Program-made: the position numbers and the translations under genes
From: Gammaproteobacteria bacterium
GTDB lineage: Bacteria > Pseudomonadota > Gammaproteobacteria > Pseudomonadales > Pseudohongiellaceae
Direction: 5' to 3'
DNA: 64,000 nt
NCBI GenBank assembly: GCA_029253585.1
Contig: JAQWZF010000002.1
Span: 124,001 to 188,000, forward strand
In this document: piece by piece, positions 1 to 64,000 of the stretch
How the letters are laid out: the number at the start of each line of letters is the position of its first letter
Position numbering within the stretch: the first letter of the stretch is position 1
Notes under the pieces: generated by a model
What the model was told of the DNA's origin: nothing
The model's database searches: none
The model's input: only the letters and a program-made list of their open reading frames with translations

Positions 1-2
1 GT

Positions 3-473
3 ATTATAACCAGCTGGAACGCCTTTATCCTCGGTGGGAGCCGCGCCATCTATGCGTTGGCTCATAGCGGTTTGTTGCCAAAGTTTCTCGGCGAGCTGCA
101 CCCGAAATACCATACGCCTAGGAATGCGATCCTGCTAATAGGTGCGCTGTCTATGATCGGTCCCTTCTTTGGTAGGCCGGCGCTGGTCTGGGTTGTCGAC
201 GCGGGAGGTCTCGGCATTGTAATCGCCTATGGCATGGTGGCCTTGTCATTCCTGATATTACGTAAGAAGGAGCCTGAACTGGAAAGGCCCTACAAAGTAC
301 GGTACGGAAAATTCGTAGGCGTTACCGCATTGGTGTTGTCGATTGGCTTGGGTTTGCTTTATCTACCCGGCAGCCCTGCCGCCCTAATCTGGCCTCAGGA
401 GTGGGGGATTGTTCTGGCCTGGACTGTTCTTGGGGGAATTCTGTATGGCTTCGCGCGGAATAGCGCGGCATAA
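3..473 (+). CDS. APC-superfamily amino acid permease, C-terminal part (5' end outside window)
   Basis: The reading frame is open from the first bases of the window and ends at TAA (471-473), so this is the 3' part of a longer gene. The first residues read IITSWNAFILGGSRAIYALA, followed by HSGLLPKFL and HPKYHTPRNA. This is the usual signature around TM8 of the amino acid-polyamine-organocation family, where a small serine/arginine loop precedes a G-L-L-P motif. About four hydrophobic segments follow, which fits TM9-TM12 of a 12-helix inner-membrane transporter of about 440 residues. The substrate cannot be named. The TTG at 57 is an internal codon and not a start. The segment just downstream contains a second, broken permease piece. 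Confidence 0.85.
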   Translation: MITSWNAFILGGSRAIYALAHSGLLPKFLGELHPKYHTPRNAILLIGALSMIGPFFGRPALVWVVDAGGLGIVIAYGMVALSFLILRKKEPELERPYKVRYGKFVGVTALVLSIGLGLLYLPGSPAALIWPQEWGIVLAWTVLGGILYGFARNSAA

Positions 474-477
474 AAAG

Positions 478-501
478 AAAAAGGGGTCGAAAAAGGGGTC
501 G
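478..501. repeat. Exact tandem duplication of a 12-mer (AAAAAGGGGTCG x2)
   Basis: The 12 bases at 478-489 are repeated exactly at 490-501. The repeat lies directly after the permease stop codon and at the 3' edge of the minus-strand deacetylase fragment, where it encodes the low-complexity DPFFDPFF. It may mark the breakpoint of the rearrangement seen in the first kilobase. Confidence 0.7.
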
Positions 502-617
502 AAGCCCTGAATAAGCGCTGCCAGATTCTCGCCTAGCTGAGGGCAGAGATAGCCCCCTTCCTGCACGATCACTGTTGGCAAGCCTAGCTTGCCGGAGATT
601 CTGGAACCGATGGCCTT
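498..617 (-). pseudogene. Fragment of a histone-deacetylase-like / acetylpolyamine amidohydrolase gene
   Basis: On the minus strand this stretch encodes KAIGSRISGKLGLPTVIVQ followed by EGGYLCPQLGENLAALIQGF. This matches the C-terminal segment of acetylpolyamine amidohydrolases and related class II HDAC-fold enzymes (pattern: IG.RI..LGLPT..VQEGGY....LG.N...F..GF). The rest of the roughly 340-residue enzyme is absent. Upstream on this strand the frame runs into sequence that is antisense to a permease fragment; downstream it enters the 12-mer repeat. It is therefore a remnant of about 40 codons and cannot be functional. Identification rests on the recognisable motif only. Confidence 0.6.
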
Positions 618-639
618 GCCATCGCCGCCGTCGGTGCCG

Positions 640-1096
640 CGGCAAGATCTGTGAATGCCCTGGTGCTGGTTACGTCACGGGATATTGTTGCCTCGTCCGA
701 GTCCGGAATTTTCTCCGCACGCTTCAACTCAGAAGTTACAGGCAAAGAACATCCCACGGCTGCGGTACTGGTAGTAATCGGCCTCGCTATCGCATCACTC
801 ATGCTAGGGCAGACAGTTGTGGAATATGCAGTCTGGGTGTCGGCGATTACCCTGATTTATCAGGAGATCGCCGCCGTGGCGCTGCTGTGCATTACTTTCA
901 AGGCTCAGGAGGCCTACGCACAAGCTAAATTTAAGTTAAGTGGCAGATGGCTCGCGTTCTGGGGGCGGGTTCTTTAATCATCTCCCTGGCGTTTCTCTAT
1001 CTGGTGTTTCAGGATAGTCAGGGGCGAACGCAGGGCGCATTGGTCTATCTTTCACTTGGCGTGGCTTATGATGTGATCCGCCATCGCAGTAAATAG
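640..1096 (+). pseudogene. Second APC-type permease remnant, truncated and frameshifted
   Basis: From about 640 the plus strand encodes a permease-like stretch (SRDIVASSESGIFSARF, then KEHPTAAVLVVIGLAIASL) with hydrophobic segments resembling TM9-TM10. The frame ends at a TAA near 977. The next frame (from about 961) continues sensibly as GAGSLIISLAFLYLVF up to DVIRHRSK and TAG at 1094-1096, resembling TM11-TM12. One frameshift around 955-965 therefore separates the two parts. The N-terminal two thirds are missing. It is not a continuation of the permease at 3-473, which already has its own C-terminus, so it is a remnant of another copy. Confidence 0.6.
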
Positions 1097-1165
1097 GCTA
1101 AGGGTGAATCGCGGTAGTTAGGTTTGGAGAGTTAGGAGGAGGACAGTGACCCCCATTCTATTCTC

Positions 1166-1579
1166 CTACGCAGGGTTTCGCTCATGGTTAGCAAGTGTAT
1201 CGTCAATCTTTACCCAAGGCTGCGCAGTTTTACACCAAAAATTAGTGCTCGGTTCTAGCCAAGACTTATCATCAAGCGTTCCGGCTTTTATAAAACTTAT
1301 GCCGGGCGCAGATTCAACAAGTGAAAATATCGGTGAGCCACATTTCTCACAGAAATTACGTCGCACTGCGCCGCCGCTCTCTCCATGATCGATGTATTCT
1401 TTTAACGTTTCATTCTTCTGAAAAACGAGAGAGTCTTCTGGCACTCCAACAATAATTGAAAAGGCAGTGCCTGTTTGCTGTTGACAGTTTTTGCAGTGAC
1501 AGACAGCCGTCATCAAAGGTTTTTCTTCACTTGAATACTGCACTGAGCCGCATAGGCAACTACCGCTTATTCTAGACAT
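1166..1579 (-). CDS. GFA-family (DUF636) zinc-binding protein
   Basis: A protein of 137 residues starting at MSRISGSC. It has the GFA/Mss4-like fold signature: GSCLCGSVQY at the N-terminus, then CHCKNCQQQTGTAF, then FCEKCGSPIF and a late GTLDD segment. The cysteines in C.C, C.C..C and C..C arrangement are the expected zinc ligands. The family is named after glutathione-dependent formaldehyde-activating enzyme, but most members have no proven substrate. The start at 1579 is chosen over 1606 because AGGAAAAG lies just upstream of this ATG and the additional nine residues do not belong to the family. It stands alone between the permease remnant and the secreted protein below. Confidence 0.85.
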   Translation of the reverse strand: MSRISGSCLCGSVQYSSEEKPLMTAVCHCKNCQQQTGTAFSIIVGVPEDSLVFQKNETLKEYIDHGESGGAVRRNFCEKCGSPIFSLVESAPGISFIKAGTLDDKSWLEPSTNFWCKTAQPWVKIDDTLANHERNPA

Positions 1580-1631
1580 TTTCTTTTCCTGATTGTTGAA
1601 GTGCATCTTGTCTGAAGTAATTTTAACCGTG

Positions 1632-2657
1632 CTATCTTTGTTCTGCTTCTAGCCTGCGCGCACCGGCGAGAGTGCCAGGCATGGAGTAGTTGCCTTCGTG
1701 GCAGGCATACTCATAGAGTTGACCGTCGATGGCATAAAAACTGAGCTCCGCTGTCCAGGCTTGGCTGTACAGATCAGAATCTTCCACAGTAAAGCGGTAG
1801 ACAATCTCGTTATCGGAATAGCGAGTAAAACGCTCGGTTACCTTGCCGTTCTCTGTGATAGCAGTAGAACTCTGCTGCATCTGCTGAGGATTCACATTAA
1901 TAGTCTCTACCACCAGAGTTTCATCTTCATACCAGCCTACCGAGTCTCCCATGTATTGTTGCAAGACTTCCGGCCTGCGATTGGCGCGGGCCTCGGTGGC
2001 GGAGGCAAAGATAGGAATGATGCGCGCATCGTGCATCTGTTCTACGTTGATCATCACGTAGTTATCGGTTTGAACGAACTCATAGTTGTTGTTATACAGA
2101 CCGCTCTGCATCGCCGGGCCGGCTTTGCCTTCGGAAAGAATACAACGCTCCGATAGAGGCAGGGCCTCGGGGCCGTCGGCATTGCCGATGCCGGTGACGT
2201 AGCGACTGCCGAAACTAGTACGCTTGAAATCTGTGGTCGGGTTTTCCAGGCGAGGGACTTGCCCGTTCTCCGGGTTAACTATGTAGGAAGTACGGTACTC
2301 GCCCTTGACTAGGGCCAGATTAGAGCCGGGGTCTACCCAGAAATGGTTGTAGGCTCTGGCGCCGAAATCATCGCCGCCTGCCTCGGGCGTATTATTGACG
2401 CCATCGTCCTCATCGAAGCCGCCCTCGATGCCGCCAATCGGTATGCCGGCGGCAATGACCTGGGCTTGCTCCGGGGTCACCACCAGTGTATCCACTCCTG
2501 ACCGGCGCGTGAGATTCGTCAGCGAGGCGTTAGTCCAGACGCCGCCCAGATCAGGCCGCGCGCTGTCTTCAGCCTGCGCGAAAGAGCAGGTGAGGGCGGT
2601 GCACAGAATCAAGCTTCCAATTCGGGTGGATTTTTCTAGTAGCGTTGTCATTTGCAA
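1632..2657 (-). CDS. Secreted protein of unknown function (three-member paralogous family, copy 1)
   Basis: 341 residues with a Sec signal peptide (hydrophobic residues about 13-28, cleavage near AQA-ED). I do not recognise a named function. It belongs to a family with copies at 9415-10410 (broken) and 44662-45675. Shared blocks, in order, are an N-terminal PDLGGVW, RTSYIV.P.NGQ.P, SERCI, LYNNNYEFVQT, an E..HDARI.P block, GDSVGWYEDETLVVET, TERFTR, and a C-terminal YEYACHEGNYSMPG. The conserved His-Asp-Ala-Arg, the Cys of ERC and the Cys-His-Glu of CHEGN suggest a metal site or disulfide, but this is only inference. It is monocistronic; the next gene upstream is a decayed membrane protein. Confidence 0.85.
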   Translation of the reverse strand: MQMTTLLEKSTRIGSLILCTALTCSFAQAEDSARPDLGGVWTNASLTNLTRRSGVDTLVVTPEQAQVIAAGIPIGGIEGGFDEDDGVNNTPEAGGDDFGARAYNHFWVDPGSNLALVKGEYRTSYIVNPENGQVPRLENPTTDFKRTSFGSRYVTGIGNADGPEALPLSERCILSEGKAGPAMQSGLYNNNYEFVQTDNYVMINVEQMHDARIIPIFASATEARANRRPEVLQQYMGDSVGWYEDETLVVETINVNPQQMQQSSTAITENGKVTERFTRYSDNEIVYRFTVEDSDLYSQAWTAELSFYAIDGQLYEYACHEGNYSMPGTLAGARRLEAEQR

Positions 2658-2874
2658 TATCCTTGGGTTTTGTCCGCCGGCAGTGCGCAGGCCAGTGGCT
2701 TCAAATGAGATAAAGTTACTATCCTCTAATTTCCTTCAATTTCCATCAGTTTTTACCAATTTCTAGGCAATCTCTGCGTAATGTGCAGAAGTTTTTTGGG
2801 GCTGTATAAGCAAGAAAGGCGATCATTCAAAGAAGGAGCCGATTCATCCCCCTCTCTGACTAGATTGCGAATTC

Positions 2875-3369
2875 CTACTCCTTGTCGAGTTGAAACATGG
2901 GATAGTCAAGTGGGTTGGGCAGCCCGCCTTCCTCTATTCTTTCTTCCAGCGCCGATGTCATGCCCGCATTTTATGAAGGCTTCCACTCTGCCCAGAAGTT
3001 ACCGCCACCGGGGGTGCAAAGTACAGCTGCCACCCAGACTCTGTAGGGTTCTTGATTCGCATCCGGCAGCGTTCCCGCTTCGTGCATGGTTTGTGCCGAC
3101 TGATAGAAAAGCACCAGGTCATGGCAACTGACGGCGAAATCAGATCGTGCTTTAAAGGGCATGTTGGGATAGTCGGACATGACTCTCGTGAAGTGTTCCA
3201 GATTGGAGGAGTGAAATGCGCGAATCCAATCTCTGTTTTCGTTGGCCACACTCTGGCGACTTCTAACAACCATAGATGCGGTGTTCGACTTTATTTGTAA
3301 TGCCAAATAGGACAATGAAATAAATACGGCAACGGCGCCAAGCACCCCTCCGATCGTCTCCCAGTTCAT
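2875..3369 (-). pseudogene. Membrane-anchored protein of unknown function, interrupted by one in-frame TAA
   Basis: The open part (2971-3369, 132 codons) starts MNWETIGGVLGAVAVFISLSYLALQ, i.e. an N-terminal membrane anchor followed by a soluble helical part. It stops at TAA (2971-2973) after FWAEWKPS. In the same frame beyond the stop, coding-like sequence continues (NAGMTSALEERIEEGG, then LPNPLDYPMFQLDKE) to TAG at 2875-2877. The full length of about 164 codons fits this class of small anchored protein better than the truncated form. Relatives in the window are at 3522-3968 and 43547-43945. A truncated product could still be made. Whether the stop is a mutation or a sequencing error cannot be decided here. 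Confidence 0.6.
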
Positions 3370-3521
3370 ACGCTCACCTTTTTTTATTTTTATTAGCGGT
3401 GACAGGACTACAACAAGCAGTAAAGGGATTGACCTTTTCTTTGCGCCTTGTTGCAGTGTCCTGCCCTGAAATTCTAGTTATATAATTCTGTTAAACTCGA
3501 GCCATCTAGGGGTTCGAGTTG

Positions 3522-3968
3522 CTAAACATAATCCCGGAATGAGCGAGTAAAGACTGTTTTTCTCTGCCCCCAGTACAGCTGAAAACCTGGCTAGTCGATG
3601 ATTGCAGACAATGTACCTAAGGTTACAATTTGTAGAGAGCTATCGAGTGTGCCTTCCTGGCCTAGAACAAAGGCATTTTGATAGAGCAGCATACCCCCAT
3701 GTAATAAGTAGATGAAGTTGGCCCGATTATTTTCTGTCAAAGATTCAGGGTCAATCATTCCCTTCCTGAATATCTCACCGCCAGATCCCGATAATCCAAC
3801 CTCGGTGTACCAAGAGCTAGGTGAGAGAGCAACGTCACTCGCAGTGGCTGAGCGCGTTGCTCTTTCGTTGGCCGATAGCTCCGCAATTACTATGACTAGT
3901 GAAGCCAACAAAGAAAGAATAGCCGCGACTTCGATGATTATTTTTAGAGGGGGGAGTGTCGTTTTCAT
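3522..3968 (-). pseudogene. Membrane-anchored protein of unknown function, interrupted by an in-frame TAG
   Basis: The open part (3591-3968, 125 codons) begins MKTTLPPLKIIIEVAAILSL, a membrane anchor, followed by a soluble region with an LLYQNAF motif that parallels LFYQSAQ in the neighbouring gene. TAG at 3591-3593 interrupts it. The same frame continues as PGFQLYWGQRKTVFTRSF, then RDYV and TAG at 3522-3524. P-G-F...YW..RK..F is typical of the C-terminus of this kind of protein, and the stop sits where a Gln (CAG) would be expected. It lies in tandem with a related, also interrupted, gene, so both may be decaying duplicates. Confidence 0.6.
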
Positions 3969-4102
3969 GCTGTTCTTTTACTCGAAAAAATCAGGTGGAA
4001 AAATTATCTTTACTGCAATTAGCTTGCATAAAAGGAGGTAGATCTATTCCGCCGGCAATAGGAAAGTCTACTGTCTGAAAATAAACCTGCCTCTTCTCTC
4101 TT

Positions 4103-5758
4103 CTATAACTCTTCGGTAACTATGGGCAAGATGATTGCCGATGGATGTTGGGCATCATAGTAGATGGTATTGTTTGCTATCTTTGCCGGAGTATCCAGGT
4201 CGTCGAGGGCTGCACCATTATTTGGGTTAACCGCAAACCTGGGGTAATTGCTCGATGTCACATGAATACCAATTCGGTGGCCGGCCTCAAACGTCTGCGC
4301 GGTGCTCCACATATTGATAAGCAATTTTTCAATGTTACCCGGATTCATCATTGCAACATCATCGGCTTCCTGGCCGTTGCGAAAGCGAGTGCGTATCGGG
4401 TAGTCGAGAATAAGTGCTTCATAGCCATCCGGGTAAATATCAACAAGTTTAACAACATAGTCTGTATCTAATGCATCGGTAGACACAAACAGCTCCATAT
4501 CAATATGGCCGGCAACCACAACTTCTTCCTGTAGTACGGGAGTTTGAAAGCGCAGATAGTCTTGTCGCTCACCGATCTCGCGCTGGTCTCTTGGGCCTAC
4601 GTCTCTGCCTAAATTCTGACCACCCACCGTGCCCACTGGGTTGGCAGGGTCGAAACGGTAGCTAGAGGAAGCTGAGTCTGCCGTGGGAACAGACGTGGAG
4701 ATAGTCATACCTGGTTGTAAATAGAAGCGCTTTTTTTCGTGTACTGGTGGCCAGGTATCGCTGTGAATAGTGCGGTTCTTCGCTGACTGTTCCCCCTTAC
4801 GCGCCGAGGCCATCATGTAGAAACTCACGGGAGGCTCATCCATGATGCCGTTGTCTTCGCCCTTCAACCAATAATTCCACCAACGCAGTTGCTGTTCTAT
4901 ATCGCCGGTGATGGCGCCGCTATCAGGATAGGATAAGTCGCCCTCTATCGCGCCATGACCGAAGGCCCCCATGAAGATTTTTTGTTTACCGCGGGCTTTT
5001 TCATTGCCTTCGTTCTGCAGATATTGGTAGTTATACAAAGAGCCTTCGGCGTAGATGTCATGCCATCCACCCACGTTGTAGATCGGGATTTCTACGTTCT
5101 GTCGATGAAACAGAAAATCGGTATCTATCCACCCCTGATCCAGAACAGCGCGCGCCTTGTAGGCAGCAATTCTCTTTTCGCTAATGCCCTGTCCCCGCAG
5201 CCAGCCGCCAGAATGGCTTTCCTTGAATACGCCACCGACAAAGCGCGATCGGTAGAACAGGCTGTCGGGAGCTACGGTGACATAGGCGGCGGTTAAATGA
5301 GGTGGAGCCGAAGCGGCAGCCAGGTTCGAGGTAATTCCTGGTGCAGAGGTGCCGAAGATACCCACTTTCCTATTACTGAAATCTTGTGCCGCTATCCATT
5401 CGACTGTGTCGTAACCATCGTGCATGTCAACTTCAAAGGGTTGGTCCTCGCCCTCAGACTCATAGCGGCCCCTGACGTCTTGCGATACCAATACGTAGCC
5501 GTGTTCGTTGTAGCGCGCGGCGCTCCGATCTGCACCATTCTTGTTATAAGGGGTGCGGGTTAATACAGTAGGCCAGGGGCCATAACCTTCGGGCAAGTAG
5601 ATATTCGTAGCGAGTCTCACTCCATCTCGCATGGGCACCATGTCGATTCGTTTCTCAGCGTGCTGAGCATATAGGGGAGAAACAAAAATGGCGACGACTA
5701 CTAGCGCGAGCAATTTCAGAAGAGAATTGGCTTGGAATGAGCTAGATAAAGGATGCAT
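4103..5758 (-). CDS. CocE/NonD-type exported X-prolyl dipeptidyl-peptidase-family hydrolase (S15)
   Basis: 551 residues with a signal peptide (hydrophobic stretch about 14-30, LYAQ). Family features are clear: MVPMRDGVRLATNIYLP at the N-terminus of the alpha/beta-hydrolase domain, VSQDVRGRYESEG, and the nucleophile elbow GIFGTSAPG (Ser138). The candidate acid is Asp234 in GGWHDIY and the candidate base His268 in FGHGA. The C-terminal third is the beta-sandwich (galactose-binding-like) domain of the family, with ILPIV at the end. Members hydrolyse esters, amides or acyl-amino acid bonds (cocaine esterase, glutaryl-7-ACA acylase); the substrate here is unknown. It is probably periplasmic or extracellular and is transcribed alone. 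Confidence 0.88.
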   Translation of the reverse strand: MHPLSSSFQANSLLKLLALVVVAIFVSPLYAQHAEKRIDMVPMRDGVRLATNIYLPEGYGPWPTVLTRTPYNKNGADRSAARYNEHGYVLVSQDVRGRYESEGEDQPFEVDMHDGYDTVEWIAAQDFSNRKVGIFGTSAPGITSNLAAASAPPHLTAAYVTVAPDSLFYRSRFVGGVFKESHSGGWLRGQGISEKRIAAYKARAVLDQGWIDTDFLFHRQNVEIPIYNVGGWHDIYAEGSLYNYQYLQNEGNEKARGKQKIFMGAFGHGAIEGDLSYPDSGAITGDIEQQLRWWNYWLKGEDNGIMDEPPVSFYMMASARKGEQSAKNRTIHSDTWPPVHEKKRFYLQPGMTISTSVPTADSASSSYRFDPANPVGTVGGQNLGRDVGPRDQREIGERQDYLRFQTPVLQEEVVVAGHIDMELFVSTDALDTDYVVKLVDIYPDGYEALILDYPIRTRFRNGQEADDVAMMNPGNIEKLLINMWSTAQTFEAGHRIGIHVTSSNYPRFAVNPNNGAALDDLDTPAKIANNTIYYDAQHPSAIILPIVTEEL

Positions 5759-5871
5759 ACCCTATGACCTTTTATTATTATTATTTTTGATAATACTACG
5801 ATGAGCTTATAACAGATGATTTCAATTTAACAATAGTAGAGGGGGTTCGTTCGGAGCGGTTTTTGCAGTTA

Positions 5872-5915
5872 AAAGGGGTAGTAAGGATTATGTTTTACTA
5901 TCTACTACCCCTTTC
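5872..5915 (-). terminator. Hairpin downstream of the soxC-cytochrome operon
   Basis: Arms AAAGGGGTAGTA (5872-5883) and TACTACCCCTTT (5904-5915) pair perfectly over 12 bp with a 20-nt loop. The hairpin follows the cytochrome gene stop (5950) on the minus strand and is followed there by an A-rich rather than a T-rich tail, so it could equally act as an RNA-stabilising or bidirectional element. Confidence 0.55.
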
Positions 5916-5949
5916 TTTTGTGGCATATGTAGTAGAGCGCTTACCGGTT

Positions 5950-6522
5950 TTAGTAGGGGTAACCTTCAAGCCGCGGTTGCCCAGGCAGCCAGTCGGGAAC
6001 CTGCACCCAGTTGCTTCGATTCGGCATTTGAATCTTCGGCAGAGTCTTCTCGTTGAGCTCGGTGCCGTCTTCCACCACATCGTTCAGAAAAAACAGGTAG
6101 GCAGTCAGCGCGTACACCTCATCCGCGGTCAGAGTGCCTTCTGCACCGAGGGGCATGGCACGGTTGATAAAGTCCCATACTGTAGTTGCGTAGGGCGAGC
6201 GAATCGGGAGTACGCGGCCGTAATCCCAAGGATCTGCATTCGGCCCTGCGTCGCGTTTAATCAAGCGCGGCGCCATGCCACCACTGCCGGTTGTTCCGTG
6301 ACAACCGGCGCAGCCTTTTGAGAGGTACAGCTCCGACCCCATGTCTACCGAGCCACTGCCTGCTGGCAGTTCTTCGCCTCTAGGGCCTATGGCAATGTCC
6401 CAAAGACGTATTTCGTTCTCGGTGGGCGTTCTGCCAACACCGTAGGTGGGTGACTGCGCCTGCACGGAAATCATGCCTATGACCAGCAACGGTAGCAGCA
6501 GTAGAGCCCGCAGAGTCTTCAA
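5950..6522 (-). CDS. Monoheme cytochrome c, partner subunit of the sulfite dehydrogenase
   Basis: From the TTG at 6522 the product is 190 residues. It opens with a clean Sec signal peptide (MKTLRALLLLPLLVIG, cleavage near VQAQ) and carries one heme motif CAGCH (residues 71-75); MPNRSNW and a YPY terminus lie at the C-terminal end. It follows the SoxC-like gene directly and is the likely electron acceptor of the molybdenum subunit, as in SorAB/SoxCD pairs; SoxD proper is diheme and longer. TTG is preferred because GAGGG lies about 6 nt upstream and the signal peptide begins there. ATG codons at 6564 and 6579 would overlap soxC and add a hydrophilic extension. Confidence 0.85.
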   Translation of the reverse strand: MKTLRALLLLPLLVIGMISVQAQSPTYGVGRTPTENEIRLWDIAIGPRGEELPAGSGSVDMGSELYLSKGCAGCHGTTGSGGMAPRLIKRDAGPNADPWDYGRVLPIRSPYATTVWDFINRAMPLGAEGTLTADEVYALTAYLFFLNDVVEDGTELNEKTLPKIQMPNRSNWVQVPDWLPGQPRLEGYPY

Positions 6523-6550
6523 AGCAGTCCCTCGCTTATTAGTCGATGGC

Positions 6551-7816
6551 TTAGCTAATCGCATTGTGAACGCTCCCATCGCTAGCCACCCGCCAAGGCT
6601 GAATGGAATTGTCCTGACCTTTTACGAAGGTGGCGCGCTCGCCATCTGTGCTCCAGAAATCCAGAGCCTGCTGACGCGAGGGTTGTATCTGACCGATCTC
6701 ATCGATGCAGCGCGATTGCAGCTCGCACTCGGAGCCATCCCAGGTCCACTCGTAGCTAAAGCGCGTATGTGCCATCGGCTCGGCAGTGCCGCGAATGTCG
6801 GCATCAACCCAACTGCGACCGCCGTCGGTAGAAACTTCGACGCGGCTTACACGACCCCCACCAGACCAGGCTAAGCCGCCGATCTCGTAGAAGCCCGCAC
6901 CCGGTAGTTGCTGCCCGCCGGAGGGATAGGTGATAACCGATTTGGGGCCAATCTGATAACCCAGCGCGGCGTTCACCGGATCGCGGGTCAGGTGACCGAA
7001 GTCGTTGTAGGTCATGTAATACTCATCCACCACCTTGATGCGCCGCAGCCATTTCACGTTGAAGATGCCTTCGAAGCCAGGTGCCAGTAGTCGCAGTGGA
7101 AAGCCCTGTTGAGGACGTACCGGCTCGCCGTTCATGCCATAGCATAATAAGCAGTCGTCCATAGCCTTCGCCATGGGAATGCTGGACGCGCCTTTCACTT
7201 CCTCTACACCTTCCGCCACAACCCAGTCTGCATCGGCGTGTACGCCGGCTTCTTTCAATACCGTAGACAGCAGCACGCCAGTCCATTCGGCGTTGCTGGT
7301 CATGCCATGAGTTTCCTGAATAGTCGTGTGGCTGCTGCGGGAGCGATTGCCGGCGCACTCGATAAAATGCTTGCGCGTCACCGAGGGCATGCGCTTCAGG
7401 TCTTCCATACTAAACACAATGGGATTATCCACCATGCCGTGGACCATCAGCCTATGCTCGTCCGGGTCGATGTCCGGTACGAAGGAGCCGCGGGTAGTGC
7501 CCATATAATGGAGCGAGGAGGGGGTGATCTCACCCACCGAATCCTGCAGTGGTGTGGCGATATGGAAGTCGAGGCCAAAGGCATCGGGAGACTCGCGCCC
7601 GCCATGGGGAATACGCACCGAATTCACGAAGCGGGAACGGCTGCCATAGGCCGTCATTTCGTCAGAACCCCGGATAAAAGCCCCTGGCTCAGGCGCTACC
7701 GGTGTGTGTTCATGATCCTGGCCAAGAGCCGGCTTCGCCGCGCCCAGGCCCACAGCGCCCGCTACGGCGGCGCTACGCTTGAGGAATTCTCGTCTATCAG
7801 TCTTTTTTTGACTCAT
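6551..7816 (-). CDS. soxC: SoxC-like sulfite dehydrogenase, molybdopterin subunit
   Basis: 422 residues. The N-terminus is a Tat signal (DRREFLKRSAAVAGAVGLGA), so the folded Mo-cofactor protein is exported to the periplasm. The oxidoreductase molybdopterin domain holds the Mo-ligand cysteine in HFIECAGNRSR (Cys154). GFPLRLLAPGFEG and NVKWLRRI follow, then the Mo-co dimerisation domain (about residues 300-400) with RVEVSTDGGRSWVDA. This is the layout of sulfite oxidase/SoxC proteins, which oxidise sulfite (or sulfane bound to SoxY) and pass electrons to cytochrome c. The ATG at 7816 is preceded by AGGAGAG. The downstream cytochrome gene supports the role; no soxXYZAB genes are visible, so a stand-alone sulfite dehydrogenase is more likely than a full Sox system. 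Confidence 0.88.
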   Translation of the reverse strand: MSQKKTDRREFLKRSAAVAGAVGLGAAKPALGQDHEHTPVAPEPGAFIRGSDEMTAYGSRSRFVNSVRIPHGGRESPDAFGLDFHIATPLQDSVGEITPSSLHYMGTTRGSFVPDIDPDEHRLMVHGMVDNPIVFSMEDLKRMPSVTRKHFIECAGNRSRSSHTTIQETHGMTSNAEWTGVLLSTVLKEAGVHADADWVVAEGVEEVKGASSIPMAKAMDDCLLCYGMNGEPVRPQQGFPLRLLAPGFEGIFNVKWLRRIKVVDEYYMTYNDFGHLTRDPVNAALGYQIGPKSVITYPSGGQQLPGAGFYEIGGLAWSGGGRVSRVEVSTDGGRSWVDADIRGTAEPMAHTRFSYEWTWDGSECELQSRCIDEIGQIQPSRQQALDFWSTDGERATFVKGQDNSIQPWRVASDGSVHNAIS

Positions 7817-8239
7817 TATTCTCTCCTTGTTATTGCCTTCCATGGCAGTTTCAGATGAGGTTGAATGAGTGTCCCTCTAAGTTTGAGAAAAGTAAACGAG
7901 AATAGGACGCGGTGAGACGAAAATACTGGATTTATAGGCTCAAAAAGCACAAAGCCCCGGAGTCCTGCGGAGTTCATTTTCAGCTGTGCTTAGCTAGGCG
8001 TGTAATTAGTGAAAACAAGGCGGCTTGCTACTGGCGGCTGACTTAAGCAATGGGGCCTTTTCTTTTCTCCCGTTATAATGCGCAGACTATGTTTTCGGTC
8101 CTCCCAAGAGCTTGTCTTTATGCTATGTCCAGCAGTTGGCTTAATCCAATGTATGGGGTAGCCTTGCTCGAGTTTTTTGGAAGTGACGATTCACGCCTTC
8201 CACGAATGAATTCAAAATTACAAGAGAAGGGTGCAGATT
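7817..8239. other. Gene-free divergent intergenic region
   Basis: 423 bases between the divergent soxC-like and triple-CMD genes. Open frames here are short and lack family signals. A TATAAT hexamer lies at 8074-8079 on the plus strand but no convincing -35 is seen at the right distance. It must hold the promoters of both flanking genes. Confidence 0.5.
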
Positions 8240-9325
8240 ATGCCGAGTCAGAGATCAAGAATCAAAAAACCATTTGCTGTTCGCTTGTTGAGCGCGTTCG
8301 CTATGCTGTTGCTTTGGCAAGTCGCCTTCGCCCAGCAACCGCCTCCACCTACCGGCGCCTATGACGCCGCCCCCTATCTGGGGCAGATACGCAATACCTA
8401 TGTCTACGGCGATATCTGGGAACGCCCTGGTCTGTCGGCTCGAGACCGCAGCATGATTACGGTTGCTGTGAATCAGGCGCTCTATGCTACCTACGAGTTG
8501 CGTCTGCATATGGGTAGAGCGCTGGATAATGGAGTCACTCAGGCCGAGATTTCGGAGATCATTGCGCATACGCTATGGTATTCGGGTTTCCCAACTGGCG
8601 TTAATGCCGCCCGGGTAGCAGAACAGGTCTTCGCTGAGCGTGGCCTGCCCGCCAGCCCTCCTGGCGCATCGTCACGCCAACCACCGGTGGATCCTGAATT
8701 GGAATTCCCCGGTGCATTTCAGCAGACACCCTACCTGCGCGACTTACTTAATCAGGTAGTCTATGCGGAAACCTGGAAGCGCGCGGAACTGTCGCCCCGA
8801 GATCGCAGCATGATTACGGTCGCCGTGGGTACCGCCATGTATGCCTCCAGCGAAGTGCGCTATCATGTGGGCAGGGCGCTGGATAATGGCGTTACTCAGG
8901 ATGAGATTGCAGAAATAATCACTCACGTGACTTTCTACTCCGGCTTTCCTGCCGGTGTGAATGCCGCGCGAGTAACCGCAGAGGTCTTGGAAGCTAGAGG
9001 CTTACCGCTGGGTGACGGGCGTTTTCCCGCTGCTCCCTATCTCGATGAGTTAATCGATGGCCTGGTCTATGGTGAAACCTGGACTCGTGAACAACTGTCG
9101 GCGCGTGATCGCAGTTTGGCCACTATTGCTGTGACCCTGGCTAACTACCAGACCGACCAACTGCGAGTGCATCTAAATCGGGGCTTGGACAACGGCCTGA
9201 CTACACAGGAGATCTCAGAGCTGATTGCACAGGTGACGCTGTACTCTGGTTTCCCTTCCGGAGTGAATGGCTCGAGAACCTTCGCAGAGGTATTGGAGGA
9301 ACGAGGCATGCCGCTGCCTGATTAG
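8240..9325 (+). CDS. Exported protein with three carboxymuconolactone-decarboxylase repeats
   Basis: 361 residues. A signal peptide (LLSAFAMLLLWQVAFAQ) is followed by three successive copies of a CMD domain of roughly 100 residues each. Each copy repeats Y.GETW.R..LS.RDRS..T.AV, then LR.H..RALDNG.T..EI.E.I, then YSGFP.GVNAAR. The usual forms are single or double CMD domains, so three in one chain is unusual. The AhpD-type CxxC redox pair is absent from all three, so a decarboxylase/lactonase-like or structural role is more likely than a peroxidase role. The ATG at 8240 is chosen over the GTG at 8231 because GAGAAGG then sits at normal distance. A bidirectional terminator follows the stop. Confidence 0.85.
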   Translation: MPSQRSRIKKPFAVRLLSAFAMLLLWQVAFAQQPPPPTGAYDAAPYLGQIRNTYVYGDIWERPGLSARDRSMITVAVNQALYATYELRLHMGRALDNGVTQAEISEIIAHTLWYSGFPTGVNAARVAEQVFAERGLPASPPGASSRQPPVDPELEFPGAFQQTPYLRDLLNQVVYAETWKRAELSPRDRSMITVAVGTAMYASSEVRYHVGRALDNGVTQDEIAEIITHVTFYSGFPAGVNAARVTAEVLEARGLPLGDGRFPAAPYLDELIDGLVYGETWTREQLSARDRSLATIAVTLANYQTDQLRVHLNRGLDNGLTTQEISELIAQVTLYSGFPSGVNGSRTFAEVLEERGMPLPD

Positions 9326-9342
9326 GCTGACTAAAAGTAATA

Positions 9343-9412
9343 TCTCGATAAAGGGGCAATAAAAGAGGTGGTAGGGATTTAAATTTAATCCCTACCGCCC
9401 CTTTTATCGATA
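9343..9412. terminator. Nested palindromic bidirectional terminator
   Basis: The centre is the palindrome GGTAGGGATT / AATCCCTACC (9370-9396). Outer arms around CGATAAAGGGGC (from 9346) and GCCCCTTTTATCG (to about 9409) pair with it. It separates the convergent CMD gene and the interrupted secreted-protein gene. The inner AGGGATTT...AAATCCCT core is shared with the terminator at 13884-13936. Confidence 0.7.
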
Positions 9413-9414
9413 GT

Positions 9415-10410
9415 CTATCGTGCGCTTTCTATGGCTCGCGCTTCTTGGGCTCTTGCGCCGCGCAGGATGTTGAGCAAGCCATAGTTTCCCTCGTGACAGC
9501 CATATTCATAGAGCAGTCCGTCCACCTTAGTCAGCAGTATGATGCCGGTTATCTTGTCCGTATAGGCCTGCGGATCGTCGACAGTAAACTCATAGGCTAT
9601 GGAGTCATCGCTTAGCCGTGTAAATCGCTCGATGAAAAACTTGGTGTCTTACGTTCCTCCCGCGCCGAATGACTGCGTCAGGCCATTAAAATTTCGGGAT
9701 TCAACAACCAGGGTCTCACCATCCCAGTAGCCACGAGAACCACCAGACCATAGGCCGATGCTGTCATCGAGAGCGCCGTGCCCATCCAAAGGCACGATGC
9801 GCGCGTCATGCACCATCTCATTCATGATGACTACATGGTCTCGGCTCTGAACGATCTGTAGGTTATTGTTGTAGAGGCTGGGACTAATAGGCGGGCCGGC
9901 ATTGAAGTCTACTATGCAGCGTTCGCCAAGCCCTCTGTCTTCCGGGCCGTCGCTACCGATACCGCCGCCGGTAAACCTTACCGGACGTTCGCCGTCGATA
10001 TCGGGGTCTAGTCGCCCCTGCACAACGACTGCTCCCTCGGCATAGGGCGGTAGCTGGCCATTTTTCGGGTAAACGATGATTGAGGTGCGCGCGACGTCTC
10101 CGATTCCTGCGGTTTCAACCCAGAAGTCGTTGTAGGCCTCGTTCACCCCGCCATTGGGAATCGCCGCGTCTGAAAAATCGTCGCGGGCAACTCTACGTGC
10201 CCGAATCTCGGCAACCTCTTCTTCGGTTAAAAATCCCCGCTCGCCATATTGTGCCGGCCTCTGCATGGGTATGTCTGAGGAGAAATTCCACACGCCTTGC
10301 AGACCCGGTTGATCCCACTCGGTTCTTGGAGCCTGATAATCTTCCGCTGACCATGCGCTAGTCCACAGCAGTAAGCTCGCGATTGCGGGTAGTAGAAGCC
10401 GTAGGTACAT
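9415..10410 (-). pseudogene. Secreted protein of unknown function, family copy 2, interrupted by in-frame TAA
   Basis: The open part (9649-10410) encodes a signal peptide (LLLPAIASLLLWTSAWSAED) and the N-terminal three quarters of the family described at 1632. It shows GLQGVW, RTSIIVYPKNGQLPP, GERCIVDF, LYNNNLQIVQS, VHDARIVPLDG and GETLVVESRNFNG. TAA (9649-9651) then interrupts it. In the same frame the remaining conserved end is present: FIERFTRLSDDSIAYEFTVD, then LLYEYGCHEGNYG, ending at TAG (9415-9417). Only this one codon is wrong, so decay is recent, or the base is a sequencing error. The truncated product would lack the conserved CHEGN motif. Confidence 0.75.
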
Positions 10411-10555
10411 AGCTTGATTCCTGGGAATGTCTTTCTTGGTTGGTGGGGTCGACTGTCAAAAACCCCTCCTTCTTCGCGGTATTTACCAGAGCATTTGCTC
10501 AGCAGTCGGTGAGGGGGTCAGTAATAATAAAGGGTTTTTTTAGTTGTAGGGAAAA

Positions 10556-11374
10556 TCATAGAGAAAAGCGTTCTCGTAAAAAATGAGCAACCCCATCGGC
10601 ATGATTATGCCCAATCACACCGCTTGCTAATTCTTTGATGGCGGTTTTCGCATTATCTGGAGCATAACTTTCGTCAGCAAGATTGAACATGCTTAAGTCG
10701 TTATCACTATCGCCAAAACAGATTACATTTGTTGCTCCTAATTGCTGTCTTAGGCTTAAAACAGCAACGCCTTTGTTAGCTAGGCGATGGTGCACATCTA
10801 TCCAGCTAAATAGCTGGCCTTCTATGGCAGGCCCGGAATAGGCGACTAGGTTTGAATGTGTATTAAATTCGCGCCACATTACAGCTACGGCATCGACAGG
10901 ACCTATCATACTAATATTAGTGACCTGGTTATCAGAAGAGAGCTCTTCTATCGGCAGAATTTTGGCTTGTATATCAAGATAGTGCCTGCTGATAAGTTCT
11001 TTTTCCACATCATGAAGCGGTGCTGCATGATAAATACAGTGTTGATGATTATCGATAGCGTGAATGAAAGGCGTTATACCATGAACTTTTGCAACACTAA
11101 TTACTTTTGAGATTTCAGTTTCACTGAGTAGGTTTTCAAGAGTTAGCTTCTGCTGAACAGGGTCCCATATGGTCACTCCATTATTGTAAATTTGGGGCAA
11201 GCTAAAAACATGCCCTTTCAGAATATTCTTTGCCGAGAGCATGGTGCGCCCCGTTGCTACGGTATAGGCGATGTTTTTTTTCCCTAACAAACTAAGTGTC
11301 TCTTTAGTAAAGGGCGATATTTCAGAGGCGCTATTTAGAAGTGTGCCATCTAAATCAAAGAAGATGAGATCCAT
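10556..11374 (-). CDS. HAD-superfamily phosphatase, Cof/YbiV type
   Basis: 272 residues. Motif I is FFDLDGTLLNS (Asp nucleophile at position 7 and the following Asp), the motif II threonine is in TVATGRT, and motif IV is CFGDSDNDLSMF. A cap domain of the C2 type lies between about residues 85 and 190. This is the Cof-like group that dephosphorylates small sugar phosphates or flavin/pyridoxal phosphates in the cytoplasm; the substrate cannot be read from the sequence. The gene is visibly AT-richer than the neighbouring secreted-protein genes. It is transcribed alone. Confidence 0.85.
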   Translation of the reverse strand: MDLIFFDLDGTLLNSASEISPFTKETLSLLGKKNIAYTVATGRTMLSAKNILKGHVFSLPQIYNNGVTIWDPVQQKLTLENLLSETEISKVISVAKVHGITPFIHAIDNHQHCIYHAAPLHDVEKELISRHYLDIQAKILPIEELSSDNQVTNISMIGPVDAVAVMWREFNTHSNLVAYSGPAIEGQLFSWIDVHHRLANKGVAVLSLRQQLGATNVICFGDSDNDLSMFNLADESYAPDNAKTAIKELASGVIGHNHADGVAHFLRERFSL

Positions 11375-11586
11375 AATAATATGTACACCCTGCGTTCACG
11401 ACTAGAGACTAGTCTGTGCTTCATAATTGATAATCTAACGTCAGCATAGCTATTGTTCATCGACTCTATCAATCATTAGCTTTAGGTGGCTAAATTGCCG
11501 GGAAAGAAAGGTTAGAGTCCAGCTGCGATAGAGTGTTCTTTTCAAGCCTGGTGTTAAGCGCTATATCAGTCGAAGAGCAAAGTTTC

Positions 11587-12363
11587 TTATTCAAGAGCAG
11601 GTACTCTCTGCGCGCACAGCATATAGTTCACGAGAGTGTTGCGGCTCAGCGACATGCTTCTGCGGATGGGATTCACACTAACGCCGGTTAAGGATTGGCT
11701 TTCAAAATGGTCGCGCTGCAGGTACGACAAAATTTCTTTTGGCTTGCGCAACATGCTATAGCTGTGCGTGCCCTTTGGCAGCCAGCGCAAGATATATTCG
11801 GCGCCCACAATAGCTACTAACCAAGCGATAGGATTTCGGTTGATAGTTGCTATAAAGGTGGCCCCATTCGGTCTGACTAACTCATGGCAGGCAGACATGT
11901 ATCTATCTAGGTTGGCGACATGCTCTACAACTTCCATATTGAATACAACGTCAAACTTCTGTTGCTTCAGAGCAAGAATTTCAGGGCTTGTTACCTGATA
12001 GTTGATGGCTAGGTCAGATTGGTTTGCGTGAGAGCGAGCTGTATGAATATTTTTATCCACCACGTCGATTCCCGTGACCTCGGCTCCGAGCCTGGCTAGG
12101 GATTCGCTGAGAATACCTCCTCCACACCCTACATCCAGTACTTTTAAACCAGCAAGCGGTTGGTCGCGCTCGGTAGCCATGCCTAGCAGGGTAAGTTGTC
12201 GGACTATCCATTGAATACGCAGTTTGTTTAATTGATGGAGCGGTCGAAAGGGCCCATTCTGGTCCCACCAAACTGCGGAGAGTCTTCGAAAGAAGGCTAC
12301 TTCAGCTGGGTCGATACTTGAGTTATTAATTTTATTCATACAACCGGTTACGCTATCGCTCAT
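11587..12363 (-). CDS. ubiG: Ubiquinone biosynthesis O-methyltransferase
   Basis: 258 residues. The N-terminal block IDPAEVAFFRRLSAVWWDQ and GPFRPLHQLNKLRIQWI is the family hallmark. The SAM-binding motif I is VLDVGCGGGILSESLARLG, then VTGIDVV, then FNMEVVEHV and FIATINRN. PKGTHSYSMLRKPKEI near residue 200 is also typical. UbiG/Coq3 performs both O-methylation steps of the ubiquinone ring. The N-terminus (SSIDPAEV) looks more like the alphaproteobacterial/mitochondrial form than E. coli UbiG. The ATG at 12339 is an alternative start. It is divergent from coq7, so two enzymes of one pathway sit back to back. Confidence 0.88.
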   Translation of the reverse strand: MSDSVTGCMNKINNSSIDPAEVAFFRRLSAVWWDQNGPFRPLHQLNKLRIQWIVRQLTLLGMATERDQPLAGLKVLDVGCGGGILSESLARLGAEVTGIDVVDKNIHTARSHANQSDLAINYQVTSPEILALKQQKFDVVFNMEVVEHVANLDRYMSACHELVRPNGATFIATINRNPIAWLVAIVGAEYILRWLPKGTHSYSMLRKPKEILSYLQRDHFESQSLTGVSVNPIRRSMSLSRNTLVNYMLCAQRVPALE

Positions 12364-12493
12364 TAATTAGACCACTTCTCTAACTGATTCGCGTTCAGAG
12401 TCGAGTTAGAAAAAATTGGCGCGGTGTTTAAGCTGGATAACATGGAGCCTAGCTCATCCAATCTGATCTTAAAAAATACACGTAGAGTATTCT

Positions 12494-13036
12494 ATGTTCA
12501 TAAATAATCCGAAAACTGACGAAATATATAGCTGGCTGCAGCGAGAGCTGCGTACCGATCACGCAGGAGAAACCGGAGCTATAGCGATTTACGATGGTAT
12601 TCTGGCTATGTCTAGCTGCAAAAAAGTACGCGGCTTTGCGACGAGGCATCGGGAAACCGAAAAGCAACATTTACAGCGCATAGAATCACTATTGCCTGCT
12701 TCCCAGCGCAGCATTCTATTGCCGGTTTGGCGCATTGCAGGGTTTTTCACAGGTGCAATTCCGGCGTCGATTAGTTCTAGTATGGTTTTTGCGACAATCG
12801 CGGCTGTCGAAAGCTTCGTCGATTCGCACTACAGCCAGCAAATAAACCGATTAAGCGATAAGCCGCTTTACTCGGATATTTCTGACATTCTGCAAGAGTG
12901 TCGACAGGATGAGCTTGAGCACCGGAACGAGGCCATTAAGCTGCAGGTGCTAGAGCCTGGTGTGTTTGTACGGGGCTGGTGTTGGCTTGTTGGCTTTGGT
13001 TCTGTAATTAGTGTGTCTCTAGCACGCAGGGTATAG
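12494..13036 (+). CDS. coq7: Demethoxyubiquinone hydroxylase
   Basis: 180 residues, short ferritin-like di-iron protein. The four-helix-bundle ligands are visible: Glu26 in DHAGETGA, Glu56 and His59 in ETEKQH, Glu106 in AAVESFVDSHY, and Glu140/His143 in QDELEHR. Coq7 hydroxylates C6 of the demethoxyubiquinone ring using oxygen at the membrane, replacing UbiF in many bacteria. The N-terminus begins directly in the first helix (LQRELRTDHAG). The nei stop-start gap is only 7 nt, so coq7 and nei are likely co-transcribed; ubiG is divergent across a 130-nt gap. Confidence 0.92.
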   Translation: MFINNPKTDEIYSWLQRELRTDHAGETGAIAIYDGILAMSSCKKVRGFATRHRETEKQHLQRIESLLPASQRSILLPVWRIAGFFTGAIPASISSSMVFATIAAVESFVDSHYSQQINRLSDKPLYSDISDILQECRQDELEHRNEAIKLQVLEPGVFVRGWCWLVGFGSVISVSLARRV

Positions 13037-13043
13037 ACAAAAA

Positions 13044-13862
13044 ATGCCTGAAGGCCCCGAAATACGTCGCGCGGCAGACAAGATTGCTTCAGTGTTGGTT
13101 GGAAAGACCATAGAGACTGTAGCGTTCGGATTGCCCTGGTTGAAACATCATGAGGAGATGCTAAGCGGCAGTATTGTTGTTCGGATAGAAACCCGCGGCA
13201 AAGCACTGCTTACTCATTTCGATAATGGTCTATGTATCTATTCTCACAATCAGCTTTATGGCCGCTGGTGGGTGGTTAGGCGAGACAAATACCCCAATAC
13301 GCGTCGCTCATTGAGATTGGCGTTGCATACAAATGATCACAGTGCGCTCTTATTCAGTGCTTCTACTATCGAAGTTTTGGATGAAGAAGGGGTTTATAAC
13401 CACAGTTTTCTCTCGAAGATAGGCCCCGATATTCTGAACAGTGAGCTTGTCTGGCGCGACGTCGCTGCGCGTTTGCTTGAACAGCGGTTCAGACGGCGCA
13501 GCATGGCTTCACTTTATCTTGATCAGTCTTTCCTCGCTGGCGTGGGTAACTATCTGCGGTCCGAAATTTTGTTCGAAGCGGGCATCAATCCTCGCGCAAA
13601 ACCCCAAGAGCTGGATCGGAAAAAGAATAATAAGCTCGCTCGTAGCACCCTGTCGATAAGTCAGCGTGCATATGAAACTGGGGGTATTACCAATCCCCCA
13701 AAGAGAGTGTTGGCCCTAAAGAAGGAAGGGTTGAAGCGTCAGCAATTCAGGCATGCTGTGTTCGGTAGGGAAAATAGGGCTTGTTATAACTGTGGTGAGG
13801 AAATCATCAAAGAGTTAATCTCGACTCGCCGAATATACTGGTGCCCTCTGTGTCAGTATTAG
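13044..13862 (+). CDS. nei: Endonuclease VIII (DNA glycosylase/AP lyase)
   Basis: 272 residues, close to the usual 263. It starts MPEGPEIRRAAD: Pro2 is the Schiff-base nucleophile after Met removal and Glu3 the general acid. Lys53 lies in ETRGKALLTHF. HNQLYGRWWV and SFLAGVGNYLRSEILFEAG (helix-two-turn-helix) follow. The C-terminal zinc finger is CYNC and CPLC. Nei removes oxidised pyrimidines. The NQLYGRW block and the PEIRRAAD start favour Nei over Fpg. It is 7 nt downstream of coq7 and followed by a strong terminator. Confidence 0.93.
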   Translation: MPEGPEIRRAADKIASVLVGKTIETVAFGLPWLKHHEEMLSGSIVVRIETRGKALLTHFDNGLCIYSHNQLYGRWWVVRRDKYPNTRRSLRLALHTNDHSALLFSASTIEVLDEEGVYNHSFLSKIGPDILNSELVWRDVAARLLEQRFRRRSMASLYLDQSFLAGVGNYLRSEILFEAGINPRAKPQELDRKKNNKLARSTLSISQRAYETGGITNPPKRVLALKKEGLKRQQFRHAVFGRENRACYNCGEEIIKELISTRRIYWCPLCQY

Positions 13863-13883
13863 ATACATAGGTTGTTACTACTA

Positions 13884-13936
13884 AAATTAAAGTGGTCGGA
13901 GGGATTTAATTTAAATCCCTCCGACCACTTTAATTT
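13884..13936. terminator. Perfect long-stem bidirectional terminator
   Basis: A left arm reading AAATTAAAGTGGTCGGAGGG then ATTTA (from 13884) pairs perfectly with the right arm ending CCACTTTAATTT (to 13936), about 24 bp with a loop of only a few bases. A-tract and T-tract flank it, so it can stop transcription from nei (+) and from the molybdenum hydroxylase gene (-), whose stop codon is 1-2 bases away. Confidence 0.85.
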
Positions 13937-13937
13937 T

Positions 13938-16346
13938 TTATGTCGTGTTCGTCTGCAAGGGCTTGTGGGATTGTGGTCTGCCGCTAGCTGCATTGACGAT
14001 CATGTCGGCGGTAACCGGCACGCGATTGAAAGTATGTCCGCCTAGCGCATCGGAGATGGCGCAGAGTAAAGCAGCAGCGGCGCAGCCCAGAATTGGCTCG
14101 CCTATGCCTTTAGCGCCAACCGGATTTTCCGGGTCGGCCTTGTCGATGGCAGCCCAGCTCATATCGGTAGCTGCATCGAGGAAGGTTGGCGGCTTGGCCT
14201 GATATAAACCGGTGTTAGCCGGCAGGCCGTTCTGCGGGTCGTAGGCATGGCGCTCGAATCCGGCCATACCAAAACCCATGAAGGCGGCGCTCTTAATTTG
14301 GTTGCCCAAACCCAACGGATGCAATACGGTGCCGCAGTCGGCAACGCCCACGTAATCGAGGATGTCATATTTGCCGGTTTCAGTATCCAGTGCAATCTGT
14401 ACGAAACCCGCAGCCAGTGCCGGCACTGTCCCATCTTTTTCCAGGTTGTCCTTCGCCACGCCTATCAGTCCGGTGCCAGCCAGCGCCGCAACTGAATTGC
14501 GCGTCATTGAGTTAATGTCCTCCGGTGCTATTTGGCCGCTATACTTGCCGCCTATCTCAACGGCGCGTGACGCTGCCGCCGCGTAACTAATGGATACGGT
14601 AGGATCACTCTTAAGAAATACCTTCTCTTCACCGATGTCGTAGTCGGCGGGTGAGCCTCCCAGATCCAGCGCGGCGATTTCCAGCAATTTCTCCAGAGCA
14701 TCCATGGCGGCAACGTAATTGGTGCGGGTCATGGTGAATGAGGTATTGCTGCCAAACTGTCCCAGGTTCCAGGGTAGATGACGACGACTATCGCCGCGCT
14801 CGACTACACAGTTCTCCCAGTTACACTTCAGAATCTCGGCCGCCACCCTCGAGGTAGCGGTATGGGAATAGGTCCCCAGATTGCCGACTCCGGTATGGAT
14901 ATGCAGCTTGCCTTGCGGCGAGATTCGCACCAGGCCATCGAAGCCATTGCTGCCGGCGGAGTGATAGGCCTGCCCGACGCCGACGCCGATGATCTTGTTA
15001 CCTATGCGTTGTCCGCTCAGCCTGCTCTTCTCCTGCCAGCCAAATTGTTCCGCACCCTTTGCCAGTGCCTCGGGCAGGTGTGCACTGGTGAGAGAGCTTT
15101 GGCTGCGGCCGTAGTGGTCGTCACTCTCCGGGGCGTTGATGCTGCGGATCGTCAGGCGATCTATGCCTAACGCCCTGGCGGCCTTGTCCAGTAGGGGCTC
15201 TATAGCGGCGTGAACCTGATTCTGTCCCGGGCCGCGCTGTGCGCCCTTGGAGGGAGTATTGGTGAACACGGGTATTCCCCGGAAGCGCATGGCTAGCGGT
15301 TGATACACCAGAGAGACTGCGTCTCCGGCAGACAGCCAGTCAGAGAAGCCCGCATTGGCGCCATTGTCCTGGACGATATACAGATCGGCCGCGGTGATGC
15401 GACCGTCTTCGCGGAAGCCCATTTTTATATGGCCCTGAAAACCGTGTCGCGCCGAACCTATGTAGTACTCTTCCTCGCGGCTAATGCGCAGCATGACCGG
15501 CTGACCGATCAGGCGTGACATATGTGCAGGAATAGACATGCTCGGATAGGCGCCGCCCTTGGAACCGAAGCCGCCACCACAGAACTCGGCCACGAACACC
15601 AGATCTTCCGGAGCGATACCGATGTAGGCGGCGAGGCCGGGCACCGGGAAACTCTGGCTCTGACTCGAGCCGTAGACGAAGCACTTGCCGTTTTCCCAGT
15701 AGGAAAGCACCGATCGAGGCTCCATGGACAAGTGGGAGTGACTGGCGGTTACAAAGCTTTCATCGATGACGAAGGCGGCATCGTCGAAGCCCGATTCAAG
15801 ATCGCCCACGCTCCATTCGACGGCAGCTTCCCCCTGGGGCAGGGTGTTCTCGCCAGCCGCAGCAAATTCGTCGTCGCTCCACTTGATGGAGCGTATACCC
15901 TCTCTTATGGATGAGTTGCCCACATTTCCCTGCGTGCGGGCATCGGGCCCGTCGGCGCGCAGGCTGGTCAGTGGGTCTACGGTAAAGGGCAGTGGTTCGA
16001 ACTCGAAGGTGATGGCCGCGATGGCATCTTCGGCAGTTTTCTCATCTACCGCGGCAACCGCCAGGATAGGATCGCCCACATAGGCAGGCTCGTTGGTCAG
16101 AATATGATTTGCAACACCCTCGGTGCTGGGCACGTCGTCGGCGGTAAGTACGGCTACAACGCCTTCCATGCGTAGCGCCGCACTAGTATCGATGCGCCGA
16201 ATTCGCGCATGGGGAACCGGGCTGGTGAGCAGGCGCGCATAGAGCATGCCCTCCGCCTTGAAATCCTCCGCGTATTTGGCTTTGCCTGTTACCTTGCCGT
16301 GTACATCCGGTGGCGTAAAATTCTTACCGATGAGTGAATAGGCCAT
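13938..16346 (-). CDS. Molybdenum hydroxylase (xanthine dehydrogenase/aldehyde oxidase family) large subunit, without partners
   Basis: 802 residues. The N-terminal a/b-hammerhead domain begins GKVTGKAKYAEDF and contains ARLLTSPVPHARIRRID. The molybdopterin-binding part shows FCGGGFGSKGGAY, TPSKGAQRGPGQNQ, and near the C-terminus VGAKGIGEPILGCAAAAL, whose Glu is the conserved catalytic base. Such subunits (XdhB/CoxL class) hydroxylate aldehydes or N-heterocycles and normally work with a 2Fe-2S subunit and often a FAD subunit. Neither is encoded next to it, and the neighbouring PQQ dehydrogenase is separated by 254 bases. There is no obvious signal peptide. The substrate is unknown; its electron-transfer partner must lie elsewhere. 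Confidence 0.88.
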   Translation of the reverse strand: MAYSLIGKNFTPPDVHGKVTGKAKYAEDFKAEGMLYARLLTSPVPHARIRRIDTSAALRMEGVVAVLTADDVPSTEGVANHILTNEPAYVGDPILAVAAVDEKTAEDAIAAITFEFEPLPFTVDPLTSLRADGPDARTQGNVGNSSIREGIRSIKWSDDEFAAAGENTLPQGEAAVEWSVGDLESGFDDAAFVIDESFVTASHSHLSMEPRSVLSYWENGKCFVYGSSQSQSFPVPGLAAYIGIAPEDLVFVAEFCGGGFGSKGGAYPSMSIPAHMSRLIGQPVMLRISREEEYYIGSARHGFQGHIKMGFREDGRITAADLYIVQDNGANAGFSDWLSAGDAVSLVYQPLAMRFRGIPVFTNTPSKGAQRGPGQNQVHAAIEPLLDKAARALGIDRLTIRSINAPESDDHYGRSQSSLTSAHLPEALAKGAEQFGWQEKSRLSGQRIGNKIIGVGVGQAYHSAGSNGFDGLVRISPQGKLHIHTGVGNLGTYSHTATSRVAAEILKCNWENCVVERGDSRRHLPWNLGQFGSNTSFTMTRTNYVAAMDALEKLLEIAALDLGGSPADYDIGEEKVFLKSDPTVSISYAAAASRAVEIGGKYSGQIAPEDINSMTRNSVAALAGTGLIGVAKDNLEKDGTVPALAAGFVQIALDTETGKYDILDYVGVADCGTVLHPLGLGNQIKSAAFMGFGMAGFERHAYDPQNGLPANTGLYQAKPPTFLDAATDMSWAAIDKADPENPVGAKGIGEPILGCAAAALLCAISDALGGHTFNRVPVTADMIVNAASGRPQSHKPLQTNTT

Positions 16347-16563
16347 GGTCGTTCCGCCGTATTGTCAGTGAGATTGCGACTCATACTAAAGCAAAAAGGT
16401 CAGAGTAAAAACACTATCTGGGCTATCTGGAAAGATAGTTCTAGAAGAAACGCTAAGTGAGATGCTGTAGAGCACCTCTTTTCTGGTTTGAAGAAAAGAA
16501 GCCAGGGGCTGGGAGGCGCTCATAATTTCGCAATCGAGGGGAAGCGCTTGACTCAGGGGGCTT

Positions 16564-16593
16564 GCTTAAGCTGTTAAATTGTCAGCGTCCCCA
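16564..16593. repeat. Dispersed repeat arm (GGGGACACTGACAACTTA family), single copy
   Basis: Read on the minus strand, this gives GGGGACGCTGACAATTTAAC then AGCTTAAGC, lying 8 bases after the PQQ dehydrogenase stop. It matches the copy at 50764-50793 over about 30 bases, including the AGCTTAAG tail. See 44561-44622 for the palindromic form. Confidence 0.65.
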
Positions 16594-16600
16594 CTCCCTC

Positions 16601-18664
16601 CTACAGTTTAAAAGCAAGTAACTCACCTGAATAGCCGGAGCCACTCACAGCCAATACCAGGTACTGCTCGCCATCAAGCATAAAGGTCATTGGAGAGCCG
16701 GTCTGCGGTGCTGGCAGTTTCAAGGCGCCGACTTCTTCGCCATTACTTTTGTTATATGCTCTCAAGAAGGCTCGGCGCTCACCTTCATCGCCCGTTGTCA
16801 TTTCTGCTTCGCCTGCGATCAGCAATGTCTTGGTGACCAGGGTGCCAACGGAAGCGCTCTGCCCGGTGCGGGGAATATCGAGAGAGGCAAGAGCCGGATG
16901 GTTCGCGACTCTGTCAGGCGTTTGGCCATGGGCAATCTGCCAGGCGAGGGTGCCATCACGCAAATCTAGCGCGCTTATTTTTCCATAGGGAGGCTTCTGC
17001 AGGGGCAGGCGATCAACCAGTATGCCCCTTGGTGGCGTGCCCCGAGTGGAGACGGGTGCCTGTCGCTGTTGTGCTTGGAATTCTGATCTGCCACCACCCG
17101 CAGATGAACCGGCGCCACCGGAGGTGCGTGGTCCGGTGATGGGGTTACCCTGTATATAGGCCATATCCGATTGGCCCCGATAGGGCGGTACCAGACTGAG
17201 GGCGCCTAATGAGCTATTGCTGGATACGTAGAGTATGCCTGTCTCCGGATCAAGCGAGCCCCCCGGCCAATTGGTCCCACCTGCGGCGGCTGGCGCCATT
17301 AGTATGCCCAGTGGGCCATTGATGTCTCCCACCACAGGGGGTGTAAATAGTGGCCCCAGTTTATACCAACTGGCGAGCTCCAATCCTTTAGCGCGTAGAG
17401 CCGGCGTAAAATCGATAAGGTCGTCGGTGGTGACACCTTGTCGGTCATAGGCTGGTGGCTGGGTAGGGAAGGGCTGGGTAGGGGAGTACCATTCGCCGGG
17501 CACGTCGCCAATCTCTACCGAGCGTTCCTCTATAGGCCAGATAGGCTCTCCGGTAATGCGGTCAAACACATAGAGAAAAGCCTGCTTGGTGGGCTGAGCC
17601 ACTATTTTTCGCATTTGGCCGGCGATCATCACATCGGCAAGTATGGGAGCACTGGAAATATCCTGATCCCAGATGCCGTGGTGCACTAACTGATAATGCC
17701 ATTTACGTTCCCCGGTGTTTAAATCGACAGCGACTAGGGATTCGGCGAACAGATTATTTCCCGGCCGGTAGGCGCCGTAATAATCGCCGGTAGCGGCTTC
17801 CACTGGCAGATAGACTGTCTCTAACTCAGGATCTACGGAAATCTGCGCCCACACACCCGTGTTGCCGGTATAACTGGCGGAATCTCCCTCCCAGGATTCG
17901 AAACCGTATTCTCCTCGCTGCGGAATGGTGTGGAATACCCAGAGCCTTTCTCCGGTACGCACGTTGAACGCACGTACGAAGCCTTTAACGTTTTCCCGGC
18001 TGCGGGGGTTGCCTCCGGTGCGATGTGCCGCCCCGACAATGACCACATCCTTGGCGATGATGGGTGTGGAATGCAGGCCTATATCGGCGGTCTCCAGATC
18101 GATGTTCTGATCGAGGTTCTGCTTAAGATCGACGACACCATCGATTCCAAAATCGAGCGCCGGCAGCCCAGTGTCTGCGTCCAGGGCGATCAATCTATAG
18201 CCGGGGGTGACATACAATATCCTCGACTCGCTGCCGTCCTGCCAATAGGCCAGGCCGCGGCCGGAAAGCTGACGCGGTGCATTCTCCCCGCGCACTCCCT
18301 CTTCATAGCGAAACATCCACAGCAGCTCGCCGGTTGCGGCATCCAGGGCAACAACCGAGCGCCGCGATCCCGCGGTGCTGAATAGCTTGCCGCCCACCAT
18401 TAGCGGAGTTGATTGGAAGCGGTATTCGGGTGACGGCCCCAGATTATCGGTCTTGAAGCGCCATGCCACTTCCAGTTGATCGAAATTGGTAGCGTCGATC
18501 TGCTGCAGCGGCGCATAGCGTGTGTGGCCGAGACCGCCGCCGTAACTGGGCCATTCTCCGGCAATAGCGCCCTGCTGTGCGGACAGTATGGGGGCTAGAC
18601 AAATGGCGAAGCCCAGAGTAAAAAAGGGGAATAAAAAAGCAGATATGCGGCGAAATAGACTCAT
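16601..18664 (-). CDS. Exported PQQ-dependent dehydrogenase (quinoprotein glucose/alcohol dehydrogenase family)
   Basis: 687 residues. A signal peptide (AFLFPFFTLGFAICLAPILSA) precedes an eight-bladed quinoprotein propeller that starts EWPSYGGGLGHTRYAPL. Repeated W-docking type motifs follow: VVALDAATGELLWMF, FVRAFNVRTGERLWVF, AVDLNTGERKWHYQL and YVFDRITGEPIWPIEER. There is no heme-binding CxxCH, so electrons would go to a separate cytochrome or to ubiquinone. It resembles the soluble part of membrane glucose dehydrogenases, without the TM anchor. The substrate is unknown. The ATG at 18664 is chosen because the signal peptide begins there (MSLFRRIS); 18712 would add 16 hydrophilic residues. 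It is divergent from the operon at 18790. Confidence 0.87.
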   Translation of the reverse strand: MSLFRRISAFLFPFFTLGFAICLAPILSAQQGAIAGEWPSYGGGLGHTRYAPLQQIDATNFDQLEVAWRFKTDNLGPSPEYRFQSTPLMVGGKLFSTAGSRRSVVALDAATGELLWMFRYEEGVRGENAPRQLSGRGLAYWQDGSESRILYVTPGYRLIALDADTGLPALDFGIDGVVDLKQNLDQNIDLETADIGLHSTPIIAKDVVIVGAAHRTGGNPRSRENVKGFVRAFNVRTGERLWVFHTIPQRGEYGFESWEGDSASYTGNTGVWAQISVDPELETVYLPVEAATGDYYGAYRPGNNLFAESLVAVDLNTGERKWHYQLVHHGIWDQDISSAPILADVMIAGQMRKIVAQPTKQAFLYVFDRITGEPIWPIEERSVEIGDVPGEWYSPTQPFPTQPPAYDRQGVTTDDLIDFTPALRAKGLELASWYKLGPLFTPPVVGDINGPLGILMAPAAAGGTNWPGGSLDPETGILYVSSNSSLGALSLVPPYRGQSDMAYIQGNPITGPRTSGGAGSSAGGGRSEFQAQQRQAPVSTRGTPPRGILVDRLPLQKPPYGKISALDLRDGTLAWQIAHGQTPDRVANHPALASLDIPRTGQSASVGTLVTKTLLIAGEAEMTTGDEGERRAFLRAYNKSNGEEVGALKLPAPQTGSPMTFMLDGEQYLVLAVSGSGYSGELLAFKL

Positions 18665-18789
18665 TATATGCACCCGAATATTTTTCGGAGAGTCTAGCAT
18701 AGCCCGCGACAAGCAGAATGATTTTCGCTATGCTCCAAGCTCGTAAGAGTGTTCAATAATAAGAAAGCCATAGGATACCTCTGCGCATC

Positions 18790-19632
18790 ATGTCTAGACG
18801 ACTCGTACTTTTCGCTGCATTTTTATCTCTATTCCTGAGCGTGGGTGCGCACGCCCAACAGATAGAGCTATCCAATCAAATCTGGTCTGCCGAAGTGATT
18901 CGCACGAAGGGACAACCGGTCATTCCACTTTTCGATGGCTGGTTTCCTAACGAAGATGGCAGCCGCACAATCTGCTTTGGTTTTTTCAATATGAATACCC
19001 AGGAAGCTCTTAACATCCCCCTGGGTGAGAACAATTACCTCGAGACAGATTATCCGGGGCTGGATCTGGCTGGCGTTATGCTGCCCACACATTTCGATCC
19101 CTTGCCGCCTCGGTATCGTCATGTCTTCTGTGCCTTCAGCATTAACGTGCCAGCAGGTTTTGACGCTGGAAACAGAATCACCTGGCATCTGAACAGCAAT
19201 CGGCAAGAACTGGATGTGCCCGGCAAGGTGATCGCACCCTATGTGCTGGACGAGCCAAACTCCGATGGTCGTGGTGACATTGCACCCTTGGTTAGACTTG
19301 GCGATTCCCGGCAAGCCGTTAGAGGGCGAGCCGGCATTCAATATCCACAGGTTATACAGTCGAAAGTGGATGAACTCATTACCCTGAGCGCGCACATCGA
19401 ACACCCTGATGACGAAGTCTGGGTAGGTTGGTCTCACCATAGTGGACCAGGAAACGTAGAATTTACTAACAAAGAATATATGCACGACAGTGGCTCTAGC
19501 ACTTCAGTAGAGCTACGTATCAGCGAACCGGGCGAGTATGTGATACGAATGCAAACTATTGATGATATTGCCGCATTCGAATTCTATTGCTGTCATACCA
19601 ATGCCTATTTTTCAATACACGTAGATGACTGA
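18790..19632 (+). CDS. Secreted protein of unknown function, first gene of the PHM/PAL-like operon
   Basis: 280 residues with a Sec signal peptide (LVLFAAFLSLFLSVGAHAQ). I do not recognise a named family. The C-terminal 90 residues (SKVDELITLSAHIEHPDD up to YFSIHVDD) read like a beta-sandwich/Ig-like domain. Notable residues are SHHSG around 215 and a Cys-Cys-His (FYCCHTNAYF) close to the C-terminus, a possible metal or heme-associated site. The gene is 29 nt upstream of the cytochrome-copper protein gene on the same strand, and the four genes to 25000 are tightly packed, so it is probably part of the same exported system. Confidence 0.75.
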   Translation: MSRRLVLFAAFLSLFLSVGAHAQQIELSNQIWSAEVIRTKGQPVIPLFDGWFPNEDGSRTICFGFFNMNTQEALNIPLGENNYLETDYPGLDLAGVMLPTHFDPLPPRYRHVFCAFSINVPAGFDAGNRITWHLNSNRQELDVPGKVIAPYVLDEPNSDGRGDIAPLVRLGDSRQAVRGRAGIQYPQVIQSKVDELITLSAHIEHPDDEVWVGWSHHSGPGNVEFTNKEYMHDSGSSTSVELRISEPGEYVIRMQTIDDIAAFEFYCCHTNAYFSIHVDD

Positions 19633-19661
19633 AGAGCCAGCAGCTCCAGGGATTCAACATT

Positions 19662-20990
19662 ATGATATTTACTCTTCGATTAAAAACCATCGTGACAATG
19701 GCAACTTTGGCGGCGGCCAACACCGTTCTTGCGCAGGAAGCGCCAAACTATTCACGAGATGTGGCGCCGATACTGCAGGCTAAATGCGCTTCCTGCCATA
19801 ACCCGGAAGGCATTGGCCCAATGCCTCTGCTTACCTATGAGCAGGTGCGCCCCTTCGCCCTGCTTATCAAGGATAGAACCAGTAAGCGCATCATGCCGCC
19901 GTGGCACCTGGATCCGACGGTAGGTATTCAAGAATTCAAGAACGATATGTCGCTCACCGAAGAGCAAATAGACACCATTGGCGCCTGGGCAGACGCCGGT
20001 GCGCCCGAGGGTGACCGCGCAGATTTACCCGTACCGCTGGAAATTGCTACCGGTGGCGCGTGGCAGTTAGAAGACCAGATGGGTCCGCCGGATTTAATTA
20101 TTCGTTCCAAGCCCTACGACGTAATTGCCAACGGTCAGGATCAGTGGTGGATGCCAGACGTGCCTTTTGATGGTCTGGATACGGAGCGTTGGTTGCGCGC
20201 CGCAGAATTCAAACCCTCCTATCCGCTGGGCAAGAAAGTGGTGCACCATGGCCATGCCGTGCTGGTTCCGGAAAACCCGGAGCAAGGGGATCGTCGTTCC
20301 GTAGCCTTGGCACGTTATGGGGTAGGAAAGTCCTGGGAAATCTATCCCGAGGGTACGGGAATGCGTGTGCCGACCAATGGCCATATAGCCTGGAATCTGC
20401 ATTACTTCCCCGTAGGCGTAGGGGGCTCGGGTGATGTCGTCGAGGTAGGCCTGTGGTTTTACCCTGAGGGTGAGAGACCCGAGTTAGAAACAGCGGGTGA
20501 GGCGATGTTTCGTGTCGATGGTCTCAACGGCATGGCCAGAGGTCAGGACATTGTCATTCCACCGCACGGGTATCAGGTTTTGCAGGGCACTCACGTGCTT
20601 GACTCCCCGGCTATCATCCACAGCTATCGACCCCATATGCATATGCGTGGCAGAGTCATGACCATGGAAGCGATCTATCCCGATGGCCGTAAGGAGGTGT
20701 TGAGTCAGGTAGACAAGTACAACCATAACTGGCAGATATCTTATATCTATGCGGATGATTCCAAGCCTATCCTGCCCAAGGGAACGGTGTTGCAGTTCTC
20801 CTCGGTATTCGACAATACGGCTAACAATCCGATCAATCCGGATCCGGAGCAGTGGGTGGTGTTCGGCAGGCGCGGTGTGGATGAGATGAACCATGCCTGG
20901 CTTGGCATGACCTATATAAACGAAGAACAATACGGCAGTGCCATCGCCGAGCGGCGCGCTCGCCAGGAAACTTTGCGTGTGAGTCAGTAG
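19662..20990 (+). CDS. Heme c domain fused to a PHM-like dicopper monooxygenase domain
   Basis: 442 residues. A signal peptide (to about residue 24) is followed by a cytochrome c-like domain with CASCH (42-46) and a possible axial Met in IMPPWH (78). The C-terminal 250 residues carry the ligand order of copper type II, ascorbate-dependent monooxygenases. His195-His196 in VVHHGH and His247 in LHYF correspond to the CuH set. His325/His327 in PHMHMRG and Met409 in DEMNHAW correspond to the CuM set (rat PHM: H107, H108, H172, H242, H244, M314). KYNHNWQ and FDNTANNPINPDP are also characteristic. PHM and DBH hydroxylate C-H bonds using copper, oxygen and a one-electron donor; the fused heme could supply electrons in place of ascorbate (inference). 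The substrate is unknown. Confidence 0.82.
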   Translation: MIFTLRLKTIVTMATLAAANTVLAQEAPNYSRDVAPILQAKCASCHNPEGIGPMPLLTYEQVRPFALLIKDRTSKRIMPPWHLDPTVGIQEFKNDMSLTEEQIDTIGAWADAGAPEGDRADLPVPLEIATGGAWQLEDQMGPPDLIIRSKPYDVIANGQDQWWMPDVPFDGLDTERWLRAAEFKPSYPLGKKVVHHGHAVLVPENPEQGDRRSVALARYGVGKSWEIYPEGTGMRVPTNGHIAWNLHYFPVGVGGSGDVVEVGLWFYPEGERPELETAGEAMFRVDGLNGMARGQDIVIPPHGYQVLQGTHVLDSPAIIHSYRPHMHMRGRVMTMEAIYPDGRKEVLSQVDKYNHNWQISYIYADDSKPILPKGTVLQFSSVFDNTANNPINPDPEQWVVFGRRGVDEMNHAWLGMTYINEEQYGSAIAERRARQETLRVSQ

Positions 20991-21011
20991 CGTATGAAGA
21001 GGCAGTAGACC

Positions 21012-23210
21012 ATGAGAGAACAGTGCTCCAAAATAAAGCTGCCACAGTTGCTGGCGCTTGCCTGCCTGCTCGCATCAGGGCCGACTCTCGCGCAGGAATT
21101 GCAACAAGCCAACTATGAAACGGCCCAGGCAGATCGGGGCGAATTAGTCTACCAACAAAACTGTGCGGCCTGTCACCTTGCAGACCTATCGGGTTCTTTC
21201 GAGGCGCCTAACCTCGCCGATAATAGTTTTCGTAGTAACTGGTCTAATAGAGGCATGCAAGAATTTCTGGATATGCTACGACGGACCATGCCTCCGCAGG
21301 CACCCGGTTCACTCAGCGAGTCGCAGTATCAGGATGTCTCTGCTTTTTTGCTGAGTGCCAACGATATTCCAGCTGGCAGCACAATGACCTTAACGGCAGC
21401 CAATGTGGTGGTGTTTCTCAATAGCGATGTGAGCGCAGTAGCAAGTGGCGTGCAACGCACACCAGTGCCCGGGCGTGCTGGCACCGTGCCTTCGCCTCAC
21501 ACCCGCAACGCTGTGCCCGAGATCGCCTCCGTCTATTCCAGTGACCGAGCGCTGAGCCGTAGTTACACAGGCATTAACAATAGCGCCATGGATAAATTCC
21601 GCAATGTCAGCAGCGAAGAGCTGGCTAATCCGGCAGCTGCAGATTGGACTTACTGGCGACGCAGCCCCCAGAGTCAGGGCTACACCCCGCTGGATCAGAT
21701 CACCACCGAGAATGTAAGTTCGCTCAGCCTCGCCTGGGTGTGGGGGATGGAAGCAGGGCGCAGCCAACCGGCACCACTGGTGCGTGACGGCATCATCTTC
21801 ATTCCTAATTTCGGTAATGTCGTTCAGGCGCTGGATGGCCGTGACGGTTCGCTGCTATGGGAATACCGCCGTCAGTTCCCGGAAGGAGGCCGCAGCGGAG
21901 GCCTGTTGCGCACCCTGGCAATGTGGGAAGACATGATATTTGTTGCGACTACCGATGCGCATCTGGTGGCTCTCGATGCACGCACTGGCGCGGTACGCTG
22001 GGACAGCGAGATTGCCGATGAGGCGCTGGGCTATTCCAATACCAGCGGGCCAATCGTCGCCGATGGTGTAGTGATAAATGGTATCACCGGCTGTGGTCGT
22101 TTCTTCGAACAAAGTTGTTTCATCACCGGTCACGATGCCAGCACCGGCGAGGAATTGTGGAAAACCTTTACCATCGCACAACCCGGAGAAGCGGGAGGCG
22201 ACACCTGGGGTGATCTGCCTCTGGAGTTTCGCGGTGGCGGCGATGTATGGATTACCGGTAGTTGGGACCCTGAGCTGGGCTTGGTGTTCTTCGGCGTAGC
22301 GCAGGCCAAACCCTGGATGGCGGCGAGTCGTGGGCTCACCACCGAGGACAGCGCCCTGTATTCGAACTCAACCCTGGCCATAGATCCTAAGGATGGGCGT
22401 ATCGTGTGGCATCGCCAACACGTGCCCGGCGAATCCCTGGATATGGATGAGGCCTTCGAGCAGGTGCTGATCGATCTGGTGGACGAGCCCTATCTTTTCA
22501 CCATCGGCAAGAGTGGTATTCTGTGGAAACTCGACCGCCGCACAGGTGAGTTCATGGGCCTGAGGGAAACCGTATTCCAGAATGTGTTCTCAGACATCAA
22601 TCTGGAAACCGGAGAGGTGCGTTATCGTGAGGACATTCGTAATATGCAAGTGGGAGAATGGCTGAGTGTTTGCCCCTCCACCGCTGGCGGTCATAACTGG
22701 CAGTCTACGGGTTATCATCCGCCCACTCGAAATTTTGTCATTCCTCTCAGTCAGTCCTGCATGGAAATGTCACCACGGGAAGTTACTTTCGAAGTTGGCT
22801 CCGGCGGTAATCAGGGAGACAGACGCTGGATGGAGATGCCCAACACTGAAGGACAGTTCGGAAAACTATCTGCTTTTGACGTCGATTCTATGGAAGAGAG
22901 TTGGAGCATAGAACAGCGTGCGCCATTTCTTACGGCCGCGCTAACAACCGCCGGCGGACTGGTGTTTATCGGTGATTACGACAGGTATGTTCATGCCTAT
23001 GATGTGGAAACAGGTGAGGAGCTGTGGCGCAGTCGTCTCGCCACCTCGGCACAGGGATTTCCCGTAAGCTTCGCCATCGATGGTGAGCAGTACATCGCTA
23101 TTCCCGCCGGTCGCGATGGCGGCAGCCCCTGGCGCATAGGCAGCTTTCTGGCACCGGAGTTGGTCAGCCCAACGGGTCACAACGCACTCTACGTATTCAA
23201 GCTCAACTAA
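21012..23210 (+). CDS. Exported cytochrome c-PQQ dehydrogenase fusion
   Basis: 732 residues. A signal peptide ends near residue 28. The N-terminal cytochrome c domain has CAACH (51-55). From about residue 215 (DWTYWRRSPQSQGYTPL) an eight-bladed quinoprotein propeller follows with repeats such as VQALDGRDGSLLWEY, VALDARTGAVRWDSE and AYDVETGEELW. The cysteines in GCGRFFEQSCF could form a disulfide near the active site. Quinohemoprotein alcohol dehydrogenases usually carry heme at the C-terminus; here it is at the N-terminus. It is 21 nt downstream of the copper protein, and its stop overlaps the next start (TAATG), so translation of the two is coupled. The substrate is unknown, but an alcohol or hydroxylated product of the upstream enzyme is plausible. 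Confidence 0.87.
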   Translation: MREQCSKIKLPQLLALACLLASGPTLAQELQQANYETAQADRGELVYQQNCAACHLADLSGSFEAPNLADNSFRSNWSNRGMQEFLDMLRRTMPPQAPGSLSESQYQDVSAFLLSANDIPAGSTMTLTAANVVVFLNSDVSAVASGVQRTPVPGRAGTVPSPHTRNAVPEIASVYSSDRALSRSYTGINNSAMDKFRNVSSEELANPAAADWTYWRRSPQSQGYTPLDQITTENVSSLSLAWVWGMEAGRSQPAPLVRDGIIFIPNFGNVVQALDGRDGSLLWEYRRQFPEGGRSGGLLRTLAMWEDMIFVATTDAHLVALDARTGAVRWDSEIADEALGYSNTSGPIVADGVVINGITGCGRFFEQSCFITGHDASTGEELWKTFTIAQPGEAGGDTWGDLPLEFRGGGDVWITGSWDPELGLVFFGVAQAKPWMAASRGLTTEDSALYSNSTLAIDPKDGRIVWHRQHVPGESLDMDEAFEQVLIDLVDEPYLFTIGKSGILWKLDRRTGEFMGLRETVFQNVFSDINLETGEVRYREDIRNMQVGEWLSVCPSTAGGHNWQSTGYHPPTRNFVIPLSQSCMEMSPREVTFEVGSGGNQGDRRWMEMPNTEGQFGKLSAFDVDSMEESWSIEQRAPFLTAALTTAGGLVFIGDYDRYVHAYDVETGEELWRSRLATSAQGFPVSFAIDGEQYIAIPAGRDGGSPWRIGSFLAPELVSPTGHNALYVFKLN

Positions 23211-25000
23211 TGCATCTTTGCTGCTTCCCCAAGCTCAACCGAGAGTGCCTGGCGGCACTTATTTTCTGCCTGGTTGCCCAGGCTCAAGCCGACACGATCC
23301 CTGCTGGAAAGGGCGACATTGTCATCACGCCGCTAGTCCATTCAAGCGTACAGCTGCAATATCAAGGCATGGTTGTTCTGATAGACCCCTGGAGCGCCAT
23401 AAGCATGAGCAACTACCAGATAGCCGATCTGATATTGGTGACTGACAATCCCGGTCATCACCTCGACACAGCCGCCATCGATGCGCTCAGCGACGAAGAT
23501 ACAATTCTCATAGCGCCTGCAAACAGCGCCGGCCAACTATCCGATGCCGTTATTATGGGCAGCGGCGATAGCAGGCGAGTATCAGGGATCGAAGCGGAAG
23601 TATTGGTGGAGGTAATCGATGCCTATGATCTGACGCCGGGTGCGCCAGCGCACCCCAAGGGGGATGCTAATGGCTATGTGTTAACCGTCGGCGGCAAGCG
23701 CCTGCTGTTTGCGGGAGTGACAGAATGCGTAGACGATCTGATGACACTAGGCAACATCGATGTGGCATTTATGCCATTGAACATTCCGCCGGCACGAATG
23801 ACGCCGGCAGACTCGGCTGCGTGCACAAGACAGATCGACCCAGATATCGTCTACACCTACCACTATGATCAGGGTTATGCGCGCAGGATAAATGACCTGG
23901 ACCATGAGGGAAGCTCTTTACCCGGTGGCCTAAGCGTGGATGAAACTATGGGTGCTTTCGCGAATGCGCTAGAGGGCAGCGGAATCGAATACCGCCAGAG
24001 CAACTGGTACCCGCCTCGATTCGAGCTCGACAGCAACTGGCCCAGGCTGCCCCTAGGACAGCGCTGGCTCACCGGCGGCCTGGGCGGCATGTGTATTGGT
24101 CGCAATGATGAGGTGTTCCTGCTTAACAGACAGAACGTAGTAGAGGATGACCTGGACGCGGCCTTGCGGGCGCCACCCATTGTGCAGCTTGATACTGAGG
24201 GAAATACCGTAAAAGGCTGGGGAGATGCGAGTCTCATAGGCGACAGGTTGCACGACTGTCATGCCAATGCCGATGGATCACTGTGGTTGGTGCCTGCAGC
24301 AACGGGGCACATACAATTGTGGTCAGCTAATGAAGAGCTACTAATGCAGATTGGCGAGGCCAATGTATTCGACTCCAGTGACGAGAGCCGTAGTGGTCAG
24401 CCGAGGAATTCTGACAGGGCGCAGTTTTTTCTTCCTGCCGCCGTAGATGTAGACGAGAGCACGGGAGAGATTTTCGTGGCCGATGGCGAACTGCCCGGTG
24501 GCAACAGTCGTATCGCCGTTTTTGATTCCTCCGGGGCATTTCTGCGTCAATGGAGGCTACAGCGAGATGGGAATGATCAACGCATCGAACTGCCCCATTG
24601 TCTGCGCGTATCCAACGATGGCCTGGTGTACGTCTGCGATCGTCGCGCCGATCGCATTCAGGTGTTCGACAGGGCAGGAAACCTGCAGAGGAATATCCCA
24701 CTGTCATTCACCGCACTTACTGATGCTAGCGACCGGGTTAGTGGTATTAGAGGGAATGCAGTAGTGCTCGCTTTCTCCCCCGATCCGGAGCAAGAATTTC
24801 TGTATGTGCTAAATCAAAATACCGTCGCGGTGGAAGTGTTAGAGAGAGCTAGTGGAGACTGGCTCACTCGTTTCGGTGAAGGGCCCGGCAGATATCCAGG
24901 CCAATTTGAGCTTCCCCATGGCATTGCAGTGGATAGTAAGGGCAATGTCTATGTGGCGGAGCAGGAAGGTAGGCGTGTGCAACGGTTCTTGCTTCGGTAG
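23210..25000 (+). CDS. Degenerate metallo-beta-lactamase domain fused to a PAL-like NHL propeller
   Basis: 596 residues with a signal peptide. Residues about 35-265 follow the MBL-fold UlaG-like group (LVHSSVQLQYQGMVVLIDPW, DLILVT, IDVAFMPLNIP, VYTYHY). The metal motif usually reads HxHxDH, or TDxHGDHLD in related proteins. Here it is TDNPGHHLD (78-86), and the later GDTE is GVTE (169-172), so metal binding is probably lost. Residues about 285-596 form an NHL beta-propeller resembling peptidyl-hydroxyglycine amidating lyase: LHDCHANADGSLWL, GEIFVADGELPGGNSRI, LPHCLRVSNDGLVYVCDR and LPHGIAVDSKGNVYVAE. His348/351, His463 and His570 are spaced about like the three zinc-binding His of PAL. Start ATG overlaps the upstream stop. 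Confidence 0.8.
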   Translation: MHLCCFPKLNRECLAALIFCLVAQAQADTIPAGKGDIVITPLVHSSVQLQYQGMVVLIDPWSAISMSNYQIADLILVTDNPGHHLDTAAIDALSDEDTILIAPANSAGQLSDAVIMGSGDSRRVSGIEAEVLVEVIDAYDLTPGAPAHPKGDANGYVLTVGGKRLLFAGVTECVDDLMTLGNIDVAFMPLNIPPARMTPADSAACTRQIDPDIVYTYHYDQGYARRINDLDHEGSSLPGGLSVDETMGAFANALEGSGIEYRQSNWYPPRFELDSNWPRLPLGQRWLTGGLGGMCIGRNDEVFLLNRQNVVEDDLDAALRAPPIVQLDTEGNTVKGWGDASLIGDRLHDCHANADGSLWLVPAATGHIQLWSANEELLMQIGEANVFDSSDESRSGQPRNSDRAQFFLPAAVDVDESTGEIFVADGELPGGNSRIAVFDSSGAFLRQWRLQRDGNDQRIELPHCLRVSNDGLVYVCDRRADRIQVFDRAGNLQRNIPLSFTALTDASDRVSGIRGNAVVLAFSPDPEQEFLYVLNQNTVAVEVLERASGDWLTRFGEGPGRYPGQFELPHGIAVDSKGNVYVAEQEGRRVQRFLLR

Positions 25001-25182
25001 AACAGGGGGAGACCACGCGTTTTTAATCCAGTGTATTTACTCGTGCTGTGGCAATCTTTTACTAAGAGTGAGTATGATCGATCCCTAATTGACTAACACA
25101 GATACGGTAAACAGATTGGCAGGCTAGACAGTGCGGACTATGTGTTCGAATATAATCAAGACGGGAATAAAGAGGCAACAAT

Positions 25183-26256
25183 ATGCGAGCAAAGTTACAT
25201 CGCGCTTTCTCATACTCTGTTCTAATACTATTAGCTTTGAACTTGATAACTGCTGCACAGACGACACTGGCGCAGCAGCCAGATCTTAGCAGCGTCAAAA
25301 TAACAAGGCTCTTAGACCGACCACTCATCGGGCCGGATATCCATCCTAGTGTAGGAGTGAATATTCAGGGGCCCTCGCTAATACGAGTGCCGGATTGGGT
25401 TGAGAATCCTCTCGGTCGCTACTACCTCTATTTCGCAGATCACAAGGGTCTGTATATCCGGCTCGCCTATGCAGACAATTTAACCGGACCCTGGCAAATA
25501 CACCAGCCTGGAAGTCTGCCTATAGAGGATTCCTATTTTTCGGTAAGCAGGCCAGAAATTTCACAACAACGCTTGGATGAGTTAGTTGCAGCCAGAGAAG
25601 CATCTGGCGTTGCCTACTCCCACAATTTCGAATTAGAGCTAACCGAACCGCATATCGCCTCTCCCGACGTTCACGTCGACGAGGCGAGCAGAACTATCAT
25701 CATGTATTACCACGGCCTCCAAGACGCCGGTAGGCAACACTCGCGAGTAGCGACCTCCAGCGATGGCATAAACTTTGTCGCAAAAGAAGAGGACTTGGGA
25801 CGCACCTATATGCGCGCGTTCAAGCACGAGGACATGACTTATGTGCTCGCTATGCCGGGTCAGTTCTATCGCTCAGTAGATGGATTTAGTAATTTCGAAA
25901 CAGGACCTCGTCTATTCGCTTCCAATATGCGCCATTCTGCTGTGATCGTTCGCGACAATAACTTGTATGTGTTCTGGACAAGAGTGGGTGATGTCCCTGA
26001 AAGCATTCTGCTAAGCAGTATTGATATTCGAGATGACTGGACGCAGTGGCAAGAGTCCGATGAGCGAATAGTGTTGCGACCGGAATACGATTGGGAAGGT
26101 GCCAATGCGCCACTGGAGCCTTCTATGCGAAGCACAGCCTATGGACACGTTAACCAACTTCGGGATCCCGCTTTGTTTGTTGAGGACGGTGTAGTCTATT
26201 TACTGTATGTCGTTGCCGGAGAGAGTGGCATCGCGCTTGCCCGAATAGATTTTTAG
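25183..26256 (+). CDS. Exported five-bladed-propeller (GH43-like) protein
   Basis: 357 residues with a signal peptide (SVLILLALNLITAAQTTLAQQ). The body looks like a glycosidase-type five-bladed propeller: GPSLIRVPDWVENPLGRYYL, YFADHKGLYIRLAYAD and LTGPW. SPDVHVDEASRTIIMYYHG, then YRSVDGFSNFE and RDPALFVEDGVVYLLYVVAG follow. GPW, the D-V-H-V-D blade and RDP.LF resemble GH43/GH32-like folds, but I do not see a secure acid-base triad, so enzymatic activity is unproven. AAGAGG lies 7 nt before the ATG. It is separated by 182 nt from the PHM/PAL-like operon, and may or may not belong to it. Confidence 0.7.
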   Translation: MRAKLHRAFSYSVLILLALNLITAAQTTLAQQPDLSSVKITRLLDRPLIGPDIHPSVGVNIQGPSLIRVPDWVENPLGRYYLYFADHKGLYIRLAYADNLTGPWQIHQPGSLPIEDSYFSVSRPEISQQRLDELVAAREASGVAYSHNFELELTEPHIASPDVHVDEASRTIIMYYHGLQDAGRQHSRVATSSDGINFVAKEEDLGRTYMRAFKHEDMTYVLAMPGQFYRSVDGFSNFETGPRLFASNMRHSAVIVRDNNLYVFWTRVGDVPESILLSSIDIRDDWTQWQESDERIVLRPEYDWEGANAPLEPSMRSTAYGHVNQLRDPALFVEDGVVYLLYVVAGESGIALARIDF

Positions 26257-26348
26257 GGAGCAGACCAGGTTATTCGAATTTCCTAGAGCGCTTTCTTGAT
26301 TGAGGCCTGTTCCTCAGTTTACCTATTTAAAAATTCAGGCGTATACCG

Positions 26349-27617
26349 ATGAGTGATTGTTCCCGTAGACAATTCTTGCAAGCATCCTCAGTACTTCTTC
26401 CTGCTGTGCTTTTCCCTACAGCACTTTCCTCTTGCGTGGCTGCGGCTCCAATAACTGACGTTGGCATAGCCTTGGAGCCTTATCCTGATACATGGCTACC
26501 CGCAGGCATTCGCTCCCGTTTCGCAAACGATATAAATGGTCTGCGAATTCATGTGTTGGAAGCCGGCTATGAATTCGCTGGTAGACCAGCGCTGTTGCTG
26601 CTACACGGCTTTCCCGAGCTTGCCTACAGTTGGCGACGAATCATGGTGCCGCTGGCGCAGGCTGGCTATCACGTTATAGCGCCAGACGTGCGTGGTTATG
26701 GTCGCACTACCGGATGGAGCGCGGATTACGATACAGACCTGACACCCTTTCGCCGGTTAAATAAAGTTCGCGATGCCTTGGGTCTGGTTGCCGCGTTTGG
26801 CTATGAGTCGGTTGCTGCCGTTATTGGCCACGATGCCGGCGCGCCACTGGCGGGCTGGTGTGCTCTCACTCGTCCGGATATTTTCAAATCCGTGGTAATG
26901 ATGAGCGCGCCTTTTGGCGGGGTTTCAACATTGCCCTTCGATACCATTGACGATCCGCCTCGCTCAGTCGTCTCGGCTAGCACCGATGTTTACGCCGATC
27001 TGGCGAACTTGCCACGGCCCCGCAAACACTATCAGCGTTACTACAGAACCCGCGAAGCGAATGAAAACATGTGGCATGCCGAGCAAGGCATTCATGACTT
27101 TATTCGTGGCTATTACCATTTCAAGAGTGCCGACTGGGCAGGTAACCAACCCCATCGCCTCGACGCGCGCACAGCCGAGCAGTGGGCATTGATGCCGGAG
27201 TATTACATCATGAACCTTGATGAAGGCATGGCAGAAACAGTGGCGGCGAAAATGCCATCCGCTGCAGAAATTGCCGCTAATAACTGGTTGCCAGACAAAG
27301 CGCTTCAAGTCTATGCCGCGGAGTATGGCCGCACCAGTTTCCAAGGCGGCTTAAATGGCTATCGCATGGGTGGCACCACAATTGGCCGGGCAGAAGTGGA
27401 GCTGTATGCCGGCAAAACCATCGATCAGCCTTCCATGTTTATCAGTGGTAGTAGCGACTGGGGTACCTACCAGAGTCCGGGAGCATTCGAGCGCATGCAG
27501 GAGCGCTCCTGCACGGATATGCGAGAGGTTCATCTTGTTGAGGGTGCAGGGCATTGGGTGCAGCAGGAACAAGCCGGAGTTGTTTCTAGATTGATTCTGG
27601 ATTTTCTAGCTTATTAG
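26349..27617 (+). CDS. Epoxide-hydrolase-type alpha/beta hydrolase, predicted Tat-exported lipoprotein
   Basis: 422 residues. The N-terminus has a twin-arginine motif (SRRQFLQASS, Arg6-Arg7) and a lipobox-like LSSC (Cys29), so the protein is probably exported folded and lipid-anchored. The hydrolase core shows the oxyanion-hole HGFPE (86-90), APDVRGYGRT, the nucleophile Asp162 in GHDAGAPLAG, and the C-terminal His in GAGHWVQQE. Asp as nucleophile together with HGFP and RGYG indicates epoxide hydrolase or haloalkane-dehalogenase-related chemistry; the Asp followed by Ala-Gly-Ala fits epoxide hydrolases. Its 3' end overlaps the convergent membrane protein gene by 12 nt. Confidence 0.85.
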   Translation: MSDCSRRQFLQASSVLLPAVLFPTALSSCVAAAPITDVGIALEPYPDTWLPAGIRSRFANDINGLRIHVLEAGYEFAGRPALLLLHGFPELAYSWRRIMVPLAQAGYHVIAPDVRGYGRTTGWSADYDTDLTPFRRLNKVRDALGLVAAFGYESVAAVIGHDAGAPLAGWCALTRPDIFKSVVMMSAPFGGVSTLPFDTIDDPPRSVVSASTDVYADLANLPRPRKHYQRYYRTREANENMWHAEQGIHDFIRGYYHFKSADWAGNQPHRLDARTAEQWALMPEYYIMNLDEGMAETVAAKMPSAAEIAANNWLPDKALQVYAAEYGRTSFQGGLNGYRMGGTTIGRAEVELYAGKTIDQPSMFISGSSDWGTYQSPGAFERMQERSCTDMREVHLVEGAGHWVQQEQAGVVSRLILDFLAY

Positions 27618-28463
27618 AAAATCCGCGATAGCAGGCAACCAAGCCACTCGTGCGAATCCCCAGGTGGCTATTATCAGCAGTAGACCGCAGCCGAGCATAG
27701 TCACCGAGGCTGTGGTGCGCAGCCGCTTGCTACTCTCTTGGGAGCGGGCGCGGATCATCAGCTCCACGATGAGCAGATTGGGGATGTAGAACAGGAAGGC
27801 CATGATGTGATCGAACCAGCCATTGAATTCCTCGGTGTGGCCAACCCAGTCACTAAGAATCAGCCACAGGCCGTAGTCCATGCGATAGAGCCATGAACCG
27901 ATGGCCAGAGCATAGAGGCGCCACGCCCAGGCCTGATGGTTCAGCAGCTGATGCGCCATGGCATAGCGCACGGTTTGCACAGCGGCTACAAACATCAAAA
28001 CGCCATACAAGCTGAAGCCAATGTCCATTACCAGCCCGCCGACGGTGCCCTTGATAGCGATGAAGGATAGTCCCCCGATCGCTGCCACCATAGACAGGAA
28101 GATATAGAGACGACCGGTCCAGTGATGCACGCGCGGGTAGTTGCTGCGAATTGAGTCGATCAGCTGCATGCCACCGAGAACAAGGATAAAGCCACCGGCT
28201 GCGAAGTGTAGGCCAATGCCTATGGAGGCCTGTGGCTGACTCGGGTCATAAATCTCCGGTAGCACATTATTCCAGCGCAGCAGGTCATTCTCGAAATACG
28301 CCGCCGCATAGTTGGCAAGAATATAGAGACCGAAGATGAAGGAGCTGGTCCAGACGATGGCGAGCAAAGCCTGGCTGGAGAAACGGTAAAGAGCATCGCC
28401 GTTACTGGCCAACTGCCTTGAGTCGCTCGCGCTTTCTGCCATGACTGTCATCTGAACTACCAC
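27606..28463 (-). CDS. DUF2306-type integral membrane protein
   Basis: 285 residues with about six or seven hydrophobic helices. Features of DUF2306 are present: LHFAAGGFILVLGGMQLI, YPRVHHWTGRLYI with a paired His, and HQLLNHQAWAWRLYALAIG. The conserved histidines in the membrane part resemble heme- or quinone-binding membrane proteins, but the function is not established. The gene is convergent with, and overlaps, the hydrolase gene by 12 nt. Confidence 0.75.
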   Translation of the reverse strand: MVVQMTVMAESASDSRQLASNGDALYRFSSQALLAIVWTSSFIFGLYILANYAAAYFENDLLRWNNVLPEIYDPSQPQASIGIGLHFAAGGFILVLGGMQLIDSIRSNYPRVHHWTGRLYIFLSMVAAIGGLSFIAIKGTVGGLVMDIGFSLYGVLMFVAAVQTVRYAMAHQLLNHQAWAWRLYALAIGSWLYRMDYGLWLILSDWVGHTEEFNGWFDHIMAFLFYIPNLLIVELMIRARSQESSKRLRTTASVTMLGCGLLLIIATWGFARVAWLPAIADFLIS

Positions 28464-28656
28464 CTGTTAAGAGCGTGCAACTAATCGAATCTGGAAAATT
28501 GTAGCCTCCTGCATTCTACTAGTTCGGCGAGATAAGTAAATCCCGCGAATTCGGAAGGTGAATGTAGTAAGGCCATTGAGTTTATTTTGCAATGCGCCGA
28601 ACAAGGCTGATATAAAGAGTAGGTCTATTTAGCGCATACAGAAGAGATTACGAGAA

Positions 28657-31560
28657 ATGGTCTATAGCGACGACAGCACCCTTGCCACACGCCTGAGAAA
28701 GGAGTTGCAGGGAGAGGTGCTGTTCGATGATTTTAGCCGCGGACGCTACAGTACCGATGCATCCATCTATCAGATACAGCCTATTGGAGTTACGGTTCCG
28801 AAAACCGAGCAGGATGTACAGATAGCACTGCAGATCGCGGTGGATGAAGGAATTCCAGTGCTTCCCAGAGGCGCTGGCACCTCACAAACCGGTCAGGCAA
28901 TCGGTGAGGCGCTGGTCATGGATACCACGAAGTATCTCAATGGGCTTCTGGAATTTGATGCCGAGGCCCGCACCGCCTGTGTGCAACCTGGCATGGTGTT
29001 GGATCATCTTAACCGTTTCCTTAAACCCCACGGGCTGTTCTATCCGGTCGATGTCTCCACAGCCAATCGTGCAACTCTGGGGGGAATGACCGGCAATAAT
29101 AGCTGCGGTTCTCGATCTATTCGCTACGGCAATATGGTGCACAATGTACAGGCTATCGATGGCCTGTTGGCGGATGGCAGTCAGGTGCATTTTAAGACGT
29201 TGCATGAACGCAAGCTCGCTGATGGCGACGCGGCGCAGATTGAATTATTCACAAAGATGCTGGCTCTTGGCGACAGGGAAGCGCAGGAAATAGAGCAGCG
29301 CTTTCCCGACCTACTGCGTCGTGTCGGTGGCTACAATATCGACGTGCTCACACAGCAAGACCCGAATATGTCTCACCTGCTTGTGGGGTCCGAGGGCACG
29401 CTGGCATTCTTCCAGCGTATTCACTTGAAGCTACAGCCACTGCCGGTGCACAAGACGCTAGGCGTGTGCCACTTCCCTTCCTTCTATGAAGCTATGGAGG
29501 CAACACAGCATATTGTCGAGCTGAATCCCAGCGCGGTTGAACTGGTTGATCGCACCATGATCGATCTGGCCAGAGATATTCCAATATTCGCATCGACGGT
29601 CGATCGCTTTGTGCAGGGCGAGCCTCAGGCTCTATTGCTAGTCGAATTTTCTGGCGAGGAGCAGGCGACGCAGCTGCGCAGCCTGTCGCAGTTGGTCGAG
29701 TTAGTGGAATCTCTGGGTTCCGATAACTCAGTTGTCGAAGCGACGGATAATGAATTTCAACAAGCGATTTGGGAAGTACGAAAATCCGGTCTCAATATTA
29801 TGATGTCGATGAAGGGCGACGGAAAACCGGTTTCCTTCATCGAAGACTGTGCGGTGGATCTGAAGGACCTTGCAGAATATACGCGTAGAGTCAGCGAGAT
29901 ATTTCATAAACATGGAACAACTGGAACCTTTTACGCCCATGCCTCTGTAGGCTGCCTGCACGTTCGTCCCATTCTTAATATAAAAGAAGAGAGTGGCGCT
30001 CAGAAAATGCGGGCAATAGTAGAGGAGACTCTGGAGATTGTTCGTGAGTACAAGGGGTCTCACTCCGGTGAGCATGGTGACGGCCTCTCCAGATCTGAAT
30101 TTCACCTGCCTATGTTTGGGCAGCGCATGGTGGATAATTTCGAGGAGGTGAAAGACAGCTTCGACCCGGCGGGCACATTTAACCCCGGCAAGATTGTCCG
30201 CCCGCCAAAAATGGACGACAGGAGCCTGTTCCGATTTGCGCCAGGCTATTCGAATGCCCCCATCGCCACCATCATGGACTGGTCGGACTTCGGAAGCTTC
30301 AATCAGGCGTTGGAGATGTGTAATAACAACGGCGCCTGCAGAAAGTCAGATGTCGCCGTCATGTGTCCGTCTTATAGGGTGAGTGGCGATGAGCAGCATC
30401 TCACTCGGGGCCGCGCGAATACGCTGCGGCTCGCGGTCAGCGGTCAGCTGGGGCCGGAGGCGCTCTCATCCGACGCCATGTTCGACACCATGAGTTTGTG
30501 TGTTTCTTGCAAGGGCTGTAAGCGTGAATGCCCGACAGGCATCGACATGGCAAAGATGAAGATTGAATTCCTGCACCAGTATTACAAAAAGAATAGCGTG
30601 CCCTTGAAGGACCGTTTGATCGCCTATCTGCCTCGCTACGCACATCGCATGGGGCGCCTGTCTTTACTGTTAAATCTGCGCGATCAGATTCCCGGCTTGA
30701 AGAGTCTGTCGGAACTTGTGCTGGGCTTTAGTGCCAAGCGCAATCTGCCGAAGTGGCGAGGTGATCAGTTTAGAGCGGAAATCGAAGTGCCTCCCCAGGT
30801 GGATATTTCGGCCGAAGGCAAAGACGTGGTGCTGCTGGTGGACACCTTCAATACCTGTTTCGAGCCTGAGAATGCAAGAGCGGCATTGGCGGTATTAACC
30901 GCGGCAGGCTATTCGGTGCACGCGGCCAAACCCGCCGATAAGGGTCCACCCCTGTGCTGTGGGCGAACCTTCCTCAGCAGCGGCATGGTAGATGAGGCGC
31001 GAGAGGAGGCAAATCGTATGATAACTAGCCTCAAACCTTTTGTGGAGAAGGGCATACCCATAGTCGGGCTCGAGCCTTCCTGCTTGCTCACTTTGCGCGA
31101 TGAGTTTCCCTCACTTATTCCTGGTGATGCAACCGATGCGCTTTCGCAACAGGCTTTTCTCTTCGAAGAATTTCTGGCTGCGGAAGCGGCGAAGGGTGAT
31201 TTACAGCTCAAACTAAAAGCAGTACCGGCAAAACGAGCACTGTTGCATGGGCACTGTCACCAGAAGGCTTTCGCTGTTATGTCGTCGGTTCAACAAGTGC
31301 TGGCCATGGTGCCAGAGCTGGCCGTGGAGACAGTAGAGTCTAGTTGCTGCGGCATGGCGGGATCGTTCGGCTACGATGCCAAGCATTACGATACATCTAT
31401 GGCGATGGGGGAGCTAAGTCTGTTGCCCGCGGTAAGAGAAGCCGATGCCGATTGTCTGATCGTTGCCGATGGCACAAGTTGCAGGCACCAGATTAAGGAC
31501 GGGGCGAGCCGCGAAGCGATTCATGTGGCGCGGGTTCTGGAGATGGCTCTGGCAGAATAA
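28657..31560 (+). CDS. FAD-linked 2-hydroxyacid dehydrogenase fused to an iron-sulfur/CCG subunit (GlcD-GlcF type)
   Basis: 967 residues. The N-terminal FAD_binding_4 domain has VLPRGAGTSQTGQAIG and GGMTGNNSCGSRSIRYG. The FAD-oxidase C domain follows to about residue 510, with HASVGCLHVRP and SGEHGDGLSRSEF (the latter near the active site of D-lactate/glycolate dehydrogenases). A ferredoxin-like part has CNNNGACRK, CPSYR, and CVSCKGCKRECPTG. Two CCG modules show CCGRTF with an EPSC motif, and HGHCHQKAF with SSCCGMAGSFGY. This is the fused layout of D-lactate/D-2-hydroxyglutarate/glycolate-type membrane-associated dehydrogenases that pass electrons to quinone. The gntP permease is convergent 11 nt downstream. 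Confidence 0.88.
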   Translation: MVYSDDSTLATRLRKELQGEVLFDDFSRGRYSTDASIYQIQPIGVTVPKTEQDVQIALQIAVDEGIPVLPRGAGTSQTGQAIGEALVMDTTKYLNGLLEFDAEARTACVQPGMVLDHLNRFLKPHGLFYPVDVSTANRATLGGMTGNNSCGSRSIRYGNMVHNVQAIDGLLADGSQVHFKTLHERKLADGDAAQIELFTKMLALGDREAQEIEQRFPDLLRRVGGYNIDVLTQQDPNMSHLLVGSEGTLAFFQRIHLKLQPLPVHKTLGVCHFPSFYEAMEATQHIVELNPSAVELVDRTMIDLARDIPIFASTVDRFVQGEPQALLLVEFSGEEQATQLRSLSQLVELVESLGSDNSVVEATDNEFQQAIWEVRKSGLNIMMSMKGDGKPVSFIEDCAVDLKDLAEYTRRVSEIFHKHGTTGTFYAHASVGCLHVRPILNIKEESGAQKMRAIVEETLEIVREYKGSHSGEHGDGLSRSEFHLPMFGQRMVDNFEEVKDSFDPAGTFNPGKIVRPPKMDDRSLFRFAPGYSNAPIATIMDWSDFGSFNQALEMCNNNGACRKSDVAVMCPSYRVSGDEQHLTRGRANTLRLAVSGQLGPEALSSDAMFDTMSLCVSCKGCKRECPTGIDMAKMKIEFLHQYYKKNSVPLKDRLIAYLPRYAHRMGRLSLLLNLRDQIPGLKSLSELVLGFSAKRNLPKWRGDQFRAEIEVPPQVDISAEGKDVVLLVDTFNTCFEPENARAALAVLTAAGYSVHAAKPADKGPPLCCGRTFLSSGMVDEAREEANRMITSLKPFVEKGIPIVGLEPSCLLTLRDEFPSLIPGDATDALSQQAFLFEEFLAAEAAKGDLQLKLKAVPAKRALLHGHCHQKAFAVMSSVQQVLAMVPELAVETVESSCCGMAGSFGYDAKHYDTSMAMGELSLLPAVREADADCLIVADGTSCRHQIKDGASREAIHVARVLEMALAE

Positions 31561-31571
31561 CTCTTGCAGGC

Positions 31572-32933
31572 TTAAATAAATCCCAGAACCCACATTACGC
31601 AGACGGCAGCAAAAGAGGTAATGCCGCCGACCAGAGTCGCGCCCCCATAACTAAACACGGCGTCCGCGACACTTAGTTTGGTCAACGAAGTACACACCCA
31701 GAAATAACTGCTGTTCACATACTTAATAATTACCGAACCACTGGCGCCAGCCAGCATGGCAGCCTCCGGAGATAAGCCAAGCGTTCCCAGCATCGGTGCA
31801 ACCAGCGATGCGGCGGTAATAACTCCCACAGTGGTAGACCCGGTAATCAGATTGCCAATAATGCCTATTACAAAGGGCAATAATATAGTGGGTAGACCAT
31901 AGTCGGTAAACATCATGGCGATAAAATCGACCGCCGGTGTGCCCCGCAGTATCGCACTCAGCGAGCCACCAAGTCCGGTAACAACCAAGATCATTGCAGA
32001 GGTTCTAAGGGCTGCTTCCACCCATTGGTCTTTGGCTTTTTCTCGCGCATCCACGCTCTTAATATTTCGATAGGCTAGCCATACACCCACCGATAGGGCG
32101 ATTACCGGCCAGCCCAGATAGGAGAAGATAGTTCTGAGTATATGACCTTCCTCGAATACCAGGCTAACGACACTCTGCGTGCCTATTAGTACGATAGGAA
32201 TAACGATGGGCATGTAGGAGCTTAAGGTGCTGGGTAACTCTTCTTCCGAGTGATCGAAATCGCTGCCATCAAATTCATCTGAGGCCTGGGTCTTAATGCG
32301 TGGGCCCGCAACATAGACACCCCATGCCCAACAACTTAGGGACCCAAACAGACAGGCAATACTGCCAAAGATAATCGTCTTGCCAATGTCGGCACCGACC
32401 AGGGCCGCCGCCGCCAGTGGCCCCGGCGTGGGTGGAACAATCGCATGGGTTAACTGCAGAGCACCGACTAGGCCGGTGGACATGACGGCGATACTTACTC
32501 CCATACTCTTGGCAGCCGAGTGCACCAAGGGATTAAGGATAACGTAGGCGACGTCTGAAAAAATGGCAACACCGATCACAAAGCCGGTCAAGGTTAATGC
32601 CAGAGGCATGCGATTGGAGCCGATCAGATTTACCATAGATCGAGTGATAACCTGAATAGCCCCGGTATGTTTCAGCGCCTCGGCAATGATGGAGCCAAGC
32701 ACGATTACTACACCTATAGACCCAAGGGTATTTCCAAAACCGGATTCGAAGGCATCGATAAAATTATTCTGTTGCACGCCGGGCAGAACACCGAATAGCA
32801 GAATCGGGACCAACAGGGCGAAGAAGACATGCCATTTCCATTTGGCGATGAGAAAAAGCAGTAGAAAAATAACAACGGCGAAGCCCACAAGCGAAACCGC
32901 GGGGCTCATACTGACTGCAGTAGATGGATCCAT
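31572..32933 (-). CDS. GntP-family permease (gluconate/glycerate-type)
   Basis: 453 residues, about 12-14 membrane helices. Typical GntP sequence is present: FVIGVAIFSDVAYVILNPL, the loop THAIVPPTPGPLAAAALVGAD, TGSTTVGVITAASL, and a C-terminal NSSYFWVCTSLTKLS. The family imports gluconate or related 3-6-carbon sugar acids with protons. The neighbours are a 2-hydroxyacid dehydrogenase and a serine-glyoxylate-type aminotransferase, which suggests glycerate, glycolate or a related hydroxyacid as substrate (inference). It is on the same strand as, and 132 nt downstream of, the aminotransferase. Confidence 0.88.
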   Translation of the reverse strand: MDPSTAVSMSPAVSLVGFAVVIFLLLFLIAKWKWHVFFALLVPILLFGVLPGVQQNNFIDAFESGFGNTLGSIGVVIVLGSIIAEALKHTGAIQVITRSMVNLIGSNRMPLALTLTGFVIGVAIFSDVAYVILNPLVHSAAKSMGVSIAVMSTGLVGALQLTHAIVPPTPGPLAAAALVGADIGKTIIFGSIACLFGSLSCWAWGVYVAGPRIKTQASDEFDGSDFDHSEEELPSTLSSYMPIVIPIVLIGTQSVVSLVFEEGHILRTIFSYLGWPVIALSVGVWLAYRNIKSVDAREKAKDQWVEAALRTSAMILVVTGLGGSLSAILRGTPAVDFIAMMFTDYGLPTILLPFVIGIIGNLITGSTTVGVITAASLVAPMLGTLGLSPEAAMLAGASGSVIIKYVNSSYFWVCTSLTKLSVADAVFSYGGATLVGGITSFAAVCVMWVLGFI

Positions 32934-33065
32934 GAAAACTCCGGCACTTATTCTTAGTATTATTATTCTTGGCTAGGCTTCGAGTTTCGAAGCTTCGGTA
33001 TGTCTCTAGACTTCAGTATGTCTCTAAGTTAATGATAAGCAGAACCTTGAGGCAGGCACTGTGTC

Positions 33066-34247
33066 TTACGCTGTCTCTGCTAAAAATTCCAGCGCCGCAT
33101 TCACGCCACCCTTGGTATGAGGAATGCCTGCAAGGCTCAGGCCCATCTCGACCCCGCTGAGGGTTCCGGCCATCATCAACTCATTGAAATCTCCAATATG
33201 GCCGATGCGAAAAACAGTGCCCTTCACCTTGCCCAGCCCCATCCCCAGCGACATATTGAATTTTTCCAGGATGATGCTCCGCAGCGTATCTGCGTCATGG
33301 CCATGGGGCATTAACACCGCAGTGGTGGAGTTTGAATATTCCTCAGGGTTTACACAAAGATTCTCCAGCCTCCAACCGGCTACAGCCAACTGCGTGGCGT
33401 GTGCCAGGCGGCGATGCCGTGCGAAGACATTATCCATGCCCTCGTCGTGCAACATATCGAGTGCTTCATCGAGGCCGTAGAGTAGATTAGTACTTGGCGT
33501 ATAGGGAAAGTAACCCTTTTTATTCAGTTCCAGCATGGAACCCCAGCTCCAATAGGAATGGGAAAATGTCGAAGTCTTACTGGCTGCCAGGGCTTTTTCA
33601 CTGACAGCGTTAAAACACAAACCCGGCGGCAGCATTAAACCCTTTTGGGAGGCGCTGATAGTGACATCGATGCCCCATTCATCATGCCTCAACTCGGTAC
33701 AGGCTAGAGAGGACACTGCATCCACCATGAACAGGGCAGGATGGTCGACCGCATCGATGGCCTTCCTGATCTTGGCGATATCGCTGGTCGCGCCACTGGA
33801 GGTTTCTGTATGTACCGCCAGCACAGCCTTAATTTGATGTGACTGATCTTCCAGCAGATGCTGCTGAACGACAGCGGCATCGATGCCCTGACGCCAGTTT
33901 CCTTCCACCCAGATTACTTCCAGGCCCAGTTTTGTCGCAACGTTCTTCCATAGGGTTGCGAAATGTCCAGTCTCGAAAGCCAGAACTTTGTCTCCCGGGC
34001 AAAGCGTATTCAGCAGCGATGATTCCCAGCCGCCGGTGCCTGATGCCGGAAAGATAAAGATAGGGGATTTGGTGTTGAACACAGCGCCAAGCTTGTCCAG
34101 AACTCCCAGAGTCAGCTGGGCAAACTCTGGGCCCCGATGATCGATAGTGGGTTGGGCAATAGCGCGCAGCACTCTATCGGGCACATTGGATGGGCCCGGT
34201 ATTTGTAGAAAATGCCGGCCTGCTTGGTGGGGGTTGTTCTCAGACAT
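33066..34247 (-). CDS. Class V aminotransferase, serine-glyoxylate type
   Basis: 393 residues. Signature blocks are QIPGPSNVPDRVLRAIAQPT, IDHRGPEF, FPASGTGGWESSLLN, AVHTETSSGA, MVDAVSSLACTEL and SASQKGLMLPPGL (PLP lysine 202). The C-terminal RIGHIGDFNELMMAG is diagnostic for serine-glyoxylate/alanine-glyoxylate aminotransferases. It transfers the amino group of serine (or another amino acid) to glyoxylate, giving glycine. Aspartate-glyoxylate aminotransferase (BhcA) is closely related, but no hydroxyaspartate-cycle genes are adjacent. It probably works with the GntP permease downstream and the hydroxyacid dehydrogenase in glyoxylate/glycolate metabolism. Confidence 0.87.
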   Translation of the reverse strand: MSENNPHQAGRHFLQIPGPSNVPDRVLRAIAQPTIDHRGPEFAQLTLGVLDKLGAVFNTKSPIFIFPASGTGGWESSLLNTLCPGDKVLAFETGHFATLWKNVATKLGLEVIWVEGNWRQGIDAAVVQQHLLEDQSHQIKAVLAVHTETSSGATSDIAKIRKAIDAVDHPALFMVDAVSSLACTELRHDEWGIDVTISASQKGLMLPPGLCFNAVSEKALAASKTSTFSHSYWSWGSMLELNKKGYFPYTPSTNLLYGLDEALDMLHDEGMDNVFARHRRLAHATQLAVAGWRLENLCVNPEEYSNSTTAVLMPHGHDADTLRSIILEKFNMSLGMGLGKVKGTVFRIGHIGDFNELMMAGTLSGVEMGLSLAGIPHTKGGVNAALEFLAETA

Positions 34248-34420
34248 GAGCGTTAGTTGTTCCTTGATTACCTACTCTGAAAATTATCTGGCACAAGCTA
34301 GGGCAGTAGGCGCCCCGACTAGAGCCAATACTATTCGACAATCTGTAAAAAATCATCCCAGCTCTCACCGCCACAGACTAAAGCGCCAGAGCTGGCTTCC
34401 TAGCGCGAAGGACTTAGGAG

Positions 34421-35701
34421 CTAATCGGGAACGCGGTTTCCCGCTATCCAGACACTTGCTATGGTTTTAGAATTGGCGATGTCCTCGGCCGGGTTGGCGT
34501 CCAGTACTAGCAGGTCGCCCCATTTGCCGGGCTCTAGGGTTCCGATATCTCCCATGCCCATGCAGTCGGCAGCGACCCCGGTTGAGGCGCGTATAGCCTC
34601 AATTGGGCTCATTCCCGCATCCACCATCATCTGCATTTCCATATGTTCGAAGTAACCCTGAAATCTTGCCGGTGGCCCCGTGTCTGTGCCCATGGCTATG
34701 CGAACGCCGCCGTCGTGTAGCGCCTTGATATTTGCCATCGCAACTTCAAGGGCGATCTTGTAGCCGGCTGCGGCAGGGCTGTTGCGCATTTGAGATTGCC
34801 GCTCCGGGCTTCTTAATTGCTCAAGAGTAGTGGCGTCGGCCTCTTTTAAAAAATAGGGGTCAGAGAAGAACGCAGGCTCACTCTCGTAGATGAAGGTCGA
34901 GACCTCTCGGGTTAAGGTGGGGATGTAGCACACGCCCTTGTCATTAATGAGGTCGATGAACTCATCATCCACCGGCAAGTCCCGTACGCTGTGTGCGATC
35001 AGGTCAGTGCCTGAATTAAGAATGAATTTTGCATCGTCCAGATAGAAAAGATGCGCCGCCACCGGCAGCCGTCGGACATGGGCCTGATCGACCAGGGCTG
35101 CGAAGATATCTCTTGGTATCTTAGGCGTAGTGCCAAGATTATCGTCCATTCGAACCTTGATGAAGTTCGCTCCCATGTCGGCATTGCGATTCACCTCGGC
35201 GCGGATCGCCGCCTCAGAATCGCCAATCACCACGCTGCCCGCAACATAGATTCTGGCGCGCTCCAGGGATTGATCGAACTGACTATTGCGCAGGGCAAAA
35301 CCCTGCTCCTCATCGCCGCCGAGGCTGTTCACCGTGGTGACCCCATAACGTGCGTAGAGGCCTAATTGCCGCACTAGATTCTCGGTGGTGTAGTGGCCTT
35401 CCTCCAGGCCGAGGGTACCACCCACGTGACCGTGGGCATTGATAAGGCCCGGCATAATAGTCTTGCCAGCCACGTCGATAATCTGTGCTCCGGCAGGGAC
35501 TGTTACCGCACTGCGCGGGCCTACGGTACGAATGCGCCCATCGGTGATGACCACCACCCCGTCTTCGATTGGGTCGGCCATCGTGCCATCGATAATACGT
35601 GCGCCGACAAAGGCTATGCCTCCCTCATTGGCGCTAGAGGTGTTGCTGTAAACTAGCAGCACACTGAAAATGGCGAGCAAACCTGTTGCTATTTTTCTCA
35701 T
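34421..35701 (-). CDS. Exported amidohydrolase (imidazolonepropionase/prolidase-like)
   Basis: 426 residues from the ATG at 35701, which has AAAGGAG upstream and begins a signal peptide (IATGLLAIFSVLLVYSNTSSA). Metal-dependent amidohydrolase features are IDVAGKTIMPGLINAHGHVGG (HxH), VAAHLFYLDDAKF with a metal His, DLIAHSVRDLP with a second metal His, and AMGTDTGPPARF with the catalytic Asp. The C-terminal EPGKWGDLLVLDANPAEDI closes the small beta-domain. Substrates of this group include Xaa-Pro dipeptides and cyclic imides; the one here is unknown. It is monocistronic. Confidence 0.87.
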   Translation of the reverse strand: MRKIATGLLAIFSVLLVYSNTSSANEGGIAFVGARIIDGTMADPIEDGVVVITDGRIRTVGPRSAVTVPAGAQIIDVAGKTIMPGLINAHGHVGGTLGLEEGHYTTENLVRQLGLYARYGVTTVNSLGGDEEQGFALRNSQFDQSLERARIYVAGSVVIGDSEAAIRAEVNRNADMGANFIKVRMDDNLGTTPKIPRDIFAALVDQAHVRRLPVAAHLFYLDDAKFILNSGTDLIAHSVRDLPVDDEFIDLINDKGVCYIPTLTREVSTFIYESEPAFFSDPYFLKEADATTLEQLRSPERQSQMRNSPAAAGYKIALEVAMANIKALHDGGVRIAMGTDTGPPARFQGYFEHMEMQMMVDAGMSPIEAIRASTGVAADCMGMGDIGTLEPGKWGDLLVLDANPAEDIANSKTIASVWIAGNRVPD

Positions 35702-35952
35702 GATTTCTTCTCCTTTTAGGCATTGGAGAGGATTCCTCCAAAAATAGCAATAGGGCCTTGGCGTTCTCAATCAGGCGGTGTTACGAACACCCACACTCTA
35801 TGCAAAATAATAGCAGTTTATCCACTATTGTATGTGCTGGGATTAAGTCAGTTACTCACCGGTTATAAAAAAGGGGTTACTGCTCCAGTTTTGCTTGATA
35901 TTTGAGAGATAGAGAGTTATCAATGCGATCAAATATTGCAGGAAGACTTACC

Positions 35953-37041
35953 ATGCCAGAATTTGTTTTATCGCCTAACATCTTAGTCGTGCCGATCCTG
36001 ATCGTGCTTATAGTCCTTGAGTTTGGCTTGAGTCGACTCATGGGTCGCTCGGTTTATAATTTTCAAGATAGTATCACTTCGATCAATATTGGAATTATGA
36101 GTCAATTCGTTAATGCGACAGGCGCGGTGATTAGCGCATTTATGTACGCAGTAATCGAAATGAAATACGGCACGTTTGAATGGAATTTAGCCAGCCCGTT
36201 TACATGGATTTTTGCTTTGTTGCTTTACGATTTCATGTACTACTGGGTGCATCGAACCGGGCATGAGGTCAACATGTTCTGGGCCGCGCATATCACCCAC
36301 CATAGTAGTGATGAATTTAATTTTTCCACCGCGTTGCGACAGGCTTCGACTGGCTTCTATTTTAAGTGGGTTTTTTACATGCCTTTGGCCGTGCTTGGTA
36401 TACCCGTTCAGGTGTTCGTCGTTGTAGGCCTTATAGACTTGCTCTATCAGGTGTGGGTCCATACACGGCTGGTGGGTCGTCTTGGTTGGGTTGAGTATGT
36501 GCTGGTCACACCATCGAATCACAGGGTGCATCATGGCAAGAACGACTATTGTATCGATAAAAACTACGGCGGAATTTTCTGCACTTGGGACAGGTTATTT
36601 GGTACGTATGCAGACGAGCGAGTTGAAGAGCCTATAGTTTACGGGCTTAAGAAAAAGCTGCATAGCTGGAACCCAGTGTGGAGCAATCTGCACTATTGGT
36701 CAGAAATGTTTAAGAAGGCGGGAGAGCAAGATAACTGGCGCAACAAACTGATGTGTTTCTTCGCTGAACCGGCTTGGTCTGCGGATGGCAATTCGGCACC
36801 TAAGCCGTTGGCTCAGTTTCCAGCTACGGACAACTTGTTTGCCTCACGAACACCTCTTAGGGTTAAGCTGTCGGGATTGGCAATGACACTCTTCTCAGTC
36901 GGCCTACTTGTTTTCTACTTGGGCTCTAAACAATCGATGTCTGCAGGGCTACAAATCTTCTGCGCGACGGCAGCGGTATGTTCATTCGCGTTTGTTGGTT
37001 ATTTCTGGACACAAGGTAATAAAAAAGAGCTACAACAATGA
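35953..37041 (+). CDS. Sterol desaturase/fatty acid hydroxylase-superfamily membrane protein
   Basis: 362 residues from the ATG at 35953, which has AGGAAG 7 nt upstream; ATG 35923 is possible. It is polytopic with the three di-iron histidine boxes: HRTGH, HITHHSS and, later, HRVHHGKN. YWVHRTGHE, SNHRVHHG and GGIFCTWDRLFGTY are characteristic of the alkylglycerol-monooxygenase-like branch. Members oxygenate or desaturate lipids at the inner membrane. The C-terminal 100 residues contain two more hydrophobic segments. The stop overlaps the next start (ATGA), so the two proteins are translated together and probably act together. Confidence 0.87.
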   Translation: MPEFVLSPNILVVPILIVLIVLEFGLSRLMGRSVYNFQDSITSINIGIMSQFVNATGAVISAFMYAVIEMKYGTFEWNLASPFTWIFALLLYDFMYYWVHRTGHEVNMFWAAHITHHSSDEFNFSTALRQASTGFYFKWVFYMPLAVLGIPVQVFVVVGLIDLLYQVWVHTRLVGRLGWVEYVLVTPSNHRVHHGKNDYCIDKNYGGIFCTWDRLFGTYADERVEEPIVYGLKKKLHSWNPVWSNLHYWSEMFKKAGEQDNWRNKLMCFFAEPAWSADGNSAPKPLAQFPATDNLFASRTPLRVKLSGLAMTLFSVGLLVFYLGSKQSMSAGLQIFCATAAVCSFAFVGYFWTQGNKKELQQ

Positions 37042-37595
37042 ATAGTCTTGCTGTCACCGACAGCTTACTGCTTTTGGTCACTATAGTAGTCTTTAGCAGT
37101 TCTAAAAATTCGCCTTCGCTACGAATCAGTGTGGCCATATTCGGAGCGGCGGCGCTGCTGGGTGTGCTGCGATTTACCGGCCTCCTGCCTTTGCCGCAAA
37201 TGCATTCTTTTTTCTCCGGTTTAGGCGCCACGGCCGCCTATCCTTTGCTCGCGGCTACGTTCATCTGGTCGGGCTCTGTTGTTGCGCAGCGCTGGCGTTT
37301 CGCGAGTATATTTTTCGTGATAGCAGGTGCTTTTGGTCTTATTGCCAGTGCGTTGGAGTTTGCTCTTTGGGGCAATTTAGTTGCCTTGGTGTCGGTTACT
37401 GCATTGCTTATCCATGGAATTAGGGGAAGAAATGTTCAAGCGTCTATGGGCGCAGCCGCGTTACTGGTAGCACTCATCTTATTCGCCAGCAAAGTCGCAT
37501 TGCCTCCCTACCTACAACCAGGCGATTTTTTGCATGTGTTTATGGCGTTCGGATTGATGCTCCTGAGGAGAAAGGCTAGTTTGGTGGGAGTCTAG
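37038..37595 (+). CDS. Small integral membrane protein of unknown function, coupled to the hydroxylase
   Basis: 185 residues, about seven hydrophobic helices and a basic C-terminus (LLRRKASLVGV). I recognise no named family. Its ATG overlaps the hydroxylase stop by 4 nt. The tight coupling suggests a role in the same lipid modification, perhaps in substrate delivery, but this is inference only. A bulged hairpin (37606-37665) lies after the stop. Confidence 0.75.
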   Translation: MNSLAVTDSLLLLVTIVVFSSSKNSPSLRISVAIFGAAALLGVLRFTGLLPLPQMHSFFSGLGATAAYPLLAATFIWSGSVVAQRWRFASIFFVIAGAFGLIASALEFALWGNLVALVSVTALLIHGIRGRNVQASMGAAALLVALILFASKVALPPYLQPGDFLHVFMAFGLMLLRRKASLVGV

Positions 37596-37605
37596 ATTAA
37601 AGTGC

Positions 37606-37665
37606 AGGACAGAGCGAAGATAAAAGTACAAAGCTGTATTTTTGCATCGTCTCCTGTGCTCTGCC
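37606..37665 (+). terminator. Imperfect hairpin after the hydroxylase operon
   Basis: CAGAGC near the left end pairs with GCTCTG near the right end; GAT/ATC, AAAA/TTTT and GTAC/GTAT continue the stem with bulges. There is no strong T-run. Its inner part resembles the perfect hairpin at 46599-46634 (a GTA.AAAGC-like turn). Confidence 0.4.
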
Positions 37666-37695
37666 CGTAAGTGTGTTCGAGAATAGGGGAAAGAT

Positions 37696-39099
37696 ATGAC
37701 ACTACTATGGCAACTCAGCGCCATCGATCAGGCCGCGGGTGTTCGTGAGGGCCGATTCACAGCAAGAACCCTTGTCGAGGCTGTGCTTGAGCGTGTCGCG
37801 TTAAAGAACCCTAAACTCAATGCCATCGTTGATCCTCTGGCAGAGCAGGCTTTACTGGCGGCGGACAAGGCCGATGCCGCGGTGGCAAATGGCGAGCAAC
37901 TCGACTGCCTGCATGGCGTGCCGGTCACCGTGAAGGTGAACGTCGATACCAAGGGCAGGCCGACTACCAACGGCATGGAGGTCTTCAAAGATGTCATCGC
38001 CCCGGATAATTCACCCATCGTACAGAACCTTCTGAATGCCGGCGCCATCATTATCGGGCGCACCAACACACCAGAGATGTCCATGCGCCTGACAACGGAC
38101 AATCCGTTATATGGCCTGACGCGAAACCCCTGGAACTTGGCTATGTCCCCAGGTGGCTCATCCGGGGGCGCCGCCGCCTCAGCTGCAGCTGGTTTTGGGG
38201 CTATTCACCACGGCAATGATATTGCCGGTTCTCTGCGTTATCCGGCGACGGCTTGTGGCTTGAGCACTATCAAACCGGGGCTAGGCAGGGTGCCAGCCTA
38301 TCTTACCTCGGCAAAGGCCGAGCGAGGCATGTTGGCGCAACTGATGTCGGTGCAAGGTGTAGTTTGTCGAGAAGTTAAAGATGTCAGGCTGGCGACCCAG
38401 GTGTTGATGCGCCATGACCCTCGCGATCCCTGGCATGTGCCCATGCCATTCAGCCAGCAAGACTCAGCATTACCAAAAATTGCTTATTGCAAAGAGGCCC
38501 ATGGCTATTCCATACACAAAGACATCGTGAAAAATCTAGATCGGACTGCGTCCATTCTCGAGGCGGCGGGCTATCAGGTTGAAGAGATAGAGACTCCCTC
38601 CATCGCTGAAGCCGCCAAAGCCTGGCTGCAAGTTACTAACTTCGAAATGAAGAGAACCCTGGAGCCCGTGTTTAAAGAACACGGTAGCGCGATCATCAAC
38701 CAGATATTTGAGGGCTATTATCAGCTGGAAGACATGGTAGATGCCGAGGGTTATCTATTGGGTATTGCCGAACGTACCCGCATGGTGCGCGAGTGGAACC
38801 TATTACTGGCAGACTACCCACTGGTATTGACGCCCTACCTGATGCGTCCGGGCTATCCCAGCGACTACGATGAAACCTTCGAGGGCGTCGAGGATCTTTT
38901 TCGATCGTCTATCTATAGCTACGGCGTAAATTACATCGGAATGCCCGCGGGCCACGTGCCGGTAGATCTAGTGGATGAGATGCCGTCGGGCGTGCAGCTG
39001 ATCGGCCAGAAATGGCGGGAGGATCTTATTCTGGATGCCATGGAAGTGATTGAGAATGCAACGGGTGTAATGACGCGAAAGCTTTGGGATAGAGAGTGA
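37696..39099 (+). CDS. Amidase-signature-family amidase
   Basis: 467 residues. The Ser-cisSer-Lys triad region is visible: Lys in GVPVTVKVNVDTKG, the glycine-rich SPGGSSGGAAASAAAGF with the cis-Ser, and GNDIAGSLRYPA with the nucleophilic Ser. Members hydrolyse amides (GatA, indoleacetamide, fatty acid amides); absence of gatC/gatB neighbours argues against GatA. No signal peptide, so it is cytoplasmic. AGGGGAAAG precedes the ATG. It is convergent with the following PLP enzyme. Confidence 0.87.
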   Translation: MTLLWQLSAIDQAAGVREGRFTARTLVEAVLERVALKNPKLNAIVDPLAEQALLAADKADAAVANGEQLDCLHGVPVTVKVNVDTKGRPTTNGMEVFKDVIAPDNSPIVQNLLNAGAIIIGRTNTPEMSMRLTTDNPLYGLTRNPWNLAMSPGGSSGGAAASAAAGFGAIHHGNDIAGSLRYPATACGLSTIKPGLGRVPAYLTSAKAERGMLAQLMSVQGVVCREVKDVRLATQVLMRHDPRDPWHVPMPFSQQDSALPKIAYCKEAHGYSIHKDIVKNLDRTASILEAAGYQVEEIETPSIAEAAKAWLQVTNFEMKRTLEPVFKEHGSAIINQIFEGYYQLEDMVDAEGYLLGIAERTRMVREWNLLLADYPLVLTPYLMRPGYPSDYDETFEGVEDLFRSSIYSYGVNYIGMPAGHVPVDLVDEMPSGVQLIGQKWREDLILDAMEVIENATGVMTRKLWDRE

Positions 39100-39124
39100 G
39101 GCGACAAAAAAGGGGATGAAAAGC

Positions 39125-40171
39125 TCAGCCCCTGCCTTCGGTCGCAATAGCTAAACAAGTTGATTCACCAGACAAGAAAATACCAAGTTGTTCCGCCAGT
39201 AAAATGGCAGCCACTCCGGCAGCGCCCGAGGGCGTTGTGGCAACGCCTCTTTCGTCTAGATAGGTAACGGCAGCGGCAGCATCAGACTCACCGATACAGA
39301 CAAACTTGTCGGCGTATTGCTGTAAGGCCGAAAACGCCAGCAGTGAGGGTTCTTTGCAGTCCAGCCTGCCCATGTTAGAGACCGGCCCCTGCACGGTCGT
39401 TAATTTCCCCCGCTTACTGCTCTCAAAAAGACACGGTGCCGCATCGGGCTCTACCACTATGAACTGTGGCTGCGTATCCCAATGCTGTCTAATGTGAAAG
39501 GCGATAGCGGCGGCCATGCCTCCCACCCCGGCCTGCAGAAAAACATGGCTAGGCCAGTTATTAACAGCAAGAAAATGTTGCCGCATCTCCTCGGCCATAA
39601 CGGTATAGCCTTCCATCACCAGCGTGGGTACTTTCAGATAGCCCGGCCAGGAACTATCCGCTAGCAGTATCTCATCTGGTTCTCCATTTTCACATTCATC
39701 GCGCGCCGCTCGCATACTGTCTTCATAGATCTCTCCCGAGCGGATGACTTCGGCATTGAGGCTTCTCAGTTTTATAGCAAATGATTCTGGCACGGTGTCG
39801 GCAAGATGTACGCGACACTTCGCATTGAACAGCTGTGCGCCCTTTGCAACTGCGATGCCGTGGTTGCCGGCACTGGCGCAGACGAAGGTGAACCGTTGGC
39901 ACCATGTCACCAGCGGCTCTTCGAATAGTTTTCTGGCGTCCAGCGCAGAGCCACTCTCTGCCTGCCAGCCATCTAACAGTAAGGCCGCAACCGCGTAGAT
40001 TCCTCCAAGCGCCTTGAATGCGCCCAAATTGAATCTGGATGTTTCATCCTTGATCAGGAGTTGCGCCCCGATGGGGGTAGGCAGGGTGTGCAGTGGGGTA
40101 GGCGCATAGGAAGGGCAATGTCGTATCAAGTTCCAGGGCCGTTGATTGTTAAGTAGTAAGTGATTGCGCAT
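39125..40171 (-). CDS. PLP fold-type II lyase resembling diaminopropionate ammonia-lyase
   Basis: 348 residues. The PLP lysine lies in FNLGAFKALGGIYAVA, very like the NAFKALGG block of diaminopropionate ammonia-lyase. TFVCASAGNHGIAVAKGA is the phosphate/substrate loop, then VFLQAGVGGMAAAIAFH and VEPDAAPCLFES follow, and TTPSGAAGVAA is near the C-terminus. It eliminates ammonia from an amino acid such as 2,3-diaminopropionate, serine or threonine. It is about 50 residues shorter than typical YgeX proteins, so the exact substrate is uncertain. It is convergent with the amidase gene. Confidence 0.82.
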   Translation of the reverse strand: MRNHLLLNNQRPWNLIRHCPSYAPTPLHTLPTPIGAQLLIKDETSRFNLGAFKALGGIYAVAALLLDGWQAESGSALDARKLFEEPLVTWCQRFTFVCASAGNHGIAVAKGAQLFNAKCRVHLADTVPESFAIKLRSLNAEVIRSGEIYEDSMRAARDECENGEPDEILLADSSWPGYLKVPTLVMEGYTVMAEEMRQHFLAVNNWPSHVFLQAGVGGMAAAIAFHIRQHWDTQPQFIVVEPDAAPCLFESSKRGKLTTVQGPVSNMGRLDCKEPSLLAFSALQQYADKFVCIGESDAAAAVTYLDERGVATTPSGAAGVAAILLAEQLGIFLSGESTCLAIATEGRG

Positions 40172-40521
40172 TTTTAATCGTCTGCTAGTGCCGTTTACCT
40201 TGTGTTGTTAGAATGCCAAGGCAAAGATTCAATATGGGTTTCAATTTCTGGTTTTACATAGAACTCTATTTCTCGACTAGCGGCCGAATCGTCTGCGTCT
40301 GCGCTCGCGATCGTATGCAGTTGCTTGCTATCCTAAATACCTTCTTTACTATTTACTACTTGTAAATAGATCATACCATTTCATGAGAGAATACATCTGC
40401 CAATTCATTAGCTGCAGGTGTTCGCTGCAATTTGTCGGCGTCTCCTTACAATGGAAAGTGAGGGCGCAGTGAGTAGTCAGATTAATCGAGCTTCTAGTTA
40501 TTGTTCTAGTGGCTCTATTCA
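40172..40521. other. Gene-free divergent intergenic region
   Basis: 350 bases between the divergent ammonia-lyase-like gene and ltaE. No ORF with family signal, no strong hairpin and no repeat copy is seen. AT-rich stretches near 40340-40380 probably contain promoter elements, but I cannot place them confidently. Confidence 0.5.
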
Positions 40522-41544
40522 ATGAGAAACCATCCTATGATTGACTTAAGAAGCGACACCGTAAGCAAACCCAGCGAAGCCATGCGCGCACAGATGAGCG
40601 CAGCCCCCGTGGGGGATGACGTCTTTGGTGATGACCCAACGGTTAATGCACTTGAGGCGAAGGTGGCAAAACTAGCAGGTAAAGAGTCAGCATTGTTCTT
40701 GCCTTCGGGTACCCAGAGTAACTTGGTGGCTTTGCTTTCCCACTGCCAGCGAGGTGAAGAGTACATCGTTGGTCAGGACTATCACACCTACCTTTATGAG
40801 GCCGGGGGTGGTGCTGTGTTTGGCAGTGTGCAGCCGCAGCCGATTCCCGTCGAAACAGATGGCAGCCTGAATCTTGAAGTGGTGAAGTCGCGTATCAAGC
40901 CAGACGATTCGCATTTCGCGCGCAGCAAGTTGCTGGTGTTAGAGAATACCCACAACGGCAAGGTGCTTGGTCTCGACTACATGGCTCAGGCTTCTCGCTT
41001 CGTTAAAGATAATGGCTTGTCCCTGCATCTCGACGGTGCTCGGGTATTCAATGCCGCGGTGGCCTTGGGGGTCAATGTGTCCGAGATCGCCAGTCATGTA
41101 GATAGCGTCTCAATCTGTTGCTCCAAGGGCCTGGGTGCCCCAGCGGGGTCGCTGCTATGTGGCACGGCCGAGTTCATTGATTCATCAAGACGCTGGCGCA
41201 AGATGGCCGGTGGTGGCCTGCGGCAGTCCGGCATACTGGCGGCGGCAATCGATTATGCGTTGGATAAGAATGTCGATAGACTCCAGATCGATCATGCCAA
41301 TGCAAAACGTCTGGCAGATTCTCTGGCGAAGATCGATAAGATCGACGTGCTTAGCAATCAAACCAATATGGTATTTATCGGCTTGCCCAGCCGTGAGATG
41401 GGTGAACAGTTTGCCGATAGTGCAGCCGAGCAGGGAGTTAAAGTCATCGGCGGCCAGAGGATGCGTTTGGTGACGCATCTGGATATTGATGAGGAAGACA
41501 TTGCTAAAGTTATTGCTTCGTTCAGGGCGTTTTTTGCAGCTTAG
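40522..41544 (+). CDS. ltaE: Low-specificity L-threonine aldolase
   Basis: 340 residues. Family blocks are IDLRSDTVSKPSEAMRAQM, GDDVFGDDPTVNALE, FLPSGTQSNLVALLSHC and ENTHNGKVLG. LHLDGARVFNAAVALG and SICCSKGLGAPAGSLLCG (PLP lysine 202) follow. The enzyme cleaves threonine/allo-threonine to glycine and acetaldehyde. MIDLRSDT is the usual N-terminus, so the ATG at 40537 is an alternative start. It fits the glycine/glyoxylate theme of this part of the window. A weak hairpin with a T8 run follows (41597-41626). Confidence 0.92.
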   Translation: MRNHPMIDLRSDTVSKPSEAMRAQMSAAPVGDDVFGDDPTVNALEAKVAKLAGKESALFLPSGTQSNLVALLSHCQRGEEYIVGQDYHTYLYEAGGGAVFGSVQPQPIPVETDGSLNLEVVKSRIKPDDSHFARSKLLVLENTHNGKVLGLDYMAQASRFVKDNGLSLHLDGARVFNAAVALGVNVSEIASHVDSVSICCSKGLGAPAGSLLCGTAEFIDSSRRWRKMAGGGLRQSGILAAAIDYALDKNVDRLQIDHANAKRLADSLAKIDKIDVLSNQTNMVFIGLPSREMGEQFADSAAEQGVKVIGGQRMRLVTHLDIDEEDIAKVIASFRAFFAA

Positions 41545-41596
41545 TAAGGCGAGGAGCGCGCGGACAACTTCGAAACTAAGTGGAAGCAGCTAGGTT

Positions 41597-41626
41597 AAAT
41601 TGGTAGTTCAATTTGCTGTTTTTTTT
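41597..41626 (+). terminator. Weak hairpin plus T-run after ltaE
   Basis: AAATTG (41597-41602) pairs with CAATTT (41609-41614), flanked by CAGC/GCTG with a bulge, and a run of T follows at 41619-41626. The stem is AT-rich and therefore weak. Confidence 0.45.
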
Positions 41627-41655
41627 CGGGTTCTTTCTTCTCTTCTTCTACTCAA

Positions 41656-43263
41656 TCAGGGAACCACGCAACTAAAATTTGCGGCTTCATCGCTGCTGCC
41701 ACTACCACTATAGCTGGCCACCTCAGGATAAACACACAGTGGTCTGCTGCGCACCACGTCACCGTCTTCTATCTTCGACGCGATAATTGATTCGGGCGGG
41801 ATATCACGTTCTACCCAGTTTTCTAGCGCGGTGAGAGCGTCAAAGCGATCCGGGCCTGGACCTCCAGAACAGTGCGCCATGCCAGGTACCATAAACAAAC
41901 GATAGAAATCCTGCGTCTGTTCCAATGCGGTTTGCCAATTTGGTGCTTGATTATCATTTGCTATGACTTCAACAACACTTTCGAAATAGTTTATTGATGC
42001 TAGCGGTGAGATGTCAGGGTCGCTCCAGCCGTGATACACAAGTAACTTGCCGCCGTTGTCACGCAGCGGGCGCAGGTCTGGGTCATTTGAATCTACAGCG
42101 GGCCCGACTTTCTCCAGTGCATATTTCAGATCTTCGCCAAAATCGAAGTTACGGAAATCCCAGTCGGCATCGTTAAACACAAACCAACGGAAAAAACCTT
42201 CACCACCACGCCAATGAAGGGAGGTGAAGGGATCTCTACCCGATACCCAGGTAGACCATGTGCCTCGATAAGCTTCACCACCTGGCACCAGACCTGGATA
42301 GATTAGCTCTCCGTCTGAAGTGCTAACCCCTGACCATATTTTTTCAACGGCGGTCACTTGTTTTGGGGTGAGGCAGGAATTGTTATCAGTGCCTGCCGGG
42401 CAAGTAAGGCTTGCCGGTTCGAAATTACAGGCCAGCGGGTTCTGCAATATGCCATCTTCGATACCGTCCAGCGAGTCGCATGCCGCATTGACGGCGTTGC
42501 CTAGGGCTGGAAGTTTAGCCGGTGGGATGTAGCTGGCTTCATCTTCCAACATGGCCAGGGAGTACCACAGGTGAGCACCGGCATAGAAGCGGGTCCAATC
42601 GTTGGCAGGGTCACCGGCGATGATGCCATCGAAATCGTCGGGGTAGCGTTGGGCTTCCATCATTCCTTGTTGGCCGCCCTTGGAACAACCCACATAGTAA
42701 GAATAATCAGGAGCGGCGTGATAGAAGGCTTCGGTAAGCTGTTTGGCGTTTACCGTGGTGATGTGTAAGGCGCGATGACCAAAATCTTCAATCAGGTCGG
42801 GCCGACCGGCAGCCCATGAGGCATCGAAGGGAATTGGGCCGGCTACATGGCCGGTGTCGGTGCTGGCTACTGCATAGCCCCGCCTGAGAGCGTTGGCCAT
42901 GGAGTCATAACTAATGGTGCCCGCCATGCCGCCGTTGCCTGTGCCCTGATATTTGCCATTCCAGCCCGACAAGGGCAGCCACACCTCAAAATTGACCGCC
43001 GGTGATGCTCTTCCAACGACGCGACAGAATGCCGGTGTGGTCATGGTGGTATCGGCCCCTGGGGCGACAAAAGAGTTGGTGCTAACAATCTCGGTAAGGG
43101 AAATATTGGTGTCAGCTAGATAGGTGACGGCAATCCGCTGACAGGATTGTGCTGCATTAAAATTGGCGCCGGCAATAGAGGGGGCTGGAGACTGAGCAAA
43201 GCTGTTTGCTGAGAATACCGCAACAACGCAGCAGAGAAATCGAAAAGCGGGCTTGGATTTCAT
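41656..43263 (-). CDS. Exported tannase/feruloyl-esterase-family hydrolase
   Basis: 535 residues with a signal peptide (FLCCVVAVFSANSFAQ). The family nucleophile motif is YYVGCSKGGQQG (Ser194, with the preceding Cys193 that normally makes a disulfide to a Cys near the catalytic His). The acid is Asp in GWSDPDISP and the base His in MAHCSGGPG, whose adjacent Cys is the expected partner. CDSLDGIEDGI is the calcium-binding loop. Members cleave gallate, ferulate or monohydroxyethyl-terephthalate (MHETase) esters; the substrate is not evident. The gene is monocistronic. Confidence 0.88.
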   Translation of the reverse strand: MKSKPAFRFLCCVVAVFSANSFAQSPAPSIAGANFNAAQSCQRIAVTYLADTNISLTEIVSTNSFVAPGADTTMTTPAFCRVVGRASPAVNFEVWLPLSGWNGKYQGTGNGGMAGTISYDSMANALRRGYAVASTDTGHVAGPIPFDASWAAGRPDLIEDFGHRALHITTVNAKQLTEAFYHAAPDYSYYVGCSKGGQQGMMEAQRYPDDFDGIIAGDPANDWTRFYAGAHLWYSLAMLEDEASYIPPAKLPALGNAVNAACDSLDGIEDGILQNPLACNFEPASLTCPAGTDNNSCLTPKQVTAVEKIWSGVSTSDGELIYPGLVPGGEAYRGTWSTWVSGRDPFTSLHWRGGEGFFRWFVFNDADWDFRNFDFGEDLKYALEKVGPAVDSNDPDLRPLRDNGGKLLVYHGWSDPDISPLASINYFESVVEVIANDNQAPNWQTALEQTQDFYRLFMVPGMAHCSGGPGPDRFDALTALENWVERDIPPESIIASKIEDGDVVRSRPLCVYPEVASYSGSGSSDEAANFSCVVP

Positions 43264-43435
43264 TGTACGGCCTCCAATTGGGTTTAGGTTTTCTTGATTC
43301 TTGCGCGTTCATCAGTCGAATTCAATGCTTTGCTGTAATGAATGCCTTAGCTGAGTATCGCAAGTTAAGGACCAGGGACTCGCTGTCACTGTTTGCTTAG
43401 AGCCTTTGAGACGCTCTTGGGCACGAGCAGTCTCT

Positions 43436-43458
43436 TGAATTGTTAGTGTCCCTTTTTT
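43436..43458. repeat. Dispersed repeat arm, single partial copy
   Basis: AATTGTTAGTGTCCC on the plus strand matches the inner arm TAAGTTGTTAGTG(C)CCC of the palindromic copies at 44561-44622 and 48831-48905. It lies upstream of the decayed gene at 43547, about a kilobase from the next copy. Confidence 0.5.
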
Positions 43459-43546
43459 GCTTCTTAGTATCGGCAAATCTGTTTATTTATCAGTACATTG
43501 CTTGAACCTGAATCTGCGTGAGGAAATAAGAGAAGGTGTAGAGACT

Positions 43547-43945
43547 ATTAACTGGGATGCACTGGGAGATTTTCTAGGCTCAATCGAAGTTTTTATTTCT
43601 TTGGTTTATTTGGCCCTGCAGACGAAAAATACAGCAGCGGAAACCCGCGACGCGAGCATTCATTCCGTAATGGAGTTGGCAATTCAATTTCGCGCCGAAT
43701 CTTATACCGGCGACCTTGCTGAGATACGGATGAAAAGTGCTATGAACGAGCAGCTTACGCCTCTGGAGACGCTAAAGTTTGAAGGCTATTTGTCAGCTCT
43801 TTTTGAACTGAACGAACTGGTCTATGTGCAATATCAGAAGGAAAAGCTGGATCCGGAATATTTTGAGGCATGGGGGCGTCGAACCTAGGCCGCCATCGCT
43901 GTACCCCGTATTCAGCAGTTCTGGAAGAAGACCAAGTCCGGTTAC
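43547..43945 (+). pseudogene. Remnant of a membrane-anchored protein (related to 2875-3369), with lost start and stop
   Basis: The recognisable start INWDALGDFLGSIEVFISL aligns with MNWETIGGVLGAVAVFISL of the gene at 3369, but the expected ATG is ATT (43547). AGAAGG lies upstream as a ribosome binding site. The frame reads to TAG at 43886-43888 after EAWGRR. The family-typical tail follows in frame (AAIAVPRIQQFWKKTKSGY) and is then replaced at about 43942 by an HPt-domain sequence in another frame. So the gene has a changed start codon, an internal stop and a fused 3' end. The upstream part of the open frame (from TTG 43457) is not coding-like. Confidence 0.6.
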
Positions 43946-44560
43946 CGTCGCAGTTGTTTGCTCAACTGCTGGAATGGATAGTGCCTGGTGAACGTGAGGC
44001 GGTTGAGATTGCGTCGGCAGATGCAGAAGAGCCAAGTCAAAGCTTGCTAGCCGAAGTGCAGGGATTGCAAGTAAAGGAAGGCCTCATTCGAGTTGGTGGT
44101 AATAGCCGGCTTTATCTGAAGCTGCTAGAAGATATGGGTAGCGAGTATCTGGGCACAGCAGAAAAGATTACAGAGCTACTGCATAACAATGAGATAGAGA
44201 CTGCTACGCAATTGGCGCATAAACTGCGAGGCATAGCCAATAACCTGGGTGCCATTGAGGTCGGCAGGGTATCCGGTGAAATTGAAAGTTATCTAAATGA
44301 ATAGCAGGAACTAATCGAGACTATTCTCCCTGAATTGGCCGCGAGTCTAACGGTGCTTGGGGAATCCATAGATAGCATGTCAGTCAATGTGAGCTCATCA
44401 AACACTGGTGCAAGCCTTGGCGGCGCGGCGGTTAACGCACTGCTAGACAAACTCAAGCAGGAAATCGCTGAAAGCGGTAGTACAGGCGCTTGATATTTTT
44501 GACTTCGCCAGCGTCGAGCAACATGTGAAAGCGTTTCTGGATATTAGAGTCAGATATTAG
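43942..44560 (+). pseudogene. Remnant of the C-terminal HPt domain of a hybrid sensor kinase
   Basis: From about 43942 the frame encodes LPSQLFAQLLEWIVPGERE, a linker commonly found after the receiver domain of hybrid kinases. It is followed by an HPt domain, with phosphoacceptor His in TQLAHKLRGIANNLGA. TAG at 44302-44304 interrupts it. The same frame continues (ELIETILPELAASL, then NALLDKLKQEIAESG) to a TGA near 44490, and after a one-base shift coding-like sequence continues to TAG at 44558-44560. Kinase and receiver domains are absent. The 5' end is fused to the anchored-protein remnant. The last base abuts the palindromic repeat. Confidence 0.6.
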
Positions 44561-44622
44561 GGGGCACTAACAACTTAAAAGCCTGTAAACCAAGTACTTG
44601 CTCTAAGTTGTCAGTGTCCCCT
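44561..44622. repeat. Dispersed palindromic repeat, complete copy
   Basis: The arms are GGGGCACTAACAACTTA (44561-44577) and TAAGTTGTCAGTGTCCCC (44604-44622), separated by 26 bases. Single or palindromic copies of this arm occur at 16564, 43436, 48831-48905 and 50764. This copy lies 40 bases after the minus-strand secreted-protein gene stop and directly abuts the HPt remnant. Confidence 0.75.
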
Positions 44623-44661
44623 CTATACCATGTAAATGGGTGCCAGCCGCCGATAAGTGGC

Positions 44662-45675
44662 TCACTCGTTCGCAGCATCCTGCTCCAGTCGGCGCGCTCC
44701 GGCGAGAATACCCGGTAGGGCATGATTGCCTTCATGGCATGAGTATTCATACATGCCGTCAGAAGGGCGCATGGGCATTTCGCCTGTCCAGGGCTGGGTG
44801 TAGAGATCTGGATCATCGATGGTGAAGGAATACAGAACTGTCTCGTCGGCGACGCGGCGGAAACGCTCGGTGACAACTGTGTTGACCGATGGGCTGATGC
44901 CAAAACCGTTGGCTATCTCCCAAGGGTTAAAATTCTTTGTGACCACTACCAGTGTGTCATCTTCGTAATAGCCTACCGAATCACCCAGCCACTTGTTATA
45001 GGGCAGGTCGCGATGTTCTTGGTCAATCTTGACGATGCGTGCATCGTGCACCATCTCTACTACCAGCACGACATGATCGGGGCTTTGCACGATCTGCAAA
45101 TTGTTGTTATACACGCTGCTCAGAAAAGGCGTGCTCGAGGAAAACGCCTTCAGACAGCGATCCGACAAGGCTCTGCCCTCGGGGCCGTCGCTGCGATCCA
45201 GCGCTGCCGGGAAGTCATAGACTGTCTTTGCCAGCTGCTGTCTGGTGGCAGAGGCCTGTTCCTTAAACGGTATCTTGCCATTGGCAGGGTCTACAATTAT
45301 GGAGGTTCGATACTTGCCGTCAATGCGCGCCAATGTATCGCCGATGCTAAAGTAGGCAGGGTCGTATCCGCCTACGTTGGTATCATCGTTCCGTCTATTG
45401 GTGCCGAAGTTCTGATAGTCATCGAGAATCTGATCCGTCGGTTCCAGCGTGCTCAGCATGGTGGCTTCGTCAATTACCAGCCCTGCCGCCTCATACTGAT
45501 CTGGCCGCTGCAGACCGGTGCGGGTTTCATAGCTCCAAACACCCTGTAAATCCGGTGCGCCAAAACTCAAGCGCGGCGCGGTATAGTCGGCCCCCTGAGC
45601 AGCGGCGAGCGAGCTCAGTGAAATTAGCAGCAAGCCCAGAATGGTTTGGGCCTTGAAGTTGTTTAAGCTACACAT
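44662..45675 (-). CDS. Secreted protein of unknown function, family copy 3
   Basis: 337 residues with a signal peptide (ILGLLLISLSSLAAAQG). It shares with copies at 1632 and 9415 the blocks PDLQGVWSYE, RTSIIVDPANGKIPF, SDRCLKAF, VYNNNLQIVQS, VEMVHDARIVK, GDSVGYYEDDTLVVVT, TERFRR and the C-terminal YEYSCHEGNHALPGILAGAR. Function is unknown; the pattern of strictly conserved Cys, His and acidic residues suggests a structured exported enzyme or binding protein. It is monocistronic, with a palindromic repeat copy just after the stop. Confidence 0.85.
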   Translation of the reverse strand: MCSLNNFKAQTILGLLLISLSSLAAAQGADYTAPRLSFGAPDLQGVWSYETRTGLQRPDQYEAAGLVIDEATMLSTLEPTDQILDDYQNFGTNRRNDDTNVGGYDPAYFSIGDTLARIDGKYRTSIIVDPANGKIPFKEQASATRQQLAKTVYDFPAALDRSDGPEGRALSDRCLKAFSSSTPFLSSVYNNNLQIVQSPDHVVLVVEMVHDARIVKIDQEHRDLPYNKWLGDSVGYYEDDTLVVVTKNFNPWEIANGFGISPSVNTVVTERFRRVADETVLYSFTIDDPDLYTQPWTGEMPMRPSDGMYEYSCHEGNHALPGILAGARRLEQDAANE

Positions 45676-45884
45676 GTCATTCTCCTAACGGTGCGAATAG
45701 CTACTTTACGATTCGATTTTACGGCCATTGTGGCTACTAATCAAAGAGGTCAAACGAAGTAGGCAAGCAAGAGGATTCAAAGGAATTTAAAGACACATTT
45801 ATAACTTAACAACCTCACGGTAGCAGCCATCGCTTGTTAAGCAATGAGTATCTCTGCTCCCTGTCTAATTTACTGGCTTCTCGA

Positions 45885-46523
45885 TCAAAGGAACTCGAAG
45901 ATAAACACCCTGGTAGCGGCGCTCGGGATATCGCTACGGTGTACCGCACCCTGCGAGATAAAATGAACATTAGGCCGAGTGTCGGCATCGAACCAGACCA
46001 CCACAGCATCGTGGTCATGGTAATGCGCTGAGCTGTCAGTACTCGAAGTATTGAGGAGGCTCTCGTCGTATTCCCATACTCTAACCCGTTCATTCGAGCG
46101 GCGCTCCTGCGGCATATCGCTAGGAAATCGAGGCAGTGATGAGGCAAGTTCACTGTCACCGACAATCGGGCGCTTGATCTGAATAAAAACGGCACGCAGT
46201 GGTTCATCACTAATGCCGGATTCGGTGTGAGTCACGCCTGCAAGTTGAAACGAAATACCCCACGCCGGAGTTTGCACCTCGCGGGCCTCGCCCTCGCTCG
46301 AGGTGATTATCCGCTCACCTGGGCTGTAGTACACGCCGGTATGGTCATAGCGATGCCGGTGAATGGGATAGTCCTGCTTCAACCAGCTAATATCCCAGAC
46401 AATGACGTGCTGGTTCTCCAGCAGCTTGGTAGCCCCCTCACGGGGATAGGCCGGCGGTGCATCTACTTGCGCATGAGTCAGTGGGAAGACGCTAATGAGC
46501 AGAAACAGCACAGCTATTCTCAT
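45885..46523 (-). CDS. Exported cupin-like protein
   Basis: 212 residues from the ATG at 46523 (GAGAGA upstream), with signal peptide IAVLFLLISVFPLTHAQ. The sequence suggests two small beta-barrel (cupin) units: one with PIHRHRYDHTGVYYSPGE and one with SAHYHDHDAVVVWFD, both having clustered histidines of the HxH type that bind metal in cupins. The function is unknown. The ATG at 46565 would give a non-hydrophobic extension and is rejected. It is downstream of the beta-lactamase-like gene on the same strand, with a hairpin in between. Confidence 0.72.
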   Translation of the reverse strand: MRIAVLFLLISVFPLTHAQVDAPPAYPREGATKLLENQHVIVWDISWLKQDYPIHRHRYDHTGVYYSPGERIITSSEGEAREVQTPAWGISFQLAGVTHTESGISDEPLRAVFIQIKRPIVGDSELASSLPRFPSDMPQERRSNERVRVWEYDESLLNTSSTDSSAHYHDHDAVVVWFDADTRPNVHFISQGAVHRSDIPSAATRVFIFEFL

Positions 46524-46598
46524 GACAGTTCTCTCATAATGGTTCTCTCGTAATAGTTCTGACATAACAAAACAGGGGAAACGGAACGAAAAGTGAGA

Positions 46599-46634
46599 GT
46601 GGAGTAAAGATACAGCACTGTATCTTTACTCCAC
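46599..46634 (-). terminator. Perfect hairpin after the serine hydrolase gene
   Basis: GTGGAGTAAAGATACAG (46599-46615) and CTGTATCTTTACTCCAC (46618-46634) form a perfect 17-bp stem with a 2-nt loop, 9 bases after the serine hydrolase stop. No long T-run follows on the minus strand, so a protective or attenuating hairpin is also possible. Confidence 0.65.
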
Positions 46635-46642
46635 CCCCTGTA

Positions 46643-47935
46643 TTAATCGACTAGCGCGCCATACACCAGTGCAGCCAGTTGGCCACGTATGGCGCCCGTT
46701 CCAGGCACCGCCATGTGCTGTGTCATGCCGACCACAACCAGGTCCTCTTCGGGGTCGATCCAGAAAGTGGTGGCAGCGGCCCCGCCCCAGAAGAAGGTAT
46801 CTTCGCTCAGGGGAAAGCCAAGCTGTCCATTGTCATTGACCACGGCAAAACCCAATCCGAACCCGGTTGCCGCGCTGAAGATCTGCGCTTCAGTGAGGTG
46901 ATTAGACGCCATGAAATCCACGGTTCGCGGGCCGAGAATTCGCTCGCCGTTGAGTATTCCCCCATTCAACATCGCCTGGGCAAATTTCCAATAATCTTCG
47001 GCGGTGGATAGCAAGCCATAGCTGCCACGATTGAAGCCATGGTCAACGGTATAACTATTCACAGACCAGGGTTGTACCAGCACGCCACCTGCGGGGGAGC
47101 CATATTCCTGATCGATAGGCACTAATTCGCCATCGCGCATCCAGTGCACAGGGCCCAGTCGTGAGGCATTGTCGGAATCCGCCCAATAGCCGGTGTCTGG
47201 CATCGCCAGTGGCTCAAACAGTTTCTCCGCCAGGTATTCATCGGCGCGCATGCCAGACAGAACTTCCACCAGACGCAAGGCCACATCCGGGCCCACGCTG
47301 TAGCGGTACTGTGAGCCGGGTTGATTCATCAGCGGTAAGTCAGACAGCAGTGACATCATTTCAGCCAGCGAGGTGTCGGTATCGAATACGCCCGAGCCGA
47401 CAAAACGCTCATCGTATTCGCTAGTGCCCAGACCGTGGGAGAGACCGGCGGTATGACGCAGCACGTCCTGTACTGTGGGTTCTCTCTCCATCGCCACGGT
47501 CTCGTCCAGAGGCCCGTCTTGCGTGGTTAACACGCGCAAGTTTGCGAATTCTGGAATGTAGCGTGAGATTGGATCCTGTAACTGAAACCTGCCTTCCTCG
47601 TACAGCTGCATTAATGCGGTTGAGGCAATGGCTTTGGTCATGGAGTAGATGCGAAAGAGAGAGTCGGTATGCAGGGGTATCTCGCGCTGCACGTCCAGGT
47701 AGCCTACCGCGCTGTGATGGACAATCTTGCCATGACGCGCCACCAGTGTGACGATGCCGGCGAGTTCCCCGTCATCTACCTTTTGCTGAAAAAATGTGTC
47801 GATGCGCTTGAGGCGGTCGGCATCGAATCCAACTTCTTCGGGTGCCACCACAGGCAGGTGGCTGTCGGCATAAGCCGGAAAGCAAACTACTGCGAATAAC
47901 ACGATTGAACTGCTTAGAAACCGTTTTAATAACAT
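46643..47935 (-). CDS. Exported serine hydrolase, beta-lactamase/class C PBP family
   Basis: 430 residues from ATG 47935 (GAGGG 8 nt upstream), with signal peptide FLSSSIVLFAVVCFPAYA. The SxxK motif is SMTK (Ser98, Lys101), the second motif is YSVG, and HTAGLSHG and GGAAATTFWIDPEED complete the family pattern. Such proteins are esterases, DD-peptidases or beta-lactamases (EstB/AmpC-like); the one here looks more like an esterase, as no AmpC KTG motif is evident. The two further upstream ATGs are rejected because they extend before the signal peptide. Confidence 0.86.
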   Translation of the reverse strand: MLLKRFLSSSIVLFAVVCFPAYADSHLPVVAPEEVGFDADRLKRIDTFFQQKVDDGELAGIVTLVARHGKIVHHSAVGYLDVQREIPLHTDSLFRIYSMTKAIASTALMQLYEEGRFQLQDPISRYIPEFANLRVLTTQDGPLDETVAMEREPTVQDVLRHTAGLSHGLGTSEYDERFVGSGVFDTDTSLAEMMSLLSDLPLMNQPGSQYRYSVGPDVALRLVEVLSGMRADEYLAEKLFEPLAMPDTGYWADSDNASRLGPVHWMRDGELVPIDQEYGSPAGGVLVQPWSVNSYTVDHGFNRGSYGLLSTAEDYWKFAQAMLNGGILNGERILGPRTVDFMASNHLTEAQIFSAATGFGLGFAVVNDNGQLGFPLSEDTFFWGGAAATTFWIDPEEDLVVVGMTQHMAVPGTGAIRGQLAALVYGALVD

Positions 47936-48442
47936 GGCTTTAACCCTCATTTTTCTTATTGGCACTGCTGCCATTAGGTATATGTATCTTCGCTCTCCAC
48001 CGGAGTTGGCAATCTTGTAGTAGAGGCATCCCGCCTTGCAATGTAGCTCCGGTATAGCAGGGGAAGGGTGGCTACTTCTCGTTCCTTGCTGCCATCTTAC
48101 TGGATAATAGCGTTCGCCAATAGATTGGAGCAGGCTGATTTTCAGTGATTTTGGCGGTTTTGGAGATGAATGCGTTGTAGGAGTAAGCAGGGCCAGAGAA
48201 AAAATAGAGGAGTTCTGGCAGCATGAGGGCAGGATAGTAAACTCCGATCTGCTCTCTGCTTTCGCTTAACAAGGTTAGTAGGGGAGATGTGAATTTCAGT
48301 GCACAAAAAAGGCAGCAATTTTTGCTGCCCCTCCTTCTGTCCTTTCTCCTGAAACCACTGAGCTTAATTTTCTAGCTCAGATTTCACAAAGTACAGATAT
48401 CTTCTGCTAGGCAGCTTGATGAGTCTTCAGTAATTGACCAGT
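47936..48442. other. Gene-poor stretch downstream of the pilin remnant
   Basis: About 500 bases without a supported gene. A 66-codon minus-strand frame (48072-48272) has no family signal. The only clear element is the terminator at 48309-48328, which belongs to the pilin remnant upstream on the minus strand. Confidence 0.5.
48309..48328 (-). terminator. Classic rho-independent terminator of the pilin remnant
   Basis: On the minus strand GGGGCAGCAAAAATTGCTGCC is followed by TTTTTT. This 8-bp GC-rich stem plus T-run is in the right position, about 115 bases after the pilin reading frame, to be its original terminator. Confidence 0.8.
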
Positions 48443-48765
48443 TTAGTGTACCTCCGCTTGTAGCCTTTGCGCCATCCTGCCTACTCCAACACGAGTATAT
48501 ATGCGAAGAAGCACATCTGGAAGCCCGCTAATTGCGCTGGCAATCTCGCCATAGGATGTGTCACAGGTTTTCAAATCGCCCTCTAGCTCCCAGCACAGCT
48601 CCAAGGCAATTTGAGATCATCGAAGTCTTCTATCACCTGAGCGAATTCGGCGCGTTTGACATAGCTTTGGTAGTCTGGCGGTGCCACGGCGGCCAAAACG
48701 GTTACAATCACAAGCGCAGTCAGTATCTCGATAAGAGTAAAACCTTGTGAATCTCGCTTCGTAAT
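48443..48765 (-). pseudogene. Type IV prepilin-like gene, frameshifted and without ATG
   Basis: The minus strand encodes KRDSQGFTLIEILTALVIV, the leader-peptidase cleavage motif (G|FTLIE) and the hydrophobic alpha-1 helix of type IV pilins or pseudopilins. TVLAAVAPPDYQSYVKRAEF follows. The frame then reaches a stop after PWSCAGS. A shift of frame near LKL restores QIALELCWELEGDLKTCD, then TSYGEIASAISGLP, to TAA at 48443-48445. The expected ATG is ATT (48763-48765). The total of about 107 codons is close to a small pilin. One frameshift and a changed start make it a pseudogene, although its terminator survives. No other pilus genes are nearby. Confidence 0.72.
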
Positions 48766-48830
48766 AAAATCTCAATCCAATATTACGGAAAAGGTACCAT
48801 TCAATGAGGCCTTTGTCCGGTTTCGAAGCT

Positions 48831-48905
48831 AGGGGCCACTAACAACTTAACAAATCCCTCTAAGCCGAGTTTTCCCAAAAAGTTATTAAGTAATCAGTGT
48901 CCTCT
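48831..48905. repeat. Dispersed palindromic repeat, diverged copy
   Basis: The left arm AGGGGCCACTAACAACTTAA (48831-48850) and right arm around AAGTAATCAGTGTCCTCT (to 48905) match the family at 44561-44622 with several substitutions. The copy ends 28 bases from the SelO stop codon. Confidence 0.65.
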
Positions 48906-48932
48906 CTATCCTTTACTTCCTAAATTAGATAA

Positions 48933-50420
48933 TCATGTACCACAAAAAGTCTTGTAAGGTGCAAGATCAGTCGATGGCGGAAGCGCGTATTCTTCAAGCT
49001 CTTCTCGCTCAGTATAAGGGTCGGATAACACGTCCATTAGCTTCTCAATGGGCGCGTAGTTAGCCTCTTTCTCGGCTGCCTGCAGCGCCTCTTCAACGAT
49101 ATGATTACGCGGGATATAGAGCGGGTTAACTCCATTCATCAAAGCGATCCTTTCTTCGACAGGCAGTGTCTCGCGAGTCAGCCGCTCGGACCAAGTCGCC
49201 AGCCATCGCTCGAACGGTGCGTGCTCCGAAAATAGGTTTAACAGACCGCTCTTATTTTCTTGCAGAACAGCTGCTAAGCCGCGAAAAACCAAAGTAAAGT
49301 CGGTACTTTGTGCTTCCATCAAATCAAACAATTCAGAAATAATTACCGGATCATTTTCCTCGCTTGTACTCAAGCCTAGCTTGGCGCGCATTAAAGCTAA
49401 CCAGCTCTTCCGATAGTGCTCGGCAAAATCGTCCAGGGTTTTGCTGGCAAGCCGAACGGCTTCTTCGCTATCTACATCAATCAAAGGTAATAAGACTTCG
49501 GCCAGTCTGGCCATATTCCACTGGCCAATATCAGCCTGACTGGCAAAAGCGTAACGTCCTTGGTGATCGATCGAGCTGAATACCGCTGTCGGGTCGTATT
49601 TGTCGATAAACGCGCAAGGGCCATAGTCGATCGTTTCGCCAGAAATTGTTACGTTGTCGGTGTTCATGACCCCGTGCACAAAGCCAATACTCATCCATTT
49701 AGCGATAAGCAGGGCTTGTCTTTTAGCCACTGCGCGGAGAAATTCGAGATAGGGTTTGTCAGCTGTTTGCACTTCAGGGTAATGGCGGGCGATCGCATAG
49801 TCGGCCAATTGTTTAACTTTATCGCCTTCATTGCGATTAGCGAAAAACTGAAAAGTACCAACGCGTATATGGCTGGACGCAACGCGTGCAAGTACCGCAC
49901 CTGGAAGTGGTTCATCGCGCATAACGTCCTCGCCGGTTGCAACCGCTGCCAGTGCCCGCGTTGTTGGGATATTAAGCACGTGCATCGCCTCACCGATTAC
50001 ATACTCGCGTAATACCGGCGCAAGGGCAGCTTTGCCGTCGCCACCACGGGAAAAAGGCGTCGCGCCAGAACCTTTGAGCTGAATATCTTGGCGGTTTCCA
50101 CTTCGATCAATTACCTCGCCAAGCAATAATGCCCGCCCATCACCCAGTTGCGGGTTGAAGTGACCAAATTGATGGCCCGCATAAGCCTGTGCTATTGAAG
50201 AACCACCTTTTACGGTGATACCGCCCGATAAAACTGCTGCCAGCTGACCAGCTGACAATTTATCCGGATCAAAGCCCAGGCTTTCAGCCAGTGAACGATT
50301 CAAGTAGATAAGTTTTGGAGCAGGCGCTTCATCGCCCTTTACTTGCACATAGAAACCTTCCAGTTGGTCCACATAGCTATTGTCAAAATTCAAACCAAGA
50401 TCAATCATGTGCTCTGTCAT
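48933..50420 (-). CDS. selO: SelO-type protein adenylyltransferase (YdiU/UPF0061)
   Basis: 495 residues, the normal length. Pseudokinase features are QAYAGHQFGHFNPQLGDGRA, QLKGSGATPFSRGGDGKA, VLREYVIGEAMH and FVHGVMNTDNVTISGETIDYGP. The N-D pair of the catalytic loop is present. SelO binds ATP in inverted orientation and AMPylates Ser/Thr/Tyr of proteins in redox control. The protein ends KTFCGT: the penultimate-region Cys takes the place of the selenocysteine found in animal SelO. AGGAAATG precedes the start ATG. It is transcribed alone and followed by a repeat copy. Confidence 0.92.
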   Translation of the reverse strand: MTEHMIDLGLNFDNSYVDQLEGFYVQVKGDEAPAPKLIYLNRSLAESLGFDPDKLSAGQLAAVLSGGITVKGGSSIAQAYAGHQFGHFNPQLGDGRALLLGEVIDRSGNRQDIQLKGSGATPFSRGGDGKAALAPVLREYVIGEAMHVLNIPTTRALAAVATGEDVMRDEPLPGAVLARVASSHIRVGTFQFFANRNEGDKVKQLADYAIARHYPEVQTADKPYLEFLRAVAKRQALLIAKWMSIGFVHGVMNTDNVTISGETIDYGPCAFIDKYDPTAVFSSIDHQGRYAFASQADIGQWNMARLAEVLLPLIDVDSEEAVRLASKTLDDFAEHYRKSWLALMRAKLGLSTSEENDPVIISELFDLMEAQSTDFTLVFRGLAAVLQENKSGLLNLFSEHAPFERWLATWSERLTRETLPVEERIALMNGVNPLYIPRNHIVEEALQAAEKEANYAPIEKLMDVLSDPYTEREELEEYALPPSTDLAPYKTFCGT

Positions 50421-50852
50421 TTACATTTCCTGCGCTAAATATGTCGGTGGCCCTAGTTAGAATCAAACCCACCCAGAGAGGGCAGAGTAACTTGATCGGA
50501 CTGAGTGTTCAAAGGATCAAGTTACTGCGACTCCTTAATCTAGCAACTTGTGATAATGCAAGGATGAAAAATGCGCAGGTTCTTTAAATAAATAGATGTC
50601 ACTAGCAACTGGAGAGAAGAAAATAGGAAATGGAGAGGGGAAAGGCGCGCTTAACTTTCTCAGCAAACGGCCTAGATTGAAAATATACAGCTTGGGGCGA
50701 AACTCTTAATCTAGAAATACTGATAACTTTGCAACTTAACGAAAGCATTTGAGTTAAAGGGATTCTTAAGCTGCTAAGTTGTCAGTGTCCCCTAGTCAAG
50801 CTAGGTTATTGAGTGCAAAAAAACCGGTCAGAGTGCCACAGATTTAGTTTTC
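50421..50852. other. Gene-free intergenic stretch with an inverted repeat
   Basis: 432 bases between selO and nhaC. It holds an 11-bp inverted repeat GTAACTTGATC / GATCAAGTTAC (50487-50497 and 50515-50525) and, from 50764, a copy of the dispersed repeat. No coding signal is seen. Confidence 0.55.
50764..50793. repeat. Dispersed repeat arm, single copy
   Basis: On the minus strand it reads GGGGACACTGACAACTTAGC then AGCTTAAGA, 60 bases after the nhaC stop. It shares about 30 bases with the copy at 16564-16593. Confidence 0.65.
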
Positions 50853-52262
50853 TTACAGTGTCTTTAACCCAAACCCGGTGCGCTCATAAAAGGCTGCAAG
50901 CAATAACGAAAAAATCCAACCAGTCATACAAAAAACCGCCCAGGGCATGTACTCCATTGTAGGCACGCCCAGGGTTGTTGCCATGAAGATAGCTGATACG
51001 GTCCAGGGCATCAGCGGTTCGAGAATCGTCACCGAGTCTTCTAGCGAGCGCGACAGGTTCTCAGGGGCTAGGCCGCGTTCGCGGTAACCGTCCTGAAACA
51101 AACCGCCAACGATTAATGCAGTGACACCACCGTGGCTTGTCAATGCGATCATCGTTGCACCCGAAGCCAGCGTTGCTGCGATTAGCCCGAATACAGAATT
51201 CGCCCGCTCGATCATTGTCTGCAGCAGCTTGTCCAGCGCGCCGGAGACGTCCATACCCGCAGCAAGCAGAAAAGCTGCAACAATGATAATGAGCGTGGTC
51301 GACATCGAGTTGACGCCGCCGCGGTTTAGCAAGCTTAACAGCATGTCGCTAGGAGTATTGGCGAGGGTCCCGATCATACCGACATTGAATCCGGAGACGG
51401 CGCTGAGGATCGAGTTGTAGGCGCTGAAGCCGTGCACGCCAATTCCAATCAGCATGGCGGAAACTGATGACACCACCATCACCAGCGCTGCCGGCTTGCG
51501 CTTAAAGGTGCCTAGAATGACAATCAGTGCGGGTATGAACACGAGCCAGCTCACTGTATAGGCCTGTTCAATCTCGCGAAGAATCGGGTGATTAATGTCT
51601 GCTTCTGCCACAGAGTCGCCGTCGGTAAGAGCGCCTGCAACATAGTAAACTAGCAGTGCGACTATAAAGGATGGGCCGGCCGTGTACGCCATATTACGAA
51701 TGTGACCATAGAGATTGGCATTGGCGCCGATGGCGCAGATATTGGTCTGGTCAGATAGGGGCGACAGTTTGTCGCCGAAATAGGCGCCGGACACTACCGC
51801 ACCGGCGGTTGCGGCCAGCGGCGAATCGATTGCGGCAGCCACTCCCATGAGTGCGACACCGATAGTGCCTGCCGCCGCCCAGGACGAGCCAGTCATTGAC
51901 ATCATCGCCGTCACCAGAAATGCGGTGATTATCATGAACTGTGGGTCGATCAACTGCACACCGTAATAGACCAGCAGTGGTATGGTGCCACTAAACATCC
52001 ATGTCCCGATCAACATGCCGATGGATAACAGGATCAGGATGACCGGCAGCACGGTTGCAATTTTTTCGCCTGTCGTGCGCTGAATAGCATCCCAGTCATG
52101 GCCGTAACGGGCAGCGATAATGCCGGCGACAGCGGTAGCTACGAGCATAACCAGCACTAGCAACTCTGTGCTCATTGGCACGAAGAAGCCGCCAAGTACA
52201 AGACACAGCAGCATGGTGAGCAGGGGTAGTGCCGCTTCAAAGAGGGAGATTGGTTTAGGCAT
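50853..52262 (-). CDS. nhaC: NhaC-family Na+/H+ antiporter
   Basis: 469 residues and about 11-12 membrane helices. NhaC features are MMSMTGSSWAAAGTIGVALMG, VVSGAYFGDKLSPLSDQTNI, MTLIII-like TLIIIVAAFLLAAGMD, and ALTSHGGVTALIVGGLF. It exchanges sodium for protons across the inner membrane; some members exchange amino acids or organic acids. Its ATG overlaps the end of the upstream PLP-enzyme gene by 8 nt, so the two are translationally coupled; this association with a Cys/Met enzyme suggests transport linked to that pathway (inference). Confidence 0.87.
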   Translation of the reverse strand: MPKPISLFEAALPLLTMLLCLVLGGFFVPMSTELLVLVMLVATAVAGIIAARYGHDWDAIQRTTGEKIATVLPVILILLSIGMLIGTWMFSGTIPLLVYYGVQLIDPQFMIITAFLVTAMMSMTGSSWAAAGTIGVALMGVAAAIDSPLAATAGAVVSGAYFGDKLSPLSDQTNICAIGANANLYGHIRNMAYTAGPSFIVALLVYYVAGALTDGDSVAEADINHPILREIEQAYTVSWLVFIPALIVILGTFKRKPAALVMVVSSVSAMLIGIGVHGFSAYNSILSAVSGFNVGMIGTLANTPSDMLLSLLNRGGVNSMSTTLIIIVAAFLLAAGMDVSGALDKLLQTMIERANSVFGLIAATLASGATMIALTSHGGVTALIVGGLFQDGYRERGLAPENLSRSLEDSVTILEPLMPWTVSAIFMATTLGVPTMEYMPWAVFCMTGWIFSLLLAAFYERTGFGLKTL

Positions 52263-53439
52263 TATCGGTCTCGGCTGGGCTCGTCAAAGTAAGCGCGGTA
52301 TCAAGGTCGCGCCAAAGATCCTCGGGGTCTTCAAGGCCTACGAATAATCGAATGAGTCTCGCTGGAACGCCAAAGTCAATCGCCGCGCTTGGCGCGCCTG
52401 CCTGATTGATGGAAACTTCCGCTGGCATAATCAGGCTTTCGTAGCCGCCCCAACTAACGCCGAGTCGAAACAATCCTAGAGAGTTGCAAAAAGTCGGGAT
52501 GTCGATCAAATCATCGACTTCAAAGCTGAACAGACCACCATAGCCTGTCAATGCAGAACAGGGTGCCGGACTGAGGCCGGGATGATGCACAGCGGTTACG
52601 GCAGGGTGTTCATTGAGGCGCTTCGCAATCACTAGCGCGCTCGTCTGGTGACGTTGCAGGCGCAGCGGCAGCGTTCGCAATCCGCGTAACAACAGTGCCG
52701 CTTCCTGCGCCGATAATTTGGCGCCGAGATACGGAGTTGTCTCGCTGGTTAGTTTGTCAATAAGCGCGCCGTTACCGACTAACAAGCCCGCGACGGTATC
52801 GCTGTGTCCAGAGATGTACTTCGATGCAGAGTGCACGACCAGATCAATTCCGGATTCGATGGGCTTTTGAAAAATCGGGGTTGCCCAGCTGTTATCGATG
52901 ACCGTGATGACATCAGCCGCTCTTGCCAGCTTCGCGATTTTTTTGAGGTCTTGCTCTTCAAACAGCTGGGTTGTCGGGCTCTCTAGATAAAGTAACTTGG
53001 CACCGGGCAGGGCGTGCTCTATTTCTTTCAGATCGGTGCCGTCAACAAACTGAGTCGTCACTCCGAAACGGGCGCAGATTAACTGCAGTAGCCGATAGGT
53101 GTCAGGGTAACAGTGTCTGACACAGACAATCCGATCGCCAGCCTTGACTAGCCCAAGTATTGTGTTACTGATTGCCGCAATGCCACTTGAGAATGCGAGG
53201 GCTTTCTCACCCCCTTCCAACTGGCACATCTTCTCCAGCAAAACTGACACCGTCGGGTTATCAATGCGGGAGTAGACCGCCTCTTCGGTGTCACCTCTAA
53301 AGCGATCGACCATCGCCTGATAAGAATCGAAGGTAAAAAGCGATGTCTGGTAAATCGGTGGAGCCACAGCGCCCTTGGAGTGGCGCTGGTCATGCACGAG
53401 TAAGGTATCAACTGAGAGCCGCGTGTCTTTGTTCGCCAT
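52255..53439 (-). CDS. Cys/Met-metabolism PLP-dependent lyase (cystathionine/methionine gamma-lyase type)
   Basis: 394 residues. The Cys/Met_Meta_PP pattern is clear: GAVAPPIYQTSLFTFDSY, YSRIDNPTVSVLLEKMCQLEGG, AFSSGIAAI, and DNSWATPIFQKPIESGIDLVVHSASKYISGHSD with the PLP lysine in SASKYISGH. The family contains cystathionine beta- and gamma-lyases, methionine gamma-lyase and MetB/MetZ. Presence of the gamma-lyase-like YSR..NP block does not settle which. It overlaps nhaC by 8 nt and is divergent from an SBP gene, so it probably belongs to an amino-acid uptake or degradation unit. Confidence 0.85.
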   Translation of the reverse strand: MANKDTRLSVDTLLVHDQRHSKGAVAPPIYQTSLFTFDSYQAMVDRFRGDTEEAVYSRIDNPTVSVLLEKMCQLEGGEKALAFSSGIAAISNTILGLVKAGDRIVCVRHCYPDTYRLLQLICARFGVTTQFVDGTDLKEIEHALPGAKLLYLESPTTQLFEEQDLKKIAKLARAADVITVIDNSWATPIFQKPIESGIDLVVHSASKYISGHSDTVAGLLVGNGALIDKLTSETTPYLGAKLSAQEAALLLRGLRTLPLRLQRHQTSALVIAKRLNEHPAVTAVHHPGLSPAPCSALTGYGGLFSFEVDDLIDIPTFCNSLGLFRLGVSWGGYESLIMPAEVSINQAGAPSAAIDFGVPARLIRLFVGLEDPEDLWRDLDTALTLTSPAETDNA

Positions 53440-53485
53440 GTATCTACTTCTGTCTGACCTAGGGTGTTTTTTTTGTAGCCAGGTT

Positions 53486-53515
53486 AAAACTACAGTAGTT
53501 TTTCCCTAGAGGGAA
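53486..53515. promoter_or_regulatory. Two adjacent palindromes between divergent units (candidate operators)
   Basis: AAAACTACAGTAGTTTT (53486-53502; 8-bp perfect arms, one central base) is followed at once by TTCCCTAGAGGGAA (53502-53515; 6-bp arms). They lie in the short divergent region between the Cys/Met PLP enzyme-nhaC operon and the SBP-NSS genes, where a shared regulator could act. No regulator gene is adjacent. Confidence 0.5.
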
Positions 53516-53558
53516 TTTTTCAGTTACTCTGAGCCTACTAACTCATAAGAGGTGACGC

Positions 53559-54311
53559 ATGTATCGTTTACGCAGCATTTCGTCTGTAGCGGCCGGCATA
53601 GTCGTTTTCTGGGCGCTTATTGCTATGGGCGGGTGTGCCGCAGATCAGCAAATTCAGACACTCACACCGGGCGTACTAAAAGTCGCGGTGACCACCGGCA
53701 CCCCTTCGAGCGAATATGATTCCCAGCTTTGGATCAGGCGCTATGTTGAGCTGTTTGCTGCCGAGCACGATCTAACTATCTCCTGGCTTGTTGTTCCCTT
53801 CAATGAATCTTGGCTTCTGGCAAGTAGAGGCGAAGTTGATCTGGTCGCTACCAACGTCGCGAGCTTCGCCGACCGCGCCTCAACTGGCGCAACTTTCTCC
53901 ACGCCATTTCTTTATGAGAGACGCGCACTGCGTATCAATCCCGAAGACCGGGAGCGTTACACGCACATTGATGACTTCATCGGACACACGGTCGGTGTGG
54001 TGTCAGGCATGGCGGCAGAGCGCGATGTTAATCGCCGTGCACCGGAGGGTGTTATCGTGCGAACAACCGCTACGTTCGATGAGCTTTACCAGGCATTCGA
54101 TAACGGACAGCTCGATGCAATCGCCGAGGCAGAATACTATTCCTTAGATGGCGAGATTATTCCCTCACACGGCGATGAGATAATTCTGATTGATCATCAT
54201 GATCTTACGCCGGGGCAGCGGGAAGAATCTGTTTTTGTCATACACGATGGAAGTCGAAACCTGCTCACCGCGGTAAATGCCTTCGTTAACCGAACCCGGT
54301 TTCCGCTCTGA
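53559..54311 (+). CDS. Polar amino-acid-type solute-binding lipoprotein (SBP family 3)
   Basis: 250 residues. A lipobox-like AMGGC (Cys27) follows a hydrophobic segment, so it is probably a periplasm-facing lipoprotein. The fold matches family 3 solute-binding proteins: PGVLKVAVTTGTPSS, ASRGEVDLVATNVASFADR, FSTPFLYERRAL, DDFIGHTVGVVSGMA and FDNGQLDAIAEAEYYSL. No ABC permease or ATPase is encoded beside it; the next gene is an NSS symporter, so it may instead be a soluble sensor or a lytic-transglycosylase-like SBP remnant. The divergent PLP operon is 119 nt away. Confidence 0.8.
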   Translation: MYRLRSISSVAAGIVVFWALIAMGGCAADQQIQTLTPGVLKVAVTTGTPSSEYDSQLWIRRYVELFAAEHDLTISWLVVPFNESWLLASRGEVDLVATNVASFADRASTGATFSTPFLYERRALRINPEDRERYTHIDDFIGHTVGVVSGMAAERDVNRRAPEGVIVRTTATFDELYQAFDNGQLDAIAEAEYYSLDGEIIPSHGDEIILIDHHDLTPGQREESVFVIHDGSRNLLTAVNAFVNRTRFPL

Positions 54312-54495
54312 AAAAATCGGGGGCTCCCTTGTGACACCCAAGCCATTAATGCACGCAAGTTGCCTGACTTGGTCGATAGAGAAGAATAAGAAAGCAAAAT
54401 GCAGGCTATCTGCTGCTAGGTAGATTCTGAAGGTGGAAAAACAGTGCTGAAAGTGTCTTCAATTAGGCGCCCACAAAACAGCAACAATAAGAGAG

Positions 54496-55812
54496 ATGCG
54501 CCTTATGGCTACCCCAGTACCGACAACCGCCCGTTGGACGAATCGATTCTCCTTCCTAATGGTCGGCATTGGCGCGTCCGTTGGCCTTGGCAATCTTTGG
54601 CGTTTTCCTTTTCAGGCTGGAGAGAATGGCGGTTCGGCTTTTGTATTGGTCTATCTGCTATGCATCATTGGCATCGTTTATCCGGTATTAATCGGTGAGC
54701 TTGCGGTGGGCAGGCACATGGGCTTGTCAGCCGTTGGCTCAACCAAGGAAATGGCTCGAGCCGCAGGTCGCTCGCCCTGGTGGGGCCTGGTCGGCGGCAT
54801 TGGTGCGTTTGCTACCTACATGGTGTTATGCATCTACGGAGTCATCTCAGGCCGTGTCCTGGCTTTCGCCGTGGCAGGCTTCAGTGGCGGCTACGTCGAA
54901 GATGCGATGCCGGCAATTTATGCGACCCCAATGCGCGCGTTTCTCTGGCAAACTCTCTTCATGGCGATAACTGTTGCGATTGTGCTGCGAGGGCTGAATA
55001 AAGGCATAGAGGTTTTTTCCCGTGTAACCATGCCAGCCTTTTTTGTTATGCTCACGCTACTGTGTGTTTATTCCCTCAGTAATGGCAGTGCAGCTGCGGC
55101 TATCGAGTATCTGCTCAGCCCACGTTTTGAAGAGTTAAGCCCTGGGGTTATGCTCGCGGCCTTTGGGCAGGCATTTTTCTCCGTCGTAGTGGGAGGGGCA
55201 GCCATGTTGACCTTCGGCGCTTTCATGGACGATAAAGCAAACATTGCCAATGACGGCCTTATAATCGCCACTTCCGACACCATTGTGGCCATGGTGGCGG
55301 GCCTCATGATCTTTCCGATTGTATTTCAATTTAATCTTGATCCGGCCATGGGAATGGGATTGATTTTTAGCGCCATGCCGCTTTCTTTTATGCAAATGCC
55401 CTCAGGCTCTATGGTGGGTGGTCTGTTTTTTAGTCTCGCCGCGCTAGGCGCTCTCACCTCTTCCATTGCCATGTTGATGCTTGCCGCGGTAGCTGTCGAA
55501 GAGCAATTGCAGGTAAAGCGCAATACGGCAGTTCTGGCTCTTGGGGCCATTGCTTGGATAATAGGAGGGATAAGCGTGTTCTATCCGCATGTAAATGAAG
55601 AAATCGATTTCCTGTCAGGTCAGGTTATTCTGCCTATTGGGGGAATACTAATCGCCGTCTTTGCAGGCTGGGTAGCGCCGCGGGAAGCAATGCGCCATGA
55701 GTTGGCTGGCTTGAGCGAACCCTTATTCAGCGCGTGGCGCATTATAGTGAGATATGTGGCCCCTCTGCTCGTAGGCGGCGTGTTGATATTGGGTGTCTCT
55801 GCACGCTTCTAA
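54496..55812 (+). CDS. NSS-family sodium-dependent symporter
   Basis: 438 residues and about 11-12 membrane helices, in the LeuT class. The sodium/substrate-site motif GIGASVGLGNLWRFPFQAGENGG lies in TM1, and further on GELAVGRH, PAFFVMLTLLC, GQAFFSVVVGGAAMLTFGAF and TSSIAMLMLAAVA (TM8 region) follow. It imports an amino acid or amine with sodium. ATG 54505 is an alternative start. The gene may share regulation with the SBP upstream (184-nt gap) and with the divergent Cys/Met enzyme. Confidence 0.88.
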   Translation: MRLMATPVPTTARWTNRFSFLMVGIGASVGLGNLWRFPFQAGENGGSAFVLVYLLCIIGIVYPVLIGELAVGRHMGLSAVGSTKEMARAAGRSPWWGLVGGIGAFATYMVLCIYGVISGRVLAFAVAGFSGGYVEDAMPAIYATPMRAFLWQTLFMAITVAIVLRGLNKGIEVFSRVTMPAFFVMLTLLCVYSLSNGSAAAAIEYLLSPRFEELSPGVMLAAFGQAFFSVVVGGAAMLTFGAFMDDKANIANDGLIIATSDTIVAMVAGLMIFPIVFQFNLDPAMGMGLIFSAMPLSFMQMPSGSMVGGLFFSLAALGALTSSIAMLMLAAVAVEEQLQVKRNTAVLALGAIAWIIGGISVFYPHVNEEIDFLSGQVILPIGGILIAVFAGWVAPREAMRHELAGLSEPLFSAWRIIVRYVAPLLVGGVLILGVSARF

Positions 55813-55852
55813 GTGCTAAAACCTGAGACTCGTATCAGGGGTCAGCTTTAGT

Positions 55853-56794
55853 CTAGCGCTGATCGTTCGCAAGATCGGTTTCGGCAGCGATATAACCAAA
55901 AGAGCTCCAACTGGAGCCGGATACTATTCGCTGCAATAGCTCATCAGAGCGTTGCCTGTCACCGCTGTAATAGAAGTAATTAGCAATACCGTAGGCAACC
56001 GCTGCATTGCTCGGGTCATCACCATTGGCCGCCATCATATCCTCAATCGCCATTTCGCCTTTGTAGAGAAGACAGAGCTCGTGATAGCTCATGTTCTCGA
56101 TTATATTCATCTCAGTCGTTATCTCATTCAGCGCAACTGCCGCTTGAGCATCATCCCCCATGCGCCGAAGAATCATATAGATCCAGTGTCCAGTTGAAAC
56201 CAGATTGTCATCATTGCCACCGAGGTTGTAACCATTACGAAATGCGGCCAGTGCCCTTGGCCAATCTTGTTTCAGATAATAAGCCAAGCCGAGGTGATAC
56301 CAGACATTACCCTGAGTGCTTGTCAGTGGGATGTTCTGGGAATTGGGCAATCCATCGGGCTCAACCTGAACGGGTAAATTCTGCATTAACTGGACCGCTC
56401 GCTCGAAGTCTGCAATTGCCCGATCAAACTCTCTAATGGAGATATAACGATGCCCGCGGTGGCGAAAAAAGCGAGTGTCTTCGGGAAATTTTTCCGCGCC
56501 CTCGGAAAAAATTTCTATTGCATGGCGATAATCTCCGGCGTAAGCGCTGCGGCGGCCGTACCAAATAATATTGTCAGCGGTGTTAGGATCTGCCTCATAA
56601 CTTGCCTGTGCCGACTCAAGGTTTGCTCGCGTATCGGCTCTGGGTTCTGCGGCGTAGAGTGCCTCTCCTTGCAAAGATAAAGCTTGTGCGCCCGTCGGCA
56701 CTTCAGGCAACAATTCGGCCGCGTTTGCCAGGCTGAGCCAGCCGCAACCCGAGGCTAGCGTAATGGCGAGAAGCAGAGTTCGAATGTTTTTCAT
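55853..56794 (-). CDS. Exported TPR-repeat protein
   Basis: 313 residues with a signal peptide (TLLLAITLASGCGWLSLANA, cleavage before AELLPE). Tetratricopeptide helices appear from about residue 75: YAGDYRHAIEIFSEGAEKFP, FFRHRGHRYISIREFDRAIADFERAV, and WYHLGLAYYLKQDWPRALAAF. TPRs serve as protein-binding platforms; a periplasmic role is expected. No gene partner is evident. It is convergent with the NSS symporter gene, 40 nt apart. Confidence 0.82.
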   Translation of the reverse strand: MKNIRTLLLAITLASGCGWLSLANAAELLPEVPTGAQALSLQGEALYAAEPRADTRANLESAQASYEADPNTADNIIWYGRRSAYAGDYRHAIEIFSEGAEKFPEDTRFFRHRGHRYISIREFDRAIADFERAVQLMQNLPVQVEPDGLPNSQNIPLTSTQGNVWYHLGLAYYLKQDWPRALAAFRNGYNLGGNDDNLVSTGHWIYMILRRMGDDAQAAVALNEITTEMNIIENMSYHELCLLYKGEMAIEDMMAANGDDPSNAAVAYGIANYFYYSGDRQRSDELLQRIVSGSSWSSFGYIAAETDLANDQR

Positions 56795-57184
56795 ATGGCG
56801 CGCCTAAGTCGAAGTGCTATTGGGGGAGAAACGTACGCCAATCACTTTATAACTTTAGAAACACAGGGGCAAGGGAGCCAGCCGGACAGCGTGTCACAGC
56901 ATCAACGGGTCGAAGCATTGAAGGCAAAGAATAAGTCGGGCTTTAACGGGCCGAGCGGCGTGGCGATGCCCACGGGAAGTAACTAACTGACTTCAAGTAG
57001 ATAAGCTAGGGTCCGTTACAGCGCTGCAGAACTACAGAGAGTCTATTCATTGACAGTGAGGAAGGCCGCTTGTCAGTGACTGCCATGAAACACGCTCTAT
57101 TGCTTATTTACAAATCTACAGCTGCTAGATAGTCTTAATCAATTCAATTCAATTTAACTTAACTTAACTACAACAGCAGGCAGT
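56795..57184. other. Intergenic stretch with pentanucleotide tracts
   Basis: 390 bases between divergent genes. A plus-strand 63-codon frame (56795-56986) has no family signal or convincing ribosome site. The notable element is the CAATT/TAACT tract at 57140-57169. Confidence 0.55.
57140..57169. repeat. Two perfect pentanucleotide tracts: (CAATT)3 then (TAACT)3
   Basis: CAATT occurs three times (57140-57154) and TAACT three times (57155-57169), directly in the 5' leader 15 bases before the LD-carboxypeptidase start. Such tracts can vary in copy number by slippage and change spacing of a promoter or leader. Confidence 0.75.
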
Positions 57185-58234
57185 GTGATGACAATGACTC
57201 GACGAGAATTATTAGCCACCGGTGGCTCGCTTGCTGTGGCGGCAACTGTTTTTCCCGCTCTGGCAAATGCGGCAGACAATGCGAATAATAGGAAGCCGCA
57301 GCGTCTACGCCCGGGAATGACTGTGGGTCTGGTGACTCCCGCAAGCAATGTTCCAGAGGATCAAGAACTGCATATTGCCATGGACCTGGTGCGTTCCCTT
57401 GGATTTATAGCCAAGCCCTCGGCCAATCTTTTTAGTCGAACACAATATCTGGCAGGAACGGATAAGCAGAGGGCAGACGATCTCAATGCAATGTTTGCTG
57501 ATCCTGAGGTCGATGCCATATTTTGCGTAAGAGGAGGTTATGGCTCTGGCAGGCTACTGCGTTATTTAGATTACGATATGATAGCTGCCAACCCCAAAGT
57601 CATTTTGGGCTATAGTGATATCACCGCTATCTTGAATGCTATTTACCTGCGCACAGGCTTGATTACTTTTCATGGGCCAATTGCCGGCGGAAATTTTTCG
57701 GACTACACCTATGACCAATACAATCGGGTCCTCGTTGAGCCAACCTCAATCACGGAAATTGGTAATCCACCTGTATTCGAAACTCGGCCCGGTGTTGTCG
57801 ATTGGGAGAATCGGCTAACACCTATTGTTAGCGGCCGCGCAGAGGGTCATTTGGTGGGCGGAAACCTGTCACTCATGGTGACACTGCTTGGCACGCCCTT
57901 TGAGCCTAATTTCGACGGTGCTATTTTGTTTCTGGAAGACGTTTCGGAGCCTCCCTATAGCGTGGACCGTATGCTGACTCATCTTTGGATGACAGGAAAA
58001 CTGGAGCGGGTTGCAGGTATTGTTCTGGGCAAATTCACCGATGATGATTATGACAGCAATACCTTCAGCATGGAGCAGGTCATGCGTGATCGCTTTGAGC
58101 CATTAGGTATTCCAACCCTCAGAGGCACCATGATTGGTCATATCGAAGACAAGACGGTAGTACCAATTGGGATTCAAGCGAGGCTGGATGTTGATGCAGG
58201 AACGTTAACTTTGCTCGAGGCGGCGGTGAGTTAA
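57185..58234 (+). CDS. Exported LD-carboxypeptidase (peptidase S66)
   Basis: 349 residues. The N-terminus has a Tat-like TRRELLATGGSLAVAA and an AXA-type site near NAAD. S66 features are PGMTVGLVTPASN, FCVRGGYGSGRLLRYLD, nucleophile Ser144 in LGYSDITA, Glu251 in LFLEDV and His319 in MIGHIEDK, which form the Ser-Glu-His triad. The enzyme removes the terminal D-Ala from the tetrapeptide of recycled peptidoglycan; related members cleave microcin or other L-D peptides. Export of this normally cytoplasmic type is notable but seen in some bacteria. Confidence 0.88.
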   Translation: MMTMTRRELLATGGSLAVAATVFPALANAADNANNRKPQRLRPGMTVGLVTPASNVPEDQELHIAMDLVRSLGFIAKPSANLFSRTQYLAGTDKQRADDLNAMFADPEVDAIFCVRGGYGSGRLLRYLDYDMIAANPKVILGYSDITAILNAIYLRTGLITFHGPIAGGNFSDYTYDQYNRVLVEPTSITEIGNPPVFETRPGVVDWENRLTPIVSGRAEGHLVGGNLSLMVTLLGTPFEPNFDGAILFLEDVSEPPYSVDRMLTHLWMTGKLERVAGIVLGKFTDDDYDSNTFSMEQVMRDRFEPLGIPTLRGTMIGHIEDKTVVPIGIQARLDVDAGTLTLLEAAVS

Positions 58235-58566
58235 AATTGGGGGCTGGCAGATAAAGTTGAATCAGAGTTAATGGTCAGAAAATCCTTGGAGGGGAGTGAG
58301 AAGATCGTCAGAGAATAGTTAGAAAGCAGGCTTAGAACACAGGATTAGTAGACAGGGCAGAAAGCAGAAGGCAGAAAGAAAGATGGAACAGCCCCGCCTT
58401 ATCCGTCGATTCAAACCCATTAACCTGACCCTCAGTGATTTCACATATGAGATTTTCATGTAGGTGAAAGACGCAGACTCTCGAGAGCTAGCGCAGAAAT
58501 GGGAAGCCGGCAAGACGGTTCTCGATATCAATGTAGTCTGATCTTTGTGCGGCCTTAGTTGTTTTT
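58235..58566. other. Gene-free stretch with a very short interrupted frame
   Basis: 332 bases between two convergent genes. A plus-strand ATG at 58383 opens a frame of 26 codons, then TAG, then 24 further codons in frame (KDADSRELAQKWEAGKTVLD). It may be a decayed small gene but I cannot name it. Confidence 0.35.
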
Positions 58567-59820
58567 CTATTGACCCTCCAACACTTCGCCGAGCGCAGCA
58601 ATCAATGCGTCCACCTCATCTAAGGTGTTGTAGTGCGCCAAAGACACTCTGACGACACCGCTGTTTTCTGCCAGATCAAGGTATTCAACTAGCCGGCGTG
58701 CGTGGAAATCGCCGAAGCGGATAGCAACCTTGTGTTTGTCCATTGCCTTGCATAGCTCTCCCGAGTCCTTGCCCCGCACTTTGAAGCTGATAGTTGGCAC
58801 CCGGCGCGAGTCGTCACCGTGGGTAATGCCGATAATGCGGCAGTCATCGCGGCCGCGTAAATAGCTCAGCAATTTTTCCGCCAGCTGATTTTCATGTTGA
58901 GTAATTTGTGCAAATGCCGCCTCTATGTTTTCTCGAACAGAGCCCCCAGCGCCGCCCTGTGCGCCCAGCTGTGAAAAGTAGTCCACGATTCCCGTCGTAG
59001 AATAGGCTATTTCATAACTGGCATTGCCTGGCTCCAGTTTCGCTGGAACCTTGCCCTTGTCGTAGAAGTAGTGATAGAGGTTATCGAGTTGCGCCAACAG
59101 CTCGTATTTGCCATACAGCACAGCACCATGAGGTCCGTAAACCTTGTACAGGCTGAACGCTAGAAAATCCACATCCCATGCCCTTACATCTATAGCCCGG
59201 TGGGGTGCGTAGGCCACGCAGTCGACGCAGATCAGGGCGCTGCGCGCGTGCACAAAGTCGGCGATCTCTGCCACTGGATTGATCGTGCCCAGAATATTGG
59301 ACACATGGGTTACCGCAACCAGTTTAGTGCGATCCGTCATCAGTTTCTCAAGGTCATCGAGTCTTAATTCGAGGGATTCTTTGTCCAGGCTCCAGAATTT
59401 GATCTTCACCCCGATTTCTTCCAGACTGACCCAAGGGCCAATGTTGGATTCGTGATCGGACACGGTGACGATAATCTCATCTCCTTCGCGTAGCTGGCCG
59501 CGCATGCTGCGAGCGAGGTTTTGCATAGCAACGGTTGTAGATGAGGCAAACGCAATCTCTTCGGGTCGGCTCGCGTTAACCAGCGTAGCTATTGCTTCTC
59601 GGCCGGCTTGCAGCGCTGCTGCCGCCTCTAGAGAAATTTCATAGCTGCCACCGGTCTGTACGTTTTTATTGAACAGAAAATCATTCATCTGTTCCACCGC
59701 CTTGGCCAGAATCTGCGTGCCGCCTGCGTTGTCCATAAAGGCCCAACCGTTCTTCAATCCCGGAAACTGGCTGCGAACATACTCAATATCTAACTCTGCT
59801 TGCTTGCTCAAACTACTCAC
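58567..59820 (-). CDS. Cysteine-desulfurase-like class V PLP enzyme
   Basis: 417 residues. It follows the class V/SufS-like pattern: FMDNAGGTQILAKAV, ASSTTVAMQNLARSM, TVSDHESNIGPW, VTHVSNILGTINPV, CVDCVAYAPHRAIDV and FLAFSLYKVYGPHGAVLYG with the PLP lysine. The C-terminal half has RVPTISFKV and VRVSLAHYNTLDEVDALI. It is of the group often annotated cysteine desulfurase, but I do not see an active-site Cys loop like that of IscS/SufS, so kynureninase-like or other beta-elimination activity cannot be excluded. It is followed upstream by ABC transporter genes on the same strand, so it may act on an imported amino acid. Confidence 0.8.
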   Translation of the reverse strand: MSSLSKQAELDIEYVRSQFPGLKNGWAFMDNAGGTQILAKAVEQMNDFLFNKNVQTGGSYEISLEAAAALQAGREAIATLVNASRPEEIAFASSTTVAMQNLARSMRGQLREGDEIIVTVSDHESNIGPWVSLEEIGVKIKFWSLDKESLELRLDDLEKLMTDRTKLVAVTHVSNILGTINPVAEIADFVHARSALICVDCVAYAPHRAIDVRAWDVDFLAFSLYKVYGPHGAVLYGKYELLAQLDNLYHYFYDKGKVPAKLEPGNASYEIAYSTTGIVDYFSQLGAQGGAGGSVRENIEAAFAQITQHENQLAEKLLSYLRGRDDCRIIGITHGDDSRRVPTISFKVRGKDSGELCKAMDKHKVAIRFGDFHARRLVEYLDLAENSGVVRVSLAHYNTLDEVDALIAALGEVLEGQ

Positions 59821-59907
59821 TCTCTCTGATGAAATGTAAAACTACAGACCGTAAAAACTACTCTCTTTGTCGATCACTCTTTCTGTCACGTGCCTTTAAC
59901 GCACGCC

Positions 59908-60636
59908 TTAGTACTGTAAAACTGCATTCACAAAATCACGTGTGCGCTGATGTTCAGGGTTATCAAAAATTTTATCCGGCGCGCCTGCTTCGACGATTTT
60001 GCCTGCGTCCATGAAGATGACCCGGTCAGCTACCTGTCTGGCGAAGCCCATCTCGTGGGTTACCACCATCATAGTCACGCCCGACACGGCAAGATCACGC
60101 ATAACATCGAGCACCTCGCCTACCATTTCCGGGTCTAGCGCCGAGGTTGGCTCATCGAATAGCATCACCTGCGGGCCCATGGCCAGTGCGCGAGCAATTG
60201 CCACGCGCTGCTGTTGCCCGCCAGAGAGCTGTCTTGGAAATTTATCCGCCTGCGACTCGATGCCCACTCTACGCATTAGCTCATCGGCAATGGCGTTTGC
60301 TTTCTGCTCAGATAATTGCTGAACCCGCATCGGCGCCAGCACAATATTCTGCCGTATCGTAATGTGGGGAAACAGATTAAAGGATTGGAACACCATGCCT
60401 ACTTCCGCGCGAGCCGTTTCATCCTGCCTGACATCGACGCCACTTATCTTCACCTTACTGCTGTCATCAAAAGCCTCTAGCTGATTGATGCAGCGGATCA
60501 GCGTGGACTTGCCAGACCCCGACGGGCCGACAATACAAACCACTTCCCCTTTTTTAATATTCAGGTCAATGCCAGCCAGCGCTTCGAAACTGCCGAAGTG
60601 TTTGTGTAAGTTTTTGATGGAGACAATCGCCGTCAC
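59908..60636 (-). CDS. Polar amino-acid ABC transporter, ATP-binding subunit
   Basis: 242 residues from GTG 60636, which overlaps the stop of the upstream permease gene (GTGA) and has AGGAG at the right distance. Walker A is [10 protein letters not shown], the Q-loop is [10 protein letters not shown], the signature is LSGGQQQR, Walker B is [12 protein letters not shown] and the switch His is in VTHEMGFA. This set matches GlnQ/HisP. The longer reading from 60696 overlaps the permease and has no start context. The transporter pair is on the same strand as the desulfurase-like gene 87 nt downstream. Confidence 0.9.
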
Positions 60637-62123
60637 TGGGAAAACTCCTGCCGAAAGCGTTTCTCCAACCGACTCACCATAATCACCAGCGGCCATAGCA
60701 GGGCGATGTACATTACCGCGGCTACAATCAATGGTGTTGGATTAGCCTCCAGGGCCTGTGCCTGGTTTGCCTGTTTCAATAAATCAGGCATGGCTACTAC
60801 CGACGCCAGAGCGGTATCCTTGATGACGTTGATGCAATTGTTGGTCAGCGGCGGTATCACCACGCGTATCCCCTGGGGCAGAATCACGTCTGTCATAGTA
60901 TGCCGGTAACTCAGTCCAAGTGCGCGGCAGGCCTCGAACTGCCCGCTGGGAACGGCCTCTATACCCGCCCGAAAGATCTCGGCTGTGTAGGCCCCGGAAA
61001 CCAGAGAGAGTGCAACGGCCGCGGCCGTAAATGCAGAAAGCTCAATGCCGGCAAAAGGCGGTGCATAATAGACAACAATAAGCAGCACGAGGATCGGTAT
61101 CGAGCGAAAGATATCGATATAAACCTTCGCCGCAATACTGGCAGACCGCATGCCATACATTCGCACCAGCGCAACAAACAGACCCAGTATTAGACCGAAG
61201 GCGATACTGATGGCACCCAGCATTAGTGTCACGCTCAATCCGGAAAGCAGCAGAGGGTAAGAATTAAGCAGCACTTCCCAGTTGAGAAACGTCTGCACAA
61301 AACCGGCGTCTGTTCCCCCAACCGAGGTTGACAGAGGCCGGTCGATGACAGATACGGTCGAGCTGTCGGGCAGGGGCTCACTGCCGAACCATTTCCGATG
61401 TAGCTGCGCAACGAATCCACTTCGCTTCAGCTCGCTGATGACATCGTTGACCTGATCGGCGAGGGGATTGCCTCTTGCCAGAATCATGGAGTATCTCTCG
61501 CCCGTCTCGATGCGCTGTACCACCGTAAAATAGGGCTTGTCTCTGATGAAATATTCCAAGCCCGGAATATCGGAGATATAACCGTCAACCCGGCCCGATT
61601 GCACATCAAGCATGGCCGGAACAATGCCCTCGAAGCGGCGGATTTCTGCAAAGTCATAGCGGGAGGTATTGGCCGTCGTCCATATGTCGCCGGTAGAGCC
61701 CGTATCGACGGCGACGACCTTATCGCGCATGCCATCAAGGCTAGCGATATCACTCTGACTGTCAACGGTGAGGGATTGGGCGCTGTCATAATAAGGCTGA
61801 ACAAAGGCAACAGATTCCAGCCGCCTGTCGGTGACAGTAATGGAAGAGATGGCAATATCGATTCGGCCAGACTGCACCGCGGAGAACAGCCCACTAAACG
61901 GAATATTGACTATCTCAACCGAGGCATCCAGCTTCGCAGCGACTTCCTTAACCAGATCAATCTCGAAGCCGACGTAGTCACCCTCGGCATCCTGGAATTC
62001 CCAGGGCACATTGCCCACATTGGCGCCGACGTTAATCTCTGCCGCAGAGGCAAAACCTGAGAGCAACAATAACGCGAGAATATAGGCGGCAGTGTCGCGC
62101 AGTTTAAGAGCAGATGAATACAA
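60633..62123 (-). CDS. ABC transporter: solute-binding protein fused to permease
   Basis: 496 residues in one chain. Residues about 1-28 form a signal peptide; 29-260 form an SBP family 3 domain ([61 protein letters not shown]). Residues about 285-490 form a HisM-type permease ([34 protein letters not shown]) with the EAA loop [23 protein letters not shown]-permease fusions are known for glutamine-type transporters. The substrate is probably a polar amino acid. The ATPase start overlaps the stop, so both are made together. Confidence 0.9.
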
Positions 62124-62364
62124 AAAAAACCCCTGTTTGGGCTATTAGATCAGAAAAGCACTAATAATGGATATCAGCAAGTTTAAAATGCAAATAAAAA
62201 TGCTCCAAGGCCAGCGCGCGCCCGCCTAAAAAGTTGAGGCTGCTGATCGTTTGCTCGCTTAAGAAGTTATTACGCTGTCATTTCTCACACTGATCCGGGT
62301 CGTTTCCCCGAGGGTTTAGAGTCACAGGACAATAGGCAATGAGCAATGTTTTATCCTGTCGCCT

Positions 62365-63998
62365 CTACGGCCTCGGCCCGTATACAGGAGTATCCGCTCC
62401 AAACTCCAAAGCGCCCAAGTCGGGCGCCTGCCCGTTGAAGCCGTCAGTTATGCTCGGCAGTATCGCTGCGCGGTCTATTGCGGCAGAACCACTTCGTAGC
62501 CGGAAGTCGAGATCAGCCGCGTTGTAAAGAGTCTGCAGAGATTCACTATCGCGCGCATCAAGTGGCGGCACGTTGACGAAAATGTCGTAGTCTACGAGTA
62601 CGCTGTTGCGGTCCTGACCTGTCGCAGCTGCGTAGTCTTTGAGTGTCGCAAATTCCATGGATTCAAGCTGGGCTTCATAGTCCGGATCAGTTACATCGAC
62701 GAGCGTTGTGAAGGTAGGTGCACGCCAGCGAAACGAAATGTCAGTATTCGGGTTTGGACGAAAACCATTGTAGTCTGACGATGAATAGCTGGTTAACGTA
62801 GTCACACTAAAAATTTCATCCGCCGACTGTTCACCAAGAAATAGATTGTTGCGCCAGTGTACGTTCGATGCGCCAAGAACATTTGTCTCGGACAGAATCG
62901 TGTTGTTGTAAAAAATTGCACCGGCTGAACCGGCGGTTAAACGGGTCGACCCCGTTGGTAAGTGATAGGCGATATTGCGAATCCAGTAAACAGGGCCGCC
63001 GAGTGCGGGTTGATTGCAGAACGCATGAGAGGGGTGATTGATAAACATATTTTGCAGGATACGAATATTGTGCATGCTGCCATCGGCTTCAATCGGATTA
63101 TCGTGGCTGTTAGTAATGTAGTTGCCGTAGAAATCGATCGCGATTGGTCGGCGATCCCAATATTCCCGCGGGGGATATTTGGGCCCGTCGGGAATTCCTG
63201 GGCCCGAGGCAACTGAGCCGTCTGGATTGCCGTATGTCTCGACATTAATCCCGTCATGGAAGTCGGCGATGTAGTTATGGGCGACAACGTGACCTGGGCC
63301 ATAGAGCTTGATAGCTACATAGGAATCCATCGCTGGAGGGAATATCTGATCTTCCAGTCCGGCGAACTGCTCCCATATTTGACCCTGCCAGCCGATCAGA
63401 TGATCGGGATCGTTACGCCCTATAAAAGTACTGTCGGCGATATAAAAATTGCTTGACCCTGAATAGTTGGTAAATACACCCGCACCGACATTCTCAAAAC
63501 GGCTGCGCTTAACTGTGAGGCCCTTGGAGCCGGCAAGAAATTGTGTCCCGGCAAGTACAGCTATCTCAGAGTTACGGAAGGTAATGCCTTCGAAGTAGGT
63601 ATAATCCGCTGCACGCACATCGAACAGGGCATAATTTCCATTGCCATCAAATATAACCTCGCCATCGCCGGCTGCAACGATCGCTATCGGTCGCTCTGCT
63701 GTGCCATCAGCGGTTAGGTAATAGGTTCCGTCTAGCGGCGTTGTTCGATTCACGTTTGCATTATTGGTGTACTCGTAGCGGTTGTATTGATAGACGCCAG
63801 CATGAACAACAAGGGTATCGCCCGCACGCACTCTGGGCCGTCCCGATGTCGCCCAGTCTGTACCAGCACACCATTCGTTATACGCACACATCAGTCCCTC
63901 GAAGGCAGGCTCCAGCTTTTCGCCGCTGTGGCCATGGGGATAAACATGAAGTACCCGGCCGCCAGCATAGGGCTGAGGCTCGGCTCGAGTGCGCACTA
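62365..63998 (-). CDS. Right-handed parallel beta-helix protein (5' end outside window)
   Basis: At least 544 residues; the frame stays open to the window edge, so the N-terminus and any signal peptide are missing. The body has repeated short strands with Asn and Gly ladders, as in pectin-lyase-like proteins: VRAADYTYFEGITFRNSE, KRSRFENVGAGVFTNYSG, YIADFHDGINVETYG, YGNYITNSHDNPIEADGS, RNIAYHLPTG and WRNNLFLGE. Such proteins are polysaccharide lyases or hydrolases, or adhesive/surface proteins. I see no clear catalytic set, so the specificity is open. Confidence 0.75.
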   Translation of the reverse strand, partial: VRTRAEPQPYAGGRVLHVYPHGHSGEKLEPAFEGLMCAYNEWCAGTDWATSGRPRVRAGDTLVVHAGVYQYNRYEYTNNANVNRTTPLDGTYYLTADGTAERPIAIVAAGDGEVIFDGNGNYALFDVRAADYTYFEGITFRNSEIAVLAGTQFLAGSKGLTVKRSRFENVGAGVFTNYSGSSNFYIADSTFIGRNDPDHLIGWQGQIWEQFAGLEDQIFPPAMDSYVAIKLYGPGHVVAHNYIADFHDGINVETYGNPDGSVASGPGIPDGPKYPPREYWDRRPIAIDFYGNYITNSHDNPIEADGSMHNIRILQNMFINHPSHAFCNQPALGGPVYWIRNIAYHLPTGSTRLTAGSAGAIFYNNTILSETNVLGASNVHWRNNLFLGEQSADEIFSVTTLTSYSSSDYNGFRPNPNTDISFRWRAPTFTTLVDVTDPDYEAQLESMEFATLKDYAAATGQDRNSVLVDYDIFVNVPPLDARDSESLQTLYNAADLDFRLRSGSAAIDRAAILPSITDGFNGQAPDLGALEFGADTPVYGPRP

Positions 63999-64000
63999 GC

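Follow-up and report, generated by a model that had tools for sequence, protein, structure and literature searches.

A cluster of four adjacent genes in a 64,000-nucleotide stretch of gammaproteobacterial DNA (hereafter, the window) raises the question of whether some bacteria use the type of chemistry carried out by the copper monooxygenases PHM and DBH, and if so, what reaction such a system might perform. PHM and DBH are known chiefly from animals and some algae, and they rely on ascorbate as the reductant. The original prediction proposed that the window encodes split PHM-like and PAL-like halves on separate exported proteins, related to the animal pair that amidates peptides and possibly forming a periplasmic route of C-H hydroxylation followed by a lyase or dehydrogenase step on a small molecule or peptide. 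The four predicted open reading frames, here called A through D, are all present on the forward strand (Table 1). Gaps of 29 bases (A/B) and 21 bases (B/C) separate the first three genes, and the TAA stop codon of C shares one base with the ATG start codon of D, as had been noted. Judged by reading, the N-termini of all four proteins look like secretion signals.

Table 1. Features of the locus, given as window positions for genes and as residue numbers for parts of the gene B product
Feature	Position	Strand	Description
Divergent gene	16601-18712	-	PQQ-family dehydrogenase (PF01011, 590.9 bits); neighbor upstream of A
Gene A	18790-19632	+	280-aa protein, predicted to be exported
Gene B	19662-20990	+	Mono-heme c domain and predicted PHM/DBH-type dicopper domain
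Gene B, part			Signal peptide (by reading)
Gene B, part	42-46		CxxCH
Gene B, part	~145-420		Dicopper domain
Gene C	21012-23210	+	N-terminal c-heme and PQQ-family dehydrogenase propeller
Gene D	23210-25000	+	UlaG/UPF0173-like metallo-beta-lactamase-fold domain and PAL-like NHL propeller (from ~residue 263)

The six copper ligands proposed for the B protein (H195, H196, H247, H325, H327, and M409) occur at exactly these positions. When 30 family members, 20 copies from the same genome, and rat PHM are aligned together with MAFFT (the window protein being included in both sets), these residues fall column for column and in order with rat PHM H107, H108, H172, H242, H244, and M314. All six are invariant among the 30 family members, which comprise the window protein and 29 of 36 B-type stretches (the seven excluded were five near-identical stretches and two fragments of one disrupted frame). 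All six are likewise complete in 18 of the 20 copies from the window's own genome, the window protein among them. When the two sites are considered separately, the CuH ligands (H195, H196, and H247) are retained in every family member and in all 20 own-genome copies, and the CuM ligands (H325, H327, and M409) are retained in 30 of 30 and 18 of 20, respectively. The two exceptions are long copies in which Arg and Asn replace the two CuM histidines, and thus non-catalytic members may exist.

The predicted fold of B points in the same direction. An AlphaFold model (pLDDT 79.6, pTM 0.72), built on the shallow 30-sequence alignment, was compared with known structures as the original prediction had recommended, and every Foldseek hit from rank 1 to rank 31 is a PHM or DBH structure (E 4.8e-12 to 2.9e-9; TM-scores normalized to the target, 0.37-0.60). 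Sequence identity in these fold alignments is 14-17%. Pfam PF03712 scores B weakly at 16.9 bits, which is under its curated cut-off of 23, and PHM was not found in PDB by sequence searches with B in either single-sequence or profile mode. The connection to PHM therefore comes from the comparison of folds and from the alignment with rat PHM. Taken together, the ligands and the predicted fold support the assignment of B as a PHM/DBH-type dicopper protein. Because PF03712 already holds this copper domain, the kind of protein is known. Relative to PHM and DBH, however, B carries a fused c-type heme domain, in addition to its low identity and its sub-threshold Pfam score.

A further distinction from PHM concerns the likely substrate. 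In PHM, R240, N316, and Y318 bind the glycine-extended peptide. The R240 column is occupied by R323 in B (Arg in 22 of 30 family members). However, B has H411 in place of N316 (His in 27 of 30) and W413 in place of Y318 (Trp in 24 of 30). Given these two replacements, a peptidylglycine substrate for B is unlikely.

The predicted fusion of a c-heme to the copper domain is borne out by the CxxCH motif of B (C42, C45, and H46), which together with M78 is invariant in all 30 aligned family members. B would bind heme as well as copper, and it is plausible that the heme replaces ascorbate. Such an arrangement has parallels among LPMOs, which have a different, mononuclear copper fold, whereas the heme of B is fused to a PHM-type dicopper domain. 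By analogy, the electron path proposed for B can be likened to LPMO systems in which electrons from a cytochrome feed an exported copper monooxygenase (PMC5960967, PMC8981238). In the first, a PQQ-dependent, cytochrome-bearing pyranose dehydrogenase is reported to drive an LPMO, wherein the cytochrome domain is required and the reactions are strongly coupled (PMC5960967). In the second, a bacterial c-type cytochrome domain is reported to reduce the LPMO copper and to be able to substitute for ascorbate (PMC8981238).

The product of gene C is indeed a heme-PQQ dehydrogenase by domain content, as was proposed for the gene between B and D, with matches to PF13442 (47.9 bits) and PF01011 (214.3 bits, cut-off 26.7). 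Its heme motif (C51, C54, and H55) is conserved as CxxCH in 24 of 24 aligned C proteins. The nearest solved structure is the alcohol dehydrogenase in PDB 4cvb (E 5.7e-106), and C shares its propeller domain with this group of PQQ-dependent alcohol dehydrogenases. However, C differs from them in having an N-terminal c-heme and in scoring 369.5 bits against TIGR03075, below the cut-off of 480.05. A search of the window's own genome for pqqC gave no match, but the control genomes gave none either.

The product of gene A has no match in Pfam or NCBIfam and nothing significant in PDB by profile search. The structural model (pLDDT 82.1, pTM 0.50) has two beta domains, and its fold matches among the 50 listed are generic Ig/MSP/PapD-like only. 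All 24 aligned A proteins (the window protein and 23 of 35 A-type stretches) share C267, C268, and N271, the first two of which form a Cys-Cys pair near the C-terminus. A co-occurrence analysis of A, which had been suggested as a check, revealed close pairing: Of the 56 A-type matches in six further members of the genus, 54 have a B-type match no more than 2 kb away. The expected number of 1.5 presumes independent matches, a condition that orthologous loci from related genomes violate. The window's own genome encodes nine A-type proteins (from 11 rows), and all nine are within 2 kb of a B-type gene. A is probably an accessory subunit dedicated to B, and it most likely serves in copper loading or assembly.

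Gene order in relatives indicates which of the four genes belong together. A contig scan of genomes yielded 38 loci, 23 of which (L009-L030 and L032) hold a B ortholog with at least 73% identity. The closest relatives of B (99-73% identity) are from entries named Pseudomonadales, Gammaproteobacteria, Proteobacteria, or Pseudohongiella sp. Gene A is directly upstream of B in all 23 orthologous loci, although its frame is broken in L029, and gene C is directly downstream in all 22 loci whose contig continues (that of L015 ends). The divergent PQQ-family gene is found upstream in 21 of the 23 loci, at a distance of ~1 kb in L024 and 3.3 kb in L027; it was not found in the 2.4 kb present upstream in L023 or in the corresponding ~6 kb of L028. 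A fused D gene follows C in only 8 of the 22 assessable loci (L009-L014, L016, and L017). Thus, the predicted four-gene order is not conserved, and we reject the idea that all four genes form a conserved operon; what these loci have in common is an A-B-C core. A separate PAL-like propeller is encoded downstream in two more loci (L021 and L029), and none is seen in the remaining 12 over the sequence covered, which in L019 and L030 amounts to ~1.5 kb after C. Three loci (L019, L026, and L032) carry a separate metallo-beta-lactamase-like homolog beyond the divergent PQQ gene.

More distantly, six loci from Gemmatimonadota keep the A-B pair with a B identity of 40-46%. Five of the six lack a C relative beside A-B, and the sixth (L039) has one positioned divergently beside A. 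In L027, L033, L034, and L036, longer open frames overlap A or B, and both genes are present in the synteny data.

The D protein combines two domains. Residues 39-217 match the metallo-beta-lactamase-fold family PF13483 (35.9 bits, cut-off 24), which was overlooked in the original prediction, and this N-terminal part also matches PDB 3kl7 (E 2e-31). In place of HxHxDH, the metal motif of hydrolases with this fold, D has the degenerate sequence TDNPGHHLD. The TD...HH-D form occurs without HxHxDH in all seven D-type N-domain homologs viewed (four fused and three separate).

D also matches Pfam NHL, and its propeller was predicted to resemble PAL. The histidines originally listed (H348, H351, H463, and H570) are exactly placed. 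Alignment with rat PAL matches H348, H463, and H570 to H585, H690, and H786, the zinc ligands of PAL; the exception is H351, which is not the equivalent of H585. Likewise, R307 and R478 of D align to R533 and R706, two arginines of the PAL site. However, Y654 and D787 of PAL, the catalytic Tyr and a calcium ligand, are replaced by E427 and G571 in D, and PAL has no counterpart of the fused metallo-beta-lactamase-fold domain. The proposed resemblance therefore extends to the zinc histidines and both arginines, and stops short of the Tyr and the calcium-binding Asp. The five Arg and His residues are kept in all seven fused D proteins aligned (of nine seen), which is weak evidence because the other fused proteins are 71-93% identical to the window's D.

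A broader comparison included 22 bacterial propellers, of which 13 are located in D or near B genes and nine come from the window's own genome, at distances of over 5 kb from any B gene. The columns of PAL H585, H690, and R706 are kept in all 22, and that of R533 in 21. At H786, the third zinc His of PAL, 11 propellers have His and 11 have Glu. The column of the PAL Tyr is occupied by Tyr in six, His in 12, Glu in two, and Leu in two. There are thus at least two kinds of propeller, one PAL-like and the other with a switched site. The six with Tyr (L021:10530, two in L031, and one each in L038, L047, and L063) are all encoded by separate genes near the B genes of other loci.

Whether the propeller of D is closer to PAL than to generic NHL proteins depends on the measure used. 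By whole-protein score it is not: A profile search with PAL excluded from the profile ranks Thin (2.9e-54) and three TRIM71 sequences ahead of PAL (2.9e-39, rank 5). With the D propeller alone as the query, PAL ranks 16 of 40 (2.2e-13), compared to 7.8e-22 for Thin. In favor of PAL, it aligns as one stretch over profile positions 51-352 of 353, whereas the printed matches of Thin and TRIM71 consist of several shorter stretches, the longest printed TRIM71 stretch being 162-349.

PAL-like genes also cluster near B-type genes. In the window's own genome, a search at E 1e-5 gave 18 rows, the bottom two being weak fragments from a single place; the others represent 16 strong PAL-like propellers, of which 3, 7, and 8 are within 2, 5, and 10 kb of a B-type gene (0.4, 0.9, and 1.5 expected). 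In the six other genomes, the corresponding counts are 8, 26, and 31 of 98 (2.5, 5.0, and 8.8 expected). The significance of this clustering, like that of the A-B pairing, is overstated for several reasons: The genomes are related, the PAL-like profile was built in part from neighbors of B genes, 5 kb is the strongest of the three distances, and the six genomes were hand-picked for few contigs after their B-type counts were known, each having at least 17 B-type matches.

Given these characteristics, we consider it probable that A-B-C is a periplasmic, ascorbate-independent C-H hydroxylase fed via the heme of B, with C oxidizing the product, donating electrons, or both. B would use a CuM site of the PHM/DBH type to hydroxylate an unactivated or heteroatom-adjacent C-H bond in a small substrate, and the two electrons needed would reach the copper sites through the fused cytochrome c domain instead of coming from ascorbate. 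C, as a quinoprotein-type dehydrogenase with its own c-heme, could then oxidize the resulting alcohol to a carbonyl, or could oxidize a co-substrate, and might return electrons heme-to-heme to B such that hydroxylation and dehydrogenation are coupled. A hydroxylase-then-dehydrogenase route of this sort is plausible. A would help B to acquire copper or to assemble. In loci that have D or a separate PAL-like propeller, that protein could split a carbinolamine or hemiacetal, which would amount to oxidative dealkylation. This proposal is supported by the copper ligands and predicted fold of B, its CxxCH motif and M78, the adjacency of B and C, the CxxCH motif of C, and the clustering of A-type and PAL-like genes with B. 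Against it stand the score of C below the TIGR03075 cut-off and the five Gemmatimonadota A-B loci without a C relative.

Several more specific alternatives should be weighed against this reading. One possibility, which we hold to be somewhat doubtful, is that B performs a DBH-like hydroxylation of a carbon skeleton such as an aromatic side chain, terpenoid, or lipid, followed by dehydrogenation, and that the propeller of D acts only in binding or as a scaffold. Conservation of the A-B-C core without D agrees with this possibility, as do the degenerate lactamase motif, the whole-protein scores that favor generic NHL proteins, and the presence of DBH among the fold matches of B. Against it, four of the PAL-site residues are kept in at least 21 of the 22 propellers, most of which are far more distant from D than the fused homologs whose retention of all five residues counts for little.

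We regard as unlikely a second alternative, in which B hydroxylates small molecules beside N or O, the propeller splits the product, and C oxidizes the released aldehyde or alcohol, resulting in oxidative N- or O-dealkylation. The PAL-like sites and their clustering near B are in accord with this route. There is also a precedent in MgdH and MgdL, a bacterial oxygenase and its dedicated hemiaminal lyase, in which an oxygenase-made hemiaminal is reported to be split enzymatically (PMC12508155). This pair is unrelated to the one considered here. MgdH is a 2-OG dioxygenase, and MgdL is stated to be without sequence homology to PAL (PMC12508155). Dealkylation is disfavored by the replacement of Tyr in D and by the 12 A-B-C loci in which a PAL-like propeller is not seen over the sequence covered.

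A split amidating system, in which B would convert peptides to carbinolamines of the alpha-hydroxyglycine type for cleavage by D, as with PHM and PAL in animals, appears improbable. The PHM-type site of B, the five PAL residues kept in D, the enrichment of PAL-like genes near B, and the six propellers that also have Tyr would all suit such a system. However, B has His and Trp at two of the three peptide-binding positions of PHM, the Tyr and calcium-binding Asp of PAL are replaced by E427 and G571 in D, and 14 of 22 assessable loci lack a fused D directly downstream. Thus, peptide amidation by a PHM-like and PAL-like pair is unsupported, and we do not consider it the leading function. Equally improbable is a role for B in copper sensing, storage, or electron transfer rather than as a monooxygenase, because the two own-genome copies that have Arg and Asn instead of the CuM histidines are outweighed by the intact ligand sets in the 18 others and in all 30 family members.

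Among the matches listed from open-licence PMC papers, none describes an A-B-C(-D) system. By term search, PMC6313938 mentions neither bacteria nor PHM, and among the four places shown from PMC5461114, bacteria are mentioned as bacterial feed for planarians and in a reference. If our proposal for A-B-C is correct, the heme-dicopper fusion would provide a built-in reporter for the arrival of electrons at, and their passage across, two copper sites. Many additional exported proteins would likewise become candidate C-H hydroxylases. Moreover, the co-travel of PHM-like and PAL-like genes in bacteria would bear on the origin of peptide amidation.

The abundance of these genes invites a more tentative speculation. 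At E 1e-3, the window's own genome gave 21 B-type matches, one of which covers the heme region only, leaving 20 B-type proteins, and each of the 25 genus genomes searched has 9-25 B-type matches at E 1e-20, some of which are fragments. It is possible, although we would not favor it, that PHM-type chemistry constitutes a main periplasmic catabolic toolkit of Pseudohongiella-like gammaproteobacteria. Each genome would then encode 9-25 heme-fused dicopper hydroxylases, many with their own dedicated partner of the Cys-Cys, two-domain type and some wired to quinoheme dehydrogenases, such that product oxidation pays for the next O2 activation. A parallel family of PAL-like propeller lyases, some with switched metal ligands, would complete this toolkit.

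At E 1e-20, there are no B-type matches in 13 genomes from other families of the order, and a plasmid search with B gave no match. In a class-wide draw of 274 genomes that included the window's own, and with a search mode that scores few candidates per genome, B-type matches (E 1e-20) occur in four genomes and PAL-like matches (E 1e-40) in four, with the window's own genome in both sets. NHL repeats were matched in one of the 13 B-free genomes of the order.

Among 22 bacterial propellers resembling the amidating lyase PAL that were aligned to rat PAL, exactly half (11 of 22) carry Glu in the column of H786 and His in the column of Y654, the positions of the third zinc His and the catalytic Tyr, respectively. 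This set comprises the propellers at loci L021 (11787-12878), L064, L066, L067 and L068, and six others from the operon's own genome. Judging from these aligned residues, the Glu/His propellers possibly have a switched metal site.

Atypical forms also occur among the B-type proteins, which join a c-heme to a PHM/DBH-type dicopper domain. Eight from the same genome (loci L047-L050, L052 and L053) are longer, at 562-617 aa, with an added N-terminal domain preceding the heme and dicopper domains. The only one of these scanned, L052:7931-9616, gave a sub-cut-off match to AhpC/TSA. In the alignment, Arg/Asn replace the CuM His pair in this protein and in one other of the eight (L048:9569-11305). 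Another B-type protein of this genome, L067:9180-11054 (625 aa), lacks the CxxCH heme motif and retains all six aligned copper ligands.

Other proteins encoded in the window are listed below.

Other proteins of the window and their relatives
Feature	Position	Remark
Putative TAT-exported SorA-type sulfite dehydrogenase and adjoining small CxxCH protein	window 5950-7843	sequence reading
Secreted-looking family	window 9652-10410; L049, L050, L053, L062, L064, L067	8 members
Xanthine-dehydrogenase-like protein, near operon	window 13938-16346	named by sequence reading alone
Exported protein after the propeller gene	window 25183-26256	only DUF4874 and GH43 matches, both sub-cut-off

The secreted-looking family, whose one scanned member had no Pfam match, is present in 7 of the 15 regions surrounding B genes in this genome, a recurrence that may reflect mere abundance. 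The exported protein shares 52% identity with its paralog in the same genome, L068:6403-7395, which adjoins a second cluster of B, PAL-like and PQQ genes. The xanthine-dehydrogenase-like protein is 54% identical to L038:4359-6794, which directly adjoins the pair formed by a B gene and a gene for its exported partner, A, at that locus. Finally, in one Gemmatimonadota locus (L037) a pair of B-type genes flanks two A-like stretches.
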